The translations under genes were made by a program, and so were the position numbers. Positions 1 through 64,000 of a stretch of 64,000 nucleotides of DNA are shown here, one piece after another. The notes beneath the pieces are model-generated. The model saw only the letters and a program-made list of their open reading frames with translations. It did not search any database and was not told where the DNA came from. The stretch is from Allorhodopirellula heiligendammensis. Lineage in GTDB: Bacteria; Planctomycetota; Planctomycetia; Pirellulales; Pirellulaceae. Positions within the stretch are counted from its first letter, which is position 1. Every line of letters starts with the position of its first letter. The stretch lies in contig NZ_SJPU01000001.1 in NCBI RefSeq assembly GCF_007860105.1, positions 186,001 to 250,000 on the forward strand, read 5' to 3'.

Positions 1-3000
1 TAACGGGTAACACATTGAAGGTAACTGTCCCGGTCGCGACTTGAGGATCGGCCGCAGCGGTGCCTCCCGTTCCGACGGGTACGGTTACACCGTTGTCGGT
101 GACGGTGTAGTTGAAGCTGTCTGGACCAACGTAATTGTCACGTGGCGTATACCGGAAATAAGGACTTCCAGTGGTCGGCGTGATCAGTTGCAGCGTTCCA
201 CCCTGTGCCGTCGTGACGGGGATGGGCTGCGTCAGAGATAACGTTTGGTTTCCACCAGGAACGATGTTCGCCGCTTCGTTGTCGGGACCGACCAAGAACA
301 CATCGAGCAGACCCGGCGACGTACCGTCTCCGTTGACGAGAACATTTTGCGAGCCGCCTTCGGAAAGATTGAAGCTCAACGGGTTGGTAGCGGGCGTGTT
401 GAACTCCGGTGCAATGACCGGACGATCGTTGACCGGTCTAACGTCAATCGTCAGGGTGGCAGGAATCGAGGTATTCAAGTCACCACGACTGCTGTCGGAA
501 CTGCCATTGTCAGTGAGGACGACTGAGAATTGGAACGTGCCATACACATCTTTAGCCGGTTTATAGCGAAGCTGCCCCTGCAGATCCACTGTCGGCATGA
601 CGTCAAAGTATTGTGCCGCGTCAGCATCATCAAACGACAAGCTCGACACATCAAAGGTCAATTGTTGGCCTTGGCCGGAATTGATTTCATCAAACGCTGA
701 CTGTGCCGGCCCTGCTGAAATTCCAAATGCAAATCCGTTGATGACCTGTTCAGATCCATCTTCGGAGACCTCATACTGCAAATCAAGTGTCGAGAACTCA
801 GGCCGATCGTTGACCGGATTGAGATTGAGTTCGACCACCGACGTCGACGTGCGACGGTCCTGTACCAAGGATTGCGTGTCGAGCGAATACGTTTCACCAT
901 CGCCGGGATTGTCGTCCCGAACGGTGTATTCGAAGGAGTCAACGGCACCGTTGAAATTATTGAAGTCTTTCGGTGGCGTATACAACAGGCCGATCAGCAG
1001 CGGATTGCCGTTGGCATCAACCTCGGTGTTCGAGAATCTGCGTGTCAGAGTCCCGCCCAGCTTTGTCTTGTCGGGGAAATCAAAGAGCTCAAGGATCTGG
1101 GCGCCACCGGTAGGTGCATCCGCAGTTCCATCCATCGATTCATTGGCTGGCCCGACATCATACACGTCAAGCAGTCCGAGGCGGGTGTAATCGCCCACCA
1201 CAACGGTACCGGCGATGTCACTCGGCAGTGCGATGTTCTTGTCGACGGGGATGAAGTAGCCGCCCGTGAGGACCTCGCCAGGCTGGCTCGGATCGGGACG
1301 CGTGTTGTCTTCTCGCAGCGTGTAGCGGATCGTCGCTTGATCGTTGAATCCATCGCCGTCGGTATCCGTCCCCGTCGTGACGCTATAGGCCTCGTCCGGG
1401 TCGGCGGAATCGGAGGATCCCGCGATGGCCGGATCGATGCGAGGTCGGTCATTGACCGGACGCACACTGATGGTGACGAATTGCGGGTCTGAAAGCGATG
1501 TCGGATCGTTCACTTCGAACGCAACAATCTTGTACACCAGCTGGCCGATTTGATCCGGTGCCGGGAAGACGGTCAGTGAGCCTTCGGTATCCCCAGGCGT
1601 ATAGTTGATGACCGGCATCGAGTCCATGATGGACGGGTCGCCCGAAACCAGTTCAGGTTCAAGGAAATCAACTTGCTGATTCTGAACTTCGTCAAATGCG
1701 TCATCAGGCCCAGCAAAAATCTGCGATACGAAGTCCGGAATCGTCGTGGACGAGCGATCATCTCGCTCCAGTACTTCGACCGAGAGTTGACCGTTGAAGG
1801 TAGGCGCATCGTTGGCCGCGGCCACGGTGATCGTCAGAGTACCTGATTCAGAGACCTCTGCTGGTAGATTCTCGACGCTCGCAGGACTTGGGATCGTCGT
1901 CTTACCGTCATCGATGATCTTATAGCTCAACAACTCACTTGGCGCGAACGGCAACTCTTCGTTGTAGTTCAACGGTGGCGTGTAGGTGATGTTGCTGAAG
2001 TATCGCAGTGTCTGACCATTGACAACCTCCGAAGCGATTTCGAAGCGGAAGATCCCGCCCGAATCACTTTCCAGCCCAGCTTCGTTTGGTCCCAGTGGTG
2101 TGAGGGTGCCAATCAACGCTGGGTCGGCCGACACGAGATCGGTGTCGGTGAGCAGGTTGAGCGTACCGGCGGCGGTGCCCACTTCGATAATTCGCAGCCC
2201 CGGAGTTTGTTCGCTCTCATTGAACGGAGCAGCCAGCCGAGCATCAAAGTCTCCCGGTGCGTCGGGAATCTCATTGACGCTGGCTTGATCGATCACCTGC
2301 AGGGACACACGAGTGAAACCCTCGGGAACCCCAAAGGCACCCACATCGGCGATTGCCCCTAAGCCGATCGACCGGAGCTGTTCTTGCAATGCGATCGCGA
2401 CTTCGGAGGCAGTGCTGGCGGTTGTGAACGCCACCGCAACATCCGCACCGACAGAAGGCGTGCCGCTTGTGTTGAACTCGACAATCAACACATCTGCCGA
2501 TCCACCCGCGATTTGGATCTGCTGGCCATCGATCAATTCCGAACCGGCCGGCACCAAGATGTCGGTGCCATTGATCTGAATGCCGCTAGCGGCTTGGTCC
2601 AGTGAAATTGTCGTCACATCGGTGAGTGTGACTTCCCACGTCACCATTGTGACCACGCCAGCGGTGACCGCGGCAGGATTTGGATTCGCGGTGTCATTGA
2701 GCGCGTCGGCAAGTCGCGAGGACAAATCCGGTGCGGTATCGGTGGTTTGGAATGCAACGAAGATATACGCCGGGTCGCTCGCAGCGGTGCCAGTTCCGAA
2801 TTCGACGATGGTCGTGTCGCCAGCGGCGTTTTGGATTTCCAGCAGTTCGCCGTTTTGCAGCATCGAACCTGCCGGCATGAGAACGTCGCTGCCGATCACA
2901 CGGATCGCGGATGTTGCCGCCTGGGGATCGATCGAGGCAGCGTCGTTTACACGGACACGGAACTGCGTCTGAGTCGTTGCCGCTGCGGTCGCATTGAGGC

Positions 3001-6000
3001 CTTCGGCGGTCATCGCCGTTGCGAGCGCCTGGGCGATCTGTTCAGAGGTATCACCCACGTTGATCGCCACGGGGATCATGTCACTGGCAACGGTGCCCGT
3101 GGTGGTAAATTCGAAGGCGTGCGTGGTCCCATTGAGATCGACCACTTCGACTTGCTCGCCATCACCGAGATCGGCTCCCGATGGAATCGTGATCGCTTGT
3201 CGCGTCGAGTCCACTACTAAGGAATTGGTGCGAGTGACCTCCGTGATGACATCGGCATCATTAAAGGCAACCTGATTGCCCATCGCGGTGCCGCCGAAAC
3301 CGACCGCACGCAAGGCTTGTGCGAGCCGTGTTGCCAGGTCCTCGGCGATGTCGCTCGGGGAGTAACGGACAACTCGATCGACGCCGGGCGGAATGACACC
3401 AGTTGTGTTTAGCGCGATCGCCGCACGTCGTCCATTCGCGGCGTTGAAGATGAGCGTCTCACCGTTGAATAGCTCATCCGCGTCAGGCAGAGTAACCCCT
3501 GAGGCCGAGGCCACAATCTGGGTATCCACACGCAACGACGCCGGAATGTTGGCGGTGATCAAGTCATCGGAATCGATTTCAATCCAGGTAGGGGTGCTGG
3601 TCGTCGATTCGGTCAATCTGGCAAGGCGATCATACGCCACTGGTGCATCGTTGACCGGTGCGACGAAGATCGTCGAGGTCATCGTCGTGGTTTGACCATT
3701 GACAACCTGCGTGCCGCGATCGGCCGCATCAAAGACATCATCGACATCGAGGCCTTCATCGATCCCACTGTCCATCACGGTATAGGTGAACGTGATCTCG
3801 CCGTAAACATCGGCGGCAGGTGTGAAGGTGATCATGCCGGTGGCCGGATCGAGCGTGATCGATCCGCGGCTGAGCGTGTCGGCATTCGCATCGTCCAAAC
3901 CAACTGCGACCACTCGGATCTCACCATCATTCCCAATCAGCGGGTCGGTTTCATCGACCGCGCCAGCAGGCCCTGCGGCATCGTTGTCGAGCAGGTATGC
4001 AGCCGGGAATACGAGCACCGTATCTTCGGTCGGCGTCGGCCGTGTGGCCGCGTTGGGGAAGAAGTTCAGGTAGCGATCGTTTGGAGCTCCCGTTGCATCG
4101 GTCAGGCCCACATAATCCGTCACTGGAACTGGCGCGTCATTCCGCGGCACGACACGGATCGTCGCCGTTGCCGTCGCTTCGCTGGCTGCTACCGGTTTGC
4201 GGAGGAACTGATCGCGTTCGCCGCCACTGATGTAGTACGGTGGGAGACTGAGATCATCGCCTCCAAGTAGACCCTCCGCCTCGAGATCCGCAAGGTTGGC
4301 TTCAAGGTCGTCCGGCAATTGTGAAATGCCATCATCGAAGAGAGTAAAAGTGAACTCATCGAGTAACAGATCACCGACGGCACCGACGTCACTATTGAAA
4401 TCAGCTGCAGGAGTGTAACGCAGTTGAGTGATCCACTGTGGATTGGCCGGATCGTTGAACTCGGCAACCAGTGTTCCGCCCTGGCGGGTCGTGATTGTGT
4501 CCAAAGCACCTCCCGGAACGATGCTACCATTCACAGTCGCGATCGAACGTACCAGAATCGCTTGGTTGGACTCATCCAACGGCGCGGTCGTTTGGTTGGG
4601 GTCATAATCCGGAATCGCGGCGGCGATCAAATCGTCCGCAGTGATGACCAGCGTGGCGTCCCCACCGTCACGGGTAGGCTCAAAGGTGACGAACGTTTCA
4701 TCGCTGGCACCAGGATCGTCATTGTCGGGGAGGACATTGATCGTCACAGTTTCAAACGTGATCCCATCCAGATTGTCGCTATCAGCATTCTGCTGGGTTG
4801 ACAAACGGTACCGGAAGGTGTCAACACCGTTGAAATCTTTCGGAGGTGTGTACAGGAACGATCCAGTTAGATCATCGCCCGGGATCGTTCCCTGCATGGT
4901 GCGGTTGACCTCGAGCGTACCGCCTGCGGGCGTCCGATAGACCAGCACGTCGTCGCCGGGGTAGCTCGTATCGCCCGACTCAACAAAGATCCTCGGCAAA
5001 TCAACGAAGTACCGAACCGGCAAGATTTGCGATGCAAAATTGTCGTTGGTGAACAGGGTCTTTTGGTTGATAAACAGCGGTGGATTGGATGCTGTCAGCG
5101 TGGAGTCGATACGCAGCGGTGTATCTTCCATGGCAATGAACGGATCACCGTCACCCGAAGGCACAGGCAATGGAACGCTCCGCACGCTCACTCGGTAATC
5201 CTCGACTTCTCCACCAATCGCCACACCGGTGGGGCGTGTGTTGCCGGAATCACTCAAGCGAATCCGTAACCAGGTGTCCTTATCCGTTACCGTGCTGGGA
5301 GTGATGAGATTGAGTGTGTTGATGCCATCAACGACAGGCGTATTCTTGAGCACCTGCTCAGAACCGTCTTCATCGAAGACACCGTTGCCATTGAAATCGA
5401 TCCACACATCGACCAAGCCGCCGCCGGTCACATAGATTTCCACGTTCGTCCCGGCCGGATCGGCAGGATTAAGGAATCCGAATACCTGATCGGCTTGCGT
5501 TTCATCGAAGACGGCACCATTGTCGGCATAGCGTCCAAAGAAGTATGCCGGTGGAATCGCACCACCTTGATTGAACGTGACCACTGAGACACCGTCTTCG
5601 TCATCGATGGCGGTCAGACGTACCGTCGCAGCGTCGGCATCGTCAATACTCGCCAGAATGCTGCCACCGAGACTACTCAGGTTTGGATTGATCGCGGCCA
5701 ATAAGGCTTCGGCGACCTGTTCAGTCGTGAACGAACTCGTAATCAGTACCGGAATACTGCCTGGTCGCGGATTTGAACTCGGGTCAACGAACTCGTACGT
5801 GAGCGTTTGATCGTCGGTGCGTAGGTCGATCAATTGTCCGGCCAACGGGATGCCGGTGAACGCAACCGAGAGTGAATGAGGATCGGAATCGTCCACCGTG
5901 AAGGTTGACGAGAAGAGACTCGATTGCGACCCCACATCCAACGTGGGCGCCGGAGTGGTTCCCACTGCAGCCGATGTAATTTCAATCTGTTCAGGGTGGG

Positions 6001-9000
6001 CGGCATTGGTGATGGCCGTCACGCCGGGCGTCGTCACGTTCGCATTGATTGCCGCTAACAACGTCGCAGCCACATCGCTGGCCCGATCACCGGCGGCGAT
6101 TGGAATCGTGATACGAGGGGGGACCGCCGTCGTCCCGTCCGAGATGAACTGGAACTCGTAGTTCGTCCCACCCACCGACAGCGTGAATAGATCGCCCGAT
6201 CGTGGCACTCGAGTAATCGAAATTCGAGCAAAGCTTGGCGTGATTAAATCAGCCGCCGTCGCAGCGGCACCCACCGACTGCAGTTGATCGTCGGAAATCC
6301 CCACACCAGTATCAACGGGCTGTCCATCGGACTCCGTATCGACGTAGAGACCCAATCGGCTGCCGCCGGTGCCGCCGGTGATCGCGTGGCGAGCACCGTT
6401 GCCGGGCACGTAGCCTGGTGCGGTGGGCTGCAGACCCGGAGTTGGAGATTGCAGCAACGTGCCGTACGACTGCGGCGCGTCACCGAAATCGAATCGCACA
6501 TCTGGCATGATGATGGTGAAACGGGTTTCGTTATTCGGCCGCGTCGGACTGACGGGGTTGCCCGCCAAATCGGAAACCGCTGCGATTGTGGGAGCAACCG
6601 TACCGGCATCATCGACTCCACTGCGGGAGACCACGTTTTGTGTTCCTGCAAACAACAAGACACCACCACCCGGCGAGAAGACGTCGACGCTGATGCCTGA
6701 ATCATCAATGGCTTGCTGCAATTTCGTGGCTACGGAGACAGCTGGGAACGCATCACTGGGCGTGTAGTCCACGGCGTACGCGCCACCGCTGACACCGCCA
6801 ATAGCCAACGCGTCCGCTCCCACCACAGCAGATCCGTCAACCACATCGATGGTTGTAAATTCCGACGCAGTTTCACCGAGCGTGATGACGGCTCCATCGC
6901 GTGTGACGTTTTGCAACGTGCTTCCCAGATTCAGCTCGATCGCTGCCTGCAGAGCCGCAGCAATCGCGGCAGCATCCGCGTCAGCGGCAACTACCACCGT
7001 GACGTTGGATGATGTGAGCTGGGGGTCGGTGGTGAACAGGAAGGTTTCCGACGTACCGTTGACGTTCAGCGTGACCGTTGATCCATCGATACTCGTGCCG
7101 GTTTCAGTGGCAGGCACCGTTATACTGAGGCTACCTGTGACGCCTGGGTTGCCTGTCAAGGACAGATTTGAGCCCACCAAGTCGACGGTGTCGCCATCGA
7201 GACCGCCCACCGATACTAGGCCATCACCAATCGCGATCGCCTCACTCAGGTCAATATTGGAATTACGCAGCGCCTCTGAAATCGAACTGGCGATTTGATT
7301 CGACGTATCGGTGCGGCTGAACTCGACCCGACGAAGTGTCTGGGTTTGGTCGGCTGGATCGAAGGAACCATCCGAATCAAACTCGAACGTAATACTCTGC
7401 GCGCCGCGGGTATAAGTGAACTGCTGCCCATCGACGATCGAATCAATGTCACCGGTTTGAATGAGTCCCGATGAGATATTTGCCATGTTGACGACGTGTC
7501 CCGGCAGGGTTCCTAACTGAATCGCATCGTTTCCGACCGCGACCGGCGCCAAATTGAGTAGCGTGGCGTAGTCAACCGCATTACTGGGACTGCCGACGAA
7601 TTGAGTGGGATCGAGGACGCGTAAAATCGCGTCGCGAATTTCGGTAACGGTCCCCGTGTTGGCCATCGGAATCGCGACGTTGGCACTGGCGACACCGCCG
7701 GTGGTATTGATTTCAAACGTCACGCTCTGTGAGCCATCGGCCGACGTGATCGTGAAGGTGTCGGTATCACGGAAGCCTACTCGAGTGTCGGTTACTACTA
7801 ACGTCTCGTTTTGCGGCACGGTGAGCGTGTAACCGCTGTCGAACTCGAACACGCTCTCGCGTCCCGCACTGTCCGTGACGACGACTTGGTCGCCATCGGC
7901 GATCGATCCACCCGATGGCAATTCGACAACACGCCGCGACTGATTGTTGAGCGTGACCTCGTAGACTGAATCCTGGTTCCATACCCCAGCCAGTGGCGTG
8001 AGGCGAATTGTGCGACTGTTTTCGCTGTAACCAAACGTGAAATCTCGACCGGGCAGAAGTTGACGACCATTCTCCGTCAGCAACACGGTATCTGCCGTGA
8101 TCGTGGAGGCGTCCAGACCAGTACCCGCTTCATCGATCAGCTGGATCTCAAAGAACTTGACAAACTGATCTGAATTGACCAGCCGAACAAATGACTGCTC
8201 GGGATCGGTGTCACCCACGGTATTCGGGTCCGTAGGCGAACCAGCGGCATCCAAATTGGGTGCATCGAATGGATTGTTCAAGACCGCATTCGGGCGCCGG
8301 GTATCGGCGCGATCGACGGCACCGCGATCGATGAACACGTTCGAACCGGTACCTCCGCCGGGCGAACCAGCAACACCGTCGACGCGTCGCTGCCCGTAGA
8401 TATCGACCGATGGCGCCAAGATCGGTGAGGGTGGCAGGCCGATGGGGCCTTTGACCGTACCCGCGAAATCACTTCGGTCGTCCAATGCATCGATGGAGTT
8501 ATCGATCAAAGAGCTGCCGGCGGCGGGAATGTAGATCGACCGTGAGGCATCCTGGAAGATCTGGGCGAGATCAACGTTCGTCCCCAGGTTAATCGAGCTG
8601 TTCGCGATAGGCAGGGTGCTGTTAGTGCTGTTATTGGCAAACAGGTTGCTACCTGTTCGGGTACCCGATGCGGTCTGCGTGTTAACGTCGATGCCTGTGC
8701 TTGCACCGACGATGACATTATTGAGTAATGTCGGAGCTGCCCGACCGGTAACGGAGATCCCTGCGCCACCACCACTGTTGACGATGGTGTTATTGACAAC
8801 ACGGCTGAAGAGACTCGGCGTGCCGAGTTCCCCATTGCCAAAATCACCACCGCCGATTTGGATGCCAATACTTCCAGATCGTTCGACGACGTTATTGACA
8901 ATCACCGCCCCTGGAATCAGGCCAAACTGGTTAGCGTTTCGCAACAGGCGTGCATCCCCTGGCAAACTCGATGAGTTCCCGACTTTACCCGAACTCGGGT

Positions 9001-12000
9001 CCACTATCGTCGAAATGCCCACATTGGCTGAATCACGAATGAAGTTATCCGCGATGATCAGTTGTCCCTGATCGTCGACACGGTTCTGGTCCGAGATACC
9101 AAACTGATAGTCGACCATCAACACATCGCGTGCGGGCACGCCCGGATCCCCGATAGGACGAATCGCCAGAGAGTAGTCTCCCAACTGCATATCCGTGGGA
9201 CCGGATGGCAAGCCACCCCCTGTATAAACCGCTGCGCTGCTGATGATGACGTCATAGTAACCCGAACGCGTCGGGGTGAACTGCAGCGTTGCGCCCGCCT
9301 GGGTCTCGCCGACAGCAACCGTCGGCGAGTTGAATCCGGAGTACGCCGGATCCCCATTGGCACTCTGGGCAAAAGCAAAGTTCAATTCGGTTGACGTGAA
9401 CTTCGTTCCCTGTTCCACCACGGCGACAAACGGACGAACCAGCCCAGCACCGACTTTGAACAGTCCCGTCGTATCGACATCAATATCGATACCTTGGCCG
9501 GCCTCCAGATACACACGTATCGCATCAATATCTTCGGTCGGGTCGCTGTACAGGACCGCCCCGTCATCAGCGTCGCTGCCGGGACTGATACCGAGATTCA
9601 CCGCATCGCCAATCTTGCCGATAGCGAACAACGTATCGCCACTGACATAGCCCGGAACCGCAGCTTGGGCGAGCTCATCGCTGTAAACGACGTATTGCGT
9701 CGCAGTGTTGGTGTTCGCACTATCATGATCGATGACCGCCACCTTGCGACTGGTGTACCTACCCTTGAAGGTTTCTTCCGCACTCATGTCGAGTTTCAGC
9801 GTTCGCTGCGATCCCGGATTGACCGTAATGTCAGTCGCCAGAGGCCGTCGCACGAGGTTGTCGTCGAGCACGTAGGCGTTGCCGAACAGCTCAATCCGCG
9901 ATGAAGATGAAGTACCGCTATCGCTGCTGTCACCGGTGGCAGCCAAAATTGCAAGCGTATCCTGGGCTTGGCTAGAGTTAATCGCATCACGAATCGACGC
10001 TGCGACTTGAGCCTCGGTGTCAGCCGGATCGAACGGCACTGGAACGTTGCCTGAATCTGGCGTTACCCCAGGGGCGTAACGGCTATCGAATTCGAACGTC
10101 AAGCGGTGGGAACCGTCATCGAGAACAAACGTGTCGCCGTCGAGCAGATGGCGGCCCGCCGGCGCGACAATCGTGACAGCGCCATCGACGAGTCGATCGT
10201 TGCTGTCGAAAGTTCGCCCTGCGGAGAACTGTTCGTTGAGTTCCAAGTTGATTGGGTTGTAGTCTTCGGGCACACCATACTCGTCGGAGGTGCGAATCCC
10301 CAATGAATAGCCGCCGACCAAAATTTCGTCAGCGTGCTCGGGCTGGACCGCATCAGGGCGAGTATCCGGCAGATAGGAGGGGTCGAGCACAAAATCAGAA
10401 TTGCCTGGTTGTCCACTGAAGTTCTCGTACAGCACCGTTTCGCCACGCTCGGCCAAGCCGATGATGATGTCATCGATGTACACCCCAGCTCCGACGTTGT
10501 CAGCGCCATCAGCCCCTTGAGCAGTCGTGATGGTGTTCGGCGCGCCCAGCCCGAACTCGTCACCGGGCAGGGTGGTATTGAGACCGTAGGGTCCCGCTTC
10601 AAGCACGGGCGAGAAGCCGGTTAACCCTGGCGTGATACCAGTATCAGGTAGGTACAGCCGGATGCGGTCCCCACCCGTGATGGCGTAATGTTCTGCGCTG
10701 GCACTACTTTGGTATCCAGAATTCTGTGCCGAGATAATGCCAACCGACGACACGAGGCCCCGTTGGAGCTGTTCGGCGACCTCGACGGAATCCATTGCCG
10801 CATTGGTGATCACGGGCACGGCGCGAGGCACATAACTGAAACCCGATTGTCGCTTGGCTTCCCAAGAAATGATGCTGGAACCACTCCGCTGCACCGACAC
10901 CGAGCCAGCCTCGATAATCAAGACCTCACGTCCAGACGTCCCGAGCATTTGCCCCACGAGAGCCGGATCGAGGACAGCCAAGAACTTCTGTGCGACCTGC
11001 TGAGGCGTATCGGTCGCCGCATAAACAACTTCATTGGCGGCACCCGTTGGAGCGCTGCGGAACGTATACGTGGATCCAATCGTGCTCGTCGGTGAATCCT
11101 TCCGGAAGATCGTGATCGACTCACCGTCGGTAAGGTTCGTTCCTCCAGGCAACGTTACGGGCACGCCGTACGTGTCGAACGACAACTGATCCTGTTGAGT
11201 GATGGCAGGCTGGATCGTGGGGATCGAGGCAGAGGAGTTGAATCGCCCCAGGCCAAATCCATCGCTCGTGAGAGATTCAATCGCGCCGAGTTCTGGCGCG
11301 AGCGTCTGTAATTTCTCAACGACTCGTGCCGACACTTCTGCTGCCGTCAAGTCTTCGGTGAAGTAGACGCGAATGTTGTTATTGGGCGCCACGTCGGTGC
11401 CTTCGCGAGCGAACACCAGATTGACTGTCCGGCCGCCGCCACGAAGTTGAATCTGATCGCCGGTACGTAGATCCGCACCGGACGGCAGATCGATTAGCGT
11501 CACCGGTTCCAGAGTTGTGACGATGTTACTCGACTCCGCTTTCGTCACATCGGGCAGGCCGTCACCGTTTCGGTCTCCCAACAGGACGCGAACCGTGTTA
11601 GGTGAAGCGAGATCATCTCGAAGAGGATCCAGACCCGGCGCGTTGGCAGTGATCGCCGCTACCAAGTCAGTCGCGAGAGTCGCTCGAGTGGTATTGTTGT
11701 TGTACGTCAACACGGCGCTGGTTGTGTAACCATTGAGCAGGTTAGCCGGCAGCCCGTCACCGTCGTCAAATGCGACCGCGAGGGTACTCGCACCACCAGG
11801 CCCGTATCGGAAAACCAGTAGCTCATCGTCGACAAGCTGGTTGCCAGCTGGGACATCCACCCGCGTCCGCACGGTCGCGGGATCGATCGCCGTGATCACA
11901 ACCAAGGAGTCAGCGGCTTCGATATCAAACGTAACGCCGAGCTGCACGAAAATCAAATTTCCATCGGTGTCGATGAACGTTGTTCCCGCTGGTAGTTCCG

Positions 12001-15000
12001 CAGCAATGCGGGTGGCAATCTGAGTGCGAGTTTCGCCCGAGAGAGCAACGATTTGAATGTCACCGCTGACATCAGTTGGATCGACTGCCCGAACGTATCG
12101 CAGCGTCACCGGTGCAGACGATGGGTAGGTGACCGTCACCTTCTCGCCGATGGCGGCCTCATCCCCGGTGGGAACGAGCAACTGGCGGAAATCGCCTTGG
12201 AACTCAACCGGATTGGCTTCGCCACCGAGCAATTTGCCATCGATTTGAATGTCGGTCGCAGCGAGCAAGCTGAGGCGGCCATTGTCATCGACTCGGGGTC
12301 GCATTGCACCAGGAACGGCGGCAGCGACAGCGTTCGCCACTTGGCTGGCCGTTGCGGCTGGGTCGATCACGACTTGCACGCCCGCCACACCAGGATTCAG
12401 CGCGTCGACAAACGTAACGGTTTGCTGAGTCGTGACCGCGTCGCGATAGGTAACCGTAAATGAATCGCCGTTTACAAGCTTTGCTCCAGCGGGCAGCACC
12501 ACGTCGCGTCCGACAATGGTCTGTAACGATGAGACAAGGCCATTGTCATTGCGGATGAGGGTGATGTCGTTGTCGACGAGTTTCTCGCCCTTCACACCGA
12601 CCAATTCCACTGATCCGAGCTGGGTGCGCATCGCCCCGGCTGTACTGAAATCGAACCGGATACGGGCGTTAATGCTGCCCGCCAGAGGCGATAAATCCAC
12701 GCGAACTTGACGCCATTGGTCAGCGGCGTTGTCGTCGAACACTGTCTGTACTGCGATGCCAGTTTTCGCGTACTCGTCGTACTCATCACTATTGGGCAAT
12801 TCGCGGAATGCGTTGTTGGTCGCCAACAACTTCCATTCGCCATCATCTCCGGCGGCGAAGACACGGAAGGAATCGTGCTGCGCCCGGTTGAGACGGTAAT
12901 CGTCATCGTCTTCAACGTCGATGTTGTACGTGAAGTACAGCGTTGGTTTATCGGCGGCGCTGTATTCGCTCAGGTCGAACGACTCGGAGATCGCCGAACC
13001 GTGGCTGCCACCGGGGGCCATCTGCCCCAGGTTGCTATCTTCGGGGCGTCCAATGGTATTATTGTTTTCGTTGTTATCGACTTCGAAACCAAAGTACAAG
13101 CTTGTTCCGCCATTCGTATTCAGCCGACTCTGATCATAAGGAACGACGTCGCCGTGACCGTCATCACCACGTCGATCGACCGTCGAGTGCCATGGGTTGA
13201 CCTCCAGATTGCTGAACGCCAGTCCGTTGGTCTGGAGATTGATTCCACCTCCAACGCCTGCACTGTCTCCGTATAGTCGGATCTGAACGGCCGAGTGACC
13301 GTTGTAAAAGATGTTCGCGGGCGTGGTCGTCGGCAGCCCCGCATTGTCTGTGTCGAGGGTGAATGCATACATCCATCCATCGACGGTGGTCGCGAACAAG
13401 ATATCTGCATACTTACCGCCTTCAACAACCTGCGGTCCGAGCGTCAAACCCGTGAAGAGTGGGAACCGCTCACCCGTGTCGGGATCGGTTCCAAGCTGAG
13501 CGCTGAAATCAGCGAGATGGTCAGGAGCGACGGTCAAATGACCATATTTCACCGTTGGGATGACCCGGTTATATCCGTCCTCAAAAAACCCTAGCGGGGC
13601 CGGTTGAGTGTTGCGGGGATCAAAGACGTGAATCCCTCCGAGATTCGTAACAGCGACAAGATCGTCATTGAGGTTGTTATTCAATGCCGCCAAACCGGTG
13701 ATCGCCCCGCCATCGCCGCCGGTAGCCGCATCAATAAAACCGGTATCGACAATCCCAAATTCCACTTCTTCGGCGGCCGGACCCAACGTCGTTCGATAGG
13801 GGCCATTTCCGAAGTCACGATCAGCGTTGCCATCCAAGCTTCCCAGCGAGGTGATCTCACCATTTCCAGCGGCGGCTTGATAAATGATGTTCGTGCGCAG
13901 TTCGATCGGCACGCCATTGCGTCCACCGGAATCTCGGCTACCGACGACCCAGAATCGCTCTGAATTGTTATTGATCGCTGTGTTGTTCACCGATCCGTTC
14001 TGGGCGCCGCTGGAGTTGCGGCTGAACGTCATCGCGTTGACGAGGAACTGCGCATTGTTGTCAACTTCCACACCGGTGCCGGCCTGGTTGGTCTGGCGGA
14101 AACTGATGTCGTCATCGCCCGCTTGGCTCGTGCTGGCGTCGGTGGGACTGACGTTGAGGAAATTCCCGGTATTGCCGTTGTTGGGATTGTTGGGTGGTAG
14201 GCTGTAATTGAACAGCTCGCCGTCGCGTCGAATCGCGATGTCTCCCGACCGTGGACCGTCGCCGCCGATCCCGCCGTACACCGTACCGGTGAACGGGTTG
14301 ACACTTACCAAAGTACTATTATTGGAGCCACTTCCGCCATTTAAATTAACGAACAGCCGAATGTCATTAAGAGTATAGGGCACCGGGGAATCAGCACTGA
14401 AGACGGGCTCGATGAGCGGTCGTTCGGCGGTGTAGTCGTCCTGCCGCGAACTGAAAAAGGTGCTCTCATCAAGGTTATCGCGGCTGATCCGACGAACCGA
14501 GTTGACCGGCATCAATCGCACATTGGGATTCACCGGGTTCGCTTCAAAGAACTGGTTGAGCACCGCTGGCACGGCGGCCTCACTGCTGACGGCAACATAG
14601 TAGACGCCTTCAGGAAGTTCGACGGGACCGATGTAAGCATCGAGAGTACCCGCTGACCCTGCAGTCAGGTTGCTCATATCGACGCCCTCAAGCGGACGGC
14701 CCTGGTCATCGGTAACGTTGCTATCACGTCCGACCAAAATCAACCGCCCCGCTGAATCATATACGGACAGTACCGTATTCGCCCGCCCAAGTTGATCGGC
14801 GTAATCGATGTCGAACGTTGTCGTGACGAACCGATTTTCACTATCAAAGGTATCCGGTTTGAGCTGCTGAGCACGCAGTTCGACTCGGTAAACATCGACA
14901 TCTTCGAGTCGCGTGTCGAGCTGGGCGTTGGTCAGGTTGCCGAGTTCGCCCGTAACGGTGAGCGCACCACGGTCCGTCGTCAGTAGGTTACCCAAGTCTT

Positions 15001-18000
15001 GTGCGTCAGCGGGATCCGCACTCAGACGGGTGTTGACTGTTTCACGCGTCGATTCATCGCCGCTGTTTTGGTCACCGGGCGTTGGATCGATGTACACCAC
15101 CGACTCACCGACGTCACCGACGAGTGGACTATGCATGGGCGTGCCGGTGACGGCGATCGCATTGGTCGCGAAACGGATGTCGGCTCCACGTACGGTCGAG
15201 CCGGCGACCTCATCGGTACCGCGCAGACGGATACCGAGTTCGTACTGCCCGGAGGTTTCTGCGTTCGCGCTGTGAACGCGAACGTAGTAATCATTTTTGG
15301 CATCAAAGTTACCTGGCAGCACCACTCGGAACCCAGCATCGAGCATGTTGGATGATTCCACATTGCCACTGGTCAGCCCCGTTGGCAGCGAGCGAACGTC
15401 ACCTTGCTGCACACCGTTCTGAAGCCCGGTATTGACGTAAATCGTCTCGGTACCATTTGCTTCGGCAAACGAATTGTCACTGCTGGCGATCACGACGCCG
15501 CTATCGTTGACGAGCTCAACGACGGTATCGAGTCCCGGGGAAGATTCGTCGATATCGAAGTAGACTGCGGTGCCGCCCGCAGCTTTGAACCGGTAGGTAT
15601 CGATATCATCTTCGGTCGCGAGTGTACCGCGAATGGTGAACCCAAGCCGCTCGTTGTCATCGCCGGTGGTTTCGCCAGTAGCGAGGGCGCCAAGGATCTG
15701 CGCATCGACCGGGTCACGGTTAGTCGTGATCGCGCCGGCATCACCGCGTTCGTTTTCGTAAACGTAGGCGACGTTGCGATCGTTGATATACGCCTGCAGC
15801 TGCAAGCCCTGCCAATCGCCCGCTGCTGCGGTAACGATCTCATTGCCATTGGCGTCAACTGGCAATCCGGTGTTGTTCGTATCACGCTGTGATCGCCCGT
15901 CGGGCGTGAACCCCGCACCAATCGTGCTGTCATTAATACTCGTTAGAACGACCGGGAACCCTGGCGACCCGAGAACCTGCAGAGTACCACCGATGCGGTC
16001 GTCAATATCGAGTGGCCGTCCGCCACCGACCAGGGTACCGCCGGGGCCAAACTTCACGACCAGGGATTGGTCTGCATCACTGCGCAGGCGGATGGCGCCG
16101 TAGTAGTGCTGCGTCATCGAATAGATCGAGCCTTCTACCACGTGGACAATGTCGGTGTCATCCCACACGCTGTCGGTGGTGACGATTTCACTGCGGACGC
16201 GCATACCGTTGAGCAAGTTCCCGGAGAGCTCGTTGTCGAGCAATAGTGGGCCTTGATTGTCGGGGCGATCGACGAAACGATCGATCATGCCGGTCGATCG
16301 TCCCGGGTCCGTGACAGCTTGGAACGTGAGCGCATCGGGATTAATACTGATTGCCGCACCCTGACCATCGACGATGGTGTTGCCGATCAGGATCGGTTGG
16401 GCACCACGTACGAAGATCGTCGATGCATCATTAAAACCACGTCCCACGCGAGTGGCAAACGGGCCTGAATCGGCACCGATGCCGTCAACATCTTTCCCGT
16501 CGGCGTTAGCGACGAAGCTGGAATTAACGACCCGCACGTCCGATTGTAAGATCTCCAGGGCGTTAAACTTGGTCAGACCGCCCTGGACCGGAGCTTCACC
16601 ACCGCCGTAACGAACGTCGACATGGTCCAAGCTCGCCGTCACGCCTTGCCGCAATACAATTCCGCCCCAATCGCCGGCCGTGCCCTGGCTGACTCCGTCA
16701 TTATTAGTATCAAAGGTGCCACCCACCCCATACTCATCATCGGACTGAGAGGTGAACACGATGGGCTTGCCCTCGGTTCCCTCGGCGTAGAAATCAGCAC
16801 CAAAAGTAGCTTCAATTCTCGCCGTTCCTAGTTTGACGATGGTGCCTGGATCAATCGTCAACCGCGCGTCAAAACGAGCGAGCAGTTTCGACCCATTGTC
16901 AGCATTGGCACCGAGTTTTCGTCCCAAAAGTGATCCATCAATGCTCTGGTCACGAGCATCATCGAATAGGAACGTCTCACCCAATCGCAGTTCGGCAACT
17001 AGGAAATAGTCTCCCGTGCTGGGATCGCGACGGTAGACGTTTGTGCCAATGAACCCCGCAGGTGCCAAGGGGATGTTACTCAAACCGACACCCGCATCTT
17101 GGCCGGTAACGACTGTCGTCGTCGCGTTACTGGCTCGGGTTTCCCCGCCGTATGCGTCGGCAAACGTGATCCGATAGTCAAGCGATTGGTTCTCGCTAAA
17201 GTTCCCCGTATTATCGAACGCCGCGACGTTGATAGCGGTTGCATCTGGAACGGGCTGGATCGGAGGGGTCCCTTTTTGCGCCTGGCCGGAGTCAACGAAC
17301 GTACCGGTGCGGCGATCGAGCTGATCGACCAATTGATACGTGATCACGCCGGCGACGAGGGTGCCGCGATATAGTTTCCGACCGATGTATTGGTCCGGCG
17401 CGGTAGGCAGATTCCGCAGCGTGACCGAACCGACACCATCAACATCGGTCACAGTCACCGAATTGGTCGGCAGACTGACCAAGGATTCGTGTCCCTCGCG
17501 GGTAACGAACGTCAGTACATACTCATGCTGCCCAGCAGCGAGGTTACCGGTGGTGGAGGGCGTCAGCGTCACGCTGCCCATACTCGGACGGGTCTCAAGC
17601 AGGGTAGGACCACCGGGGGCACCGGAGATTGTCAACGCTTGATTAATAACGTGAACAATATCGGTATCATCAAACCGTGCGCTCTGCGTGAGCGTTTCTA
17701 AGGCACCGCCGGCCGGTGTCGTGACGCTAACAAACAACCCATTGGTCGTGTTATCGGATAACAAGTTGCCGGAGATTTCCGGTCCCACACGATCGTAGTC
17801 GCTCGTGAACAGCCCCGCGTTCTGGTACAGCGAGGTGTTGAAGTTGTCTTCACGGAAACTGTTTGGGTCGGCGCTCATAGCGGCACCGGCACTGAATGAA
17901 ATCTTGTTGTAAATCAGTGTCGGGCGGCTTTCATTCATCTGAATGGGCGCCACGGCGTCGGCGAGCAAACCGGCCCGGCCGCCACCATACTTCAAATCGG

Positions 18001-21000
18001 CATGGGAAACGTAGTCGAGGAAGATGCCTCGTCGTTCCCAAACCTTACGGCCTTCGGCGTAATCGACGTCATTGTGTAAATCGATACCTGCCCAATCGCC
18101 GCTCCCGGGAACTGTGTTAATGGGATTGGTATCGATACCGACGTTTTGGTCGTTGTAACTCGTGAATACCACCGAGGACATCGGCGTGCCGAGCACCTGA
18201 ATCGCCGCGAGTTCGCGGTTAGGGTCAATCGACTCGCTGCCGACACCAATCTTGGCGTCCTTCAACTTGAGCAGGGCACCGGCATCAATCATCACTGTCA
18301 CACCACGGGGGACATCAAATGTCGCACCGTCGGAGAGCACGCTATTGCTAGCACCGCCACGACCAAATTCGAAAGCTCGGTTGTCCTTCTGCGCTTCGAA
18401 CGCTTCGTCCAGGGTCGTGCTAGGATCGTCAACGGCCGAAACCTTGCCATCGATACCAGCCGACGGCAGCAACCGGACGATATCGCCCGGCTTGGCCACC
18501 GACAGAGCCTTCGAAACCGTGCCATAAGGAGACGTGAGCGAACCATTGTTACTGTCGCTACCGTCACTGTCTTTAGTGACAAAAATGGTCCGCACCTCAC
18601 TGCTGACCGCGGAGGCCGGGGCGGTACGGAACCAGAAATTGAAATCGCCGCCTGCTTCTCCATCGGCATCACCGTCCAAACGAGTGCCATTGGCGTCCAC
18701 CAAGGCATCGCCGCTAGCCACACCGATGGATGAATCAAACGTGATGCGAAGTTCATAGTTGCCTTCGCTACGGCCATCGTTTCCGGTTCCTGCTTCGGCA
18801 CCGTCGTAGGCATCGTTGCCCGTACTCGATACACCCACGACATAATCGCCCGCCGACAAATCAACCTGCAACGACGAATCGTCGCCATAGGAGTCATCGT
18901 TTCTAGCGATTAATTCGTAATTTGAAGTACCGCCCGGTCCCGGTGTGACACGGTAGAGTTGCACCAGTGTATCGAGCAAACTGACGTCATCGAGACGCTG
19001 GGCAAATGTTTCGAGCGACAGTCGTCCGAGCACAGCGTCGTCGGCGATGTTGTCATCAATGGGCGGATCGATAGTGAATGAATAAAAGTCAACGTCGCTA
19101 CTCTCAGGACGATGCAGGGACTGGCCAAGCGTGATATCGCTCTGGCTGAGGAAATCCGGTTCGCTCGGCAGTGTTGGGAATCCAGCGATACCGCTGGGTC
19201 CGCCGTCACCGTCATTGCTCTGGGTTTCGCTATTGGGTTCATCAGGGCTGCTACCGCCTGCGGCAACACCGTCAGGCAATTCAAATAAATCGCCGACACC
19301 GAGTAGATTACCAATTCCCCGTAATCCCTCGACAAACCAACTCGGTCGCGAGTCCGGTGACAAGCCATAACCGTCGTACCAGCCTTCGTCGGCCTCGAGC
19401 ACTAAGATCCCGCGCGATGGATCTCGCTCGTTCACCCGATAGAGACTGTAGGGCGTGCCCTTGCCGGCGCCTGTGTCAGCGGTTTCCTGGATCGCTCGCA
19501 AGTCACCGGTGACGATTTGCAGTCCCGAATTCTTCGTCTCGACAAACCGCACCCCAAGGTGCTGCTCATAGAGGTCGAGAATTTCGCGAGTGCGCTGTTT
19601 TTGGGCTGTCGTGATCGCGTTGTCCAGCGGGTTCCCGTTGGGGTCTTCACCGTAGAGCGTGGCAAAATTGTAGGGAAAAATATTAATCCCAGTATTGGTA
19701 TCAATGCGTCCCACAATGCTCGCGTCACGCCGCTGATCACGCGACCCCGGCGCATCATAAGCCCCCGGCCATGGCGGCACGTAGGCGCCCGTGTTTTGAA
19801 TCGAGCCACCGCGCAGCAGCACACTCTGCAAACCGCCCGCTGGTGAAAAGCTGATCGACTTCTCGGGAGCTTGCCCTGGATTGGCATCGCCGACAAAGAC
19901 ACCCGAGTTGTCGAAGGTGTCGTTGGCAGGCACGCTGATGGGATTGCCATTTGCATCCAGAACAGTCGCACCTTCGGCAGCGAGATTGAATACCGTCGGG
20001 GCGTTGGGCAATGAGTCACCACTGCCGATGCGCAGGCGGAAGGTGCCCACGCCATCGGTTCGCCCTGTGAGCACCGACAAGTCAGCGGAGAACTTCAGAA
20101 TCGCCATCGACTGCGACGGATCATAGATCACCGTGTCGGGTCTTAACCGCAGATCATCGGTGTTGTCGACCGTGTCCTTGGTCATGAACAGCTGATAGAA
20201 CTCCGGTTGCACGACCGGCAGCCCCGAGAGCGTCTGGCCAGCAGGCGGGTTTGGGTTATTGGTGATGACACCGGCGTTTGGATTCGACAGAGGATCGTTG
20301 TTGAAATAGACGCGAATCTCATCGCGTGCCTGAACTCGATTGCCCGCTGTTCCAGAGATCGGTTGTGGAACAACGGCCACAACACGCGCGCCCACTTCGA
20401 CTTCGAAATCAATATCCAGCGATGGTGTTGCCGAATTGACTTGGTCGGCCGGCAAAATCGGGTTCCCATCGGTGTCCCGCAACGCCGTGATGTTGGTGTC
20501 AATGGAATCTCCATTGGCGAAAACATCATTGTTATTGACGTCGTCATAGCCAGCGATTTGGATTCGGTAGCGATCATCGGGCAAAGCTTCGACAAACCGC
20601 GACACGACCACCCGGTCACCGACCTCGTCATCAGCAAATCCCAAGAACCCAGGCTGAATCAGCACTTCGTTGCCGTCGCCAAACGTTCCGTCACCACCCG
20701 AACCGATCACGCGAATCCCACGCAGCGTGCTCCCGTCGAGCTGGGACGTTCCGTCGAAGCGGAAAGTCAACTCACGCGGCGCCGAATCGAGCCGATTTTC
20801 CACGCTCGTTCCGTCGAGCCGGATCTGCGATACCGCCCCGGCTTCAACGCTAACCAACCGCGGCCCGCTGATAATCTCAGCAGCGAGCAACTCGCGGCGT
20901 TCCAGGGTTTGGTGCTGCAACCGTCGCGACATGTCTGTCGTCGCGCGGCTGGAAGAGCCGGCGCGGCGGGCATCTCGCCGAGCATCTTTACGAGAAATAC

Positions 21001-21040
21001 TGCGGGCAGCTCGTGAAAGTGGGTTTCGTCGGTGGGTCAT
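1..21040 (-). CDS. Giant planctomycete extracellular multidomain protein, C-terminus outside window
   Basis: This frame is open without a stop from the ATG at 21040 to the window edge, giving at least 7013 residues; the last complete codon is at 2-4. The N-terminus is Arg-rich with a LERRELLAA motif (about residues 45-56), a variant of the planctomycete LEPR-XLL signature, and has no classical signal peptide. In order I read: a degenerate metzincin-like domain (about 19640-19260), a PPC-like domain (near 19000), parallel beta-helix blocks (about 18500-16100), two copies of an FN3/phage-tail-like 'GxES...LYR' segment (about 17700-17000), further PPC-like domains (about 15700-14600), many 'DG...FEF' modules (about 12640-5640), a GEVED domain (about 6500-5190), then cadherin/Ig-like repeats to position 1 with four more FEF modules inserted at 3480-2310. 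I noticed no cysteine. A surface or matrix role is inferred from the domains. It is a paralogue of the giant gene at 21150-40880. Confidence 0.88.
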   Translation of the reverse strand, partial: MTHRRNPLSRAARSISRKDARRDARRAGSSSRATTDMSRRLQHQTLERRELLAAEIISGPRLVSVEAGAVSQIRLDGTSVENRLDSAPRELTFRFDGTSQLDGSTLRGIRVIGSGGDGTFGDGNEVLIQPGFLGFADDEVGDRVVVSRFVEALPDDRYRIQIAGYDDVNNNDVFANGDSIDTNITALRDTDGNPILPADQVNSATPSLDIDFEVEVGARVVAVVPQPISGTAGNRVQARDEIRVYFNNDPLSNPNAGVITNNPNPPAGQTLSGLPVVQPEFYQLFMTKDTVDNTDDLRLRPDTVIYDPSQSMAILKFSADLSVLTGRTDGVGTFRLRIGSGDSLPNAPTVFNLAAEGATVLDANGNPISVPANDTFDNSGVFVGDANPGQAPEKSISFSPAGGLQSVLLRGGSIQNTGAYVPPWPGAYDAPGSRDQRRDASIVGRIDTNTGINIFPYNFATLYGEDPNGNPLDNAITTAQKQRTREILDLYEQHLGVRFVETKNSGLQIVTGDLRAIQETADTGAGKGTPYSLYRVNERDPSRGILVLEADEGWYDGYGLSPDSRPSWFVEGLRGIGNLLGVGDLFELPDGVAAGGSSPDEPNSETQSNDGDGGPSGIAGFPTLPSEPDFLSQSDITLGQSLHRPESSDVDFYSFTIDPPIDDNIADDAVLGRLSLETFAQRLDDVSLLDTLVQLYRVTPGPGGTSNYELIARNDDSYGDDSSLQVDLSAGDYVVGVSSTGNDAYDGAEAGTGNDGRSEGNYELRITFDSSIGVASGDALVDANGTRLDGDADGEAGGDFNFWFRTAPASAVSSEVRTIFVTKDSDGSDSNNGSLTSPYGTVSKALSVAKPGDIVRLLPSAGIDGKVSAVDDPSTTLDEAFEAQKDNRAFEFGRGGASNSVLSDGATFDVPRGVTVMIDAGALLKLKDAKIGVGSESIDPNRELAAIQVLGTPMSSVVFTSYNDQNVGIDTNPINTVPGSGDWAGIDLHNDVDYAEGRKVWERRGIFLDYVSHADLKYGGGRAGLLADAVAPIQMNESRPTLIYNKISFSAGAAMSADPNSFREDNFNTSLYQNAGLFTSDYDRVGPEISGNLLSDNTTNGLFVSVTTPAGGALETLTQSARFDDTDIVHVINQALTISGAPGGPTLLETRPSMGSVTLTPSTTGNLAAGQHEYVLTFVTREGHESLVSLPTNSVTVTDVDGVGSVTLRNLPTAPDQYIGRKLYRGTLVAGVITYQLVDQLDRRTGTFVDSGQAQKGTPPIQPVPDATAINVAAFDNTGNFSENQSLDYRITFADAYGGETRASNATTTVVTGQDAGVGLSNIPLAPAGFIGTNVYRRDPSTGDYFLVAELRLGETFLFDDARDQSIDGSLLGRKLGANADNGSKLLARFDARLTIDPGTIVKLGTARIEATFGADFYAEGTEGKPIVFTSQSDDEYGVGGTFDTNNDGVSQGTAGDWGGIVLRQGVTASLDHVDVRYGGGEAPVQGGLTKFNALEILQSDVRVVNSSFVANADGKDVDGIGADSGPFATRVGRGFNDASTIFVRGAQPILIGNTIVDGQGAAISINPDALTFQAVTDPGRSTGMIDRFVDRPDNQGPLLLDNELSGNLLNGMRVRSEIVTTDSVWDDTDIVHVVEGSIYSMTQHYYGAIRLRSDADQSLVVKFGPGGTLVGGGRPLDIDDRIGGTLQVLGSPGFPVVLTSINDSTIGAGFTPDGRSQRDTNNTGLPVDANGNEIVTAAAGDWQGLQLQAYINDRNVAYVYENERGDAGAITTNRDPVDAQILGALATGETTGDDNERLGFTIRGTLATEDDIDTYRFKAAGGTAVYFDIDESSPGLDTVVELVNDSGVVIASSDNSFAEANGTETIYVNTGLQNGVQQGDVRSLPTGLTSGNVESSNMLDAGFRVVLPGNFDAKNDYYVRVHSANAETSGQYELGIRLRGTDEVAGSTVRGADIRFATNAIAVTGTPMHSPLVGDVGESVVYIDPTPGDQNSGDESTRETVNTRLSADPADAQDLGNLLTTDRGALTVTGELGNLTNAQLDTRLEDVDVYRVELRAQQLKPDTFDSENRFVTTTFDIDYADQLGRANTVLSVYDSAGRLILVGRDSNVTDDQGRPLEGVDMSNLTAGSAGTLDAYIGPVELPEGVYYVAVSSEAAVPAVLNQFFEANPVNPNVRLMPVNSVRRISRDNLDESTFFSSRQDDYTAERPLIEPVFSADSPVPYTLNDIRLFVNLNGGSGSNNSTLVSVNPFTGTVYGGIGGDGPRSGDIAIRRDGELFNYSLPPNNPNNGNTGNFLNVSPTDASTSQAGDDDISFRQTNQAGTGVEVDNNAQFLVNAMTFSRNSSGAQNGSVNNTAINNNSERFWVVGSRDSGGRNGVPIELRTNIIYQAAAGNGEITSLGSLDGNADRDFGNGPYRTTLGPAAEEVEFGIVDTGFIDAATGGDGGAITGLAALNNNLNDDLVAVTNLGGIHVFDPRNTQPAPLGFFEDGYNRVIPTVKYGHLTVAPDHLADFSAQLGTDPDTGERFPLFTGLTLGPQVVEGGKYADILFATTVDGWMYAFTLDTDNAGLPTTTPANIFYNGHSAVQIRLYGDSAGVGGGINLQTNGLAFSNLEVNPWHSTVDRRGDDGHGDVVPYDQSRLNTNGGTSLYFGFEVDNNENNNTIGRPEDSNLGQMAPGGSHGSAISESFDLSEYSAADKPTLYFTYNIDVEDDDDYRLNRAQHDSFRVFAAGDDGEWKLLATNNAFRELPNSDEYDEYAKTGIAVQTVFDDNAADQWRQVRVDLSPLAGSINARIRFDFSTAGAMRTQLGSVELVGVKGEKLVDNDITLIRNDNGLVSSLQTIVGRDVVLPAGAKLVNGDSFTVTYRDAVTTQQTVTFVDALNPGVAGVQVVIDPAATASQVANAVAAAVPGAMRPRVDDNGRLSLLAATDIQIDGKLLGGEANPVEFQGDFRQLLVPTGDEAAIGEKVTVTYPSSAPVTLRYVRAVDPTDVSGDIQIVALSGETRTQIATRIAAELPAGTTFIDTDGNLIFVQLGVTFDIEAADSLVVITAIDPATVRTRVDVPAGNQLVDDELLVFRYGPGGASTLAVAFDDGDGLPANLLNGYTTSAVLTYNNNTTRATLATDLVAAITANAPGLDPLRDDLASPNTVRVLLGDRNGDGLPDVTKAESSNIVTTLEPVTLIDLPSGADLRTGDQIQLRGGGRTVNLVFAREGTDVAPNNNIRVYFTEDLTAAEVSARVVEKLQTLAPELGAIESLTSDGFGLGRFNSSASIPTIQPAITQQDQLSFDTYGVPVTLPGGTNLTDGESITIFRKDSPTSTIGSTYTFRSAPTGAANEVVYAATDTPQQVAQKFLAVLDPALVGQMLGTSGREVLIIEAGSVSVQRSGSSIISWEAKRQSGFSYVPRAVPVITNAAMDSVEVAEQLQRGLVSSVGIISAQNSGYQSSASAEHYAITGGDRIRLYLPDTGITPGLTGFSPVLEAGPYGLNTTLPGDEFGLGAPNTITTAQGADGADNVGAGVYIDDIIIGLAERGETVLYENFSGQPGNSDFVLDPSYLPDTRPDAVQPEHADEILVGGYSLGIRTSDEYGVPEDYNPINLELNEQFSAGRTFDSNDRLVDGAVTIVAPAGRHLLDGDTFVLDDGSHRLTFEFDSRYAPGVTPDSGNVPVPFDPADTEAQVAASIRDAINSSQAQDTLAILAATGDSSDSGTSSSSRIELFGNAYVLDDNLVRRPLATDITVNPGSQRTLKLDMSAEETFKGRYTSRKVAVIDHDSANTNTATQYVVYSDELAQAAVPGYVSGDTLFAIGKIGDAVNLGISPGSDADDGAVLYSDPTEDIDAIRVYLEAGQGIDIDVDTTGLFKVGAGLVRPFVAVVEQGTKFTSTELNFAFAQSANGDPAYSGFNSPTVAVGETQAGATLQFTPTRSGYYDVIISSAAVYTGGGLPSGPTDMQLGDYSLAIRPIGDPGVPARDVLMVDYQFGISDQNRVDDQGQLIIADNFIRDSANVGISTIVDPSSGKVGNSSSLPGDARLLRNANQFGLIPGAVIVNNVVERSGSIGIQIGGGDFGNGELGTPSLFSRVVNNTIVNSGGGAGISVTGRAAPTLLNNVIVGASTGIDVNTQTASGTRTGSNLFANNSTNSTLPIANSSINLGTNVDLAQIFQDASRSIYIPAAGSSLIDNSIDALDDRSDFAGTVKGPIGLPPSPILAPSVDIYGQRRVDGVAGSPGGGTGSNVFIDRGAVDRADTRRPNAVLNNPFDAPNLDAAGSPTDPNTVGDTDPEQSFVRLVNSDQFVKFFEIQLIDEAGTGLDASTITADTVLLTENGRQLLPGRDFTFGYSENSRTIRLTPLAGVWNQDSVYEVTLNNQSRRVVELPSGGSIADGDQVVVTDSAGRESVFEFDSGYTLTVPQNETLVVTDTRVGFRDTDTFTITSADGSQSVTFEINTTGGVASANVAIPMANTGTVTEIRDAILRVLDPTQFVGSPSNAVDYATLLNLAPVAVGNDAIQLGTLPGHVVNMANISSGLIQTGDIDSIVDGQQFTYTRGAQSITFEFDSDGSFDPADQTQTLRRVEFSRTDTSNQIASSISEALRNSNIDLSEAIAIGDGLVSVGGLDGDTVDLVGSNLSLTGNPGVTGSLSITVPATETGTSIDGSTVTLNVNGTSETFLFTTDPQLTSSNVTVVVAADADAAAIAAALQAAIELNLGSTLQNVTRDGAVITLGETASEFTTIDVVDGSAVVGADALAIGGVSGGAYAVDYTPSDAFPAVSVATKLQQAIDDSGISVDVFSPGGGVLLFAGTQNVVSRSGVDDAGTVAPTIAAVSDLAGNPVSPTRPNNETRFTIIMPDVRFDFGDAPQSYGTLLQSPTPGLQPTAPGYVPGNGARHAITGGTGGSRLGLYVDTESDGQPVDTGVGISDDQLQSVGAAATAADLITPSFARISITRVPRSGDLFTLSVGGTNYEFQFISDGTTAVPPRITIPIAAGDRASDVAATLLAAINANVTTPGVTAITNAAHPEQIEITSAAVGTTPAPTLDVGSQSSLFSSTFTVDDSDPHSLSVAFTGIPLAGQLIDLRTDDQTLTYEFVDPSSNPRPGSIPVLITSSFTTEQVAEALLAAINPNLSSLGGSILASIDDADAATVRLTAIDDEDGVSVVTFNQGGAIPPAYFFGRYADNGAVFDETQADQVFGFLNPADPAGTNVEIYVTGGGLVDVWIDFNGNGVFDEDGSEQVLKNTPVVDGINTLNLITPSTVTDKDTWLRIRLSDSGNTRPTGVAIGGEVEDYRVSVRSVPLPVPSGDGDPFIAMEDTPLRIDSTLTASNPPLFINQKTLFTNDNFASQILPVRYFVDLPRIFVESGDTSYPGDDVLVYRTPAGGTLEVNRTMQGTIPGDDLTGSFLYTPPKDFNGVDTFRYRLSTQQNADSDNLDGITFETVTINVLPDNDDPGASDETFVTFEPTRDGGDATLVITADDLIAAAIPDYDPNQTTAPLDESNQAILVRSIATVNGSIVPGGALDTITTRQGGTLVAEFNDPANPQWITQLRYTPAADFNSDVGAVGDLLLDEFTFTLFDDGISQLPDDLEANLADLEAEGLLGGDDLSLPPYYISGGERDQFLRKPVAASEATATATIRVVPRNDAPVPVTDYVGLTDATGAPNDRYLNFFPNAATRPTPTEDTVLVFPAAYLLDNDAAGPAGAVDETDPLIGNDGEIRVVAVGLDDANADTLSRGSITLDPATGMITFTPAADVYGEITFTYTVMDSGIDEGLDVDDVFDAADRGTQVVNGQTTTMTSTIFVAPVNDAPVAYDRLARLTESTTSTPTWIEIDSDDLITANIPASLRVDTQIVASASGVTLPDADELFNGETLIFNAANGRRAAIALNTTGVIPPGVDRVVRYSPSDIAEDLATRLAQALRAVGFGGTAMGNQVAFNDADVITEVTRTNSLVVDSTRQAITIPSGADLGDGEQVEVVDLNGTTHAFEFTTTGTVASDMIPVAINVGDTSEQIAQALATAMTAEGLNATAAATTQTQFRVRVNDAASIDPQAATSAIRVIGSDVLMPAGSMLQNGELLEIQNAAGDTTIVEFGTGTAASDPAYIFVAFQTTDTAPDLSSRLADALNDTANPNPAAVTAGVVTMVTWEVTLTDVTTISLDQAASGIQINGTDILVPAGSELIDGQQIQIAGGSADVLIVEFNTSGTPSVGADVAVAFTTASTASEVAIALQEQLRSIGLGAIADVGAFGVPEGFTRVSLQVIDQASVNEIPDAPGDFDARLAAPFNESEQTPGLRIIEVGTAAGTLNLLTDTDLVSADPALIGTLTPLGPNEAGLESDSGGIFRFEIASEVVNGQTLRYFSNITYTPPLNYNEELPFAPSELLSYKIIDDGKTTIPSPASVENLPAEVSESGTLTITVAAANDAPTFNGQLSVEVLERDDRSSTTIPDFVSQIFAGPDDAFDEVQNQQVDFLEPELVSGDPSIMDSMPVINYTPGDTEGSLTVFPAPDQIGQLVYKIVAFEVNDPTSLSDPQFVTISVRPVNDRPRIDPAIAGSSDSADPDEAYSVTTGTDTDGDGFNDQATIRYTLREDNTRPDPSQPGEVLTGGYFIPVDKNIALPSDIAGTVVVGDYTRLGLLDVYDVGPANESMDGTADAPTGGAQILELFDFPDKTKLGGTLTRRFSNTEVDANGNPLLIGLLYTPPKDFNNFNGAVDSFEYTVRDDNPGDGETYSLDTQSLVQDRRTSTSVVELNLNPVNDRPEFSTLDLQYEVSEDGSEQVINGFAFGISAGPAQSAFDEINSGQGQQLTFDVSSLSFDDADAAQYFDVMPTVDLQGQLRYKPAKDVYGTFQFSVVLTDNGSSDSSRGDLNTSIPATLTIDVRPVNDRPVIAPEFNTPATNPLSFNLSEGGSQNVLVNGDGTSPGLLDVFLVGPDNEAANIVPGGNQTLSLTQPIPVTTAQGGTLQLITPTTGSPYFRYTPRDNYVGPDSFNYTVTDNGVTVPVGTGGTAAADPQVATGTVTFNVLPV

Positions 21041-21081
21041 GGTTGACCGAAGCCTTGAAAGAATAAAATCGGTGGGTAGGT

Positions 21082-21127
21082 AAAAAAGCGGCGGGACGCG
21101 GGTAATCTAAGTTACCCGCTGCCCGCC
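21082..21127 (-). terminator. Intrinsic terminator between the two giant genes
   Basis: Read on the minus strand, an inverted repeat with an 8-bp inner stem (GCGGGTAA against TTACCCGC at 21098-21119, loop of 6), a 2x2 internal mismatch and a 6-bp outer stem (21090-21127) is followed at once by six T residues (21087-21082). This is the textbook layout of a Rho-independent terminator. It lies 23 bp after the stop of the upstream giant gene and about 41 bp before the start of the next one. Confidence 0.85.
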
Positions 21128-21149
21128 CAGCGTGGTGGGCGTATCCAGT

Positions 21150-24100
21150 CTAGTCACTCTCAGATTCGTCCGAAAAAAGATCCATCAGGGCCGAATCAAA
21201 CGCTTGGCTAGCCGCTGCCGGGTCGTCCGATTGTGACGCCCCGAATCCGGTTGCCAATACGTCCACTGCCCGCTGTGCACTGGTGGCACCGCCAGCTTGA
21301 AGCTCGATCCCGCCGGTCAGAATCGCATCGAGCGAGTTCGATGAATTCTCGATCGTTGAAACTGCGGAGCGGGCAACGCGATCGGTGGGAACGGGCACGA
21401 AATTGGCCGAACCCAAGTTAGCGGTCGACACGCTCGCAAATGCCTGAGTCGATGCAAAGGAACCCTGCATTCCCGCCGAACCGTCCGTGCCGGCACTCGC
21501 CAGGTTCACGTTGGCCATTTCTGAGAATGCCTCCGATGGCGAAATCGGTTCACCCGATCCGTCAACGCCATTGGTGTCACGCTCATTCAGTTCGTTGATC
21601 ACCTGCAACACGTCGACGGTCGTGATGAATCCGTCGCCGTTGACATCGTAGTAGTCCGGCGGCTGCGTGGTCAGTTCCGACACACTGAACGGTGACGAGC
21701 TGTCCTCGCGAGCGTTGATCAGGTTGAGAATTCGCAGAGCATCAATCGCACTGACAAATCCGTCGCCGGTAACGTCATACTGATCGACTGGATTTTGATA
21801 AATCGACTGATTAAACGTAATCGTCACCTGAATCGGATTGCTAAGCCGTCCGGTATCGTCAATCAGTCGGTAGGTAAACTGATCGGTCTGACCGGGCACC
21901 GGTTGGTTATTCAGGTCCGTGGTCGTAGTAAACGAAAACGCACCGTCTTCGCGGCCGAGCAAATCGACCGTGCCCGTGCCACCGACAGGTTGCGTCAGTG
22001 AGCCTGGAGCAATTCGAATGGTCGAACCCGGATCAGGATCAAAATCATTGCGGAGTAAGCCGAGCGATGGATCGGTAATCCGCAGGCTGCCGCCAACGGG
22101 GACCGAATAGGCATCGGGACCAGTGACGTTGCCACGTGGTGCATCGGGAACCTCGTTCACAATAAAGTCGAACGAGTATGAATTGACGAAGGTACCATCG
22201 AAGGCTTCGATTTCAATTTGCACTTGTCCCGACTGATCCGCTTTCGGGCTGATCTGCAACGTATCGCCGATAAACCGAATGGAATCAATCAACGGGTCGG
22301 CGGCAATGTCCGCTGCCGTGGGGTTGTTGATCGAACCGAGTCGACGCACACGATAGGTCAACGTGTCGTTGTCGGGATCGAAGAACAGACCATCTGAATC
22401 AACCTGCTGACGTCGCAGGTTCGCCAACGCCACACCGTCTTCGTCGATCACAGTTGGCTGCAGACTGCCCGCCACAATCGGTGCATCGGGTGTGCCAATC
22501 ACGTTGACATCGATCACTTGGCTGACCGTCAATCCGGAAGGATCGAGGGCTTTCACCGTCAGCGTGGTAGAACCAAATCCGAACGGCGTGAAGTTCAGCG
22601 TCAACATATTGCCGTTGACGGTCGCTTGGATCAGGCTCGTGTTGCCCACGTCAGGGCTGGGGAAGGTGAGCACATCCCCGTCGGCATCGGTGAACCACGA
22701 CGTGAGGTCAAAGGAGACCGTTTCATCAGGCTGTTTGCGTTCTTGGAACTCGAGCGTGGTCTGGCCCGCTTCCCCACGCACACCCACGAACTCAGGCGGG
22801 TTGTTGACGTTACCGACAACGATCGTCGCCGTCGCCGTGGATTCCGCACCGAGTGAGTCACGAACAATATAAGTGAATCGGTCTACACCGCTGAAATTCA
22901 CTCGTGGCGTGTAGACCAGGTTGGATCCAACCTGACCGATTTGGCCACCACCGCCTTCGGTACGGCGGTACGGCACCACCACGCCATTGACGATCGACGT
23001 GAATTGATCGGGCACCAAGCTGATCGTTTGATTCTCTGGCGGGGCGACCTCGTCGGGAGGACCGGCCGTGTCATTGTTGAGAATTCCATTGATCGTCTGG
23101 CCGTTGACGACAATCGATCCCGTGATGGGAATGGTCAGAGCCGGATCGCTAGCCGATACTCGCTCGGACGTTTGATACGTCTCATTATTGAGTCGCGGGT
23201 TGTCGTTGATCGGATCGATGGTGATTTCAACTCGGCCTTTCACTGCAGCCGATTGACTGACGATGGAACCAGGCAGCGTGCTCAGCAATCGATCAGCTAC
23301 CGTGTAATTAAACGAATCGGGAGTCTGGCCGTTGTAGTCCGCCGGTGGTGTGTAGAGGATCGTGCGTCCGTCTGCACTGATCGACAGCGACCCACCTTGA
23401 GCGGTCCGGAACGCCGTCGTGTCGGTTCCGGCTCGCAAGAAGTACAGCACCTGCTCCTGTGGCTCGCTGCCGGGGCCGGCGATGTAGAACGGGTCGATCA
23501 GATCGGCAGCACTAAACACAACCGGTCCAAGGCTCGTTTGATCGGCTTGGCTGAGCACATTGTCTTCGTTGATCGTAATCTCGGTGATCACGTCGCTCGC
23601 ATTGACGCCGACCTTCAGCGTTGGCGGATCGTTGACAGGCGTCACCGTGATTGTGGCAGATACCCGCTGCGTGCTGACGAGTTGATTCTCAGGAGCTCCT
23701 GGGACCACGTCGCTCACGCGAGCGTCAAAGACAACTTGTCCGGCAAAGTCATCATCAGCGGCGAAGGTGAACGTTCCGTTGGCCATGACCGTGAGCGTAC
23801 CGGCAAACTGTCCGGTTTCCCCAAACAGGTCGCGTGTTCCAACATCATCGGCAAAGATCTGAACGCCGCCGGGCGTTGCCGTGGTCACGCCAACGAGCAA
23901 ACCATTGTTGTTATCGAAGGCGTCATTACCAAGGTCATCGCTAGCCTGCAGGAAGCCCCCTTCAGGGATGCTGTACTGCGGATTGGGGTTGCCAATGACT
24001 GGCGGCTGACCACCGACCAGACGCACGAGGTAATCTTCCACCTCCCCGCTGAGTGCTAACCCAACCGGTGAACCCGTACCGGTTCGCGAGATCCGGAATC

Positions 24101-27100
24101 GAGCATAGGTGTCCGCAGATTGTCCCGCTGGCAACTTCGGCGTGGTGGCGGGAATCGAGATATTGAACGTGCGATTCGTCGTCCCATCACCAAAGATGGC
24201 CGGGTTGGCAACAGTGCTATCGGTGGCGAGATCTGGTGAAATCACCAATTCGCCTGGATCATCCCAGTCACCGTCCGCATTGAAATCGATCCAGCCCTCG
24301 AGCACGCCAGCCCCCGTCACGACCACATTGATCGAGGTGGTCAGGTTCGGATTGAAGATCCCCTGAGGGTTACCCTCACTGGTGAACGTCACGCCATCCT
24401 CATCATCGCCGCTGACTTCCACGACGACTGAACCGGCAGTCGGGCCATCGACGGTCGCGACACTGGCAGGATTCAACGGGCTCAGCTGAATCGCTTCTTC
24501 AATTGCATTGGCAATGGCTTGCTTCGTCATTGCCCCCGAAACGGCCACGGCGAAATTGTCTTCGTCGAAGATCCCATCGGTATCAAACTCAAAGGTGGCA
24601 ATCGCTGCACCGGTGTCGATCGTGAAGGTCTCACCATCGAACTGCGTGAGATCGGCTACATCATTTGGATTGATGTTGATGCTGACAACACCCGCATCGA
24701 GGCTGGTTGCAAACACTCCTCCACCGCCGCTGACCTCGATGGTCAGATCGTCGCCGTCGGCGGTTCGCACAGAGAGTCCATCGAGTTCCGCATCGACGCT
24801 CGTACCGAGCATCGGACCATTGCCAATAATATGGCGAGCACCATTGTCATTCAGACGGGTGGGGTACCGACCTGCAATCGAACCAACTGGGTCGGGAGCA
24901 TCGCCATAGTCCAAGGCGATGTCGGACAGGTTGATCGTGAACTGCGTTGTCCGATCATCGCGATTCGGCTGTAGCGGATTGCCCACCAAGTCCTTGATCG
25001 CCGGCAGATAGTAGTTGTCGACCGGGCCCGCAATGATGGAAGCATTTTCCACGAATAGTGTATTTCCACCACGATCCTCGGCAGACAACGTTGTTGTCGG
25101 CAACTCACCAGGCTTGTTGACACTGTTAAGTTGACGCAGCAATACCTGTTTGACCGCTTCGGCATTGAACAATGGCGAAATGGTGATTGGAATCGCACCG
25201 CCTGGAACGCCGATGACGTTAAGCGTCGGGGCTGCCGACGTATCGACCTGTGTCCCCGGCAGATCGTTTAGGATCACCGCGCCGGTAGGAATGCCGTTCT
25301 CATCGCGTTCAGCGATCGGATAGATCGTGCCGTCTTCGCCTGGCGTGAATCGCAAACCACCTGTGTTGTTGCGAATCGCTGCTGCCAAGCTTTCAGCGAT
25401 ATCGCCGGGCGTGCTCGTCGGTTGGAAGGATACCTGTACGTTGCCGGGTTGCACCCCGCCGCCATTGTCGACCGAATCGAATTCATAAGAAACCGACACG
25501 TCGCCCTGACGGATGCGAAGGATCTCACCATCGCCGACAATTCCGCGAACGATCCCAATGGCGGGTGTGCCACTGATGCCAGGCAAGCCCGTATTGCTGA
25601 CGCGGTCACGATCGGTGCGACCGAGCGAAATCTGGGTTCCGTTGACCACGGTCGCCTGCAACCCGACGGTGGAGGCATTGATGGACGCGGTGAAGTTCGT
25701 CGCCAGCACATCCGCACTGTCGGCTGTGCTGTAGGCGACAATGATGGCACCGGCAATCGCTTGCCCTGCTGGTGGCACACCACCGATATCAAACTGGAAG
25801 ATAACATCGTTGCCATCCGGATCAGTAATGATGAAAACACTACCGTTGGTAATGCTATTACCACCCAGGATTGGCATCGTCAGCAGCAATGGACCGAAGA
25901 CCTGAACGGTGCTGCTGCCGCTGACGCCAGGCTCGCCACGCACCTCGAGCGAACTGCTTGGCGAGACGCTCAGCGTGAGCGGATCATTGACATCCACGTT
26001 CACGGCGACCTGACCCGGTGCCACGGTGTCACTGCCTGGCAGCAATCCAGGAATCGCGGGAGTGTTATCAGCGACGCCATCACCGTCGGTGTCACCTGCG
26101 AGGACGTTCAATGCCTCGGCAACCTTGTCGGCCAACTGGGTCGCGGTATCGGTCAGCGAGTACAGAACGGGCACGTTTCCTGGCGTCACACCATCGCCAT
26201 TCGGGTTGGTATCGGTGACCAGATCAAACTCGAGCGTTTGCCGTTCTTCGAACGTCGCGGTATCCGTCAACGCGACACCACTGAAATCGGAGATAATTCT
26301 CGCCGTTTGGCCAGCGGGAATCGTCAAGAACACGAACTCGTCTTGGGCGACGGGATCCACATCGATTCCTCGTGTCTGAATCGCGGCCGAAATTCGGCGG
26401 GCGAGTTCGTCGCGAGAGACGTAGAATTCGCTAGTGGTTCCGTTCTCGTTGACAATCGTCTCAGTAACGTCGATCGCGATATTGCCAGGGGACACTTCGG
26501 GCGGATCAACGTCGCTGGTGTCGAACTCAAACGTATAAAGTTCGGGAAGTTGATCGCCTTCGCGTAACTCCAAGGTGAAGAGAGTTCCGTCAAGCGGCGT
26601 GTTGATCGCACCGACTTCGAAACCAGCCGGGAAGGTGTTGTTAACGACAATTGCAGTCGACGGCGGCTCGGGTGCTCGGCTGACGCGAATCGCATCGCCA
26701 TCGAGCAGCGGACGGGCCAGACCGACCAAACGCAGTTGACCGGCGGAAACATTAGCGAATCCAGCGGACGGTAGATCCAAGTAGACCGTTGCCCCATCGA
26801 CTGTCGGGGTCAGCCCCAAGCCGGAATCAGTGACCGCTACATTGATCAGCTCGGCGATGTCCGCACCGGTGAGATCGCCCAAACTGGTATCAAGAGTTAT
26901 CGCGATCGCACTGCTGTTACTGAGCTGAGCGTCAAAAGTAAATTCAAACGAACGCTGAATATTTCCATTGCCCAGCGTGAACGAATCACCGTCCTTGATG
27001 CCATTGGCTCCGGTTCCAATCAAGGGAACTTCGAAAGCGAGTGTTCGGGCGTCCTGATCCAGTCCGCCGCCGGATGTATCGACAACATATCCCAACGACG

Positions 27101-30100
27101 CACCGAGTACGACACGGTTGCGGTCAACCTCCACATCGATATCGAAAGCGGCGGCCCGACTCTCGGGCAACTCCCCAACTTCACCGACCTTGCGACGCTC
27201 CTGGGTGATCGCCGTCTGGATACTCTCGGCGATTTGATTGAGATAATTAGCTCTTCCTGCAGCATCGGTCGGCGTGGGGATTGCGGGCAGACTGTCCAGA
27301 CGCAACGAAACTCCTCTCGCTGGTGATGGCGCTGGCCCGGCAGTGAACGCATCCGGTTTGTCCGTGATCGCGATTGTAGGGCCACCCGTTTCACTTGTAA
27401 TGATCAGGTTGCTCAGATCGTCATCAGGCACATCGACAAAGACATTGTTAATGCCGTTGTTGGTCAATGTGGTTTGGATAACGCGATACAATTCGAAGAT
27501 GCTGCCTTCCACTGGGTCGACAGGGTTGTACGTGACGGGAATTGCCCCGCCAGTAGCAGCATCACCTTCACTGACATACTGGAATACAAAACTGTCGGTG
27601 CCCACCCGCAATGTCACATCGTCGCCCACCAATGATTCAGTAGGCAGGGAGATTCGTCGTGAACCGGGTAGCAAGACACCATCGGTATCAAACTCGAACA
27701 CCGTCGACTCATTGACACCATCGGAAATCTGGAAAATATCTCCGTCGCGTAGTCCACCGGCATCGGTGCCCACGCTGGGCACGATCAGCGTGGGAGCTTC
27801 GGGGAGCAGCAGTTGGTATCCCGACTCAAACTCAAATACGACCGTGCCGCCATCGGAATCGGTGATTTGGATTTGATCGCCGTCAGCAACTTCGCTGGGA
27901 TCCGGAGCAATCACGACACTGCGGTCACGGTTATTCAACGCGACTCGGTAGGAACGGTCATCCCGCCATACGCCCGCCAGCGGAATGAGCGTAATCGTAT
28001 TGCTGGTTGCGTCGTAACTGAACGTGTAGTCAATACCCTCGGTGAGCAGACGATCATTCTCGAAGACCGTGATGTTTGCCCCTGACTTCCGCAGACCCGG
28101 AATCTCGGCGACCATCAGCGTACTGTCATCGATACCAATCCCAGTAAATGGATTGGATGCATCGCCGGTATCGACCAACTGGATGCGGAAGTCACCCAAC
28201 GTACCGGTTCCGCGCTGAATAAAGCTCGTTGTACGATCGCTATCCAGTCCTGCTGCGTCGTTGTCGCGAGGATTGATGGCAACGGCAACCGGGCCAATGA
28301 AATCGGCGAGTTCCGAGCTACCGCGGTCTTTGAACACCGACTGTCCGGTGCCGCCAGGGGTCGCAAAGTTCGGGTTGTCTGCACGCAGAATTCCGTTGAC
28401 ATCGCGATCAGGGGCGATGATGTTGCTCGCCGGCAATCCGATGGCCGATTTCACCGCCGAGAACGCACGGCGTTCGCCAACGTTGTTCGTTGCGCTGTCG
28501 ATCAGTTTCGAGCCCGCCGCGGGCAAGAAGTTATTACCTTCGGCATCTTCAAGTAAAGCTTCACCCGGTGGAATAAAGAAGTTGAAGTCGTCCGATTGCA
28601 CGGCCACGTTCGTGGCCCCCACGACATCATCGGTCGAGAGCGATGTGTCGATCACATCGAACGGCGAAGTGGTGTCGATGGGCCAGGTGATATCAAAACG
28701 AATTTCGCTATTTCGCGACTCGTCGTATTGGAACACGTTTCCATTGACGATCACTTCCTGCGGCTTGACATAGTCGTCACCAGCAACCTGCACACGTTTG
28801 CCGAATCCGAAGAAATTCGTCTCGTCGACGGCAATGCTTTGATGCAAGTTCGACAACACATTGTTCATGATCGTCGGCGAAGCGCCACCGGTCACCCAAA
28901 TGCCGCTCTCGATGATCAGCTGGTCGCTGTTCTCAGCGAAATCGACACGGTTATTATTGGGGCTCCGGTAATCATTCGTCGTCAGCTTCAATCCGGCAGC
29001 AATGGCCTCGGGGCTGAGTTCGATTTCCGCCGCGTTGTTGAACAATACGTACAACTCAGTGGTCGCAAAGCCATCGGTCAGCGAATTGGCAGGGCGAATC
29101 GTGAAATTCAAATCTTCCTGACGATCGTGGCCGAAACCGAACGGGAAGTCCGATTCGTTCTGCTGGAAGTAGTGCAGTGGAGGAGTCGTTCGCGAGATGC
29201 CGGGGCGACGACTCGGATCGGATAGGTTGACGATCCCTGCGTTGTCGCCGTCCTGGCCACCGAGTGCCGAGGCGGTCACCCGCGTGACCGGCCCAGAACG
29301 TCCGCCCGGGCCATTGCCATTTTCGTAGTTAGGCAGTGCCGGAACGTCCGCACCCGTCAAGGGTTCTTTGAGTCCATTAATCGCATTGGCGATCGCACTC
29401 ATGATATCCGGAACCCGGTACCCGCCATCATTCTGGTCGACAATCAATGGAATGTTGTAATTGCCATTGCCCAGGATGATGCTGCTAACACTATCCGTGA
29501 ACTCAAACGTCAGTTGGTTACCGGTGGTGTTTGGAATGCCACCGCTGACGGGGAAGTTTGGCCAGTCGCCTGCAAAATCAGGAATTTGCGTGATCGTGAA
29601 GGTCGTCCCGACCAGCGCGCCGGCTTTGGTCCCGGTCTGAATCGCCTGCGACTCTGACTCGTTGTCAAGACTCATCACGAACTGACGCGGGGCGTAAACC
29701 TGAATGCCAATTTCGTACTCGCCAGTTGTCGTACCACCGGTTCGACCGGAGATACTGTTAGGATCATACTCGGAGTTATTGACCGAACTGACACCGATGA
29801 AATAGGTGCCGGTCTTCAACGCCGTATAGTCCACGAATGGGTCACGGCCATTGAGCGGATCGTTGACCGCCCCAGGCCGATTGCTGCCGGCATCGGTAAA
29901 CACGGTTGATCGTGGGTCCAAGTATCCCGGTGCCGCCCCATTGTCCGCAATTCTCGTTTCGTTGGGAGCTCCGACATTGAGAATTTGGCTTTCACCGAAT
30001 TCATCAAAGATCTGAATGATCGTATCGGGGCCGCCGGCATCCGTATCAATGTCCACGATCAATCGATCGCCCACACCGAGTTCAACCTTGTAGAAATCGA

Positions 30101-33100
30101 CGTCGTTTTCGTCTGCCACACCGGCCAATGCCGCGGGCAGAGTTCGCTCGGGAAAGACCAGGCTCAGGAACAGTTGATCGCTGGCCGCAATCGACTGGCC
30201 GCCGGTCAGGTTGACGAGCAATTGCGTATCGGTATATGAAACATCGACGCCGACGGTCGAGGCACTACTGACCGTAACTTGTTCCAGATTGCTAAAGTCG
30301 CCTTCGAAGATATAGCCATTGAAGTCGCCCTCTTCGACCACGCCCGCTTCAAGGTAGTCAATCGCGATTGCCGAATTCGTGATGCCGATATTGGCATTGA
30401 CCGTGGTCGTCGGGGCACCATCGGTGGCGAAGCTATTGATGTCTGGGAACTCAGTTCCCACACCGACCACGGCGGATCGCGAATCCGTCACGTTGGTGTC
30501 ATTGTAGACCGTGCGGAAGGTGATCGTCTGATCGGTCAACCCTTGCGGGATGTTGTATCCGATGGCGGCGTTTTGGATATAGGGACCGGTGTGGTTGGCT
30601 CCCACATGAGTCACCGTGGCGTCGGACAATACATCGTTGGCGTCCGCTGCGGCATCATCGGGATACAGCGACTCCGTCCCGTCAGCTCCATATACCGTGT
30701 TGTTGATCACGCGGGCAAAAGGCTGAGGCGCTTCGGCAATGTTGGCTTCCTGCACGAAAATCCTCGAACCTCCACCTCGTGCGTAGGCCGATGTGAAGTA
30801 GATATTGCTAACCCCTTCCAAATAGACCGCAGCGGTAGGGAAGGACTCGGCGTTGCGAGCGAATTCCTCGAAGAATCCATTTCGTTGGGTCGGTGATACC
30901 GCCAGCGTGGCCGTGACGAGTTCGGCCATATCGTTGGTAACAAGAATGCTGCCTTGAATCGATTGTTGAATCGACAACATCAACTCGAACGAGTTGTAAC
31001 CGTATGCGCGAGCGCCCCCACTTGGTGGCACGTTGTTGTAGCTGCCTGTAGCCGCCGGGTGGCGGTAGTAAATCGGCACGTGACCATCGACCCAACCATT
31101 ACCACCGGCCACGCCGCTACCACCCGCTGTGGTCGGTGCTCCAGCAACGTCTTCGAACTCGAAGACGACCCGTGTACCGCCGGCGTCAATCGCCATCGCG
31201 AAACCATCGGGAATCTGAGAGGGACTGCTGAGGATGTCAGTGATGTCAGCATCTCCAGCGATGTTTTGCAACACCGTGGCGTCGATCACGAACGGACGCG
31301 GTTCGCCCTGAATCTTGATACCTGACAATCCAGCTTGGTCGATCGTGTTATTACGTACGACGACGCCCGTGCTCAAGCCCCCCTCAACCGAGTTATTGAG
31401 TGTGGGCAGGTTGCGAGCGACGCCCAGCGACGGATTGCCCACCGGTGGCAACTGCAAGAATGGATGCGGGTCGGTGACCGTGCGATCGAGCCCATAAATA
31501 TCATCCTGACTACCAAAAATGCCGCCGAAGAAGAACGAGTCATCTGGGTTGGCCCGGATGTCTTCGGGATCGGTTCCGCGGTCGCCCGGCTCCGACCAAA
31601 TGCCAATCGCATGCACATCACTGATCGTGTTGTTCTCAACGATCACTTGACCCTGGGTGCGTTTGAAATTGCTATCACCAATGCCATCGAAGAGCACTGC
31701 AGGCATGAAGATCCGGCGTTCATTGTCATCGGTCATCTCAGATCCCAGTGGATCCGAGGCAGCCGGTGCATCCGTGAATGATGAGAGCGGCTGGAACGTG
31801 CCCGCGACAATCCCGAACAGATTGAGCCGGTTGCTGGTCATTGTCTCCGTATCAAGCCCAGACGCCGACGCCGCTTCGACGTCGAGCTGAGTGGAATCAT
31901 TGATCGCCGTTCGCAACTTCATTGCGATTTCCACCGAGGTGTCGGTAGAGAGGAATGGCAAGCGTTGGTTGCCAAATCCCACGACTCCGTCGGTGTCGAA
32001 CTCGAATACCTGAGTTGTTTTCCCATCGCTCAGTTCGAATGTGTCGCCATCGGCAATCTGCGAACCGGCGGGCGCGACTAACGTGACCTCTTGGGCGTGA
32101 CGCGCGTTCGTATCGAACGACGCAGTCAACTGTTGGGCATTGAATGTCGGCGTGGCGAATGTCGTCGCCCGACGAGCTTCGAGTTGGTACTCGCCGGCCG
32201 GTCCACTATTGAAGCCACTGCTCTGGAAACTGGTCTCGCCCGGAATCGCATTAAACACGGTTTCACCACGCTCGGCAAACCCGACGATGAAGTCATCTAA
32301 AAACAATCCATCGACACTCGGCAACGGGGTCGTGTCGCCGTCATATTCAAACTCAAAGCGGATGCCGGTATCGCCTGCAAACCCACCCAGATCAACGATC
32401 TGCTGATGCCACTCGCCATCGCCGAGGAAATCGGCTCCGAACTGATTATTTAAGGTCAACGAGCTATTGGTGAGATTGCTCAGCGTGACGCCTGTCGGGT
32501 TCTGATCGCTCGTGATCGTGAGGCTGACATCGTCGGTGGGACTATCCCACAGATAATTGAAATAAAACCGCGGCAAATCTTCAGCCACGTAGCCGGTCAG
32601 ATCGAAGGGATCGCTGCGTAGGTTCCCAGTGGCCTCGTCGTTACGGTTGAGAAATAAGCTCTCGTTGGTGCTCAGGCCAGCGTCAACGGTCTGTCCCTCG
32701 ACGGACACGTGCAAGAGATAACGTCCCGATATCGGCACGTCAGCGGCATCGCTGGTGACTTCAACGACACCGTTGTTAATGGCGACCGTGGTATCGGTGT
32801 TCACGACACCGATGAAGTAAACCCCTGCATCGAGAATCCCGTCAAAGAACGGGTCGCGACTGCGACCGATCAAGTCGCCAGGATTGAAAACGTATCCAGC
32901 CCCGAGACTGCCTTGCTGCCCTTCGCTAGGCAGTGAATTCAAAATCCGACCTGGCGGGGTGACGATGGCGGGTACCGCGTTGATGATCACCAAATCCACA
33001 TCGACGCTATCGAAGTCCCGTGAGTAACCTTCGCCGGGGTCTTGATCGGCAGGGTCATCGACATCTTCACCCTGGTAAGGGTTGTAACCTTCATCCACGT

Positions 33101-36100
33101 CGAGAATGACACGGGTGTTGTTGTTGGGCACGACCAGTTGGTAGAAATCCGAAATATCGCCACCCATCCCACCTTCGATTGTTAGGTGAGGAATAACGTT
33201 AGCGGTATAATCGAACGCGCCTCCGATTTGCGTATTGTTGCCCAGTGAGAACTGGAGTGAACTGAGGTCGAGGGCCCCAACGGGAGTCCGCGCACCTTCC
33301 GGGATGGACTGCACCGCAGTATAAGGCTCTGACGTGAAGACACTCGAGCCCTGGATCTCGCTGTACAAGATTTGGTCACGTCCGATCTGAGCAACATTGC
33401 TATTGTCGAAGTTCCCGTACAAACCGTGCCCAAATTCGCCACCTCGCTCGGTCGACTTGGTGAATCCACTGCCGACGATTTCCACATCATCGAACAATTG
33501 ATCGAACCGAGGGCCACCGAAGACACTGTCGTTGGAGGTCGAGCCTGTGGGCACGAAAGTATCGATGCGATCTTCGAAGAGACGTTGCACCGAGTTGATA
33601 GGCTCGCGGCGAATGTCGTTATTAAACAACTCGCTGGGGAGCTGGTTGCTGGCTGAAACAGCGACGTAGTAGCTGCCCTCTGGTAGCGAGACCGGACCAA
33701 TCAGAGGATCGGAGGTGGAGATCGATCCCCGGTCGAGGCGTTCGGCTAAATCATCGCTATCGCCGAAGGGGCTCGTTTGATCTTCGGCAACATTGCTGTC
33801 GGCACCAAACAAGACGAGCTGGGGCTGGGCAGGGCCAAATTCTCCATCAGAATCATAATAGACGCTGATGTTCGTGTCCGGGCGCGTCAGCCCGGAAGCA
33901 TAATCGATATCGAACACCGTCGACAGATAATTCTTCAGCTGGCCTGTGGTAGTGACCGAGGCATCAAGATCGATTTGATAAAAGTCGATGTCGCTGCTAC
34001 TGCTCAGCGAACCGGCCACACTGATGACAGGATTCTTGCCTTCGAGCAGGTTGCCAACATTTTGAGGGCGGTTCTGGGGGGCGAAATCGTCCTCTCCCAG
34101 TGGCACCGATCGCAAAATGTCGTTACTGGCAACGGTTCCACCGAATTCGTTAACCTGCTCATTCTCACCGGCTTCTCCCATCAGCGGTGATTCGCCCGGA
34201 AGGCCACGCAGGTGAATTCCCTGGTTGGCGTATCGGATGTCCGCGAATCGCACCACGCTGCCAGGATATTCCTGCTCTTCTTGCAGTCGGATTTGGACGT
34301 TGTAGTTACCGCGACTGCCGCCCGCATTGGGATCGTCCAAATTGCTCGACGCACTACGAATACGAACGTAGTACACACTGCGACTCTCAACACCGCTGGC
34401 GTCGCCTGGCAAGACGACACGGAAACCCGCGTCGCGCGGATTAACGCTGCCATGATCGACGTAGTTACCAAAGACGTCAAAGTCAGTGAATGAGTCGGCG
34501 CGTGATTGCAGTGAACCGATCAACCCCTCAACAGACGGATCCGTGGCGACTGCATCCCCAGCCTGAGAGTTGTCGCTGCGAGCCAACACGACACCTGTGG
34601 AATCGAGCAGTTCGACAACCGTATCCAAACCGAACGTGGTGTTATCAACGTCCACCCAGACAGCCGACCCCGCGCTGCCCACAAAACTATAGGTGTCCAC
34701 GTCGGTTGGCTCAGAGAGGTAGCCACTGACCTCGAAGCCGAGGCGACGATTCTCGTCACCGGTATTCAAATCTTTCGCCAAATCACCTAGGACCTGAGCC
34801 TGTTGCACAGTGCCGTTGATACCAGGGGCCACGTCTGTCGCGAGTTCTTGTTCAAGCACGAAATCGACATTGCGATCATTGCTATACTGATCGAGCAAGA
34901 TGCTCCGCCAATCGTTGGATTGCGGACGCGAGCCATAGGAGTCACCGTTGGTATCGGTGAACTGCGTTCCGTCGACGCTGATTCCTGCTCCGACAGTATC
35001 GTCCTTAAAGCTCGTCAATACGACGGGCGCCCCGGGCAGCCCGACGATCTGCAGGGTACCACCAATGCGTTGGGCGCTGTCGCTCGTCTCGCCGGTCGCC
35101 GTCAAGCCGGTTCCCAGCGTAGGACTGTTTGGCGTACCTCCGCCCATCAGCTTCACGACGAGGGACTCGTTGGCGCGGCTCTGCAACCGCAATCCGCCCG
35201 AGCTCTGCAGGTTACCGACGGTCACGCTCTCATTGAGCACATGAACAATATCAGTATCGTCCCACACCGATTCGGTGAGCAACTCGCCACCGCGAATCAC
35301 CAAACCACTGATCTGTTTATCTGCATCATCATCCGCCGGCACGACCTCGTACCGGTTCCTACGAATCAGAGGGCCTTGGTTGTCATCCAGATCTGAGAAC
35401 GTATCGACACCGCCGGTTTGGCGACCGGTATCACGCAGATAATCAGCGGTCATTGAATCAACATCAATTGCGATCGTCGCGCCACGGTTATCGACAAATT
35501 CATTGGCGACAATAATGGGCTGACTTCCCCGCACAAAAATCACCGACGCATCCGCTGCGAGTCGGCCACCGCGTCCCGGATTCCCCGATCCGTCTTGCCC
35601 ACTTTCATTGAACTCAAAGCGCGAGTTCACGACCCGCCCCTCGGCTTGCTGCAGTTCGAGCGGTGCGAAACCGTGACTTTCGCCGCCCTCGACTAAACTG
35701 ACCCCACCACCATAGGCAACGACCGCATGATCCATGCTGACGTGGGCGTTGGGTCCCGCATAGATGCCCGACCAATCGCCACGCTCGGCATCACGCGAGC
35801 CTGCAACTGTGCCCGCATCGTTGTTGGTATCAAATGTCCCACCGGCCCCATAACGATCGTCTTGGGTGCTGGTAAAGATCACGGGACGAGCCAATGTGCC
35901 CTCGGCGAGCAACTGCGTACCGTGGCCCAATTCAATGCGTGCTCCGGTCAGCTTAACCACCATGCCGGGATCAACGACGAGCGAGGCATCGAGCCGACCG
36001 CGAACGCCGACATGATTCAGATCCAAGACCCCTTCGGAGGCGGACCCATCATCGGTATACGTTGAGCGGGAACCATCGAGGTCCGCAATCAGACGATAAC

Positions 36101-39100
36101 CATTGAGGCTCTTGGTCACATCGCCGGCGTCAGCCGCTGAGGTAAACTCTGCGCGATAGAGTCGCCGTGAAACATAGTCCGTTCCAACCGGAATCCGCGG
36201 CAGTCCTGCCAATTGAATGCTCGCCCCGGCGAGCGTTTGACCACTTGCGGCCGTCTGCCGAAGAGCCCCGGTGACATTTGTCGCTGCCGATTCGAATCCA
36301 TTGGCGTCAACGTAGGTCATCAGGTACGCCACTGTATTGGTACCCGCAGGCAAGCTGCCTCCGGTCATTACCTGCGTGGATGCCTGGGCCAATGAAGGCC
36401 GAATCCCATCGTTGATCGAGCCACCGGGGGTCCCCGCAATCACTAGATTCTCAGCGATGTAGTGAACGATGCTGATATCATCAAACCGCGCCGCCGCGCT
36501 CAACTGTGTCGGAGGCGAGTTGGGCGTGACAATGGTGCGGATGAACAGACCGTTGATACTGTTGTCCGTCAACACATTGTTTTTAATATCGGGACCGACC
36601 CGGCTGTAGTCCGGAGTGAATGCACCAGCTTGTTGGAACGCCGGCGTCCCGAAGGTCGTCTCGCGGAAACTATCCGGGGCCGCACTGATCGCTGCACTTC
36701 GACTGAGTGTGATTTCATTGAATGAAATGTTCGGACGCAAGTTGATCAATTCAATTGGATTAACCGTCTGCTGCACCGAGTCGACCCGGATATCACTCGC
36801 CCCACCGTATCGAATTTCGGCATGATTGACCGATTGCAGGAAGATCCCTTCATCTTCCAGGTCGCGACGACCTTGAGCTTGATCGACGTCGCGGCGGAAC
36901 ACCAATCCGCCCCAGTCACCGGCTTTCGCCGCAGGTGACGTTCCCGCTCCCGCCTGGTCGGCTTGGCGATCCCGCGTGCTCGTGAAGATCACGCTACCGT
37001 CGTCGTACCCCAGTCCAGCGTCATTGGTATCGCCGAGGATTTTATCGCTGGGGTCGATCGCATTGAAGTCAACCAAGCGGGGAGTCCCCAGAACCTGCAG
37101 GGCACCACCACTGCGATCAATTAGCGAACTACTGCTACCGACACTGACTCGCGCCGAGCGCATTTTGAAGATCGCTGCGGCATCGATCATCGTTGTCACG
37201 CCCGCTGGGATCTCCATGTCCCGGCCGTCTTCACGAACACCGCCGCCGATTTCGTTCACCCCGAATTCGTAGGCAAAATTGTCCCTCTCGGTGGTCAAGT
37301 CTTGATCGGAACCGCCGTTTCCAACGATGCGGACAATGTCTCCTCGCTGCGTGGCGCCAAACGCATTGACCACGGCGGGATTGTTGATGTTGTTGAAGGG
37401 AGCATCCAGACTGCCGTCCGCATTGGTCGCCGCCAGCTTGTCGACGAAAATCATCCGACCAAATGTTTCCACTCCACGGAAATCATTTGAATACTTAATT
37501 GCCCGCTCGCCATCGAGCGTGAGACTCTCACCGGTGACCGATGCCGTCACGCCGGTGGCGTCTTGACGACCGTTGATCGCAGTGGCCAGCAACTCGGCTA
37601 GGTTACCCGCCGGCGAATCATTGCCAGCGGTGTTGCTATAGGTAACCGCAATGTTCCCTGGACGCGGCGAACCGCCTCCAATCGGGATGAACTCATAGGT
37701 GCGTGAATCGCCATTGCTGCCCGTGATCGTGATGGTCTGCCGCGGCGTGATCGCTTGCCCGGCAAGCGTGAAGTGCAGGGTGCGTTGCTCGGGACGAGTC
37801 TGGAACCAAAAATTGTTAACACCCCGCGGCGTGCCGTCGCCGTCGCCATCAAGTGGCGTGCCAGGGACGCCGGCCCGTGAACCATCTTGATCCCGAATCA
37901 CGTCGACTTCATCGACTTGGGGCTCAAACTTGATTCGCAGCTCGTAGTCACCCTGCGTCAAGCCACCAAATCCACTGTCCTTAATCATCGGGTCATAGGT
38001 GTCGTTGCCACTGGCGGCCACACCGATGTAATACACACCCGCACCGAGTGAAGCGTTGAGGAACGAATCTTCACTGAAGTAGTCATCGTTGCGGCTGAGC
38101 TGCTGCAGTCCGCCACCCGACAATACAACGGGACTGGTCCGCAAGTCTTGACCACTGATATCCGTTGAGGGCGAACCCTTCACCAAATTGACATTGAATA
38201 GGCTACTCGCCAACGCGTCACTCTGAATCGCATTGATCAGATCGCTGACCGGAACGCTACTGATGAACCGGCCTCGACGAGGCAGATCTACCAGGATCCC
38301 GTTCTCGATCGGATTGCCATTGATATCCAGAAGCTGTGTCACGCGAACGGCATCGTCGCCCGCAACGCGATCACTCTGAATGAACTCAATTCGCGATCCA
38401 TTCCCCGTCGCTCCCACCTGCACCGCATCGAACTTCAACTGCAGTGACGGCCCAACCTTGAGATCCGTCGTCGCGCCCGCACGCACTTCCTGGAATAACG
38501 TCAGGGTAGTGTCAAGCGAACTGGAGTCGGCCAACCGCTCAGCATAGGTCTCCACACTGAGCTGACCCACACGATCGGCATCGTCCAGGTTGACCTCGAA
38601 CCGATACAGGTCAACATCCACGCTGTCGGGACGATCGATATACTGACCGTGGAGGACATCGATGTTCGATGGGAACACTGGCTCCCAGTTAGGCAACTGG
38701 AAATCATCAATGTTGTCGGGCAGGTAAACCAGGGATCCTTCAGTAGTAGGAACCTGGCTCGGCAATACAATGGGATCGATGGGGTCATTCAGAAACCCGC
38801 GGAACTCTGGGTAGTCCTCATCGAACACCTGATAATTCGGTGAGTTCGGGTTGGTGGTGGGGGCTGTGATCTGAGGTCCGCGGAAGCCATCGCTTGGTCG
38901 CCGCAGCAACGCTTCCTCATTGAACGCGTTGAGCGACATGAGAACCTGAGGAGCCTGATCCGGCGCCGCCAGCAAACCCAGCAAGAAGCCGACTCCAGCA
39001 GCAGCCTTGCGAGTGAAATCCTCGCCATAGTTAAGGCCAAAATTAGCCTGATTGCTGAACACAATCGAAGCGTTGGATGACGCTGCGGTCGCATTGTCAT

Positions 39101-40880
39101 TGATCGCTGGGTCAACCCGCAGTACCGCTTGCAACTGCGGCACCGATGTGAACCGCTGACTGGCAGGCAACAAGGCGCTCGTCAGGTCGCTTCCGGTTTC
39201 ACCCAAGGCAAACGTGATCCCCTGATTCGCGGTTTCCGTGAATTGCACGCCGACCTTGTGACTCCACAACTCCAGCACTTCACGAATACGCTGCTTCTGG
39301 GTGGGCGTGATCTGATTCAACGATGATGTCGAACCGTTCTGAAAATACACGCCTTTGAAGTTGTAAGGAATCTCGGTGATGCCCGCTTGGGTATCCGGAC
39401 CAAAGGCTTCGTTGATATGCTCGATCAACAGCCGATGACCTGGATCCTCATCACCACCCGACAGCTGAATCGAGAGGTCCTTGGGTGAAATTGAGTCACG
39501 AATCACCAAGCTGGTCAGTGCGTCAGACTGCCCAAACGTGCCGATATTCAGCGCAGTGCCTAGCGTGTCGCCCAATCCATAGAGCGTGATCGGATTGGCG
39601 CCGACGAGGTTCTGGGGAAGCGGCAGGCCAGCTGCACCGCCGTTGACGGAAATCGAAATGAGACTACTGATCGCCGCATCCGCTGCGACGAGATTGACGA
39701 GGTCGCTCACCACGGGCGCACTGCCGCCGTAATTGAAAACGATCACGCCATCGGCATCCACCGCAGCCGACAATCCTGCCGTGCCAGTGTTGACGAATCG
39801 GACCTGCTGTCCCGAGGCATCCTCACCAACATTACGCGACACAAAATCAAACGACGCGCCCGTCGAGTTGAGCGGCACGGTTGCCGATGGAGCCGTGACG
39901 AAGTCCGTGGGTGGGACAATCAAATCAGCCCTGGCGTCGACTGCAGTCCCAATACGCAATCGGAACGTACCTCCACCGACCGGCACTCCCGGCAAACTAT
40001 TGATATCAGTATCGAAGATCAATCGCGCCGTGAAAGTGTCCGCATCATAGATCACCTGTTTGGGCTGATAGAGAACGTCGTCGGTCGTACGGACCGTTTC
40101 CTGAGTCAACAGCAACTGATAGAAACGCGGGTTTTCTGCCGAGCGGTCCGTCGGCTGACCGTCTGGCCCATTCTCAGTGAACAGCGGATCTTCGTTGAAA
40201 TAGACCACGACTTCGTCACGGTTCTGCGTCAATGAACCGTCGGCATTGCGGATCACCGGCTGTGGCACGATCGACTCGACCAGCGCCCCAAGATCGAGCT
40301 GGAAATCGATCGTTTCGGTACGCGTTCCAGGCACCGAAGGCTGAATCAACTCGCCTTGCACATTGCGCAGCCCTACGATCCGGGGCGTCGCATTAGGATC
40401 GTCATAACCGTAAATGTTAATCCGATAATTGTCATCGGGCAGCGCATCAGCGAACCGCACGACAACTTCGTTCTCGTTGGGATCGCCCAGCGTCACCAAC
40501 CCAGGCTGAATTGCCACATCGTCGGCGGTGCCGAACGCCCCGTCACGGCCGCTCCGAGTAATTTCGATGGCATCGAGCGTATTGGTATCGATCTGTTGAT
40601 CTTCGTCGAACCGGAACGTCAGCACGCGTGGAGCGACCTGACGGACGTCGCCGTTGTCGATCAACTCACCCTCGTTGGGCTGGATGCCGATCAACTGCGG
40701 CCCGGCCAACAACTGTCGAGGCTCAAGCGTTTCGAGCAAGTGCTGACGCCTCGCCAATCGCGAAGCACCACGGCGATTGCCATCACGCTCGCGACGCCGC
40801 GAGCGCTCAGAACGCTCTGACGAAGAGGAGGGGGCCGATGAAACGGGGGAAGACGATGAGTTTCGCTGACGCGAGGTCAT
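21150..40880 (-). CDS. Giant planctomycete extracellular multidomain protein with dockerin-like C-terminus
   Basis: A complete 6576-residue frame. The N-terminus is Ser/Arg-rich, followed by LEPRQLLAG (about residues 51-60), the planctomycete LEPR-XLL signature, with no classical signal peptide. In order: a metzincin-like domain lacking zinc ligands (residues about 490-700), a PPC-like domain (about 750-800), a 'FVDK...GSLDAPF' beta-helix entry (about 37460), beta-helix blocks with 'GDWSGI' and 'VFTST' type strands (37200-34900), more PPC-like domains, about a dozen 'DG...FEF' modules (mostly 32090-24440), a GEVED domain (24930-24030), cadherin/Ig-like repeats (24000-21800), two dockerin-type EF-hand motifs (DVTGDGFVSAID and DVNGDGFITTVD, about 21800-21573), and a 150-residue Ser/Ala/Asn-rich tail. 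I find no cysteine in the translation. An AAGAAGG ribosome site precedes the ATG. Its job is unknown; the domains suggest adhesion or a secreted scaffold. Confidence 0.93.
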   Translation of the reverse strand: MTSRQRNSSSSPVSSAPSSSSERSERSRRRERDGNRRGASRLARRQHLLETLEPRQLLAGPQLIGIQPNEGELIDNGDVRQVAPRVLTFRFDEDQQIDTNTLDAIEITRSGRDGAFGTADDVAIQPGLVTLGDPNENEVVVRFADALPDDNYRINIYGYDDPNATPRIVGLRNVQGELIQPSVPGTRTETIDFQLDLGALVESIVPQPVIRNADGSLTQNRDEVVVYFNEDPLFTENGPDGQPTDRSAENPRFYQLLLTQETVRTTDDVLYQPKQVIYDADTFTARLIFDTDINSLPGVPVGGGTFRLRIGTAVDARADLIVPPTDFVTAPSATVPLNSTGASFDFVSRNVGEDASGQQVRFVNTGTAGLSAAVDADGVIVFNYGGSAPVVSDLVNLVAADAAISSLISISVNGGAAGLPLPQNLVGANPITLYGLGDTLGTALNIGTFGQSDALTSLVIRDSISPKDLSIQLSGGDEDPGHRLLIEHINEAFGPDTQAGITEIPYNFKGVYFQNGSTSSLNQITPTQKQRIREVLELWSHKVGVQFTETANQGITFALGETGSDLTSALLPASQRFTSVPQLQAVLRVDPAINDNATAASSNASIVFSNQANFGLNYGEDFTRKAAAGVGFLLGLLAAPDQAPQVLMSLNAFNEEALLRRPSDGFRGPQITAPTTNPNSPNYQVFDEDYPEFRGFLNDPIDPIVLPSQVPTTEGSLVYLPDNIDDFQLPNWEPVFPSNIDVLHGQYIDRPDSVDVDLYRFEVNLDDADRVGQLSVETYAERLADSSSLDTTLTLFQEVRAGATTDLKVGPSLQLKFDAVQVGATGNGSRIEFIQSDRVAGDDAVRVTQLLDINGNPIENGILVDLPRRGRFISSVPVSDLINAIQSDALASSLFNVNLVKGSPSTDISGQDLRTSPVVLSGGGLQQLSRNDDYFSEDSFLNASLGAGVYYIGVAASGNDTYDPMIKDSGFGGLTQGDYELRIKFEPQVDEVDVIRDQDGSRAGVPGTPLDGDGDGTPRGVNNFWFQTRPEQRTLHFTLAGQAITPRQTITITGSNGDSRTYEFIPIGGGSPRPGNIAVTYSNTAGNDSPAGNLAELLATAINGRQDATGVTASVTGESLTLDGERAIKYSNDFRGVETFGRMIFVDKLAATNADGSLDAPFNNINNPAVVNAFGATQRGDIVRIVGNGGSDQDLTTERDNFAYEFGVNEIGGGVREDGRDMEIPAGVTTMIDAAAIFKMRSARVSVGSSSSLIDRSGGALQVLGTPRLVDFNAIDPSDKILGDTNDAGLGYDDGSVIFTSTRDRQADQAGAGTSPAAKAGDWGGLVFRRDVDQAQGRRDLEDEGIFLQSVNHAEIRYGGASDIRVDSVQQTVNPIELINLRPNISFNEITLSRSAAISAAPDSFRETTFGTPAFQQAGAFTPDYSRVGPDIKNNVLTDNSINGLFIRTIVTPNSPPTQLSAAARFDDISIVHYIAENLVIAGTPGGSINDGIRPSLAQASTQVMTGGSLPAGTNTVAYLMTYVDANGFESAATNVTGALRQTAASGQTLAGASIQLAGLPRIPVGTDYVSRRLYRAEFTSAADAGDVTKSLNGYRLIADLDGSRSTYTDDGSASEGVLDLNHVGVRGRLDASLVVDPGMVVKLTGARIELGHGTQLLAEGTLARPVIFTSTQDDRYGAGGTFDTNNDAGTVAGSRDAERGDWSGIYAGPNAHVSMDHAVVAYGGGVSLVEGGESHGFAPLELQQAEGRVVNSRFEFNESGQDGSGNPGRGGRLAADASVIFVRGSQPIIVANEFVDNRGATIAIDVDSMTADYLRDTGRQTGGVDTFSDLDDNQGPLIRRNRYEVVPADDDADKQISGLVIRGGELLTESVWDDTDIVHVLNESVTVGNLQSSGGLRLQSRANESLVVKLMGGGTPNSPTLGTGLTATGETSDSAQRIGGTLQIVGLPGAPVVLTSFKDDTVGAGISVDGTQFTDTNGDSYGSRPQSNDWRSILLDQYSNDRNVDFVLEQELATDVAPGINGTVQQAQVLGDLAKDLNTGDENRRLGFEVSGYLSEPTDVDTYSFVGSAGSAVWVDVDNTTFGLDTVVELLDSTGVVLARSDNSQAGDAVATDPSVEGLIGSLQSRADSFTDFDVFGNYVDHGSVNPRDAGFRVVLPGDASGVESRSVYYVRIRSASSNLDDPNAGGSRGNYNVQIRLQEEQEYPGSVVRFADIRYANQGIHLRGLPGESPLMGEAGENEQVNEFGGTVASNDILRSVPLGEDDFAPQNRPQNVGNLLEGKNPVISVAGSLSSSSDIDFYQIDLDASVTTTGQLKNYLSTVFDIDYASGLTRPDTNISVYYDSDGEFGPAQPQLVLFGADSNVAEDQTSPFGDSDDLAERLDRGSISTSDPLIGPVSLPEGSYYVAVSASNQLPSELFNNDIRREPINSVQRLFEDRIDTFVPTGSTSNDSVFGGPRFDQLFDDVEIVGSGFTKSTERGGEFGHGLYGNFDNSNVAQIGRDQILYSEIQGSSVFTSEPYTAVQSIPEGARTPVGALDLSSLQFSLGNNTQIGGAFDYTANVIPHLTIEGGMGGDISDFYQLVVPNNNTRVILDVDEGYNPYQGEDVDDPADQDPGEGYSRDFDSVDVDLVIINAVPAIVTPPGRILNSLPSEGQQGSLGAGYVFNPGDLIGRSRDPFFDGILDAGVYFIGVVNTDTTVAINNGVVEVTSDAADVPISGRYLLHVSVEGQTVDAGLSTNESLFLNRNDEATGNLRSDPFDLTGYVAEDLPRFYFNYLWDSPTDDVSLTITSDQNPTGVTLSNLTNSSLTLNNQFGADFLGDGEWHQQIVDLGGFAGDTGIRFEFEYDGDTTPLPSVDGLFLDDFIVGFAERGETVFNAIPGETSFQSSGFNSGPAGEYQLEARRATTFATPTFNAQQLTASFDTNARHAQEVTLVAPAGSQIADGDTFELSDGKTTQVFEFDTDGVVGFGNQRLPFLSTDTSVEIAMKLRTAINDSTQLDVEAASASGLDTETMTSNRLNLFGIVAGTFQPLSSFTDAPAASDPLGSEMTDDNERRIFMPAVLFDGIGDSNFKRTQGQVIVENNTISDVHAIGIWSEPGDRGTDPEDIRANPDDSFFFGGIFGSQDDIYGLDRTVTDPHPFLQLPPVGNPSLGVARNLPTLNNSVEGGLSTGVVVRNNTIDQAGLSGIKIQGEPRPFVIDATVLQNIAGDADITDILSSPSQIPDGFAMAIDAGGTRVVFEFEDVAGAPTTAGGSGVAGGNGWVDGHVPIYYRHPAATGSYNNVPPSGGARAYGYNSFELMLSIQQSIQGSILVTNDMAELVTATLAVSPTQRNGFFEEFARNAESFPTAAVYLEGVSNIYFTSAYARGGGSRIFVQEANIAEAPQPFARVINNTVYGADGTESLYPDDAAADANDVLSDATVTHVGANHTGPYIQNAAIGYNIPQGLTDQTITFRTVYNDTNVTDSRSAVVGVGTEFPDINSFATDGAPTTTVNANIGITNSAIAIDYLEAGVVEEGDFNGYIFEGDFSNLEQVTVSSASTVGVDVSYTDTQLLVNLTGGQSIAASDQLFLSLVFPERTLPAALAGVADENDVDFYKVELGVGDRLIVDIDTDAGGPDTIIQIFDEFGESQILNVGAPNETRIADNGAAPGYLDPRSTVFTDAGSNRPGAVNDPLNGRDPFVDYTALKTGTYFIGVSSVNNSEYDPNSISGRTGGTTTGEYEIGIQVYAPRQFVMSLDNESESQAIQTGTKAGALVGTTFTITQIPDFAGDWPNFPVSGGIPNTTGNQLTFEFTDSVSSIILGNGNYNIPLIVDQNDGGYRVPDIMSAIANAINGLKEPLTGADVPALPNYENGNGPGGRSGPVTRVTASALGGQDGDNAGIVNLSDPSRRPGISRTTPPLHYFQQNESDFPFGFGHDRQEDLNFTIRPANSLTDGFATTELYVLFNNAAEIELSPEAIAAGLKLTTNDYRSPNNNRVDFAENSDQLIIESGIWVTGGASPTIMNNVLSNLHQSIAVDETNFFGFGKRVQVAGDDYVKPQEVIVNGNVFQYDESRNSEIRFDITWPIDTTSPFDVIDTSLSTDDVVGATNVAVQSDDFNFFIPPGEALLEDAEGNNFLPAAGSKLIDSATNNVGERRAFSAVKSAIGLPASNIIAPDRDVNGILRADNPNFATPGGTGQSVFKDRGSSELADFIGPVAVAINPRDNDAAGLDSDRTTSFIQRGTGTLGDFRIQLVDTGDASNPFTGIGIDDSTLMVAEIPGLRKSGANITVFENDRLLTEGIDYTFSYDATSNTITLIPLAGVWRDDRSYRVALNNRDRSVVIAPDPSEVADGDQIQITDSDGGTVVFEFESGYQLLLPEAPTLIVPSVGTDAGGLRDGDIFQISDGVNESTVFEFDTDGVLLPGSRRISLPTESLVGDDVTLRVGTDSFVFQYVSEGDAATGGAIPVTYNPVDPVEGSIFELYRVIQTTLTNNGINNVFVDVPDDDLSNLIITSETGGPTIAITDKPDAFTAGPAPSPARGVSLRLDSLPAIPTPTDAAGRANYLNQIAESIQTAITQERRKVGEVGELPESRAAAFDIDVEVDRNRVVLGASLGYVVDTSGGGLDQDARTLAFEVPLIGTGANGIKDGDSFTLGNGNIQRSFEFTFDAQLSNSSAIAITLDTSLGDLTGADIAELINVAVTDSGLGLTPTVDGATVYLDLPSAGFANVSAGQLRLVGLARPLLDGDAIRVSRAPEPPSTAIVVNNTFPAGFEVGAINTPLDGTLFTLELREGDQLPELYTFEFDTSDVDPPEVSPGNIAIDVTETIVNENGTTSEFYVSRDELARRISAAIQTRGIDVDPVAQDEFVFLTIPAGQTARIISDFSGVALTDTATFEERQTLEFDLVTDTNPNGDGVTPGNVPVLYSLTDTATQLADKVAEALNVLAGDTDGDGVADNTPAIPGLLPGSDTVAPGQVAVNVDVNDPLTLSVSPSSSLEVRGEPGVSGSSTVQVFGPLLLTMPILGGNSITNGSVFIITDPDGNDVIFQFDIGGVPPAGQAIAGAIIVAYSTADSADVLATNFTASINASTVGLQATVVNGTQISLGRTDRDRVSNTGLPGISGTPAIGIVRGIVGDGEILRIRQGDVSVSYEFDSVDNGGGVQPGNVQVSFQPTSTPGDIAESLAAAIRNNTGGLRFTPGEDGTIYPIAERDENGIPTGAVILNDLPGTQVDTSAAPTLNVIGVPGGAIPITISPLFNAEAVKQVLLRQLNSVNKPGELPTTTLSAEDRGGNTLFVENASIIAGPVDNYYLPAIKDLVGNPLQPNRDDRTTQFTINLSDIALDYGDAPDPVGSIAGRYPTRLNDNGARHIIGNGPMLGTSVDAELDGLSVRTADGDDLTIEVSGGGGVFATSLDAGVVSININPNDVADLTQFDGETFTIDTGAAIATFEFDTDGIFDEDNFAVAVSGAMTKQAIANAIEEAIQLSPLNPASVATVDGPTAGSVVVEVSGDDEDGVTFTSEGNPQGIFNPNLTTSINVVVTGAGVLEGWIDFNADGDWDDPGELVISPDLATDSTVANPAIFGDGTTNRTFNISIPATTPKLPAGQSADTYARFRISRTGTGSPVGLALSGEVEDYLVRLVGGQPPVIGNPNPQYSIPEGGFLQASDDLGNDAFDNNNGLLVGVTTATPGGVQIFADDVGTRDLFGETGQFAGTLTVMANGTFTFAADDDFAGQVVFDARVSDVVPGAPENQLVSTQRVSATITVTPVNDPPTLKVGVNASDVITEITINEDNVLSQADQTSLGPVVFSAADLIDPFYIAGPGSEPQEQVLYFLRAGTDTTAFRTAQGGSLSISADGRTILYTPPADYNGQTPDSFNYTVADRLLSTLPGSIVSQSAAVKGRVEITIDPINDNPRLNNETYQTSERVSASDPALTIPITGSIVVNGQTINGILNNDTAGPPDEVAPPENQTISLVPDQFTSIVNGVVVPYRRTEGGGGQIGQVGSNLVYTPRVNFSGVDRFTYIVRDSLGAESTATATIVVGNVNNPPEFVGVRGEAGQTTLEFQERKQPDETVSFDLTSWFTDADGDVLTFPSPDVGNTSLIQATVNGNMLTLNFTPFGFGSTTLTVKALDPSGLTVSQVIDVNVIGTPDAPIVAGSLQPTVIDEDGVALANLRRQQVDSDGLFFDPDNDTLTYRVRRLGSINNPTAADIAADPLIDSIRFIGDTLQISPKADQSGQVQIEIEAFDGTFVNSYSFDFIVNEVPDAPRGNVTGPDAYSVPVGGSLRITDPSLGLLRNDFDPDPGSTIRIAPGSLTQPVGGTGTVDLLGREDGAFSFTTTTDLNNQPVPGQTDQFTYRLIDDTGRLSNPIQVTITFNQSIYQNPVDQYDVTGDGFVSAIDALRILNLINAREDSSSPFSVSELTTQPPDYYDVNGDGFITTVDVLQVINELNERDTNGVDGSGEPISPSEAFSEMANVNLASAGTDGSAGMQGSFASTQAFASVSTANLGSANFVPVPTDRVARSAVSTIENSSNSLDAILTGGIELQAGGATSAQRAVDVLATGFGASQSDDPAAASQAFDSALMDLFSDESESD

Positions 40881-41721
40881 AGACCGAACCTTCTTGGCAG
40901 AGCGGACGGCAAACTGATAGCGGCAAGCAAGAAAACGCTCGCACCACCAGAGAACCGTTGCACTTGTTGTGGATCTCGAAGTTCTGAAAGGGCTGCGCGC
41001 ACACCGCCAACAAGCTCTGGAAGGGATACCCCCCCTTTTTCAAGCCCGACCGGCCGATGCACACATGGTGCCGAGTATAGTTGGAGCATTCAGAGCCGCA
41101 AATTTTTGCCGCGCTTCTGGACGCCCCCACCATCATCTCAGCGAGCGACCTCACGCCAGACAGCCGACATGATTCCGCGTTCCTTTGGACGCTGCTAAAG
41201 GGGAAAAGTTCCCGATGAACAACAAACGCCCAACGATTAGTTTTCAGCTTTCTTATCCATCCAGGCAAATACCAAAATAGCATTCAGTGGTAAAAAACCC
41301 ACCATTTGGCCAACCTGCGGCGAACTATTCCGCACGACCGATATTGCTGAGGGCAAATCCACCTCATGCAACCGCCGCCCCGCCACGCGGGCAAGTCGAA
41401 AATGCCACTGGAATCCCGGAGCCCTCCTGCCCCCTGAATGGTCGCCTGGGCTGGTCAAACCTCAGCCCCATGGCCTGAACTGCACCGCGCCCTGACCCTG
41501 CTTTTCGATTCTATGCGTGGCGACTGCCAAAACAGCGATTTGAACCGCCAGCGTGTGCGGGCTTCGAAGAATTCGCAGGCCTTAAACTGCCCGTAGGCAG
41601 CAGGCTAACCCGCCTGGTGCGCAGCAATTCCTCGCACCCCAGCGACCGCGCTCGAACACGCGAAACCCGCGCAGCATCCCCGCCAGCAATCGCCTCGACA
41701 ACTTGCCGGGAACTCTCGTTA
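40881..41721. other. Intergenic stretch without a confident gene
   Basis: About 840 bp between the giant gene's start and the end of gatC. It should hold the giant gene's promoter, but I cannot pick a convincing -35/-10 pair. A C7T5 run lies near 41029. Short open frames exist on both strands, including a TTG-initiated 73-codon minus frame at 41237-41458 with a hydrophobic stretch near its C-terminus (GFLPLNAILVFAW). None has a good ribosome site or a family match that I recognise. Confidence 0.5.
40889..40895 (-). promoter_or_regulatory. Shine-Dalgarno site of the 6576-aa giant gene
   Basis: On the minus strand AAGAAGG sits 8 nt before the ATG at 40880, a good match to the anti-SD sequence. 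It supports this start. By contrast the second giant gene has only a weak AAGG 12 nt before its ATG. Confidence 0.6.
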
Positions 41722-42030
41722 CTACGAACTCTTGCCCGTTGCGGCAGTTCCGAGCACGGGGGGAACCAAGAAGAAACCGTCTTGAGCGGCTGGAGCGGAC
41801 CGGGTCGCCGTCTCCGCCGAGAGGCTCGCGCCCGCGACATCGTCGCGGAACCTATTTTGCACATCGAGCGCGCTGGTCATCGGCTCGACACCCTCGGTGT
41901 CAAGCTGGTTAAGTTGCTCGACAAACGCCAGGATCTCGCCGATCTGGGGGCCAAAACTTTCGCGTTCGGCGTCAGTCAGATCGAGCTTGGCGAGGTGGGC
42001 GAGCTTTTCGATATCGACGCTCTGAGACAC
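41722..42030 (-). CDS. gatC: Aspartyl/glutamyl-tRNA amidotransferase subunit C
   Basis: GatC is the small subunit that stabilises GatA and GatB in the complex that converts Glu-tRNA(Gln) or Asp-tRNA(Asn) to the amidated form. The 102-residue product has the family pattern: 'VDIEKLAHLAKLDLTDAE' near the N-terminus, then a helix with 'ILAFVEQLNQLDT' and 'GVEPMTSAL'. The length is normal. The start is GTG at 42030, whose G is also the last base of the rpmB TAG stop (TAGTG), so translation is probably coupled to rpmB. gatA and gatB are not in this window, so the subunit is encoded away from at least one partner or the rest lies elsewhere. Cytoplasmic. Confidence 0.93.
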   Translation of the reverse strand: MSQSVDIEKLAHLAKLDLTDAERESFGPQIGEILAFVEQLNQLDTEGVEPMTSALDVQNRFRDDVAGASLSAETATRSAPAAQDGFFLVPPVLGTAATGKSS

Positions 42031-42299
42031 TATTTGTGAGCGCCGCTGACGTCAAATGGCTTGGTCTTTACCGTCTTGCGGACCTTGCCGCTGCGGATGC
42101 ACTGAACACAAACCCGCACGGTCTTGTTCTGGCCGCTGGGCAACGTGACGTGAATGCGCTGCAGGTTGGGGACAAATTTGCGGCGAGTACAACCAGTAAT
42201 CTTGGTACCGACGCCGCCGAGGTATTTGGCCTTACCGCGGGTTTCGATCCGATTGCCTACATGAACTGTTTTGCCGCACGTTTCGCATTGTCGTGCCAT
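42030..42299 (-). CDS. rpmB: Large ribosomal subunit protein bL28
   Basis: An 89-residue bL28 protein of the 50S subunit. The N-terminus MARQCETCGKTVHVGN and the later 'VRVCVQCIRSGKVRK' supply two CxxC pairs, so this is the zinc-ribbon form. The middle 'RRKFVPNLQ' is typical of the family. I chose the ATG at 42299 rather than the longer frame reaching 42374, because the protein then begins exactly where homologues do and a GGAG lies about 6 nt upstream. It overlaps gatC by one base. Confidence 0.95.
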   Translation of the reverse strand: MARQCETCGKTVHVGNRIETRGKAKYLGGVGTKITGCTRRKFVPNLQRIHVTLPSGQNKTVRVCVQCIRSGKVRKTVKTKPFDVSGAHK

Positions 42300-42588
42300 C
42301 GAATTCTCCGCAACCGCTAATGAAATAGGTAAAAATGGTGAAATCTGCAGCATGTCATCGTGGCTGCAGAGCAATGTTTTGATTTGGAAGCCCGGAAGGA
42401 TAGCGACTTTCCTTGGCCAGGAAAAGCAGGGAATCGGGCGGGCAGAGCTTTATTTCTGGACGAAAAAATTGCGGCGCATCAAAAAATGCCGGAGGCTTGT
42501 TGCTGCATCGAACTGACAAGGTACACTCTTCTACCCTAAAGGGTCTTCGATCGACCCTCCACCCATTGGATTGAACTGGAAAGCTCGC
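42300..42588. other. Divergent intergenic region between rpmB and the STAS gene
   Basis: About 290 bp separate two divergent units, so promoters for both should lie here. The one feature I can point to is the inverted repeat AGGGTC / GACCCT at 42540-42558 (7-nt loop), about 30 bp before the STAS start. It has no T-run and might be a 5' leader hairpin or an operator. I see no gene. Confidence 0.4.
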
Positions 42589-42957
42589 ATGCCGACATCG
42601 ATTACCAACCAAATGCAGGGCGATATTTTGGTCCTCGGTTTCACTGACACCAAGATTCTCGACAGTCAGAAGATTGAAACCGTTGGCAAGGAACTTCAGG
42701 ACGCCGTTGCCGAGGCGATTCACAAGCGGTTGCTGGTTAATTTCCGCGGTGTCTCCTTCATGTCCTCCGCCATGATCACTAAGCTGGTGATGCTCAACAA
42801 ACGCTGCAAAACACAGGGCGTGACGTTAAAGTTCTGCGAAGTTTCTCCCAACGTGATGGAAGTTTTTAAAATCACGAAGCTCAACAAGCTGTTTGACATC
42901 CAAGATGGCGAAGAAAAAGCGATCGCCAGTTTCGACAAGAAGGGCTGGTTCAGCTGA
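42589..42957 (+). CDS. STAS-domain protein, anti-sigma factor antagonist type
   Basis: A 122-residue single STAS domain related to SpoIIAA/RsbV, which bind HATPase-type anti-sigma kinases in partner-switching systems. Visible signs are the N-terminal strand 'GDILVLGF', the helix after 'TVGKELQDAV', and 'VSFMSSAMITKL', where Ser59/Ser60 sit at the usual phosphorylation site (normally D-S-S-G; here the Asp and Gly are replaced). I chose ATG 42589, with GGAAAG upstream, over the TTG at 42571. It begins an apparent operon with the kinase at 43014 and the MoxR ATPase at 43717. Its partner in the pathway is not known. Confidence 0.85.
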   Translation: MPTSITNQMQGDILVLGFTDTKILDSQKIETVGKELQDAVAEAIHKRLLVNFRGVSFMSSAMITKLVMLNKRCKTQGVTLKFCEVSPNVMEVFKITKLNKLFDIQDGEEKAIASFDKKGWFS

Positions 42958-43013
42958 AACGGCGAGAATCTCAGTCGATTCCCAGATCTCAGGCGAGTCG
43001 AGAAACCCAGGCG

Positions 43014-43724
43014 ATGGTCGAGGCCGAGCGAGCCGCTATCGCTGCGGACATTCACGACGGGCTGCTGCCTTATCTGTACGCGGCAGCCGCTCAGATCGCG
43101 GCGTTGCGACGATCCGATGAGCAACTCCACGAGCGTTTGTCAGATGCAGCGCAATGGATAGATCAGTCACGCGAAGTTGCCCGAGCTTTGATGAACGGAA
43201 TCACGTACCCACCGCTGGCGCTGGCTGACCCCCTGGCCGCGGCTAAGACGTTTGTCGAGCAGGTCGCGATGGCTTCCGAGGGAGGCATCACCGGCCACAA
43301 GGCCGCACCGCTGGTCCACTGGGGCTGGGACGACGACCGCTCGCCACTGGCCGGTCAACTACCACCAACCTCTGCGGTCGCGATCTATCGTCTCACGTGC
43401 GAGTTCGTCCGCAATTCCCTGCGGCACGCCCAAGCTGAACATATCGAAGTCTCCGGCTCAATTCTTGAAGACGCAGCCGTGGTGTGCATCCAAGACGATG
43501 GCGTCGGTTTCCATCCGAGTGATGTCGATACGTCCTCCTCTCATGGACTGGCACTGGCGCGGCGCCGCGCCGTAGCGGGTAACATCGAGCTCCAGATCGA
43601 ATCAAGCCGAAAAACGGAGGGTGCTTCGTCGCGTGGTACGCAAGTGACCCTCCGGACTGCTCTATCTATCGAAGACCCGTCCCCCGTGCCCATTCAGCCC
43701 CAGCAGCAGGCCACCGATGAGTGA
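43014..43724 (+). CDS. Soluble histidine kinase, HisKA_3 plus HATPase_c
   Basis: A 236-residue protein with only the catalytic parts of a NarL/DesK-type sensor kinase. The dimerisation/phosphoacceptor motif is 'ERAAIAADIHDGLL' (His14). The ATPase has an N-box 'EFVRNSLRHAQ' (Asn134), a G1 box 'DDGVGF' (161-166) and a G2-like 'HGLALARRRA'. There is no membrane segment or recognisable sensor domain. The ATG lacks a clear ribosome site; the frame stays open upstream into the STAS gene, so the N-terminus may be longer. It lies 56 bp after the STAS gene and overlaps the MoxR gene by 8 nt. No response regulator is adjacent. The C-terminus is Pro/Gln-rich. Confidence 0.85.
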   Translation: MVEAERAAIAADIHDGLLPYLYAAAAQIAALRRSDEQLHERLSDAAQWIDQSREVARALMNGITYPPLALADPLAAAKTFVEQVAMASEGGITGHKAAPLVHWGWDDDRSPLAGQLPPTSAVAIYRLTCEFVRNSLRHAQAEHIEVSGSILEDAAVVCIQDDGVGFHPSDVDTSSSHGLALARRRAVAGNIELQIESSRKTEGASSRGTQVTLRTALSIEDPSPVPIQPQQQATDE

Positions 43725-44712
43725 AACTGTCTCTGACACCATGATGCTTCACGATATCGCCAGCCCATTGCCCGCAGGCGTGGCTACCGCATGGCAGCAA
43801 TTGCAGGATGTCGCCTCTGAACTGCGGTCAGTCGTTCGCGGGAAAGACGATGTCATCGAATTGGTGCTGACGGCCCTGCTCGCTGAGGGGTCGATCCTTC
43901 TCGAAGACGTCCCTGGGGTGGGTAAAACCACGCTTGCAAAATCAGTCGCGAGGTTAGTCGATCTCGATTACCAACGCATTCAGTGCACACCTGATTTGTT
44001 GCCGGGTGATATTCTCGGCGGCTCGATTTACCGGCCCGCTGTCGGTGAGTTTGAGTTTCGTCCTGGACCTGTCTTTTGCAATCTGTTGGTCGCAGATGAA
44101 ATCAATCGAGCGTCACCGCGGACCCAAAGTGCGCTCCTCGAAGCGATGGCAGAGACGCAGGTGACGATCGAGGGCAAGCGATACGACCTGAAACACCCCT
44201 TCATCGTCATCGCGACACAAAACCCTGCTGGTTTTGAAGGTACCTTTCCGCTGCCGGAGTCCCAACTCGATCGATTTCTATTTCGCTTGAAGATGGATTA
44301 TCCGGACCCCAAGAGTGAAATCGACCTGCTTGTGGACCAGTCCAGCCACGAGCCAGTGATGGATTTGCAGTCGCGCATGCATGTCGACGCCTTAGAACTT
44401 CTGCAAGGTTGGGTCCGTGACATTCGTGTCGATCGAAAAATTGCGACGTACATTGTTGCTCTTGCCACTGCCACCCGCCGCGATGGTCGGCTACGGGTCG
44501 GCTGCAGTCCCCGGGGATGCAAAATGTTACTGCGAGCGTCCCAGGCCCGCGCGGTGCTGATGGGCCGGGACTACGTGCTTCCTGATGATGTGCAGCACTT
44601 GGCGGTGTCGACCCTCGGCCATCGAGTCAGCTCAAGGCATGCTTCGATCGCAATGGACGAGAATCGCCAAATCATCGATTCCATTGTGAAACAAACGGAA
44701 ATACCTCTGTAA
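43717..44712 (+). CDS. MoxR-family AAA+ ATPase
   Basis: A 331-residue cytoplasmic AAA+ ATPase of the MoxR/RavA class, thought to act as a chaperone for assembly or activation of protein complexes. Walker A is 'EDVPGVGKTTLAKS' (about 63-76), Walker B 'LLVADEINRA' (123-132), followed by 'SPRTQSALLEAM' and the sensor 'IATQNP', with 'FPLPESQLDRFLF' before the lid. MoxR genes usually precede a DUF58 gene and von Willebrand A proteins; here the next 240 bp hold no such gene, so its substrate is unclear. The start overlaps the kinase stop by 8 nt, so the two are probably co-translated. Confidence 0.92.
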   Translation: MSETVSDTMMLHDIASPLPAGVATAWQQLQDVASELRSVVRGKDDVIELVLTALLAEGSILLEDVPGVGKTTLAKSVARLVDLDYQRIQCTPDLLPGDILGGSIYRPAVGEFEFRPGPVFCNLLVADEINRASPRTQSALLEAMAETQVTIEGKRYDLKHPFIVIATQNPAGFEGTFPLPESQLDRFLFRLKMDYPDPKSEIDLLVDQSSHEPVMDLQSRMHVDALELLQGWVRDIRVDRKIATYIVALATATRRDGRLRVGCSPRGCKMLLRASQARAVLMGRDYVLPDDVQHLAVSTLGHRVSSRHASIAMDENRQIIDSIVKQTEIPL

Positions 44713-44725
44713 AATGCCTCAGATC

Positions 44726-44857
44726 GGGCCAACCCATCGATCATCCAGAAATCGATACTCACCCGCGCGCGGGCTGCCGCCACCACTCCCACCACCTCCT
44801 CAGATACCTACCTATTTCCCCTGGCCCTGCTAACAGGACTGGGTTGGCCCTTTTTTT
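44726..44857 (+). terminator. Long-range inverted repeat with T-run after the MoxR gene
   Basis: GGGCCAACCC (44726-44735) and its perfect complement GGGTTGGCCC (44841-44850) flank 105 nt and are followed directly by seven Ts (44851-44857). This would make an intrinsic terminator only if the long intervening segment folds. A shorter CCTG/CAGG hairpin sits just inside the right arm. It lies in the 240-bp gap between the MoxR and MaoC-like genes. Confidence 0.4.
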
Positions 44858-44953
44858 GCTTGGCTGTCCAGGAAAGCTCACCCCCAATCGACGCTGTTCG
44901 TGCAAAATGGAATATTCAGCGACGAACCACCCCAACTGAATGCACGCTCTTCC

Positions 44954-45529
44954 ATGACGACTTCGACGTTTCGCTCTGATCCGCCTCAATCTGTGTTTAC
45001 CGCCCCCACGCAGACCGATGGGGTGACGCTCTATTACGAAGACCTGGCTGTCGGCCAGTGCTGGAAAAGTCCGTCACGTCGCATTACCAAAGACGATGTA
45101 GCCTCGTTTTCATCTTTGACTGGCGATTTTGACCCCTTGCACCGCTCAGCGGCTGCCGGGAGCGGGACAAAAACAATCTTGCCATCGCCGTTTGGCGAGC
45201 CGGTTGCCCATGGGCTGCTGGGCATGAGTGTGCTCGCAGGCCTATCAACAGAACATCCACGCGCAGCCACGCTCGCCCTGGTGGGGATCATGGACTGGCA
45301 GTTCGAGAACCCCATTTTCTTTGATGAGGTCGTTCACGTCGTAACGCAGGTCGAAACGGTCATTCCTCACGGGCGTCGTGCCGGCCGCATCACTTGGCTT
45401 CGCAAGCTAATATCGAGCGATGGGCGGCTGTTGCAGCAAGGCCGATTCGTTACCTTGGTTGCCTCCCACAAACGTGAATTTCATGGCAACTCGTCCTCCT
45501 CAACCGCAGCGCCCCGACAACCCCGCTAA
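44954..45529 (+). CDS. MaoC-like (R)-hydratase domain protein
   Basis: A 191-residue single hot-dog-fold protein of the MaoC dehydratase family, whose members hydrate or dehydrate enoyl-CoA thioesters. The signature '[11 protein letters not shown]' then '[20 protein letters not shown]' matches the family's substrate-entry and catalytic Asp/His region, and '[17 protein letters not shown]' forms the central helix. I prefer ATG 44954; a GTG at 44900 would add 18 residues without known homology. The 3' end overlaps the start of lpxK by about 47 nt, so the two are likely co-transcribed. Substrate unknown; lipid metabolism is a reasonable guess given lpxK. Confidence 0.85.
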
Positions 45530-46598
45530 AGGTTCGTCATCGACCTTCGACCACCGCTCCCTGCTCAGCGGGCAGACAACGGGGCTGCTGGCCAGTTCGA
45601 CCCGACTGGGACTGCGTTCGGCAAGTCTACTCTACGGAGTGGGAGCCCGCGTCCGGCGGTTTCGATATGACAGCGGCCGAGCGACAGTCAACCACGTTGA
45701 TGTGCCCGTGATCAGTGTGGGCAACCTCACGACCGGCGGCACTGGCAAAACACCGGTGGTCTGCGACCTTTGTTCCCGCCTCCGTCAACTCGGACACCGG
45801 GTGGCGATCATCAGTCGCGGGTATGGGGCAGGCGATAGCGGCATCAATGATGAAGCGCTGGAGATGGCCGAACGATTGCCCGACGTCCCGCATGTGCAGC
45901 ATGCTGATCGGGTCGAGGCCGCGCGCATCGCTGTGGAGGAACTCGAGGCCGAAGTGCTGGTCATGGACGACGGCTTCCAGCATCGCCGCCTGCATCGTGA
46001 TCTCGACCTCGTGGTCGTCGATGCGACATGTCCATTCGGATTCGGCTACATGCTGCCGCGCGGGTACCTTCGCGAACCCGTCAGCAGCCTCGGTCGCGCC
46101 GATGCGGCCATCCTGACGCGAACGGATCAAGTCGACACGCAAGCGCTCGCCTCGCTACGTACAGAACTCCGTACCTACCTGGGCGATCGGCCGCTGATTG
46201 AAACCTCGCATGCCCCGTCCAAGGTGCAGCTGGATCGTGGCGTGAGTGAACCGATCGAGTCGCTTCAAGATCGATCGATTGCCCTCATCTCCGCGATCGG
46301 CAACCCGGATGCATTTGAAAAGACAGTGAGCAATTGCGGCGGTCAGATTGCCGGGCATTACCGCCTGGCCGATCATGATCCTTATGACCGTGAAACGCGG
46401 CAGGCATTGCGAATGTGGATCGAATCACTCCAGTCCACCGGTAGGATTGATCGGATACTTTGCACTCACAAGGACGCGGTCAAGATTGCGGCCGACCAGA
46501 TCGCCGGCGTGCCGCTGGGATACCTGCAAATCGACCTGCAGATCCGAACCGGTGAAGAGCAGTTACAGACACTCGTGGAGTCGTGCGGCGTTACCTGA
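45483..46598 (+). CDS. lpxK: Tetraacyldisaccharide 4'-kinase (lipid A synthesis)
   Basis: LpxK phosphorylates the 4' position of the lipid A disaccharide precursor at the inner membrane. The 371-residue product has the P-loop '[14 protein letters not shown]' (about 80-93), 'AIISRGYG', the family motif '[13 protein letters not shown]' and '[12 protein letters not shown]'. Length is slightly above that of typical LpxK because of about 40 extra N-terminal residues. I chose the ATG at 45483; the open frame reaches 45420 but that part lies inside the MaoC-like gene. It ends tail-to-tail with the C39-like gene, overlapping by 8 nt. Its presence argues for an outer membrane with lipid A. Confidence 0.92.
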
Positions 46599-47490
46599 TC
46601 CGTAGTCCGGCACCACCCCACAGGACGTTTAAGTCCGCTGCTGTCCATTCTTCCTGTCCCACTGCGGGATCTCCCACCACGACCCCGCCATGGGGGCCTC
46701 GGCCCAAGGCCACCACCGAGTGCCCCATGCCAGGAATCCAGCCCCACTGTTCGACGTAGCGACGGTCTTCCACACCAAATGGTAGCTTGACCGTTAACAG
46801 GACAGGCCAATCGTCAGCGTCCAACAGATCAGCCGTCGTGCCCTCGAGCAACTCGACCTCTCGATCATGGCGATTGGCGACCAACTTGACGCCCCGATAC
46901 AGCCCGAGAGTCGGCGTCCCACTGGAATCTGTCAAGCACAATGGAATCATCTGCGACTCACTCATTTCGATGCCCTCCGCTCGAAGTAACGTCGCCGCTG
47001 CAGCTGGACTGCATGTCGCCCACGACGTCTGCATCGCAACATCGTTTTCCCACTGATCTCCACCGGTGGGCGGCGGTCGAACGGCAATCGACAGAATTGG
47101 CCAAAAGATGATAGCCACTGATCCGCTGGCGAGTAAAAGACTCAGAATTGAACGACGCCATAACGGCGTGTTCGGCAATCGCCACGCCCAGCCCGCTGCC
47201 AACGCGGCGAAGATCGCAGATAAATTCGTATAGATGATTGCTGCTGATGATGGCACGAACCTTGCCCAGAACAACTGCCCCGATGCATACAGCAGGAATA
47301 ACACCATGGACATCGTTGCCAGCGCTAGGCAAGCCATGGTCCCCTGACCTTTGCGGCTGTACGCATAACCGCCCGCGAAGACAACGCAGATAAGCGACAA
47401 AGTCAGCATCACGCTGATTGCGATTAACAAATCAGTGGCCACAGTTTGATTCATGGAAAGTGTGCTGCGAGAAGTTTGGCGTTGCGACAT
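46591..47490 (-). CDS. Membrane protein with C39-like cysteine peptidase domain
   Basis: A 299-residue protein with four hydrophobic segments in the first 140 residues, then a peptidase C39-like domain. The probable catalytic Cys is in '[16 protein letters not shown]' (Q and C placed as in papain-like C39 enzymes), His in '[10 protein letters not shown]', and Asp in 'GDPAVGQ'. C39 domains normally process double-glycine leaders as part of an ABC exporter, but no transporter subunit is fused or adjacent, and the typical Cys-Gly is Cys-Ser here. Substrate unknown. The ATG at 47490 has a GGAGG about 19 nt upstream; a start at 47454 (MNQTV) is also possible. Confidence 0.78.
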
Positions 47491-47750
47491 CGATCGCCAC
47501 TTTTAAAAGCCTCCAACGTTTGTCCTTCGATGCTATTGAACAACAATCAGCCCCCCCACGCCACCAGTCACTCCATCCGCCCCACAGGATAACTTGCCAA
47601 TGGGATGTTGCTTCGTTCGACGGCGGTGACACTTGCGTTCGGCACCCCGTCCAGCATGGCAGCCCGAGAGAGTCAGTCATGACTGGAGGTCAAGACGGGC
47701 AGCGGCAGGCCCTTGTGCGGCTAGGCACGGAACTTGCTAAGCTCAGCATC

Positions 47751-48482
47751 ATGAACGCACCAACGTCCCCTCCAAACTGGCTGCATCGTTTCGTACGGTT
47801 CCTGTGGGGGCGCGAACCGATTGTACTGCTCGGGTTATTAGTCGTCCTACTTGGCAGTTGGGGTTTCACCGCTCTCACCGAAGAAGTGCTCGAGGGCGAC
47901 ACGCAATCGCTCGATCTGTGGGCGGTGCGGAGCATGCGTCATGCCGACGATCTGGCTCGGCCGATTGGACCGGGGTGGATGGCTGAGGTGGGGCGTGATC
48001 TGACAGCTTTGGGGGGAATCGCGGTGCTGTTACTGGCCATCGTGGGCGCGGCGGGCTTCTTAGCGATCCACGGTGCCTACCGGATGCTGATCGTCCTGCT
48101 GGTTTCGACACTCGGTGGCATGTTGGCGAGTTTGTGGATGAAGCATTTTTTTGATCGCCCGCGTCCCGACATTGTGCCTCACCTCTCGCAGGTCTACACC
48201 AATAGTTTCCCCAGTGGTCATTCGATGATGTCGGCCATCGTCTATCTGACGCTCGCTGTATTGGTCGCCCCCTTATTGCGAAGTTTCTGGATTCGTTTCT
48301 ATGTCATCGCCGCGGCGGTGGTCTTGACCATGCTGGTGGGCATCAGCCGTGTGTACATGGGAGTGCACTACCCCACCGATGTCGTGGCAGGCTGGGCCGC
48401 TGGATTGGTCTGGGCATTGCTGTGTTGGTTAGTGGCCCGGTCGATTCCTCATTCTCAAGCCAAGCAGCAGCCGCGAACATGA
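47751..48482 (+). CDS. PAP2-family membrane phosphatase
   Basis: A 243-residue integral membrane phosphatase of the type 2 phosphatidic acid phosphatase family, which removes phosphate from lipid phosphates such as phosphatidate or undecaprenyl diphosphate. The three motifs are complete: K131-HFFDRP, 'FPSGH' (153-157) and 'SRVYMGVHYPTD' (199-210), so it should be active. Several hydrophobic segments alternate with these. I chose ATG 47751 because the protein starts just before the first membrane segment; the open frame runs up to 47418. Its TGA overlaps the ATG of the next gene (ATGA), so it is co-translated with the lipid-kinase homologue. Confidence 0.88.
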   Translation: MNAPTSPPNWLHRFVRFLWGREPIVLLGLLVVLLGSWGFTALTEEVLEGDTQSLDLWAVRSMRHADDLARPIGPGWMAEVGRDLTALGGIAVLLLAIVGAAGFLAIHGAYRMLIVLLVSTLGGMLASLWMKHFFDRPRPDIVPHLSQVYTNSFPSGHSMMSAIVYLTLAVLVAPLLRSFWIRFYVIAAAVVLTMLVGISRVYMGVHYPTDVVAGWAAGLVWALLCWLVARSIPHSQAKQQPRT

Positions 48483-49378
48483 AACAGCTCGTTTTTTACA
48501 ATCAGAGTGCCGGTAAATCCGCTCAGCTTGATTCCTTGCGTGACTCACTCAGTGCCCACGATACCACCTGGGTAGAACTCACTCGCGATGTTGAGATTGC
48601 CCATGAAATTCACGAGTTCTTAACGACGGGCGGTCAGACGGTGATTGCCGCGGGCGGCGATGGAACGGTGCATGCAGTCGTCAATGGCATGATGCAGATC
48701 GAACACAGCAAACGCCCGAAAATGGCGATCGTACCGCTCGGCACAGCCAATGATTTTGCCGGCACATTACATATCCCAGACGAGATCAAAGACGCCGTGG
48801 CGGTTATTCATCACGGTGCCACAACCGCGATCGACGTCGTGCGGATCCGCGGAGAAGGGCTGGACCGGTACTACTCCAACGTCGCCGCGGGCGGCAACTG
48901 TGTCCGCGTTTCCGAGGAGCTCACCGACGAGATTAAAGCACGCTGGGGAGCGTTATGTTACCTACGCGGGGCCATCGGCGTCTTGGCCGATATGCAGAGC
49001 TATCGCATCACCGCGGACCTTGATGACCAGCGAATTGAAAATTTGGATACCTGGGCGGTATTGATCGCCAACGGAAAGACCAATGCCGGACGGATCGAGG
49101 TCGCCCCTCATGCTTCGCCGTCTGATGGCATGTTCGACGTCATCATCATTCGTGATGGTACGGTCCTGGATATGGTAGACATTGTTGCGAAAAACCTCAC
49201 AGGACAATTTCTCGAAAGCGAGCAGGTTCTGTTTCGCAAGGCCAAACGGATCCGCCTGCAATCAAACCCGCCGATGCGGTTCACCCTCGACGGTGAATTG
49301 ATCGACGAGCAGCCCATCGAGTTCGAAGTCATCCCCGGCGCGATCGATACCTTCGTAGGTCCCGAGTTCCAAGGTTAA
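48479..49378 (+). CDS. Diacylglycerol kinase catalytic-domain (YegS-like) lipid kinase
   Basis: A 299-residue soluble lipid kinase. The N-terminal domain has the ATP loop 'AAGGDGTVHAVVNGM' (about 57-71) and 'VPLGTANDFAGTL', both hallmarks of the DAGK catalytic fold; the C-terminal beta-sandwich ends with 'FTLDGELIDEQP', also typical. The start ATG overlaps the PAP2 stop by four bases. A kinase and a phosphatase acting on lipid phosphates in one operon suggests a lipid phosphorylation cycle at the membrane; this is inference. The 136 bp after it contain a weak hairpin (TCCCGG/CCGGGA, 49456-49474) and no gene. Confidence 0.9.
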   Translation: MKQLVFYNQSAGKSAQLDSLRDSLSAHDTTWVELTRDVEIAHEIHEFLTTGGQTVIAAGGDGTVHAVVNGMMQIEHSKRPKMAIVPLGTANDFAGTLHIPDEIKDAVAVIHHGATTAIDVVRIRGEGLDRYYSNVAAGGNCVRVSEELTDEIKARWGALCYLRGAIGVLADMQSYRITADLDDQRIENLDTWAVLIANGKTNAGRIEVAPHASPSDGMFDVIIIRDGTVLDMVDIVAKNLTGQFLESEQVLFRKAKRIRLQSNPPMRFTLDGELIDEQPIEFEVIPGAIDTFVGPEFQG

Positions 49379-49514
49379 CGTCAGAGAAACCAGTGAATCC
49401 GGTTCCCAGAATGAAGGGTGTGGAGGATGCCGTCGACTTTCAAGCAAGTAACCTGTCCCGGATCCAGCCCGGGAGAGTACAAGCCTATCGGTGCCCGAGG
49501 CAGTTGATTCCCAG

Positions 49515-51269
49515 TTAGTGCTGCTTGTTCCGCTTTTTTTGTGGGTTCAGTGGCAAGACATTGGCACGCTCGGCATAGGCCTGCCACATCGCAGCAAGTT
49601 TTTCAACCTGCTCGGGCATTTCAGCACTCAAGTTGTTCTGCTCACTTCGATCATTGGCAATGTTGTAGAGTTCCCATTCTCCTTTCACGCCCTTCGCGAC
49701 TAGTTTGTAGTCACCAGCACGAATGGCACGGTTGCCTTCGTGCTCCCAGTAGATCGCCTCGCGATCGAACTTTTTGCGAGTGTCGGCATCACTTGCAAAC
49801 AAGGGTGTCAAGCTTTTGCCTTCCATTGGCTTGATCTTCTTTCCATTGTGAAACGTCGCCGGGTAGGTCGCACCAGAAACATCGACAGCGGTCGCCATCA
49901 AGTCGATGAGATGCCCCGGTGTCGTCTCCAGTTCACCCTGTCGCTTGATTTTGGCGGGCCAGTGAGCGATCAAGGGCGTCGAGATGCCGCCCTCATGGGT
50001 CCAGTGCTTGTACTCGCGAAATGGCGTGTTGGACACGGTCGCCCAGCCCCGTCCATACCCGATCGCCGTGTCAGCCGGTCCCGCCATTGCGCCCTTTCCC
50101 GTTCGCATGACGAAGCCGTCACGCGACTGTTTCGGTGTCATATCAGGTTGAAGATAGGCTGCTGGTAGCGCCGCCAGGGTTGGTTGCTCGGCCCGCTCCA
50201 CACCCACGCCACCACGTCCATACCCTTCGGCACATCCGCCGTTGTCCTGCAAAAAACAGATCAGGGTATTGTCGAATTGCCCGGTGTCCTGGAGAGACTG
50301 CACGATTCGGCCGATGCCTTGATCCATGGAGTCGATCATCGCTGCGTAGACTTCCATGTTTCGCTTGTCCCAGTCCCAATGGTCAGTTTCCTTCCAAGCA
50401 TCCTCAATTTCCCAGTTGACCGTGCTGCTCGCATCTATCACGCCGAGGTCCAACATCCGCTGGTAGCGAGCGCGCCGGACAGCGTCGTAGCCAGCATCAT
50501 AGGCACCCTGGTATTTAGCAATATCCTGAGGCAATGCATGCATTGGCCAATGGGCCGCGGTGAAAGCAACATACAGAAAGAATGGCTGATCTCCCGTTTG
50601 AGCGTCGTGCTGTCGGATAAAGCGTGATGCGTGATCGGCGATCGCATCGGTGTAATAAAATGTTTCGCCCGGCCAATCTTCTTTGCCGTATTGGGAATCA
50701 TTGAACGGCGAAATGTAATCATTATCACGCGTTAGTGTATTTGGGTCGAAGAAGCTTCCGGCCCCATGGATGGTTCCATAGAATCGGTCGAAACCACGCT
50801 GCATGGGCCAATTCGCCTTATCCGCCTCTGCTTGCGGGTTGATCTTGGCCGTCACATGCCATTTGCCTGACATGTAGGATCGATATCCCGCCTCCTTGAG
50901 TGCTTCGGGAATGGTTACACAATGGCGATTGAGCTCACCTCGATAGCCCGGGTAGCCTCGATCTTCCATCATGTGCCCGACGCCTGCTTGGTGCGGATAC
51001 AGACCGCTGATCAAACTTGCGCGTGTCGGGCAGCAGCGGGCAGTGTTGTAGAACTGAGTGAATCGAATTCCGTGGGCCGCCAATGTGTCGAGGTTTGGTG
51101 TACTGATCTCGCTCCCGTAACAACCGATATCGGAGTACCCCATGTCATCGGCGAGAATATAGATGATGTTCGGACGATCCTCCGCAACCGCCAGAGAAGA
51201 AACGGAGATTGCCAGGACGCCTAAGAACAGCCAGGCCGCAGTAGTCAGACACAATGAGCGCGGACGCAT
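49515..51269 (-). CDS. Secreted sulfatase (arylsulfatase A-like)
   Basis: A 584-residue S1-type sulfatase that hydrolyses sulfate esters, probably of polysaccharides, outside the cytoplasm. A signal peptide (about residues 1-29, ending AVA) precedes 'IIYILADDMGYSDIG' with the metal-binding Asp pair. The formylglycine site is 'CCPTRASLISG' with Cys79 as the residue to be converted (CxPxR), followed by 'SGKWHV' and 'FLQDNGG'. I chose ATG 51269, which gives a clean signal peptide; the frame continues to 51332. It lies 87 bp downstream of another sulfatase on the same strand, so the two are probably an operon. Confidence 0.93.
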   Translation of the reverse strand: MRPRSLCLTTAAWLFLGVLAISVSSLAVAEDRPNIIYILADDMGYSDIGCYGSEISTPNLDTLAAHGIRFTQFYNTARCCPTRASLISGLYPHQAGVGHMMEDRGYPGYRGELNRHCVTIPEALKEAGYRSYMSGKWHVTAKINPQAEADKANWPMQRGFDRFYGTIHGAGSFFDPNTLTRDNDYISPFNDSQYGKEDWPGETFYYTDAIADHASRFIRQHDAQTGDQPFFLYVAFTAAHWPMHALPQDIAKYQGAYDAGYDAVRRARYQRMLDLGVIDASSTVNWEIEDAWKETDHWDWDKRNMEVYAAMIDSMDQGIGRIVQSLQDTGQFDNTLICFLQDNGGCAEGYGRGGVGVERAEQPTLAALPAAYLQPDMTPKQSRDGFVMRTGKGAMAGPADTAIGYGRGWATVSNTPFREYKHWTHEGGISTPLIAHWPAKIKRQGELETTPGHLIDLMATAVDVSGATYPATFHNGKKIKPMEGKSLTPLFASDADTRKKFDREAIYWEHEGNRAIRAGDYKLVAKGVKGEWELYNIANDRSEQNNLSAEMPEQVEKLAAMWQAYAERANVLPLNPQKKRNKQH

Positions 51270-51356
51270 GATGAATTTCACGAGCAAGTGGGGAAGGGCA
51301 AAAAAGGATGATGAGTAGACTGCATGTGACAAAACGCCAAGCAGAGAGATGCGAAG

Positions 51357-52877
51357 TTAGCGTGGGGAGTGCTCGTCAGTCTGGGAGGTACGCTGCCCCG
51401 CCGCTCGGATTGCCTTGCCGACATGCTGGGTCAATGAATCGCCCAACTCCTCGCGGTATGGCTCGGCCAGCTCTGTGAGCGCCAACACCACTTCCGGATA
51501 ATCAGTGGCCACATTTTTGGTTTCGCCGATGTCATTAGACAGGTCATACAGCGAGAGTGGTAACTGCTCGACACGGTACCCGTGCCTACTAGCAATGCCT
51601 TCGACGCCACTCGCAGTGATCGACATCGGCTTGAGCTTTCCATGCCCCGCTGGTTTTCCGTCCGCTCGAAGGTCGTCACGAGGGGTTAGGTACGGGTGCG
51701 GAAAATGCAACTTCCAACGCCCTGAGCGAATCGCATGGAGTTCGCTTCCGCTATAGAAAACCAACGACTCATGCGGCATGTTATTTGACTCTCCTCGCAG
51801 GGTCGCCTCGATATTCACTCCGTCGATCTGCTTCCGAGGCAGCTCGGCACCAGCCAAACTGCACAGCGTCGGCAGTAGATCGATCGACATCATTGGCGTG
51901 TCACAAGTCCGCCCGGCAGCAATCTTCCCCGGCCAGCGCATGATCGCTGGTACGCGGACGCCACCCTCGAACGCTGTCAGCTTGCCCTCTCGCAAGACTC
52001 CTGAACTACCTGCATGTGTCCCGTAGCTTAGGAATGGCCCGTTATCGTTGGCGAAGATAACGAGGGTCTTGTCAGTGAGTTCATTTCGATCAATCGCGTC
52101 AACAATCTGACCTACAGACGCATCGATCTCTTCAATCACATCACCATACAGTCCCGTTGCCGACTTCCCGCGAAATTCGTCCGAAGCAAATATCGGCACA
52201 TGCGGCATCGGATGTGGCACATACAGAAAAAACGGACGATCGCGATGCTGGTCGATGAACGCGACTGCCCGCTGAGTGAATCGTTTGGTGAACAGTGCTT
52301 GATCGGGATCGGTTTCGACGACTTGTTCCCCATCGTAGAGCGGCAGCGGCGGCATACTGTCAGACAGGACAGGATGGTACTTGGTATTGTCATTTGAATA
52401 GGGAATACCGAACCACTCATCGAATCCATTCCGCGTAGGACTGAAGGCCGGTGGCATTCCGAGGTGCCATTTCCCTAGAATGGCTGTGGCATACCCTTGC
52501 GACCGCAGCAGCTCTGGCAACAACTCTTCATCTGCATTAATTCCATTCGTACTGGTGTGATTGAGCGCTCCCGCCAAACCAACACGGTTTGCATAGCATC
52601 CTGTTAAAAGCGAGGCGCGTGACGCTGTGCAAACGGCTTGGGAAACATAGAAATCCGTGAACCGTGTCCCCGCTGCGGCGAGCTTGTCAATATTGGGTGT
52701 CTTGATCGGTGTTTCAGAAAACGAACTCAGGTCGCCGTAGCCCATGTCATCGGTGAATATCAAGACGATGTTGGGAGGATCGCCGGACTCTGCTTTCAGT
52801 GACGTTGAATACAGCGTTTGTGAGATGAATGCGTTGCTGGCGGCGAGGGCCAGCGTCATCGCAAAGTACCTGAGCAT
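51357..52877 (-). CDS. Secreted sulfatase with CxAxR maturation motif
   Basis: A 506-residue S1-type sulfatase with an N-terminal signal peptide (about 1-30), 'IFTDDMGYGDL' metal site, 'GKWHLGM' and 'IFANDNGP'. The formylglycine site reads 'CTASRASLLTG' (Cys83): the Pro of the CxPxR consensus is Ala, a variant I know from other planctomycete sulfatases, so it is probably still matured. It is the first gene of a two-sulfatase minus-strand unit. The 271 bp upstream, up to mnmE, form a divergent promoter region in which I see no gene. Confidence 0.93.
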   Translation of the reverse strand: MLRYFAMTLALAASNAFISQTLYSTSLKAESGDPPNIVLIFTDDMGYGDLSSFSETPIKTPNIDKLAAAGTRFTDFYVSQAVCTASRASLLTGCYANRVGLAGALNHTSTNGINADEELLPELLRSQGYATAILGKWHLGMPPAFSPTRNGFDEWFGIPYSNDNTKYHPVLSDSMPPLPLYDGEQVVETDPDQALFTKRFTQRAVAFIDQHRDRPFFLYVPHPMPHVPIFASDEFRGKSATGLYGDVIEEIDASVGQIVDAIDRNELTDKTLVIFANDNGPFLSYGTHAGSSGVLREGKLTAFEGGVRVPAIMRWPGKIAAGRTCDTPMMSIDLLPTLCSLAGAELPRKQIDGVNIEATLRGESNNMPHESLVFYSGSELHAIRSGRWKLHFPHPYLTPRDDLRADGKPAGHGKLKPMSITASGVEGIASRHGYRVEQLPLSLYDLSNDIGETKNVATDYPEVVLALTELAEPYREELGDSLTQHVGKAIRAAGQRTSQTDEHSPR

Positions 52878-53136
52878 GTTGAATCTTATTTCGGGAATCG
52901 TGAATGCAGTGTGCTAGGGCTAGCCATGCGGCGTGGGGAGTCAGACCTAGCTATTTATACACGAGAATCGGGAACGTTTTGGGCCAAAGCCGCTCGGACT
53001 GGAGCGGGTTGTTGATTGAGTGAGCTGAGACGCGTAAGTGGCCGGGCGAGGTTATTGTCGGGCCTGTGGGATGAAGACATGCGACGCTCATTGTGTATAA
53101 CTGACCGGTTCCAGCACTCGGCCACCGATCACCATC

Positions 53137-53140
53137 AGGA
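53137..53140 (+). promoter_or_regulatory. Candidate Shine-Dalgarno site for mnmE with ATT start
   Basis: AGGA lies 8 nt before the in-frame ATT at 53149. It is the only good ribosome site near the conserved N-terminus of MnmE and is the reason for choosing that unusual start. Confidence 0.4.
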
Positions 53141-53148
53141 TTTTTCCC

Positions 53149-54570
53149 ATTCGCCAGTTCACTGTTGATGACACGATTGTCGCGATCGCCTCTCCGCTCG
53201 CTCCTGCGCCACGCGGTATCGTGCGTCTCTCGGGTGACTCTGTCGTGCCGATTTTGCAACGCGTGGAGTTATTGCGTCAGGACCATGGCGACCCACGTTC
53301 GCGGCGCTTCTCTGCGTCGCTGGACCTGGGCGACTGCCTGGGACGACTCGATCTCGACGTGCTGTTGTGGCCGACCCCACGCAGCTACACCGGCCAGCCC
53401 GCTGCCGAGCTGCACCTAATTGGATCGCTACCGCTGCTCGATGCCGTCGTCGATCGATTGATCGGGGCAGGGGCGCGGGCGGCCCGCGCCGGTGAGTTCA
53501 CGATGCGTGCGTTCCTCGCAGGACGAATGGATTTGCCGCAGGCCGAGGCAGTGCTCGGGGTGATCGATGCCGAAGATCCGAACACCCTCAATCAGGCACT
53601 CTCGCAGTTGGCTGGAAATCTGTCGCGGCCCCTCCAAGCGGCCCGCAGCGAGCTGCTCGACCTGCTTGCCGACGTTGAGGCCGGACTCGATTTCGTCGAC
53701 GAGGATATCGAATTCGTAGAAGACGCCCATTTGCTCGAGCGGCTCGGTGAGGTTCGCGAGCGGCTCGCGGCGATCGCCACTCAGCTGCGTGATCGATCCG
53801 CCTCCCGGTCTGAACTGGAGATTGTGTTGCGTGGGCTCCCCAACGCCGGTAAAAGCTGCCTACTCAATGCACTCTCCGGCGGTGAGCATGCGATTGTCAC
53901 CGAGGAGGCCGGCACCACTCGCGACAGCATCTCCGTAAGTTTCGCAGTCAATGGCCACCCGGTCCGCATGACCGACACGGCAGGGATCGAATGGCGGGCT
54001 GAACATGAACTTGACTCTGCCGTCCTAGCCAAGGCACAACTGCAGGCAATCGAGGCGGCATCACGGGCGGATGTTTGTTTGTGGTGCGTCGATGCGAGCG
54101 ATCATGATCAAGCCCCTGCAATCGAGCAGCTGCGGCATGCCGTTCATACCCGCGAAGGTTACAAAGCATCGATCGAACACTGGGTCATCCTCACGAAGAC
54201 GGATCTGATGTCGGCGTCGCCATCCTGGTTCGACGAGGTCCGTGCTTTGGGGGTCTCCCTCTCAATGATCAGTACGCTGACGGGCGACGGAATGGATTCA
54301 CTCAGAGCTCAGATTGCAGAAGCCGCCGAGCGTCGCGATCCGACCGAAACCGGTGGCGTGATCGGCACCGCTGCCCGCTGTCGTGATTCACTCACCGCGG
54401 CCGGCCTCGCAATTGGCAGTGCAATCGACATGACACAATTGCAGGCGGGTCACGAACTCGTCGCTGCCGAGATTCGCGCCGCCGCATCGGCCATCGGGGA
54501 CGTCACCGGCGAGGTCTACACCGACGATCTGCTCGATCGTGTGTTCAGCCGATTCTGCATCGGCAAATGA
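53149..54570 (+). CDS. mnmE: tRNA modification GTPase MnmE
   Basis: MnmE, with MnmG, installs the (carboxymethyl)aminomethyl group on U34 of certain tRNAs. Domains: N-terminal folate-binding part ('DDTIVAIASP', 'RGIVRLSG', 'RAGEFTMRAFLAGRMDLPQA'), helical domain, and a G domain with G1 'GLPNAGKS' (about 229-236, including the potassium-binding Asn), 'AGTTRDS', 'DTAGI' and 'TKTD' instead of NKxD. It ends in the family's 'CIGK'. The conserved N-terminus extends upstream of the first GTG (53221), yet no ATG, GTG or TTG exists in frame back to the TAA at 53098-53100. I place the start at ATT 53149, behind AGGA; CTG 53101 or a sequence error are alternatives. Length is 473 residues, near normal. 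Confidence 0.85.
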   Translation: MRQFTVDDTIVAIASPLAPAPRGIVRLSGDSVVPILQRVELLRQDHGDPRSRRFSASLDLGDCLGRLDLDVLLWPTPRSYTGQPAAELHLIGSLPLLDAVVDRLIGAGARAARAGEFTMRAFLAGRMDLPQAEAVLGVIDAEDPNTLNQALSQLAGNLSRPLQAARSELLDLLADVEAGLDFVDEDIEFVEDAHLLERLGEVRERLAAIATQLRDRSASRSELEIVLRGLPNAGKSCLLNALSGGEHAIVTEEAGTTRDSISVSFAVNGHPVRMTDTAGIEWRAEHELDSAVLAKAQLQAIEAASRADVCLWCVDASDHDQAPAIEQLRHAVHTREGYKASIEHWVILTKTDLMSASPSWFDEVRALGVSLSMISTLTGDGMDSLRAQIAEAAERRDPTETGGVIGTAARCRDSLTAAGLAIGSAIDMTQLQAGHELVAAEIRAAASAIGDVTGEVYTDDLLDRVFSRFCIGK

Positions 54571-54682
54571 GCGGCGATTCGCGTCCCCTTTTCGGTGCGA
54601 TCCATCCGAGTACAACAACACCTCGTAGCACGATCTGCCACCGCCCGGCTCAGCTGGGTTCCCACTTTCGATCCACTCACAA

Positions 54683-55063
54683 TTGACCCTCACTCCAGTG
54701 AATTCCCAGCCCTCTGATTTCCGTGATCTGTTGGAAGTATTCGACAATCCGGCTCCCCAGCGAAACTTTTCCATCGAGCACCACTGTCCTGAGTTCACGT
54801 CAGTGTGCCCGAAAACAGGACAACCGGACTACGGCGTGATCGTGTTCACCTACGTACCTGATCAGGTCTGCGTCGAGCTGAAGAGCCTGAAAATGTATTT
54901 GCAGCGTTTTCGCAACGAGGGAATTTTCTACGAAGCGGTCACCAATCGTATCCTCGATGATTTCGTCGCCGTCGTCCAACCACGCCGCTTGCGGGTGGAA
55001 AGTCGCTGGACACCGCGTGGCGGGCTCAACAGTAATATCATCGTCGAATATCCGGAAACCTAG
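54683..55063 (+). CDS. queF: PreQ1 synthase (NADPH-dependent 7-cyano-7-deazaguanine reductase)
   Basis: QueF reduces preQ0 to preQ1 in queuosine synthesis. This 126-residue protein is the short, unimodular type. The active-site segment is '[14 protein letters not shown]', with nucleophile Cys42 and general acid Asp49 seven residues apart, as in the family. The QueF signature 'ELKSLKMY' (65-72) is present. There is no in-frame ATG: it starts at TTG 54683 or GTG 54698, neither with a clear ribosome site. It follows mnmE by 112 bp on the same strand; both act on tRNA wobble position 34. Its end faces the sulfatase at 55093, 29 bp away. Confidence 0.93.
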
Positions 55064-55092
55064 ACAGACCTGATCAACACGCCAGGCTCGCG

Positions 55093-56565
55093 TTACCGCT
55101 GAGTGCCGCTCTTCCAAAGTTTGATATTGTCGGTATCGTTCCGAGATTCTGGTCCGGTGGTACTGCGACCACGGGCGATGTCAGCTTTCAGCAGCGCGAT
55201 CAACCGGGCGGCCACCTCGGGCTGGGAAGCGTATTGATTCGTCGTCTCCGCCGGGTCGCTCTCCATATCATAAAGTTGAGCGATGGGACTGTCAGCGGCG
55301 ACCTGCTTTTCGGTGGGTGAGCTCCAGCCACCTGATCCCTTCGCCAGCAGCAGTTTCCACTTTCCTTGGCGATAGCCGAAATGTCCGCTGATCGAGTGAT
55401 GGATCACGCCATCGCGGGTGGATGCGATCGGTTCCCCCGACAATGCAGGGAGAAAGCTGACGCTGTCCTCGGCACTGCCCGCTGGCAAGGTTTCACCGGT
55501 CAACTCCGACAGTGTCGCAAACAAATCCGTTAGGCAGATGGTCTGATCGCACGTCGAACCTGCGGCGACCTGACCCGGCCAGCGGACGATAAATGGAATG
55601 CGATGTCCGCCGTCCCATAAATCTGCTTTTGAACCTCGATACCCCGCACTCACCTGGTGCCCCAACTTGGCCAGCTGCGCGATACCCGCAGCTCGCGAGC
55701 ATCCGTTATCGCTACTGAAGACGAACATTGTGTTCTCGGCCAACCCGGCCTGCTGCAGTGCATCAGCTATTTTCCCAACCGCAGCATCGGTCTGCATCAC
55801 AAAATCTGCGTAGTCGCCGAGCCCACTCTTGCCCTGCCATGCTTTCGAAGGCACGATCGGGGTATGCGGAGAACCGAACGGAACATAGAGAAAGAAAGGT
55901 GTCTGCGCGGAATCAGCAGCGCGCGCACCAATGTAGTTCACCGCCTCGCGTTCTAATCGCGGCAGCATGTTGATCTCATCATCGTGCTCGATTACCTGAT
56001 CATTCTCCACCACACATTTCATGTTCCGGGCATGATGGAACCCATGAAAGAAATCGAATCCACGATGGATCGGGCCATCCGGAATCCGAGACCCAACCGG
56101 CGCCAATCCGTCTTTCCTGTTGAGCGCGGTGCCGGTCACCGGATCGAGGTACTGAAAATTCAAGTGCCATTTGCCAACTATGCCCGTGTGGTAGCCCTGT
56201 GATTTCAAAAAGCTCGCAACGGTTGGCCGATCTTCGGCGACGAGGTCGGGAGCGAATCCCTGCACCACTCCGCTCTGTAACTCGGTTCTCCAACTATACC
56301 GCCCCGTCATCAGACCGTAGCGGGTGGGGGTACAAACCGACGATCCCGCGTGCGCGTCGGTGAAGACCATGCCTGCGGCAGCAAGTTTATCGACCGAGGG
56401 CGTCGCGATTTTTCCATGCTCGAGGTTCAAGCACTGGACATCCCCATAGCCGAGGTCATCGCATAGAACAAAGACAATGTTAGGTCGCGGACTGGCCGCA
56501 TTTGTGCCTTGGCAGATTGCTAATAGACACAGCATGAAGCTGGCAATCGACGTCACTCTGAACAT
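55093..56565 (-). CDS. Secreted sulfatase (arylsulfatase-like)
   Basis: A 490-residue S1-type sulfatase with a signal peptide (about 1-23, 'MLCLLAICQGTNA'), the metal site 'VLCDDLGYGDVQ', the formylglycine motif 'CTPTRYGLMTG' (Cys78, CxPxR), 'GKWHLN' and 'FSSDNG'. It is complete and should be active if a formylglycine-generating enzyme is present; none is in this window. It is more distant from the two sulfatases at 49515-52877 than they are from general arylsulfatases, so substrates may differ. It lies 200 bp downstream of the desulfurase homologue on the same strand, probably with its own promoter. Confidence 0.93.
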   Translation of the reverse strand: MFRVTSIASFMLCLLAICQGTNAASPRPNIVFVLCDDLGYGDVQCLNLEHGKIATPSVDKLAAAGMVFTDAHAGSSVCTPTRYGLMTGRYSWRTELQSGVVQGFAPDLVAEDRPTVASFLKSQGYHTGIVGKWHLNFQYLDPVTGTALNRKDGLAPVGSRIPDGPIHRGFDFFHGFHHARNMKCVVENDQVIEHDDEINMLPRLEREAVNYIGARAADSAQTPFFLYVPFGSPHTPIVPSKAWQGKSGLGDYADFVMQTDAAVGKIADALQQAGLAENTMFVFSSDNGCSRAAGIAQLAKLGHQVSAGYRGSKADLWDGGHRIPFIVRWPGQVAAGSTCDQTICLTDLFATLSELTGETLPAGSAEDSVSFLPALSGEPIASTRDGVIHHSISGHFGYRQGKWKLLLAKGSGGWSSPTEKQVAADSPIAQLYDMESDPAETTNQYASQPEVAARLIALLKADIARGRSTTGPESRNDTDNIKLWKSGTQR

Positions 56566-56765
56566 TAGTTTTCTCGGTTCGAATGGTGGCTTCGGGGAAA
56601 TCGCCTCTCACTTTCAAGGGCCCGTTGAGTATTTTGCTTTCGCTATTCGAATACACAAATACTAGCCCGAAATGGATACGAGGAATGGGCTGGACTGCCT
56701 CGCTGGCGCGGCGAGTTGGTAATCCAACAGGCAACTTAGCATACCCCACGTGAGCGAGTAAAAGT

Positions 56766-57950
56766 TCAGGCGCGCGAGGCATATTCGCAGGCGTCGGCCA
56801 CTAAGTCGACGGCGCGATCAATCTGCTCGCGGCTGGTAGTCCACCCAACGGAGAATCGCAATGTGCATCCGATCTGTTGTTCGCTTTTACCAATCGCGCG
56901 CAGCACACGAGTGATTTCGTCCGGCGGACTCTTTGACTGTGCCGCGGCGACAACAATCTGTCTCGCTGTCCTTTGAATGCGTTTTGCTTCGGTGGCCAGT
57001 TCGATGGCGACAGTATTGGGTAGCCGAGCCACATGCTCAGCGAGCACTTCAATGCGACTATCGAGCGTCGCTCGCAACCCCTCAACCAGACGCTCGCAGA
57101 GCTCTTGCAGCGTCGCCTGAGCTTCATCGACGCATCTCGCCGTCATTGCCGCAGCGGCCCCGAGGCCGACGATGCCCGGTACATTTTCGCTGCCGGCCCG
57201 CAATCCCATCTCCCTGGATTCCCCGAATGAAATCGGATTCATATCCAGGCCGCGGCGAACGAACAGCGCCCCACTTCCCTTGGGGCCGTAAAACCTATGC
57301 GCACTCACGGACAGCGTATCTACTCGCAATTCACGCACATCAACTGGGACGCGTCCCACTGCTGCCGTGGCATCGCAGTGAATACGAATCCCCCGACTGT
57401 GGCTGCGATCGGCCAACTCTCGAATCGGCTGGATCGTACCCACCACGGGATTAGCCAATTGCAGGCACGCCAAACGCGTAGTGGGTTCGAACCGCGATGC
57501 AAACGCCTCTACTGACACAACTCCCTGGCTGTCGCAGGGGACCCAGTCTACCCGCCACCCCAGTAGCTGCAGGTGTTTGGCCGCCGCGATAACCGATTCG
57601 TCCTCAACCTCAGACACCAAGGCGTGCGGTGGTGGTACATGAGAACTACAAGGAAAACCGGGGGCGTGATCTCGTGGATCGCTGCCCGCGTGACAGATCA
57701 TCGCTGCCCCGAGCACGCCGAGGTTATTCGCCTCGGTTCCACCGCTGGTAAAGACGACCTCGAATGGATCGCACCCCAACAGCATCGAAACATTTTCTCG
57801 CGCAGTTTCAATCGCTTCGCTCACTGCCGAGGCGTGCACGTGCGATTGCGAGGGCAGCATGAAATGCGTTGACCAAAAGGCCTGCATGGACTCGATGACC
57901 GAGGGGGCCATCGGCGTCGTTCGATTGAAGTCCAGGTAAATTAGCGACAC
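56766..57950 (-). CDS. Cysteine-desulfurase (NifS/IscS) homologue lacking catalytic residues
   Basis: A 394-residue fold-type I aminotransferase-class V protein, collinear with NifS/IscS: 'YLDFNRTTP', 'FTSGGTEANNLGVLGA', 'ANPVVGTIQPI', 'IHCDATAAVGRVPVDV', 'SAHRFYGPKGSGALFV', 'RAGSENVPGIVGLG'. By comparison with known enzymes, the PLP Schiff-base lysine is Arg219 (codon AGG), the ring-stacking His is Asp117, the PLP-contacting Gln is Ala196, and the active-site Cys loop reads 'VAAAQSKSPP' with no Cys. It probably cannot bind PLP covalently or mobilise sulfur. The start is GTG 57950, 11 bp after the stop of the SET gene, so the two form a unit. Its role is unknown; the fold and dimer may be kept for binding or regulation. 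Confidence 0.88.
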   Translation of the reverse strand: MSLIYLDFNRTTPMAPSVIESMQAFWSTHFMLPSQSHVHASAVSEAIETARENVSMLLGCDPFEVVFTSGGTEANNLGVLGAAMICHAGSDPRDHAPGFPCSSHVPPPHALVSEVEDESVIAAAKHLQLLGWRVDWVPCDSQGVVSVEAFASRFEPTTRLACLQLANPVVGTIQPIRELADRSHSRGIRIHCDATAAVGRVPVDVRELRVDTLSVSAHRFYGPKGSGALFVRRGLDMNPISFGESREMGLRAGSENVPGIVGLGAAAAMTARCVDEAQATLQELCERLVEGLRATLDSRIEVLAEHVARLPNTVAIELATEAKRIQRTARQIVVAAAQSKSPPDEITRVLRAIGKSEQQIGCTLRFSVGWTTSREQIDRAVDLVADACEYASRA

Positions 57951-57961
57951 TGGTAAACGGC

Positions 57962-58474
57962 TTAGCTCGATTTCTTTTTGTGTTTTTTGGCCAGCCGTTT
58001 CATCTTTTTGACCTCATCCTCAGCCACCACCCACCCACGACAATTCCGCGCGCCACAGCGGCAGCGAGGATTCCAATCGAACGCTTCCCAAGCGTAATCG
58101 AAGGTTAATTGCGATTCCGCTTCGATATTGCAAATCGCGACTACCCCCAGCGACGTTTTCGTCAACTGGATTAATTCGCAGTTTGGGCTGCAGGAGTGAT
58201 TCATGAACGCACCCGGCATACTGGGTTCGAGATACCACTTGGTATCCAAATCCATCACGTATTCGCTGCCTTCGTAGTCCTTTTTGCTAATCAATTGGCC
58301 AGTCACTTCCATCACCAATTCACCGGGTAGGAACTGACGTGCCGCAAATACCCCGTGTCCACATTTGCCAGTCGTGCGAACCTCGACGTCCTCATCCCAG
58401 TAAGAACGGTAGGAGTAGTCTTTATCGACGACGGCTTGCAGTTTTTTTCGGCGTCGTTTGTCCAAGGTGATCAT
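57962..58474 (-). CDS. SET-domain protein lysine methyltransferase with post-SET motif
   Basis: A 170-residue protein that is almost only a SET domain, the eukaryote-like fold that methylates lysine with S-adenosylmethionine. Visible are 'GHGVFAARQFLPGE' (39-52), 'MNHSCSPNCEL' (91-101, cofactor and knot region), 'LTFDYAWE' (123-130, catalytic Tyr127) and the post-SET zinc cluster 'CRCGARNC' (138-145). The Lys-rich tail (about 155-170) could contact nucleic acid or an acidic partner. ATG 58474 matches the domain start; the longer frame to 58777 gives no recognisable sequence. It is divergent from ruvX (311 bp between, no gene seen) and precedes the desulfurase homologue by 11 bp. Target protein unknown. 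Confidence 0.88.
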   Translation of the reverse strand: MITLDKRRRKKLQAVVDKDYSYRSYWDEDVEVRTTGKCGHGVFAARQFLPGELVMEVTGQLISKKDYEGSEYVMDLDTKWYLEPSMPGAFMNHSCSPNCELIQLTKTSLGVVAICNIEAESQLTFDYAWEAFDWNPRCRCGARNCRGWVVAEDEVKKMKRLAKKHKKKSS

Positions 58475-58785
58475 GCAGTGTTTCAGGAAAAGAAAATTAA
58501 GAGAAAGGTCGTGCGTTGTCCGCCGACGGCTCCGTTTGTTAGCCGGGTCATGTTTGAGCCGCAGATCCCCCCGTTTGCAGCAGTGGAGATGAGAACCAGT
58601 GCAGACAAACTCAATGGTCGGAATCGGATGGGTTGGCTTATTGCCCAGGCAGCGGAGGTCCCCTAGTTTCATCAACGCAATGCTGAGCGTCAACGCAGCA
58701 ATTTGCCAATTTTTGCAAGCACATCGTTTGTCTCGCTGTCGATTCACCGTTGACAGCCCCCTCCTACTGCACTTCACTCGTGCTC
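58475..58785. other. Divergent intergenic region between the SET gene and ruvX
   Basis: About 310 bp, expected to carry promoters in both directions. I see short open frames but no ribosome site, family match, clear hairpin or convincing promoter. Confidence 0.4.
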
Positions 58786-59322
58786 ATGAACATGCCAGCG
58801 CCCCCGATTGATAACGAATTTCCCAGCCACGGCCGGATTGCTGCTGTGGACTACGGCACGGTCCGAATTGGGATCGCGGTGTGCGATCCCGACCGGATTT
58901 TAGCCAGTCCACTGGAGGTGCACCCCGTCACCCAGCCCGATGCGGGTGGGTACGAGGCCGACGAGACCTATTTCCAAAAACTCGCTGCCGAAGAACGCAT
59001 TGCTGCGTGGGTCGTCGGTTTACCGATCCACTGCGACGGTGGTGAAAGTGATAAAAGCGTTCAAGCTCGGCAGTTCGCCATCTGGCTGAGCCAAACCACC
59101 CAACTGCCAACAAGACTCTTTGACGAACGATTCACCACCGTCGCCGCGAATCAAAAGATCCGCCAAGCAAAAACGACCCGCAAGAAGACCAAACAGCGAA
59201 TTGATGCGATCGCTGCTCAAGTGCTGCTCGAGTCATTCCTGGAAGCATGTCGCTACCGCGGCGAAATCGCTGGGCATGACGCAACTGAAATTGCTGCCGG
59301 CGGAGATTCCTTGGTAGATTGA
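58786..59322 (+). CDS. ruvX: RuvX/YqgF-family RNase H-fold nuclease
   Basis: A 178-residue YqgF/RuvX protein, linked in different bacteria to 16S rRNA 5' processing and to Holliday-junction cleavage. The RNase H-fold active-site elements are present: 'AAVDYGTVRIGIAV' (Asp22), 'VVGLPIHCDGGES', 'LFDERFTTVAAN' and 'RIDAIAAQVLLESFL' with the last acidic residue. It is slightly longer than usual at both ends. I chose ATG 58786; ATG 58792 two codons later is equally possible and neither has a strong ribosome site. Cytoplasmic. Confidence 0.88.
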   Translation: MNMPAPPIDNEFPSHGRIAAVDYGTVRIGIAVCDPDRILASPLEVHPVTQPDAGGYEADETYFQKLAAEERIAAWVVGLPIHCDGGESDKSVQARQFAIWLSQTTQLPTRLFDERFTTVAANQKIRQAKTTRKKTKQRIDAIAAQVLLESFLEACRYRGEIAGHDATEIAAGGDSLVD

Positions 59323-59338
59323 TCAAAGCGATGCGACC

Positions 59339-59443
59339 ATGACCCCGTCGAAGCCCAATGAGGTCGATTTCGATCAGGCCGCGCGGGACAATGGTCCCAA
59401 CCTACGGCCGTCATTGTCTTCCTCTCGAATTACCTTTCCGTGA
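59339..59443 (+). CDS. Possible 34-codon ORF coupled to the C25 peptidase gene
   Basis: ATG 59339 opens a 34-residue frame (MTPSKPNEVDFDQAARDNGP...) between ruvX and the C25 gene. Its TGA (59441-59443) overlaps the GTG start of the peptidase (59440) in a GTGA, an arrangement typical of translational coupling. It has no clear ribosome site and no family I recognise, so it may be a leader peptide or chance. Confidence 0.3.
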   Translation: MTPSKPNEVDFDQAARDNGPNLRPSLSSSRITFP

Positions 59444-61185
59444 GAACACTGCCCGTGCTGCTGAAATACGTCCACTTGAGAAAACACCAGGCATTCCCGC
59501 GATGGCTCTGCGTGGCAGGCATGCTCGCGCTGGCATCGGTGAGCTCGGCTGCGGACGTCGTCGTCGTGTGTGCGGATAGCTTTCGAGAATCGCTCGAACC
59601 CTGGTGTCAGCTTCGCCGCGCCGAGGGCTTGAAACTCGCATTCTGTCGTCCCTCTCTTACCGCAGAAGAAACATCGACGCGAGTTCGCGAGGCCGCTGAT
59701 CCATCGACGCGGTACGTCGTTCTCGTTGGTGACGCGCCAGACTATTCCCCTCGCGCGCAAAACTCTGCACTCAACCAAGGAATCTCGCACAACCAAGCAA
59801 CAGCGGTCGACTCCGACCGTGTCACACGCATTCCAGCCTTCTATCTGCCGGCGAAAGTAACCGCCGCGTTTGGCTCGACGCCGACGTACCCTGCGGATCT
59901 GCCCTACGGTGATTTGGACGGTGACGGTATCACGGACGCGGCGGTGGGTCGCCTGCCCGTCGTTACGCCCGATCAATTAGCAGATTTGGTGCATCGTCTC
60001 TTGGCCTACGAATTGTCGCAAGACTTTGGTGTGTGGCGACGTAGCTTCCAACTCACTGCGGGCGTTGGCGGATTTGGGATGTTGATCGACGGCGCGATTG
60101 AGTCGGTGACCCGATCCGTTCTCACAAGCGTACTGCCGGCTGACGCGAAGCCACAAATCGCCTATGCCAGTCCCGGTCATGCATTCTGTCCGCCGGAGGA
60201 GTCGTTTAGCACTGCGGTGCTCGGACGGTACCGCAACGGATCGAGGTTCTGGGTGTATGCTGGGCATGGCAGCGTTGACCAACTGAATTTTCTTTCCCGA
60301 TCGCAGCAGGATGCGGCAGCCCTCTCCGAGTCGGCCCTGACGCAACGAACGACTGATGGACAGTGGCGGGTGGAATCGCTGCTTGATAATCAAACCGTCA
60401 CCCGTTTAGTAGCACCTCCCGGTCGGGCTCCCATCGCGATCTTGTTGGCGTGCTACGCCGGAGCGTATGACGCCCCTGGCGACTGCCTATCCGAACGGAT
60501 GCTGCTAACCCCCGGTGGTCCGGTCTCCGTAATCGCCGCGAGCCGCTTAACGATGCCTTACGGCAATGCCCGATTCGGACTCGGGTTGCTCGAATCCGCC
60601 TACCACGATGTCGATGCTGCCGACGCCCCTGAGCGATTGGGGGACGCGATGCGAGCAGCCGTTCGTAATTTGCAGATTCAACGACCAGGCTCGACGACGC
60701 AGATGATGGTCGATGGTCTGGCCACCCTGATCTCTCCGGCCGCTGATCAGTTGGCCGACGAGCGCAGCGAGCACGCGGGTTTGTATCAGCTTTTCGGTGA
60801 TCCTACACTCAATCTTCAGTCGCCTCAGCAGTTGTCAGTGACCGTGAACGCGGCCGAAACAAGCGACCAGTCATCGGAGGCGGCAGTAGTCCCTAGCCAC
60901 ACAGTCTGTGTGAACGTGACCAGTCCAATTGCGGGCAGACTCACCGTCTGTGTTGATCGCCCATTAACGGCGGTATCCGCCCCGACCGTTGGGCTCCCAG
61001 ACAATGCGGCAGACGACCCGCACGGCTGTACCCTCGGCTACGTGACGATTCCTATTGAAGGTAACGTCGCCGGCATAACGACAATTCCTCTCCCAGAAGA
61101 CTGGAGCGGCCCAGTCGTCATTCGTGGATTCGTGCAAGGACGCGAAGGCTGGGCCAGCGGTTCGGCGAGGACCGTGGTGGACTAG
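59440..61185 (+). CDS. Gingipain-like cysteine peptidase (family C25)
   Basis: A 581-residue secreted peptidase related to gingipains. A basic stretch and hydrophobic core (about 20-38, ending SSAA) look like a signal peptide. The C25 catalytic domain follows: 'YVVLVGDAP', 'PYGDLDGDGITDAAVGRLP' (Ca-binding-like, about 155-173), catalytic His276 in 'FWVYAGHGSVD' and Cys338 in 'ILLACYAGAYD', then 'YQLFGDPTLNLQ', the usual domain end, and an Ig-like C-terminal part of about 110 residues. No type IX secretion C-terminal signal is obvious. The start is GTG 59440. It ends 22 bp from the dehydrogenase gene on the other strand. Confidence 0.86.
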   Translation: MRTLPVLLKYVHLRKHQAFPRWLCVAGMLALASVSSAADVVVVCADSFRESLEPWCQLRRAEGLKLAFCRPSLTAEETSTRVREAADPSTRYVVLVGDAPDYSPRAQNSALNQGISHNQATAVDSDRVTRIPAFYLPAKVTAAFGSTPTYPADLPYGDLDGDGITDAAVGRLPVVTPDQLADLVHRLLAYELSQDFGVWRRSFQLTAGVGGFGMLIDGAIESVTRSVLTSVLPADAKPQIAYASPGHAFCPPEESFSTAVLGRYRNGSRFWVYAGHGSVDQLNFLSRSQQDAAALSESALTQRTTDGQWRVESLLDNQTVTRLVAPPGRAPIAILLACYAGAYDAPGDCLSERMLLTPGGPVSVIAASRLTMPYGNARFGLGLLESAYHDVDAADAPERLGDAMRAAVRNLQIQRPGSTTQMMVDGLATLISPAADQLADERSEHAGLYQLFGDPTLNLQSPQQLSVTVNAAETSDQSSEAAVVPSHTVCVNVTSPIAGRLTVCVDRPLTAVSAPTVGLPDNAADDPHGCTLGYVTIPIEGNVAGITTIPLPEDWSGPVVIRGFVQGREGWASGSARTVVD

Positions 61186-61207
61186 CTGGAATCAGCGGGG
61201 TTGCCCC

Positions 61208-62449
61208 TCACGCCAATCCAGCCAACTCAGTCGCCCGTTTGACGCGTGAAATGCCGATCATGTACGCGGCGGTTCGCAACGAAACCTCGTGCTGCGCGGC
61301 CATCTGCCACACTGACTCGAAGGCATCGTTCATTGTCCGATCGAGTTCTTGACGGACGCGATCGAGCGACCAGCGGTAGTGCTGGCGATTTTGAACCCAT
61401 TCGAAATAACTCACGGTGACCCCGCCCGCATTTGCCAAAATGTCTGGCAAAACGGTCACACCGCGTTCATTGAGAATTTTGTCGGCATCGGGATGTGTGG
61501 GACCGTTGGCCGCCTCAATGATGACCTTGGCGGTGATCGCCTCCACGTTTTCTGCGGTGATCACTCCACCGAGAGCCGCTGGAATTAAAACGTCCACATG
61601 TTCAAGCTTCAGCAACGCGTCCAGCGGCAAATGCTCGGCATCTTCGAATCCTTCAAGCAGGCCCTTGGGATGTGCCAACTTGTGCCTGAGCAACTTGGGA
61701 ATATTCAATCCATCAGCATTGTAATACGTCCCCGTGATATCGGACACCGCCACAATCGGGAACTGTCCTTCATGCAAGAACTTAGCCGCGTGGGATCCTA
61801 CATTGCCAAATCCCTGGATCGCAACTTTCGATTGGTCCGCCGACATGCCGAGTCGCTTAACAAGTTTCTGCGTCAGTGTCCCGACACCTCGCCCTGTTGC
61901 TTCCTCACGCCCCCTGGCACCGTATTCCTCAACTGGTTTGCCAGTGATCACCGCTGGGTTGAAACCGTGGTATTTTTCCCATTGGTTGCGAAACCAACTC
62001 ATCACCTGGTGGTCGGTTCCCATATCTGGGGCGGGGATGTCGGTATCGGGACCGACGATATCGTGGATTTGATCGACGAACGCACGCGTCAGTCGCTCAA
62101 TTTCGCTTTTAGATAATTTCGCTGGATCCACGCCAATGCCGCCTTTCGCGCCACCATAGGGCAGATCCACAACAGCCGTTTTCCATGTCATCAAACTCGC
62201 CAGCGCACGCGATTCGTCCAAATCGACTTCGTGGTGATACCGCAGACCGCCTTTCATGGGACCGCGGGCATGATCGTGCTGAACTCGGAAGCCCACGAAG
62301 TTCGCCAGGTGCCCGTCATCTCGGCGGATTGTCACCTGGACCTGAATCTCGCGGTCGGGCATCAGCAATGCTTCACGCAGTTCCTCACTAATATCGAGCT
62401 GGTCAGCGGCCTGGTTGAAAAAGTGACGCGTCGCTTCGAAGGCTTTCAT
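61208..62449 (-). CDS. Glu/Leu/Phe/Val dehydrogenase, probable glutamate dehydrogenase
   Basis: A 413-residue amino-acid dehydrogenase, most likely the glutamate dehydrogenase linking 2-oxoglutarate, ammonia and glutamate. The substrate region has 'GPMKGGLRYH' and the catalytic-lysine motif 'PYGGAKGGI' (Lys102), followed by 'IPAPDMGTD'; the nucleotide domain has 'VAIQGFGNVGSHAAKFL'. The length is normal for the hexameric type. I chose ATG 62449 (MKAFEATRHFF), where homologues begin, over the longer frame to 62542. Cofactor preference cannot be read reliably. Cytoplasmic. Confidence 0.92.
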   Translation of the reverse strand: MKAFEATRHFFNQAADQLDISEELREALLMPDREIQVQVTIRRDDGHLANFVGFRVQHDHARGPMKGGLRYHHEVDLDESRALASLMTWKTAVVDLPYGGAKGGIGVDPAKLSKSEIERLTRAFVDQIHDIVGPDTDIPAPDMGTDHQVMSWFRNQWEKYHGFNPAVITGKPVEEYGARGREEATGRGVGTLTQKLVKRLGMSADQSKVAIQGFGNVGSHAAKFLHEGQFPIVAVSDITGTYYNADGLNIPKLLRHKLAHPKGLLEGFEDAEHLPLDALLKLEHVDVLIPAALGGVITAENVEAITAKVIIEAANGPTHPDADKILNERGVTVLPDILANAGGVTVSYFEWVQNRQHYRWSLDRVRQELDRTMNDAFESVWQMAAQHEVSLRTAAYMIGISRVKRATELAGLA

Positions 62450-62608
62450 GATGGGCTTTGCAAAGAAGATATGAATCAATCCAGCGGGATAGCGCCCGCT
62501 GGCTGGGTTTCGTCGACTGTACGCACCCAACAATAACGCCAACCGCCCAGCAATGCATCTACGGCGAGTCCGCCCCGATTCATCCGATGACGTCCGAGGT
62601 ATCCCCTT

Positions 62609-62633
62609 ACGCTCAGGCGATTCGCCTGAGCGT
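62609..62633. terminator. Perfect 11-bp hairpin after the Nudix gene
   Basis: ACGCTCAGGCG and CGCCTGAGCGT pair perfectly around a 3-nt ATT loop, starting 3 bp beyond the Nudix stop. There is no T-run on either strand, so it may be a weak or Rho-assisted terminator or an mRNA 3' end stabiliser. Confidence 0.5.
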
Positions 62634-62635
62634 CG

Positions 62636-63148
62636 CTAATAACCCAGCAGGAAATACTGTAGCCCGACGAGTGTCTTGGAGTCGCGGATGTGCCGGCCTC
62701 GCACCAGCCGCTCCACTTCGTCGCGTTCGACAACGCGGGTCACAATTCGCTCCGTCGCCTCGAGTTGCTGCTCGCCAGCGGTGAGATCCCGGGCGACGAC
62801 CATGTGCATCAGCTCGTTACCAAGCCCCGGAGCGGAGTAAAACTCACACACCACCTCCAACTCATTGGCGTGGTAGCCTGTCTCTTCGACGAGTTCCCGG
62901 GCCGCCGTCTCCAGCGGCGGCTCTCCCGGATCACGTGTCCCGGCCGGCAATTCCAACAGCGTCTCGCCGACCCCAGTGCGTTCATTCTCGATCATTACAA
63001 TCGTGTTGGCATCGAGCAGGGGCAGCAGCACGACTGCCCCCGGATGCCGCACGTAGGCCCGTCGATGCGTCTGGCCGTCCCGAGATGGCAAGTCCATTTC
63101 CACCACGTCGAACCGAGCGGTATGCAGCAATAAGGTGAAGTCAGGCAC
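62636..63148 (-). CDS. Nudix hydrolase, ADP-ribose pyrophosphatase type
   Basis: A 170-residue Nudix enzyme. The Nudix box is perfect: Gly70, five residues, Glu76, seven residues, then RELVEETGY (84-92), which binds divalent metal and cleaves nucleoside diphosphates linked to another moiety. The flanking 'AVVLLPLLDANTIVMIENER' and 'YSAPGLGNELMHMVVA' resemble ADP-ribose pyrophosphatases, so ADP-ribose or a related sugar nucleotide is the likely substrate. The gene lies between gdh-like and feoA and shows no clear operon link. Confidence 0.9.
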   Translation of the reverse strand: MPDFTLLLHTARFDVVEMDLPSRDGQTHRRAYVRHPGAVVLLPLLDANTIVMIENERTGVGETLLELPAGTRDPGEPPLETAARELVEETGYHANELEVVCEFYSAPGLGNELMHMVVARDLTAGEQQLEATERIVTRVVERDEVERLVRGRHIRDSKTLVGLQYFLLGY

Positions 63149-63501
63149 GGCGGTCAGCCTTTATGAAGGGCGTTGGATAATTTGAGATCAAAACAGGCCC
63201 AGGATGCCGAAGAGAAGTGGTAGAAACGAACGCACACATTATCGCATCACGACAGCCTTCACAGCCTGCAGAAGTTTCGAACGCCATCGGCTCTCTGAGC
63301 AGCCATTTAGTTCAACGAGAAAAATCAAAAAAACGACCTTTCCCTGCTCAACCCACTAGGCTGCCGACAGCCAATCGCCTACACTGACCTAAACGAGAAT
63401 CATTCTCAACTAGCGAGTCCTGCAGTTGACGGCACCGTCCGATTGGACCGTGTCGGCTCTGGGACCACGCTCCCGCCTCGATTCCAACCTCAGCGCAGCC
63501 C
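63149..63501. other. Divergent intergenic region, feo promoter side
   Basis: About 350 bp between the Nudix start and feoA. Apart from the Fur-box-like palindrome at 63395-63407, I see no gene and no unambiguous promoter hexamers. Confidence 0.5.
63395..63407. promoter_or_regulatory. Fur-box-like operator upstream of feoA
   Basis: GAGAAT-C-ATTCTC is a perfect 6-1-6 palindrome and matches the core of the Fur consensus (GATAATGATAATCATTATC family). It is 95 bp before the feoA ATG, a suitable place for iron-dependent repression by Fur. Confidence 0.75.
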
Positions 63502-63729
63502 ATGTTCAGCGAAGTCAGTCTAGAACATTTCATCGGCACCAGTGGCGAAATTGCTCGACTGGATCTTCCCGAAGCCTGTGCGATTCGGTTGAAGGCGCTT
63601 GGTCTGTTTGCCGGTCAGCATGTGCAATTGTCACGTGGCGGCAATCCAATGATCGTCAAAGCTGCGGGCGGCAAGATCGCCGTGGCCGGGGAGATCGCTC
63701 GAGGTATCTACATGCGAGTAGCCTCCTGA
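63502..63729 (+). CDS. feoA: Ferrous iron transport protein A
   Basis: A 75-residue SH3-like FeoA protein, the small cytoplasmic partner of the FeoB ferrous-iron transporter. It has the family pattern 'ARLDLPEACAIRLKALGLFAGQHVQL' in outline, then 'GNPMIVKAAGGKIAVAGEIA'. Length is typical. Its TGA overlaps the feoB ATG (TGATG), so the two are translationally coupled, and the Fur-box palindrome upstream predicts iron regulation. Confidence 0.92.
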   Translation: MFSEVSLEHFIGTSGEIARLDLPEACAIRLKALGLFAGQHVQLSRGGNPMIVKAAGGKIAVAGEIARGIYMRVAS

Positions 63730-64000
63730 TGAGTACGTCGGTCGAGTCGACCGAACCGCACGCTGGTAATACGTCGACAGAAAAGAAATCGGGCTCGCCT
63801 GTCGTCGCGATGTTGGGGAATCCCAATGTTGGCAAGACGTCGATGTTCAATCGACTGACGAATCTGCTTGCCAAAACGTCAAACTTCCCCGGGACGACGA
63901 TCGATCGGCGGATCGGTCGAGTTGAACTGGATGCCGGCAAATCGATCACCCTCGTCGACTTGCCCGGCATGTATTCATTCGAACCTTCGTCGCCGGAGGA
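63729..64000 (+). CDS. feoB: Ferrous iron transporter B, N-terminal part (cut by window edge)
   Basis: The first 90 residues of FeoB, the inner-membrane ferrous-iron transporter with an N-terminal G domain. After a Ser/Thr-rich leader of about 25 residues the G1 motif 'GNPNVGKTSMFNRLT', the G2 region 'NFPGTTIDRRIG' and G3 'DLPGMYSFEP' are clear. The membrane part lies beyond 64000. It is the second gene of the feoAB operon. Confidence 0.95.
   Translation, partial: MSTSVESTEPHAGNTSTEKKSGSPVVAMLGNPNVGKTSMFNRLTNLLAKTSNFPGTTIDRRIGRVELDAGKSITLVDLPGMYSFEPSSPE

Follow-up and report, generated by a model that had tools for sequence, protein, structure and literature searches.

Several point mutants of E. 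coli IscS (H104Q, D180G, Q183E, K206A and C328S) are inactive according to PMC9978102, which adds that K206A retains some PLP and that R354K is active. In excerpts of PMC3266904, a desulfurase with a Cys-to-Ala change halts at the cysteine aldimine/ketimine, and Asp146 of human selenocysteine lyase hinders Cys desulfuration. Asn150 and Arg353 of DndA are proposed, in parts of PMC3343029, to bind the substrate carboxylate; on our own reading, DndA Asn150 corresponds to IscS Asn155. Archaeoglobus fulgidus IscS and Methanosarcina acetivorans IscS1 are without the PLP lysine (PMC7585200, in part), and structures of A. fulgidus IscS exist (PDB 4hvk and 4eb5; D199K mutant, 4r5f). In serine palmitoyltransferase, the PLP-fold subunit LCB1 has no such lysine, which its partner LCB2 carries (PMC3794620, in part). 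Among the papers listed from the open-licence PMC literature, screened by title and start of abstract, none deals with the protein described below, and none links Rhodopirellula with cysteine desulfurase.

A desulfurase framework with a replaced active site

The gene lies in a 64,000-nucleotide stretch, hereafter the window, of the 7.2 Mb genome of Allorhodopirellula heiligendammensis. Residue equivalences come from an alignment of its product to E. coli IscS (from NC_000913.3), and codon coordinates marked with an f were computed from the frame.

56766..57950, (-) strand: gene of the putative NifS/IscS-fold pseudoenzyme; 394 aa, GTG start, no internal stop
57600..57602, (-) strand: codon 117, GAC (Asp), at the position of PLP-stacking IscS His104 (f)
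57447..57449, (-) strand: codon 168 (Pro), at the position of IscS Asn155 (f)
57363..57365, (-) strand: codon 196 (Ala), at the position of IscS Gln183 (f)
57294..57296, (-) strand: codon 219, AGG (Arg), at the position of the PLP lysine, IscS Lys206
56934..56936, (-) strand: codon 339 (Ser), aligned to the catalytic Cys, IscS Cys328 (f)

The alignment bears out the preliminary description, which saw a whole NifS/IscS framework with Arg219, Asp117 and Ala196 at active-site positions and no Cys among residues 334-343. Two further losses, P168 for N155 and S254 for T243, were not part of that description. The loop is one to two residues shorter than that of IscS, so that pairing S339 with Cys328 is an alignment choice. 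Kept are T72 (IscS T76), D193 (D180), S216 (S203), H218 (H205) and R365 (R354). Thus, of the features that define a group-I cysteine desulfurase, the protein has the Asp180 equivalent (Asp193) and the phosphate cup Thr76/Ser203/His205 (Thr72/Ser216/His218), and it lacks the PLP lysine (Arg219) and the loop Cys (Ser339); the His104 and Gln183 PLP contacts are absent too (Asp117, Ala196). The PLP lysine and catalytic Cys that define selenocysteine lyase are likewise missing.

Given that the published IscS mutants H104Q, Q183E, K206A and C328S are inactive, the window protein is almost certainly devoid of cysteine desulfurase activity, which supports the earlier view that desulfurase chemistry has been lost. 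It had also been expected that automatic annotation would call the gene a cysteine desulfurase. This holds in part: the protein scores above the gathering cut-off of the Pfam class-V aminotransferase model (PF00266), but reaches the cut-off of none of the 22 NCBIfam families listed. Its best NCBIfam score, 266.1 bits for TIGR03402, falls short of a cut-off of 530.75, as does that of a Cys-bearing relative, L027 (423.9 bits), which makes this cut-off a weak criterion; selenocysteine lyase SclA (NF040779) gives 64.7 bits against 525.

Active-site residues disappeared at more than one level of the phylogeny

Searching 198 family genomes with a profile gave matches with E <1e-95, paralogues included, in at least 190, and 80 loci were taken among the matches listed, nearest genera first and then a spread. 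In all, 235 loci and the window, with the best copy per locus, left 195 sequences after duplicate removal. A quick IQ-TREE run (LG+G4, loop columns excluded, support by SH-aLRT only) used 136 of them, including only 15 of the L090-L163 rows. The window protein falls within a clade of 54 sequences (SH-aLRT 100), nested in one of 64 (SH-aLRT 95). Orthologues are found in all 13 genomes of the genus, the 12 others being 64-85% identical to the window protein; in L020, for which a stop had been reported at the C-terminal end, the reading frame is intact.

Asn155, Cys328 and Thr243 are each kept in 54 of 56 other family or order sequences. Within the clade, Asn155 is kept in 0/54, Cys328 in 4/54 and Thr243 in 1/54, and among the ten next-nearest sequences the counts are 0, 1 and 2, respectively; the genus carries Ser at the Thr243 position. 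Gln183 survives in 41/54 clade members, and the 13 losses are the 13 genus genomes. His104 survives in 46/54: seven genus genomes have lost it (six Asp, one Ser), and L241 has Cys. Lys206 survives in 51/54, the Arg-bearing sequences being the window, L021 and L164. It was lost in one of the 13 genus genomes and, independently, in genus g12 (two genomes), where His and Gln are retained. Over the 136 sequences, the fewest changes required are two for His, three for Asn, two for Gln, three for Lys (one of them Lys-to-Asp in the Bathyarchaeota sequence L123), five for Cys, six for Thr and five for Arg354. Among 77 relatives from named genomes, His104 and Cys328 are kept in 77 and Gln183 and Lys206 in 76, although one of the two patterns used in the search included that Lys and so biases its count. 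His, Gln and Lys are all kept in the 56 other family or order sequences, which came mostly from profile searches free of that bias.

These counts speak against the proposal that the residues were lost in a coordinated manner. The expectation that orthologues would share both defects held for the loop Cys, present in 0/13 genus and 4/54 clade members, and failed for Lys206, present in 12/13 and 51/54. As read from the aligned sequences, the lysine is the last residue to go in the lineage leading to the window species. The order was not the same throughout, since genus g12 lost Lys with His and Gln still present, and Cys loss may have been multiple, or reversed, as L023, L173, L174 and L241 carry a loop Cys.

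Asp180, His205 and Thr76 are retained in 54/54 members each and Arg354 in 46/54; with Lys206 in 51/54, the binding of PLP and of an amino acid may remain important to most members. To judge from these residues, most orthologues may still bind PLP, and there is a case for loss of the internal aldimine only in the window species and genus g12. One reading of this pattern is that clade members remain PLP enzymes but catalyse another, Cys-independent reaction (beta-lyase, racemase or transaminase in type), with lysine losses inside the clade in the window species and g12. In its favour stands C-DES, a member of the same superfamily that works without a loop Cys. This cystine lyase is listed among the references of PMC3266904. 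However, Asn155 and Thr243 are gone from nearly the whole clade, Gln183 is gone from the whole genus, and the Arg-only pair L021/L164 is under strong constraint (see below), and we consider this reading somewhat unlikely.

The IscS Lys105 position holds Asp or Glu in 53/54 clade members, and we take it, solely because it follows the conserved His, to match Asp146 of human selenocysteine lyase. Outside the main clade, the NifS-like sequences L191/L192, L024, L033/L202-L204 and L207-L210 have no aligned Cys and all have the PLP Lys; L207-L209 have a Cys two residues before the aligned position. The Bathyarchaeota sequence (Candidatus Bathyarchaeota CP070759.1, 5001-6104) is IscS-like, reads SSNDIYGPKG (Lys to Asp), keeps its loop Cys and resembles the A. 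fulgidus type.

Arg219 and the accuracy of the sequence

The window protein has AGG as its Arg codon; the other 12 genomes of the genus have AAA or AAG here. Arg219 thus rests on one base (A-to-G) in one assembly, and L009, from the sister species, reads AAG. Were that base a sequencing or assembly error, the window protein would be an ordinary Lys-bearing, Cys-less member of the clade. We regard such an error as highly improbable. Both genomes of genus g12 have CGG as the Arg codon, more than a single read error can account for, and Asp117 and Ala196, common to relatives, mark a site that was already degraded.

Constraint and a re-conserved loop

The preliminary description held that the intact frame of 394 residues is not decaying, and this is borne out. 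Substitution rates were computed for 7 of 11 pairs. The lysine-less pair L021/L164 has dN 0.009 and dS 0.255, with 5 non-synonymous changes among 63 differing codons. In six other pairs dN/dS lies at about 0.01-0.08, with the Cys-bearing pair L025/L086 at the top. The window and L009 differ by dN 0.083 and a saturated dS of 2.04. Branch lengths are sister-like (0.089 for L001, 0.099 for L009). Decay is rejected on this constraint and these branch lengths.

Just past the former Cys lies a motif conserved in the Cys-less members (50 of the 54, across nine genus codes of Pirellulaceae):

56901..56927, (-) strand: PPDExTRxL, residues 342-350

P342, R348 and L350 are each present in 50/50 Cys-less sequences, E345 and T347 in 48/50 each, D344 in 47/50 and P343 in 44/50; K340 and S341 vary freely. 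This pattern suggests that what was once the catalytic loop is now conserved as a new element.

A possible link with SelD

No SelD scored above the cut-off in any of the 13 genus genomes. The gene could be a selenium-pathway enzyme orphaned by the loss of SelD, with a residual protein that drifts or has no selected function. SelD fusions occur in 9/32 named relatives with a Cys-His loop and in 0/45 others, and single-domain SelD accompanies 21/53 Cys-bearing and 0/60 Cys-less sequences, where single-domain SelD (E <1e-100) is separated from long-ORF SelD, which is SelD-like by search only, by our own threshold, set after viewing the matches. This raw count covers 113 sequences from 112 genomes (G062 has two copies), with four named and the order-level sequences left out. 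Marked in raw counts, co-loss is non-significant once the tree is included (112 sequences): only 4-5 pairs are independent, too few for significance, and the median p is 1. Moreover, 12/53 Cys-bearing sequences are without a SelD over the cut-off, a SelD-like long ORF accompanies 11/60 Cys-less ones, and drift is contradicted by the constraint. We hold this explanation to be improbable.

The fusions (L093, L094, L096, L097, L099, L114, L124, L129 and L160) are about 732-743 aa long, on contigs, mostly MAGs, labelled KSB1, Calditrichaceae, Deltaproteobacteria, Zixiibacteriota, Caldisericaceae, Anaerolineae and Bacteroidetes groups. To find them, the DNA around each locus was searched with SelD queries excised from five of these nine proteins. 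Family models identify the fused SelD domain (Pfam in three; NCBIfam in L093, 408 bits against a selD cut-off of 125). In the portions consulted, PMC2398784 knows a NifS-SelD fusion from Geobacter sp. FRC-32 only, and PMC4561486 gives two prokaryote instances. Many single-domain SelD matches of Pirellulaceae (e.g. G113:C328:6094-7017 and G189:C223:35886-36806) have a single in-frame TGA, as a selenocysteine-containing SelD would.

Neighbouring genes

57962..58777, (-) strand: SET-domain protein gene, 11 bp upstream on the same strand

Neighbours were counted within 4 kb, or less where a contig or region ends. The SET gene is a neighbour in 13/13 genus genomes and adjoins only in the genus; in G023 the SET orthologue is located elsewhere. 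ruvX is found in 2/13 and queF in 5/13 genus regions, some of which end at contig ends. A gene for a KaiC-like ATPase lies downstream of the desulfurase-like gene at 11/40 loci of the remaining sample, 4/10 next-nearest and 0/53 clade loci. A gene for a DUF1559 prepilin-like protein lies upstream, in opposite orientation, at 33/41 non-genus clade, 8/10 next-nearest, 4/40 remaining and 0/12 genus loci. Pfam was run on one KaiC-like and three DUF1559 members, the other cluster members being joined by BLAST linkage. As partner genes, none of the three points to a function.

At 15 loci (L053, L054, L055, L056, L057, L202, L203 and eight more) the KaiC-like gene follows the NifS-like gene on the same strand, with a median gap of 31 bp. 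Elsewhere in the window, 59440-61185 encodes a peptidase C25 family protein (PF01364), 49515-56565 holds what we take to be three sulfatase ORFs, one beside the pseudoenzyme gene, and 53221-54570 is presumably an mnmE-like ORF.

Lys- and Cys-bearing paralogues exist in the same genome. A dead subunit paired with an active NifS/IscS paralogue, in the manner of LCB1 and LCB2 (PMC3794620, in part), would be a special case of the explanation we prefer, a non-catalytic pseudoenzyme. This pairing appears rather improbable: no paralogue is adjacent within the regions seen, and Thr243 is lost in 53/54 clade members, though the genus has Ser there. In IscS, Thr243 reaches across the dimer interface. 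The odds of the readings overlap, the heterodimer and sequencing-error readings being compatible with others. One IscS-like paralogue, L002 (G000:C1:2507204-2508022), has the Lys and the His; its similarity ends just before the Cys loop, which is absent from all three forward frames, so that L002 is a truncated copy.

Discussion

The residue states, the position in the tree, the intact, constrained frame and the predicted fold are what the data give directly. They suggest that the protein is probably a pseudoenzyme, conserved and built on the fold of group-I cysteine desulfurases and selenocysteine lyase, that works non-catalytically. Early in the clade, persulfide chemistry would have been lost with the substrate Asn, the Thr243 position and the catalytic Cys, while the PLP cup and the lysine were retained. 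Gln would then have disappeared in the genus, His in a seven-species subclade and the Schiff-base lysine in the window species. The window protein would be unable to form a normal internal aldimine; given Thr72, Asp193, Ser216 and His218, loose binding of PLP or of a PLP adduct may remain. In the least certain step, the re-conserved loop 337-350 might bind a partner non-catalytically, candidates being a second copy of the protein itself, a NifS/IscS paralogue that is active, or some further protein.

Taken as a whole, we offer only tentatively, as a possibility short of an even chance, that a desulfurase-fold lineage is now a non-catalytic partner or a PLP-adduct-binding regulator with PPDExTRxL as its new loop, its site dismantled residue by residue and its lysine dropped at least twice under constraint, in a natural enzyme-to-pseudoenzyme series. 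Extant orthologues document a number of stages: a complete site; a site without Cys and Asn; one without Gln; one without His; and one without Lys, in which His and Gln may be present or absent. Because these stages survive, each protein in the series offers a test of how a PLP enzyme can be dismantled while selection on its gene persists. Genes annotated as desulfurase-like in Planctomycetota should have their active sites checked.

Comparison with known systems

The window protein shares with E. coli IscS, human NFS1 and NifS the fold and the PLP cup (Thr72, Asp193, Ser216, His218) but, unlike them, has no equivalents of Lys206, Cys328, His104, Gln183, Asn155 and Thr243. It differs from human and rat selenocysteine lyase in having no catalytic Cys, and the Lys and His are missing as well. 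NifS-SelD fusions occur among Cys-bearing relatives outside planctomycetes, whereas the window protein is single-domain and its active site is dismantled. Like LCB1, it is a PLP-fold protein without the lysine; LCB1 belongs to a different family, and for the window protein a heterodimer is only one candidate arrangement. As in the A. fulgidus type of IscS, the Lys is replaced (Arg219); however, the loop Cys of A. fulgidus IscS is a cluster ligand with IscU, and the window protein has Ser339. Lysine-less IscS is thus already known; what looks new is that a constrained lineage, whose intermediates survive, has lost both Cys and Lys.
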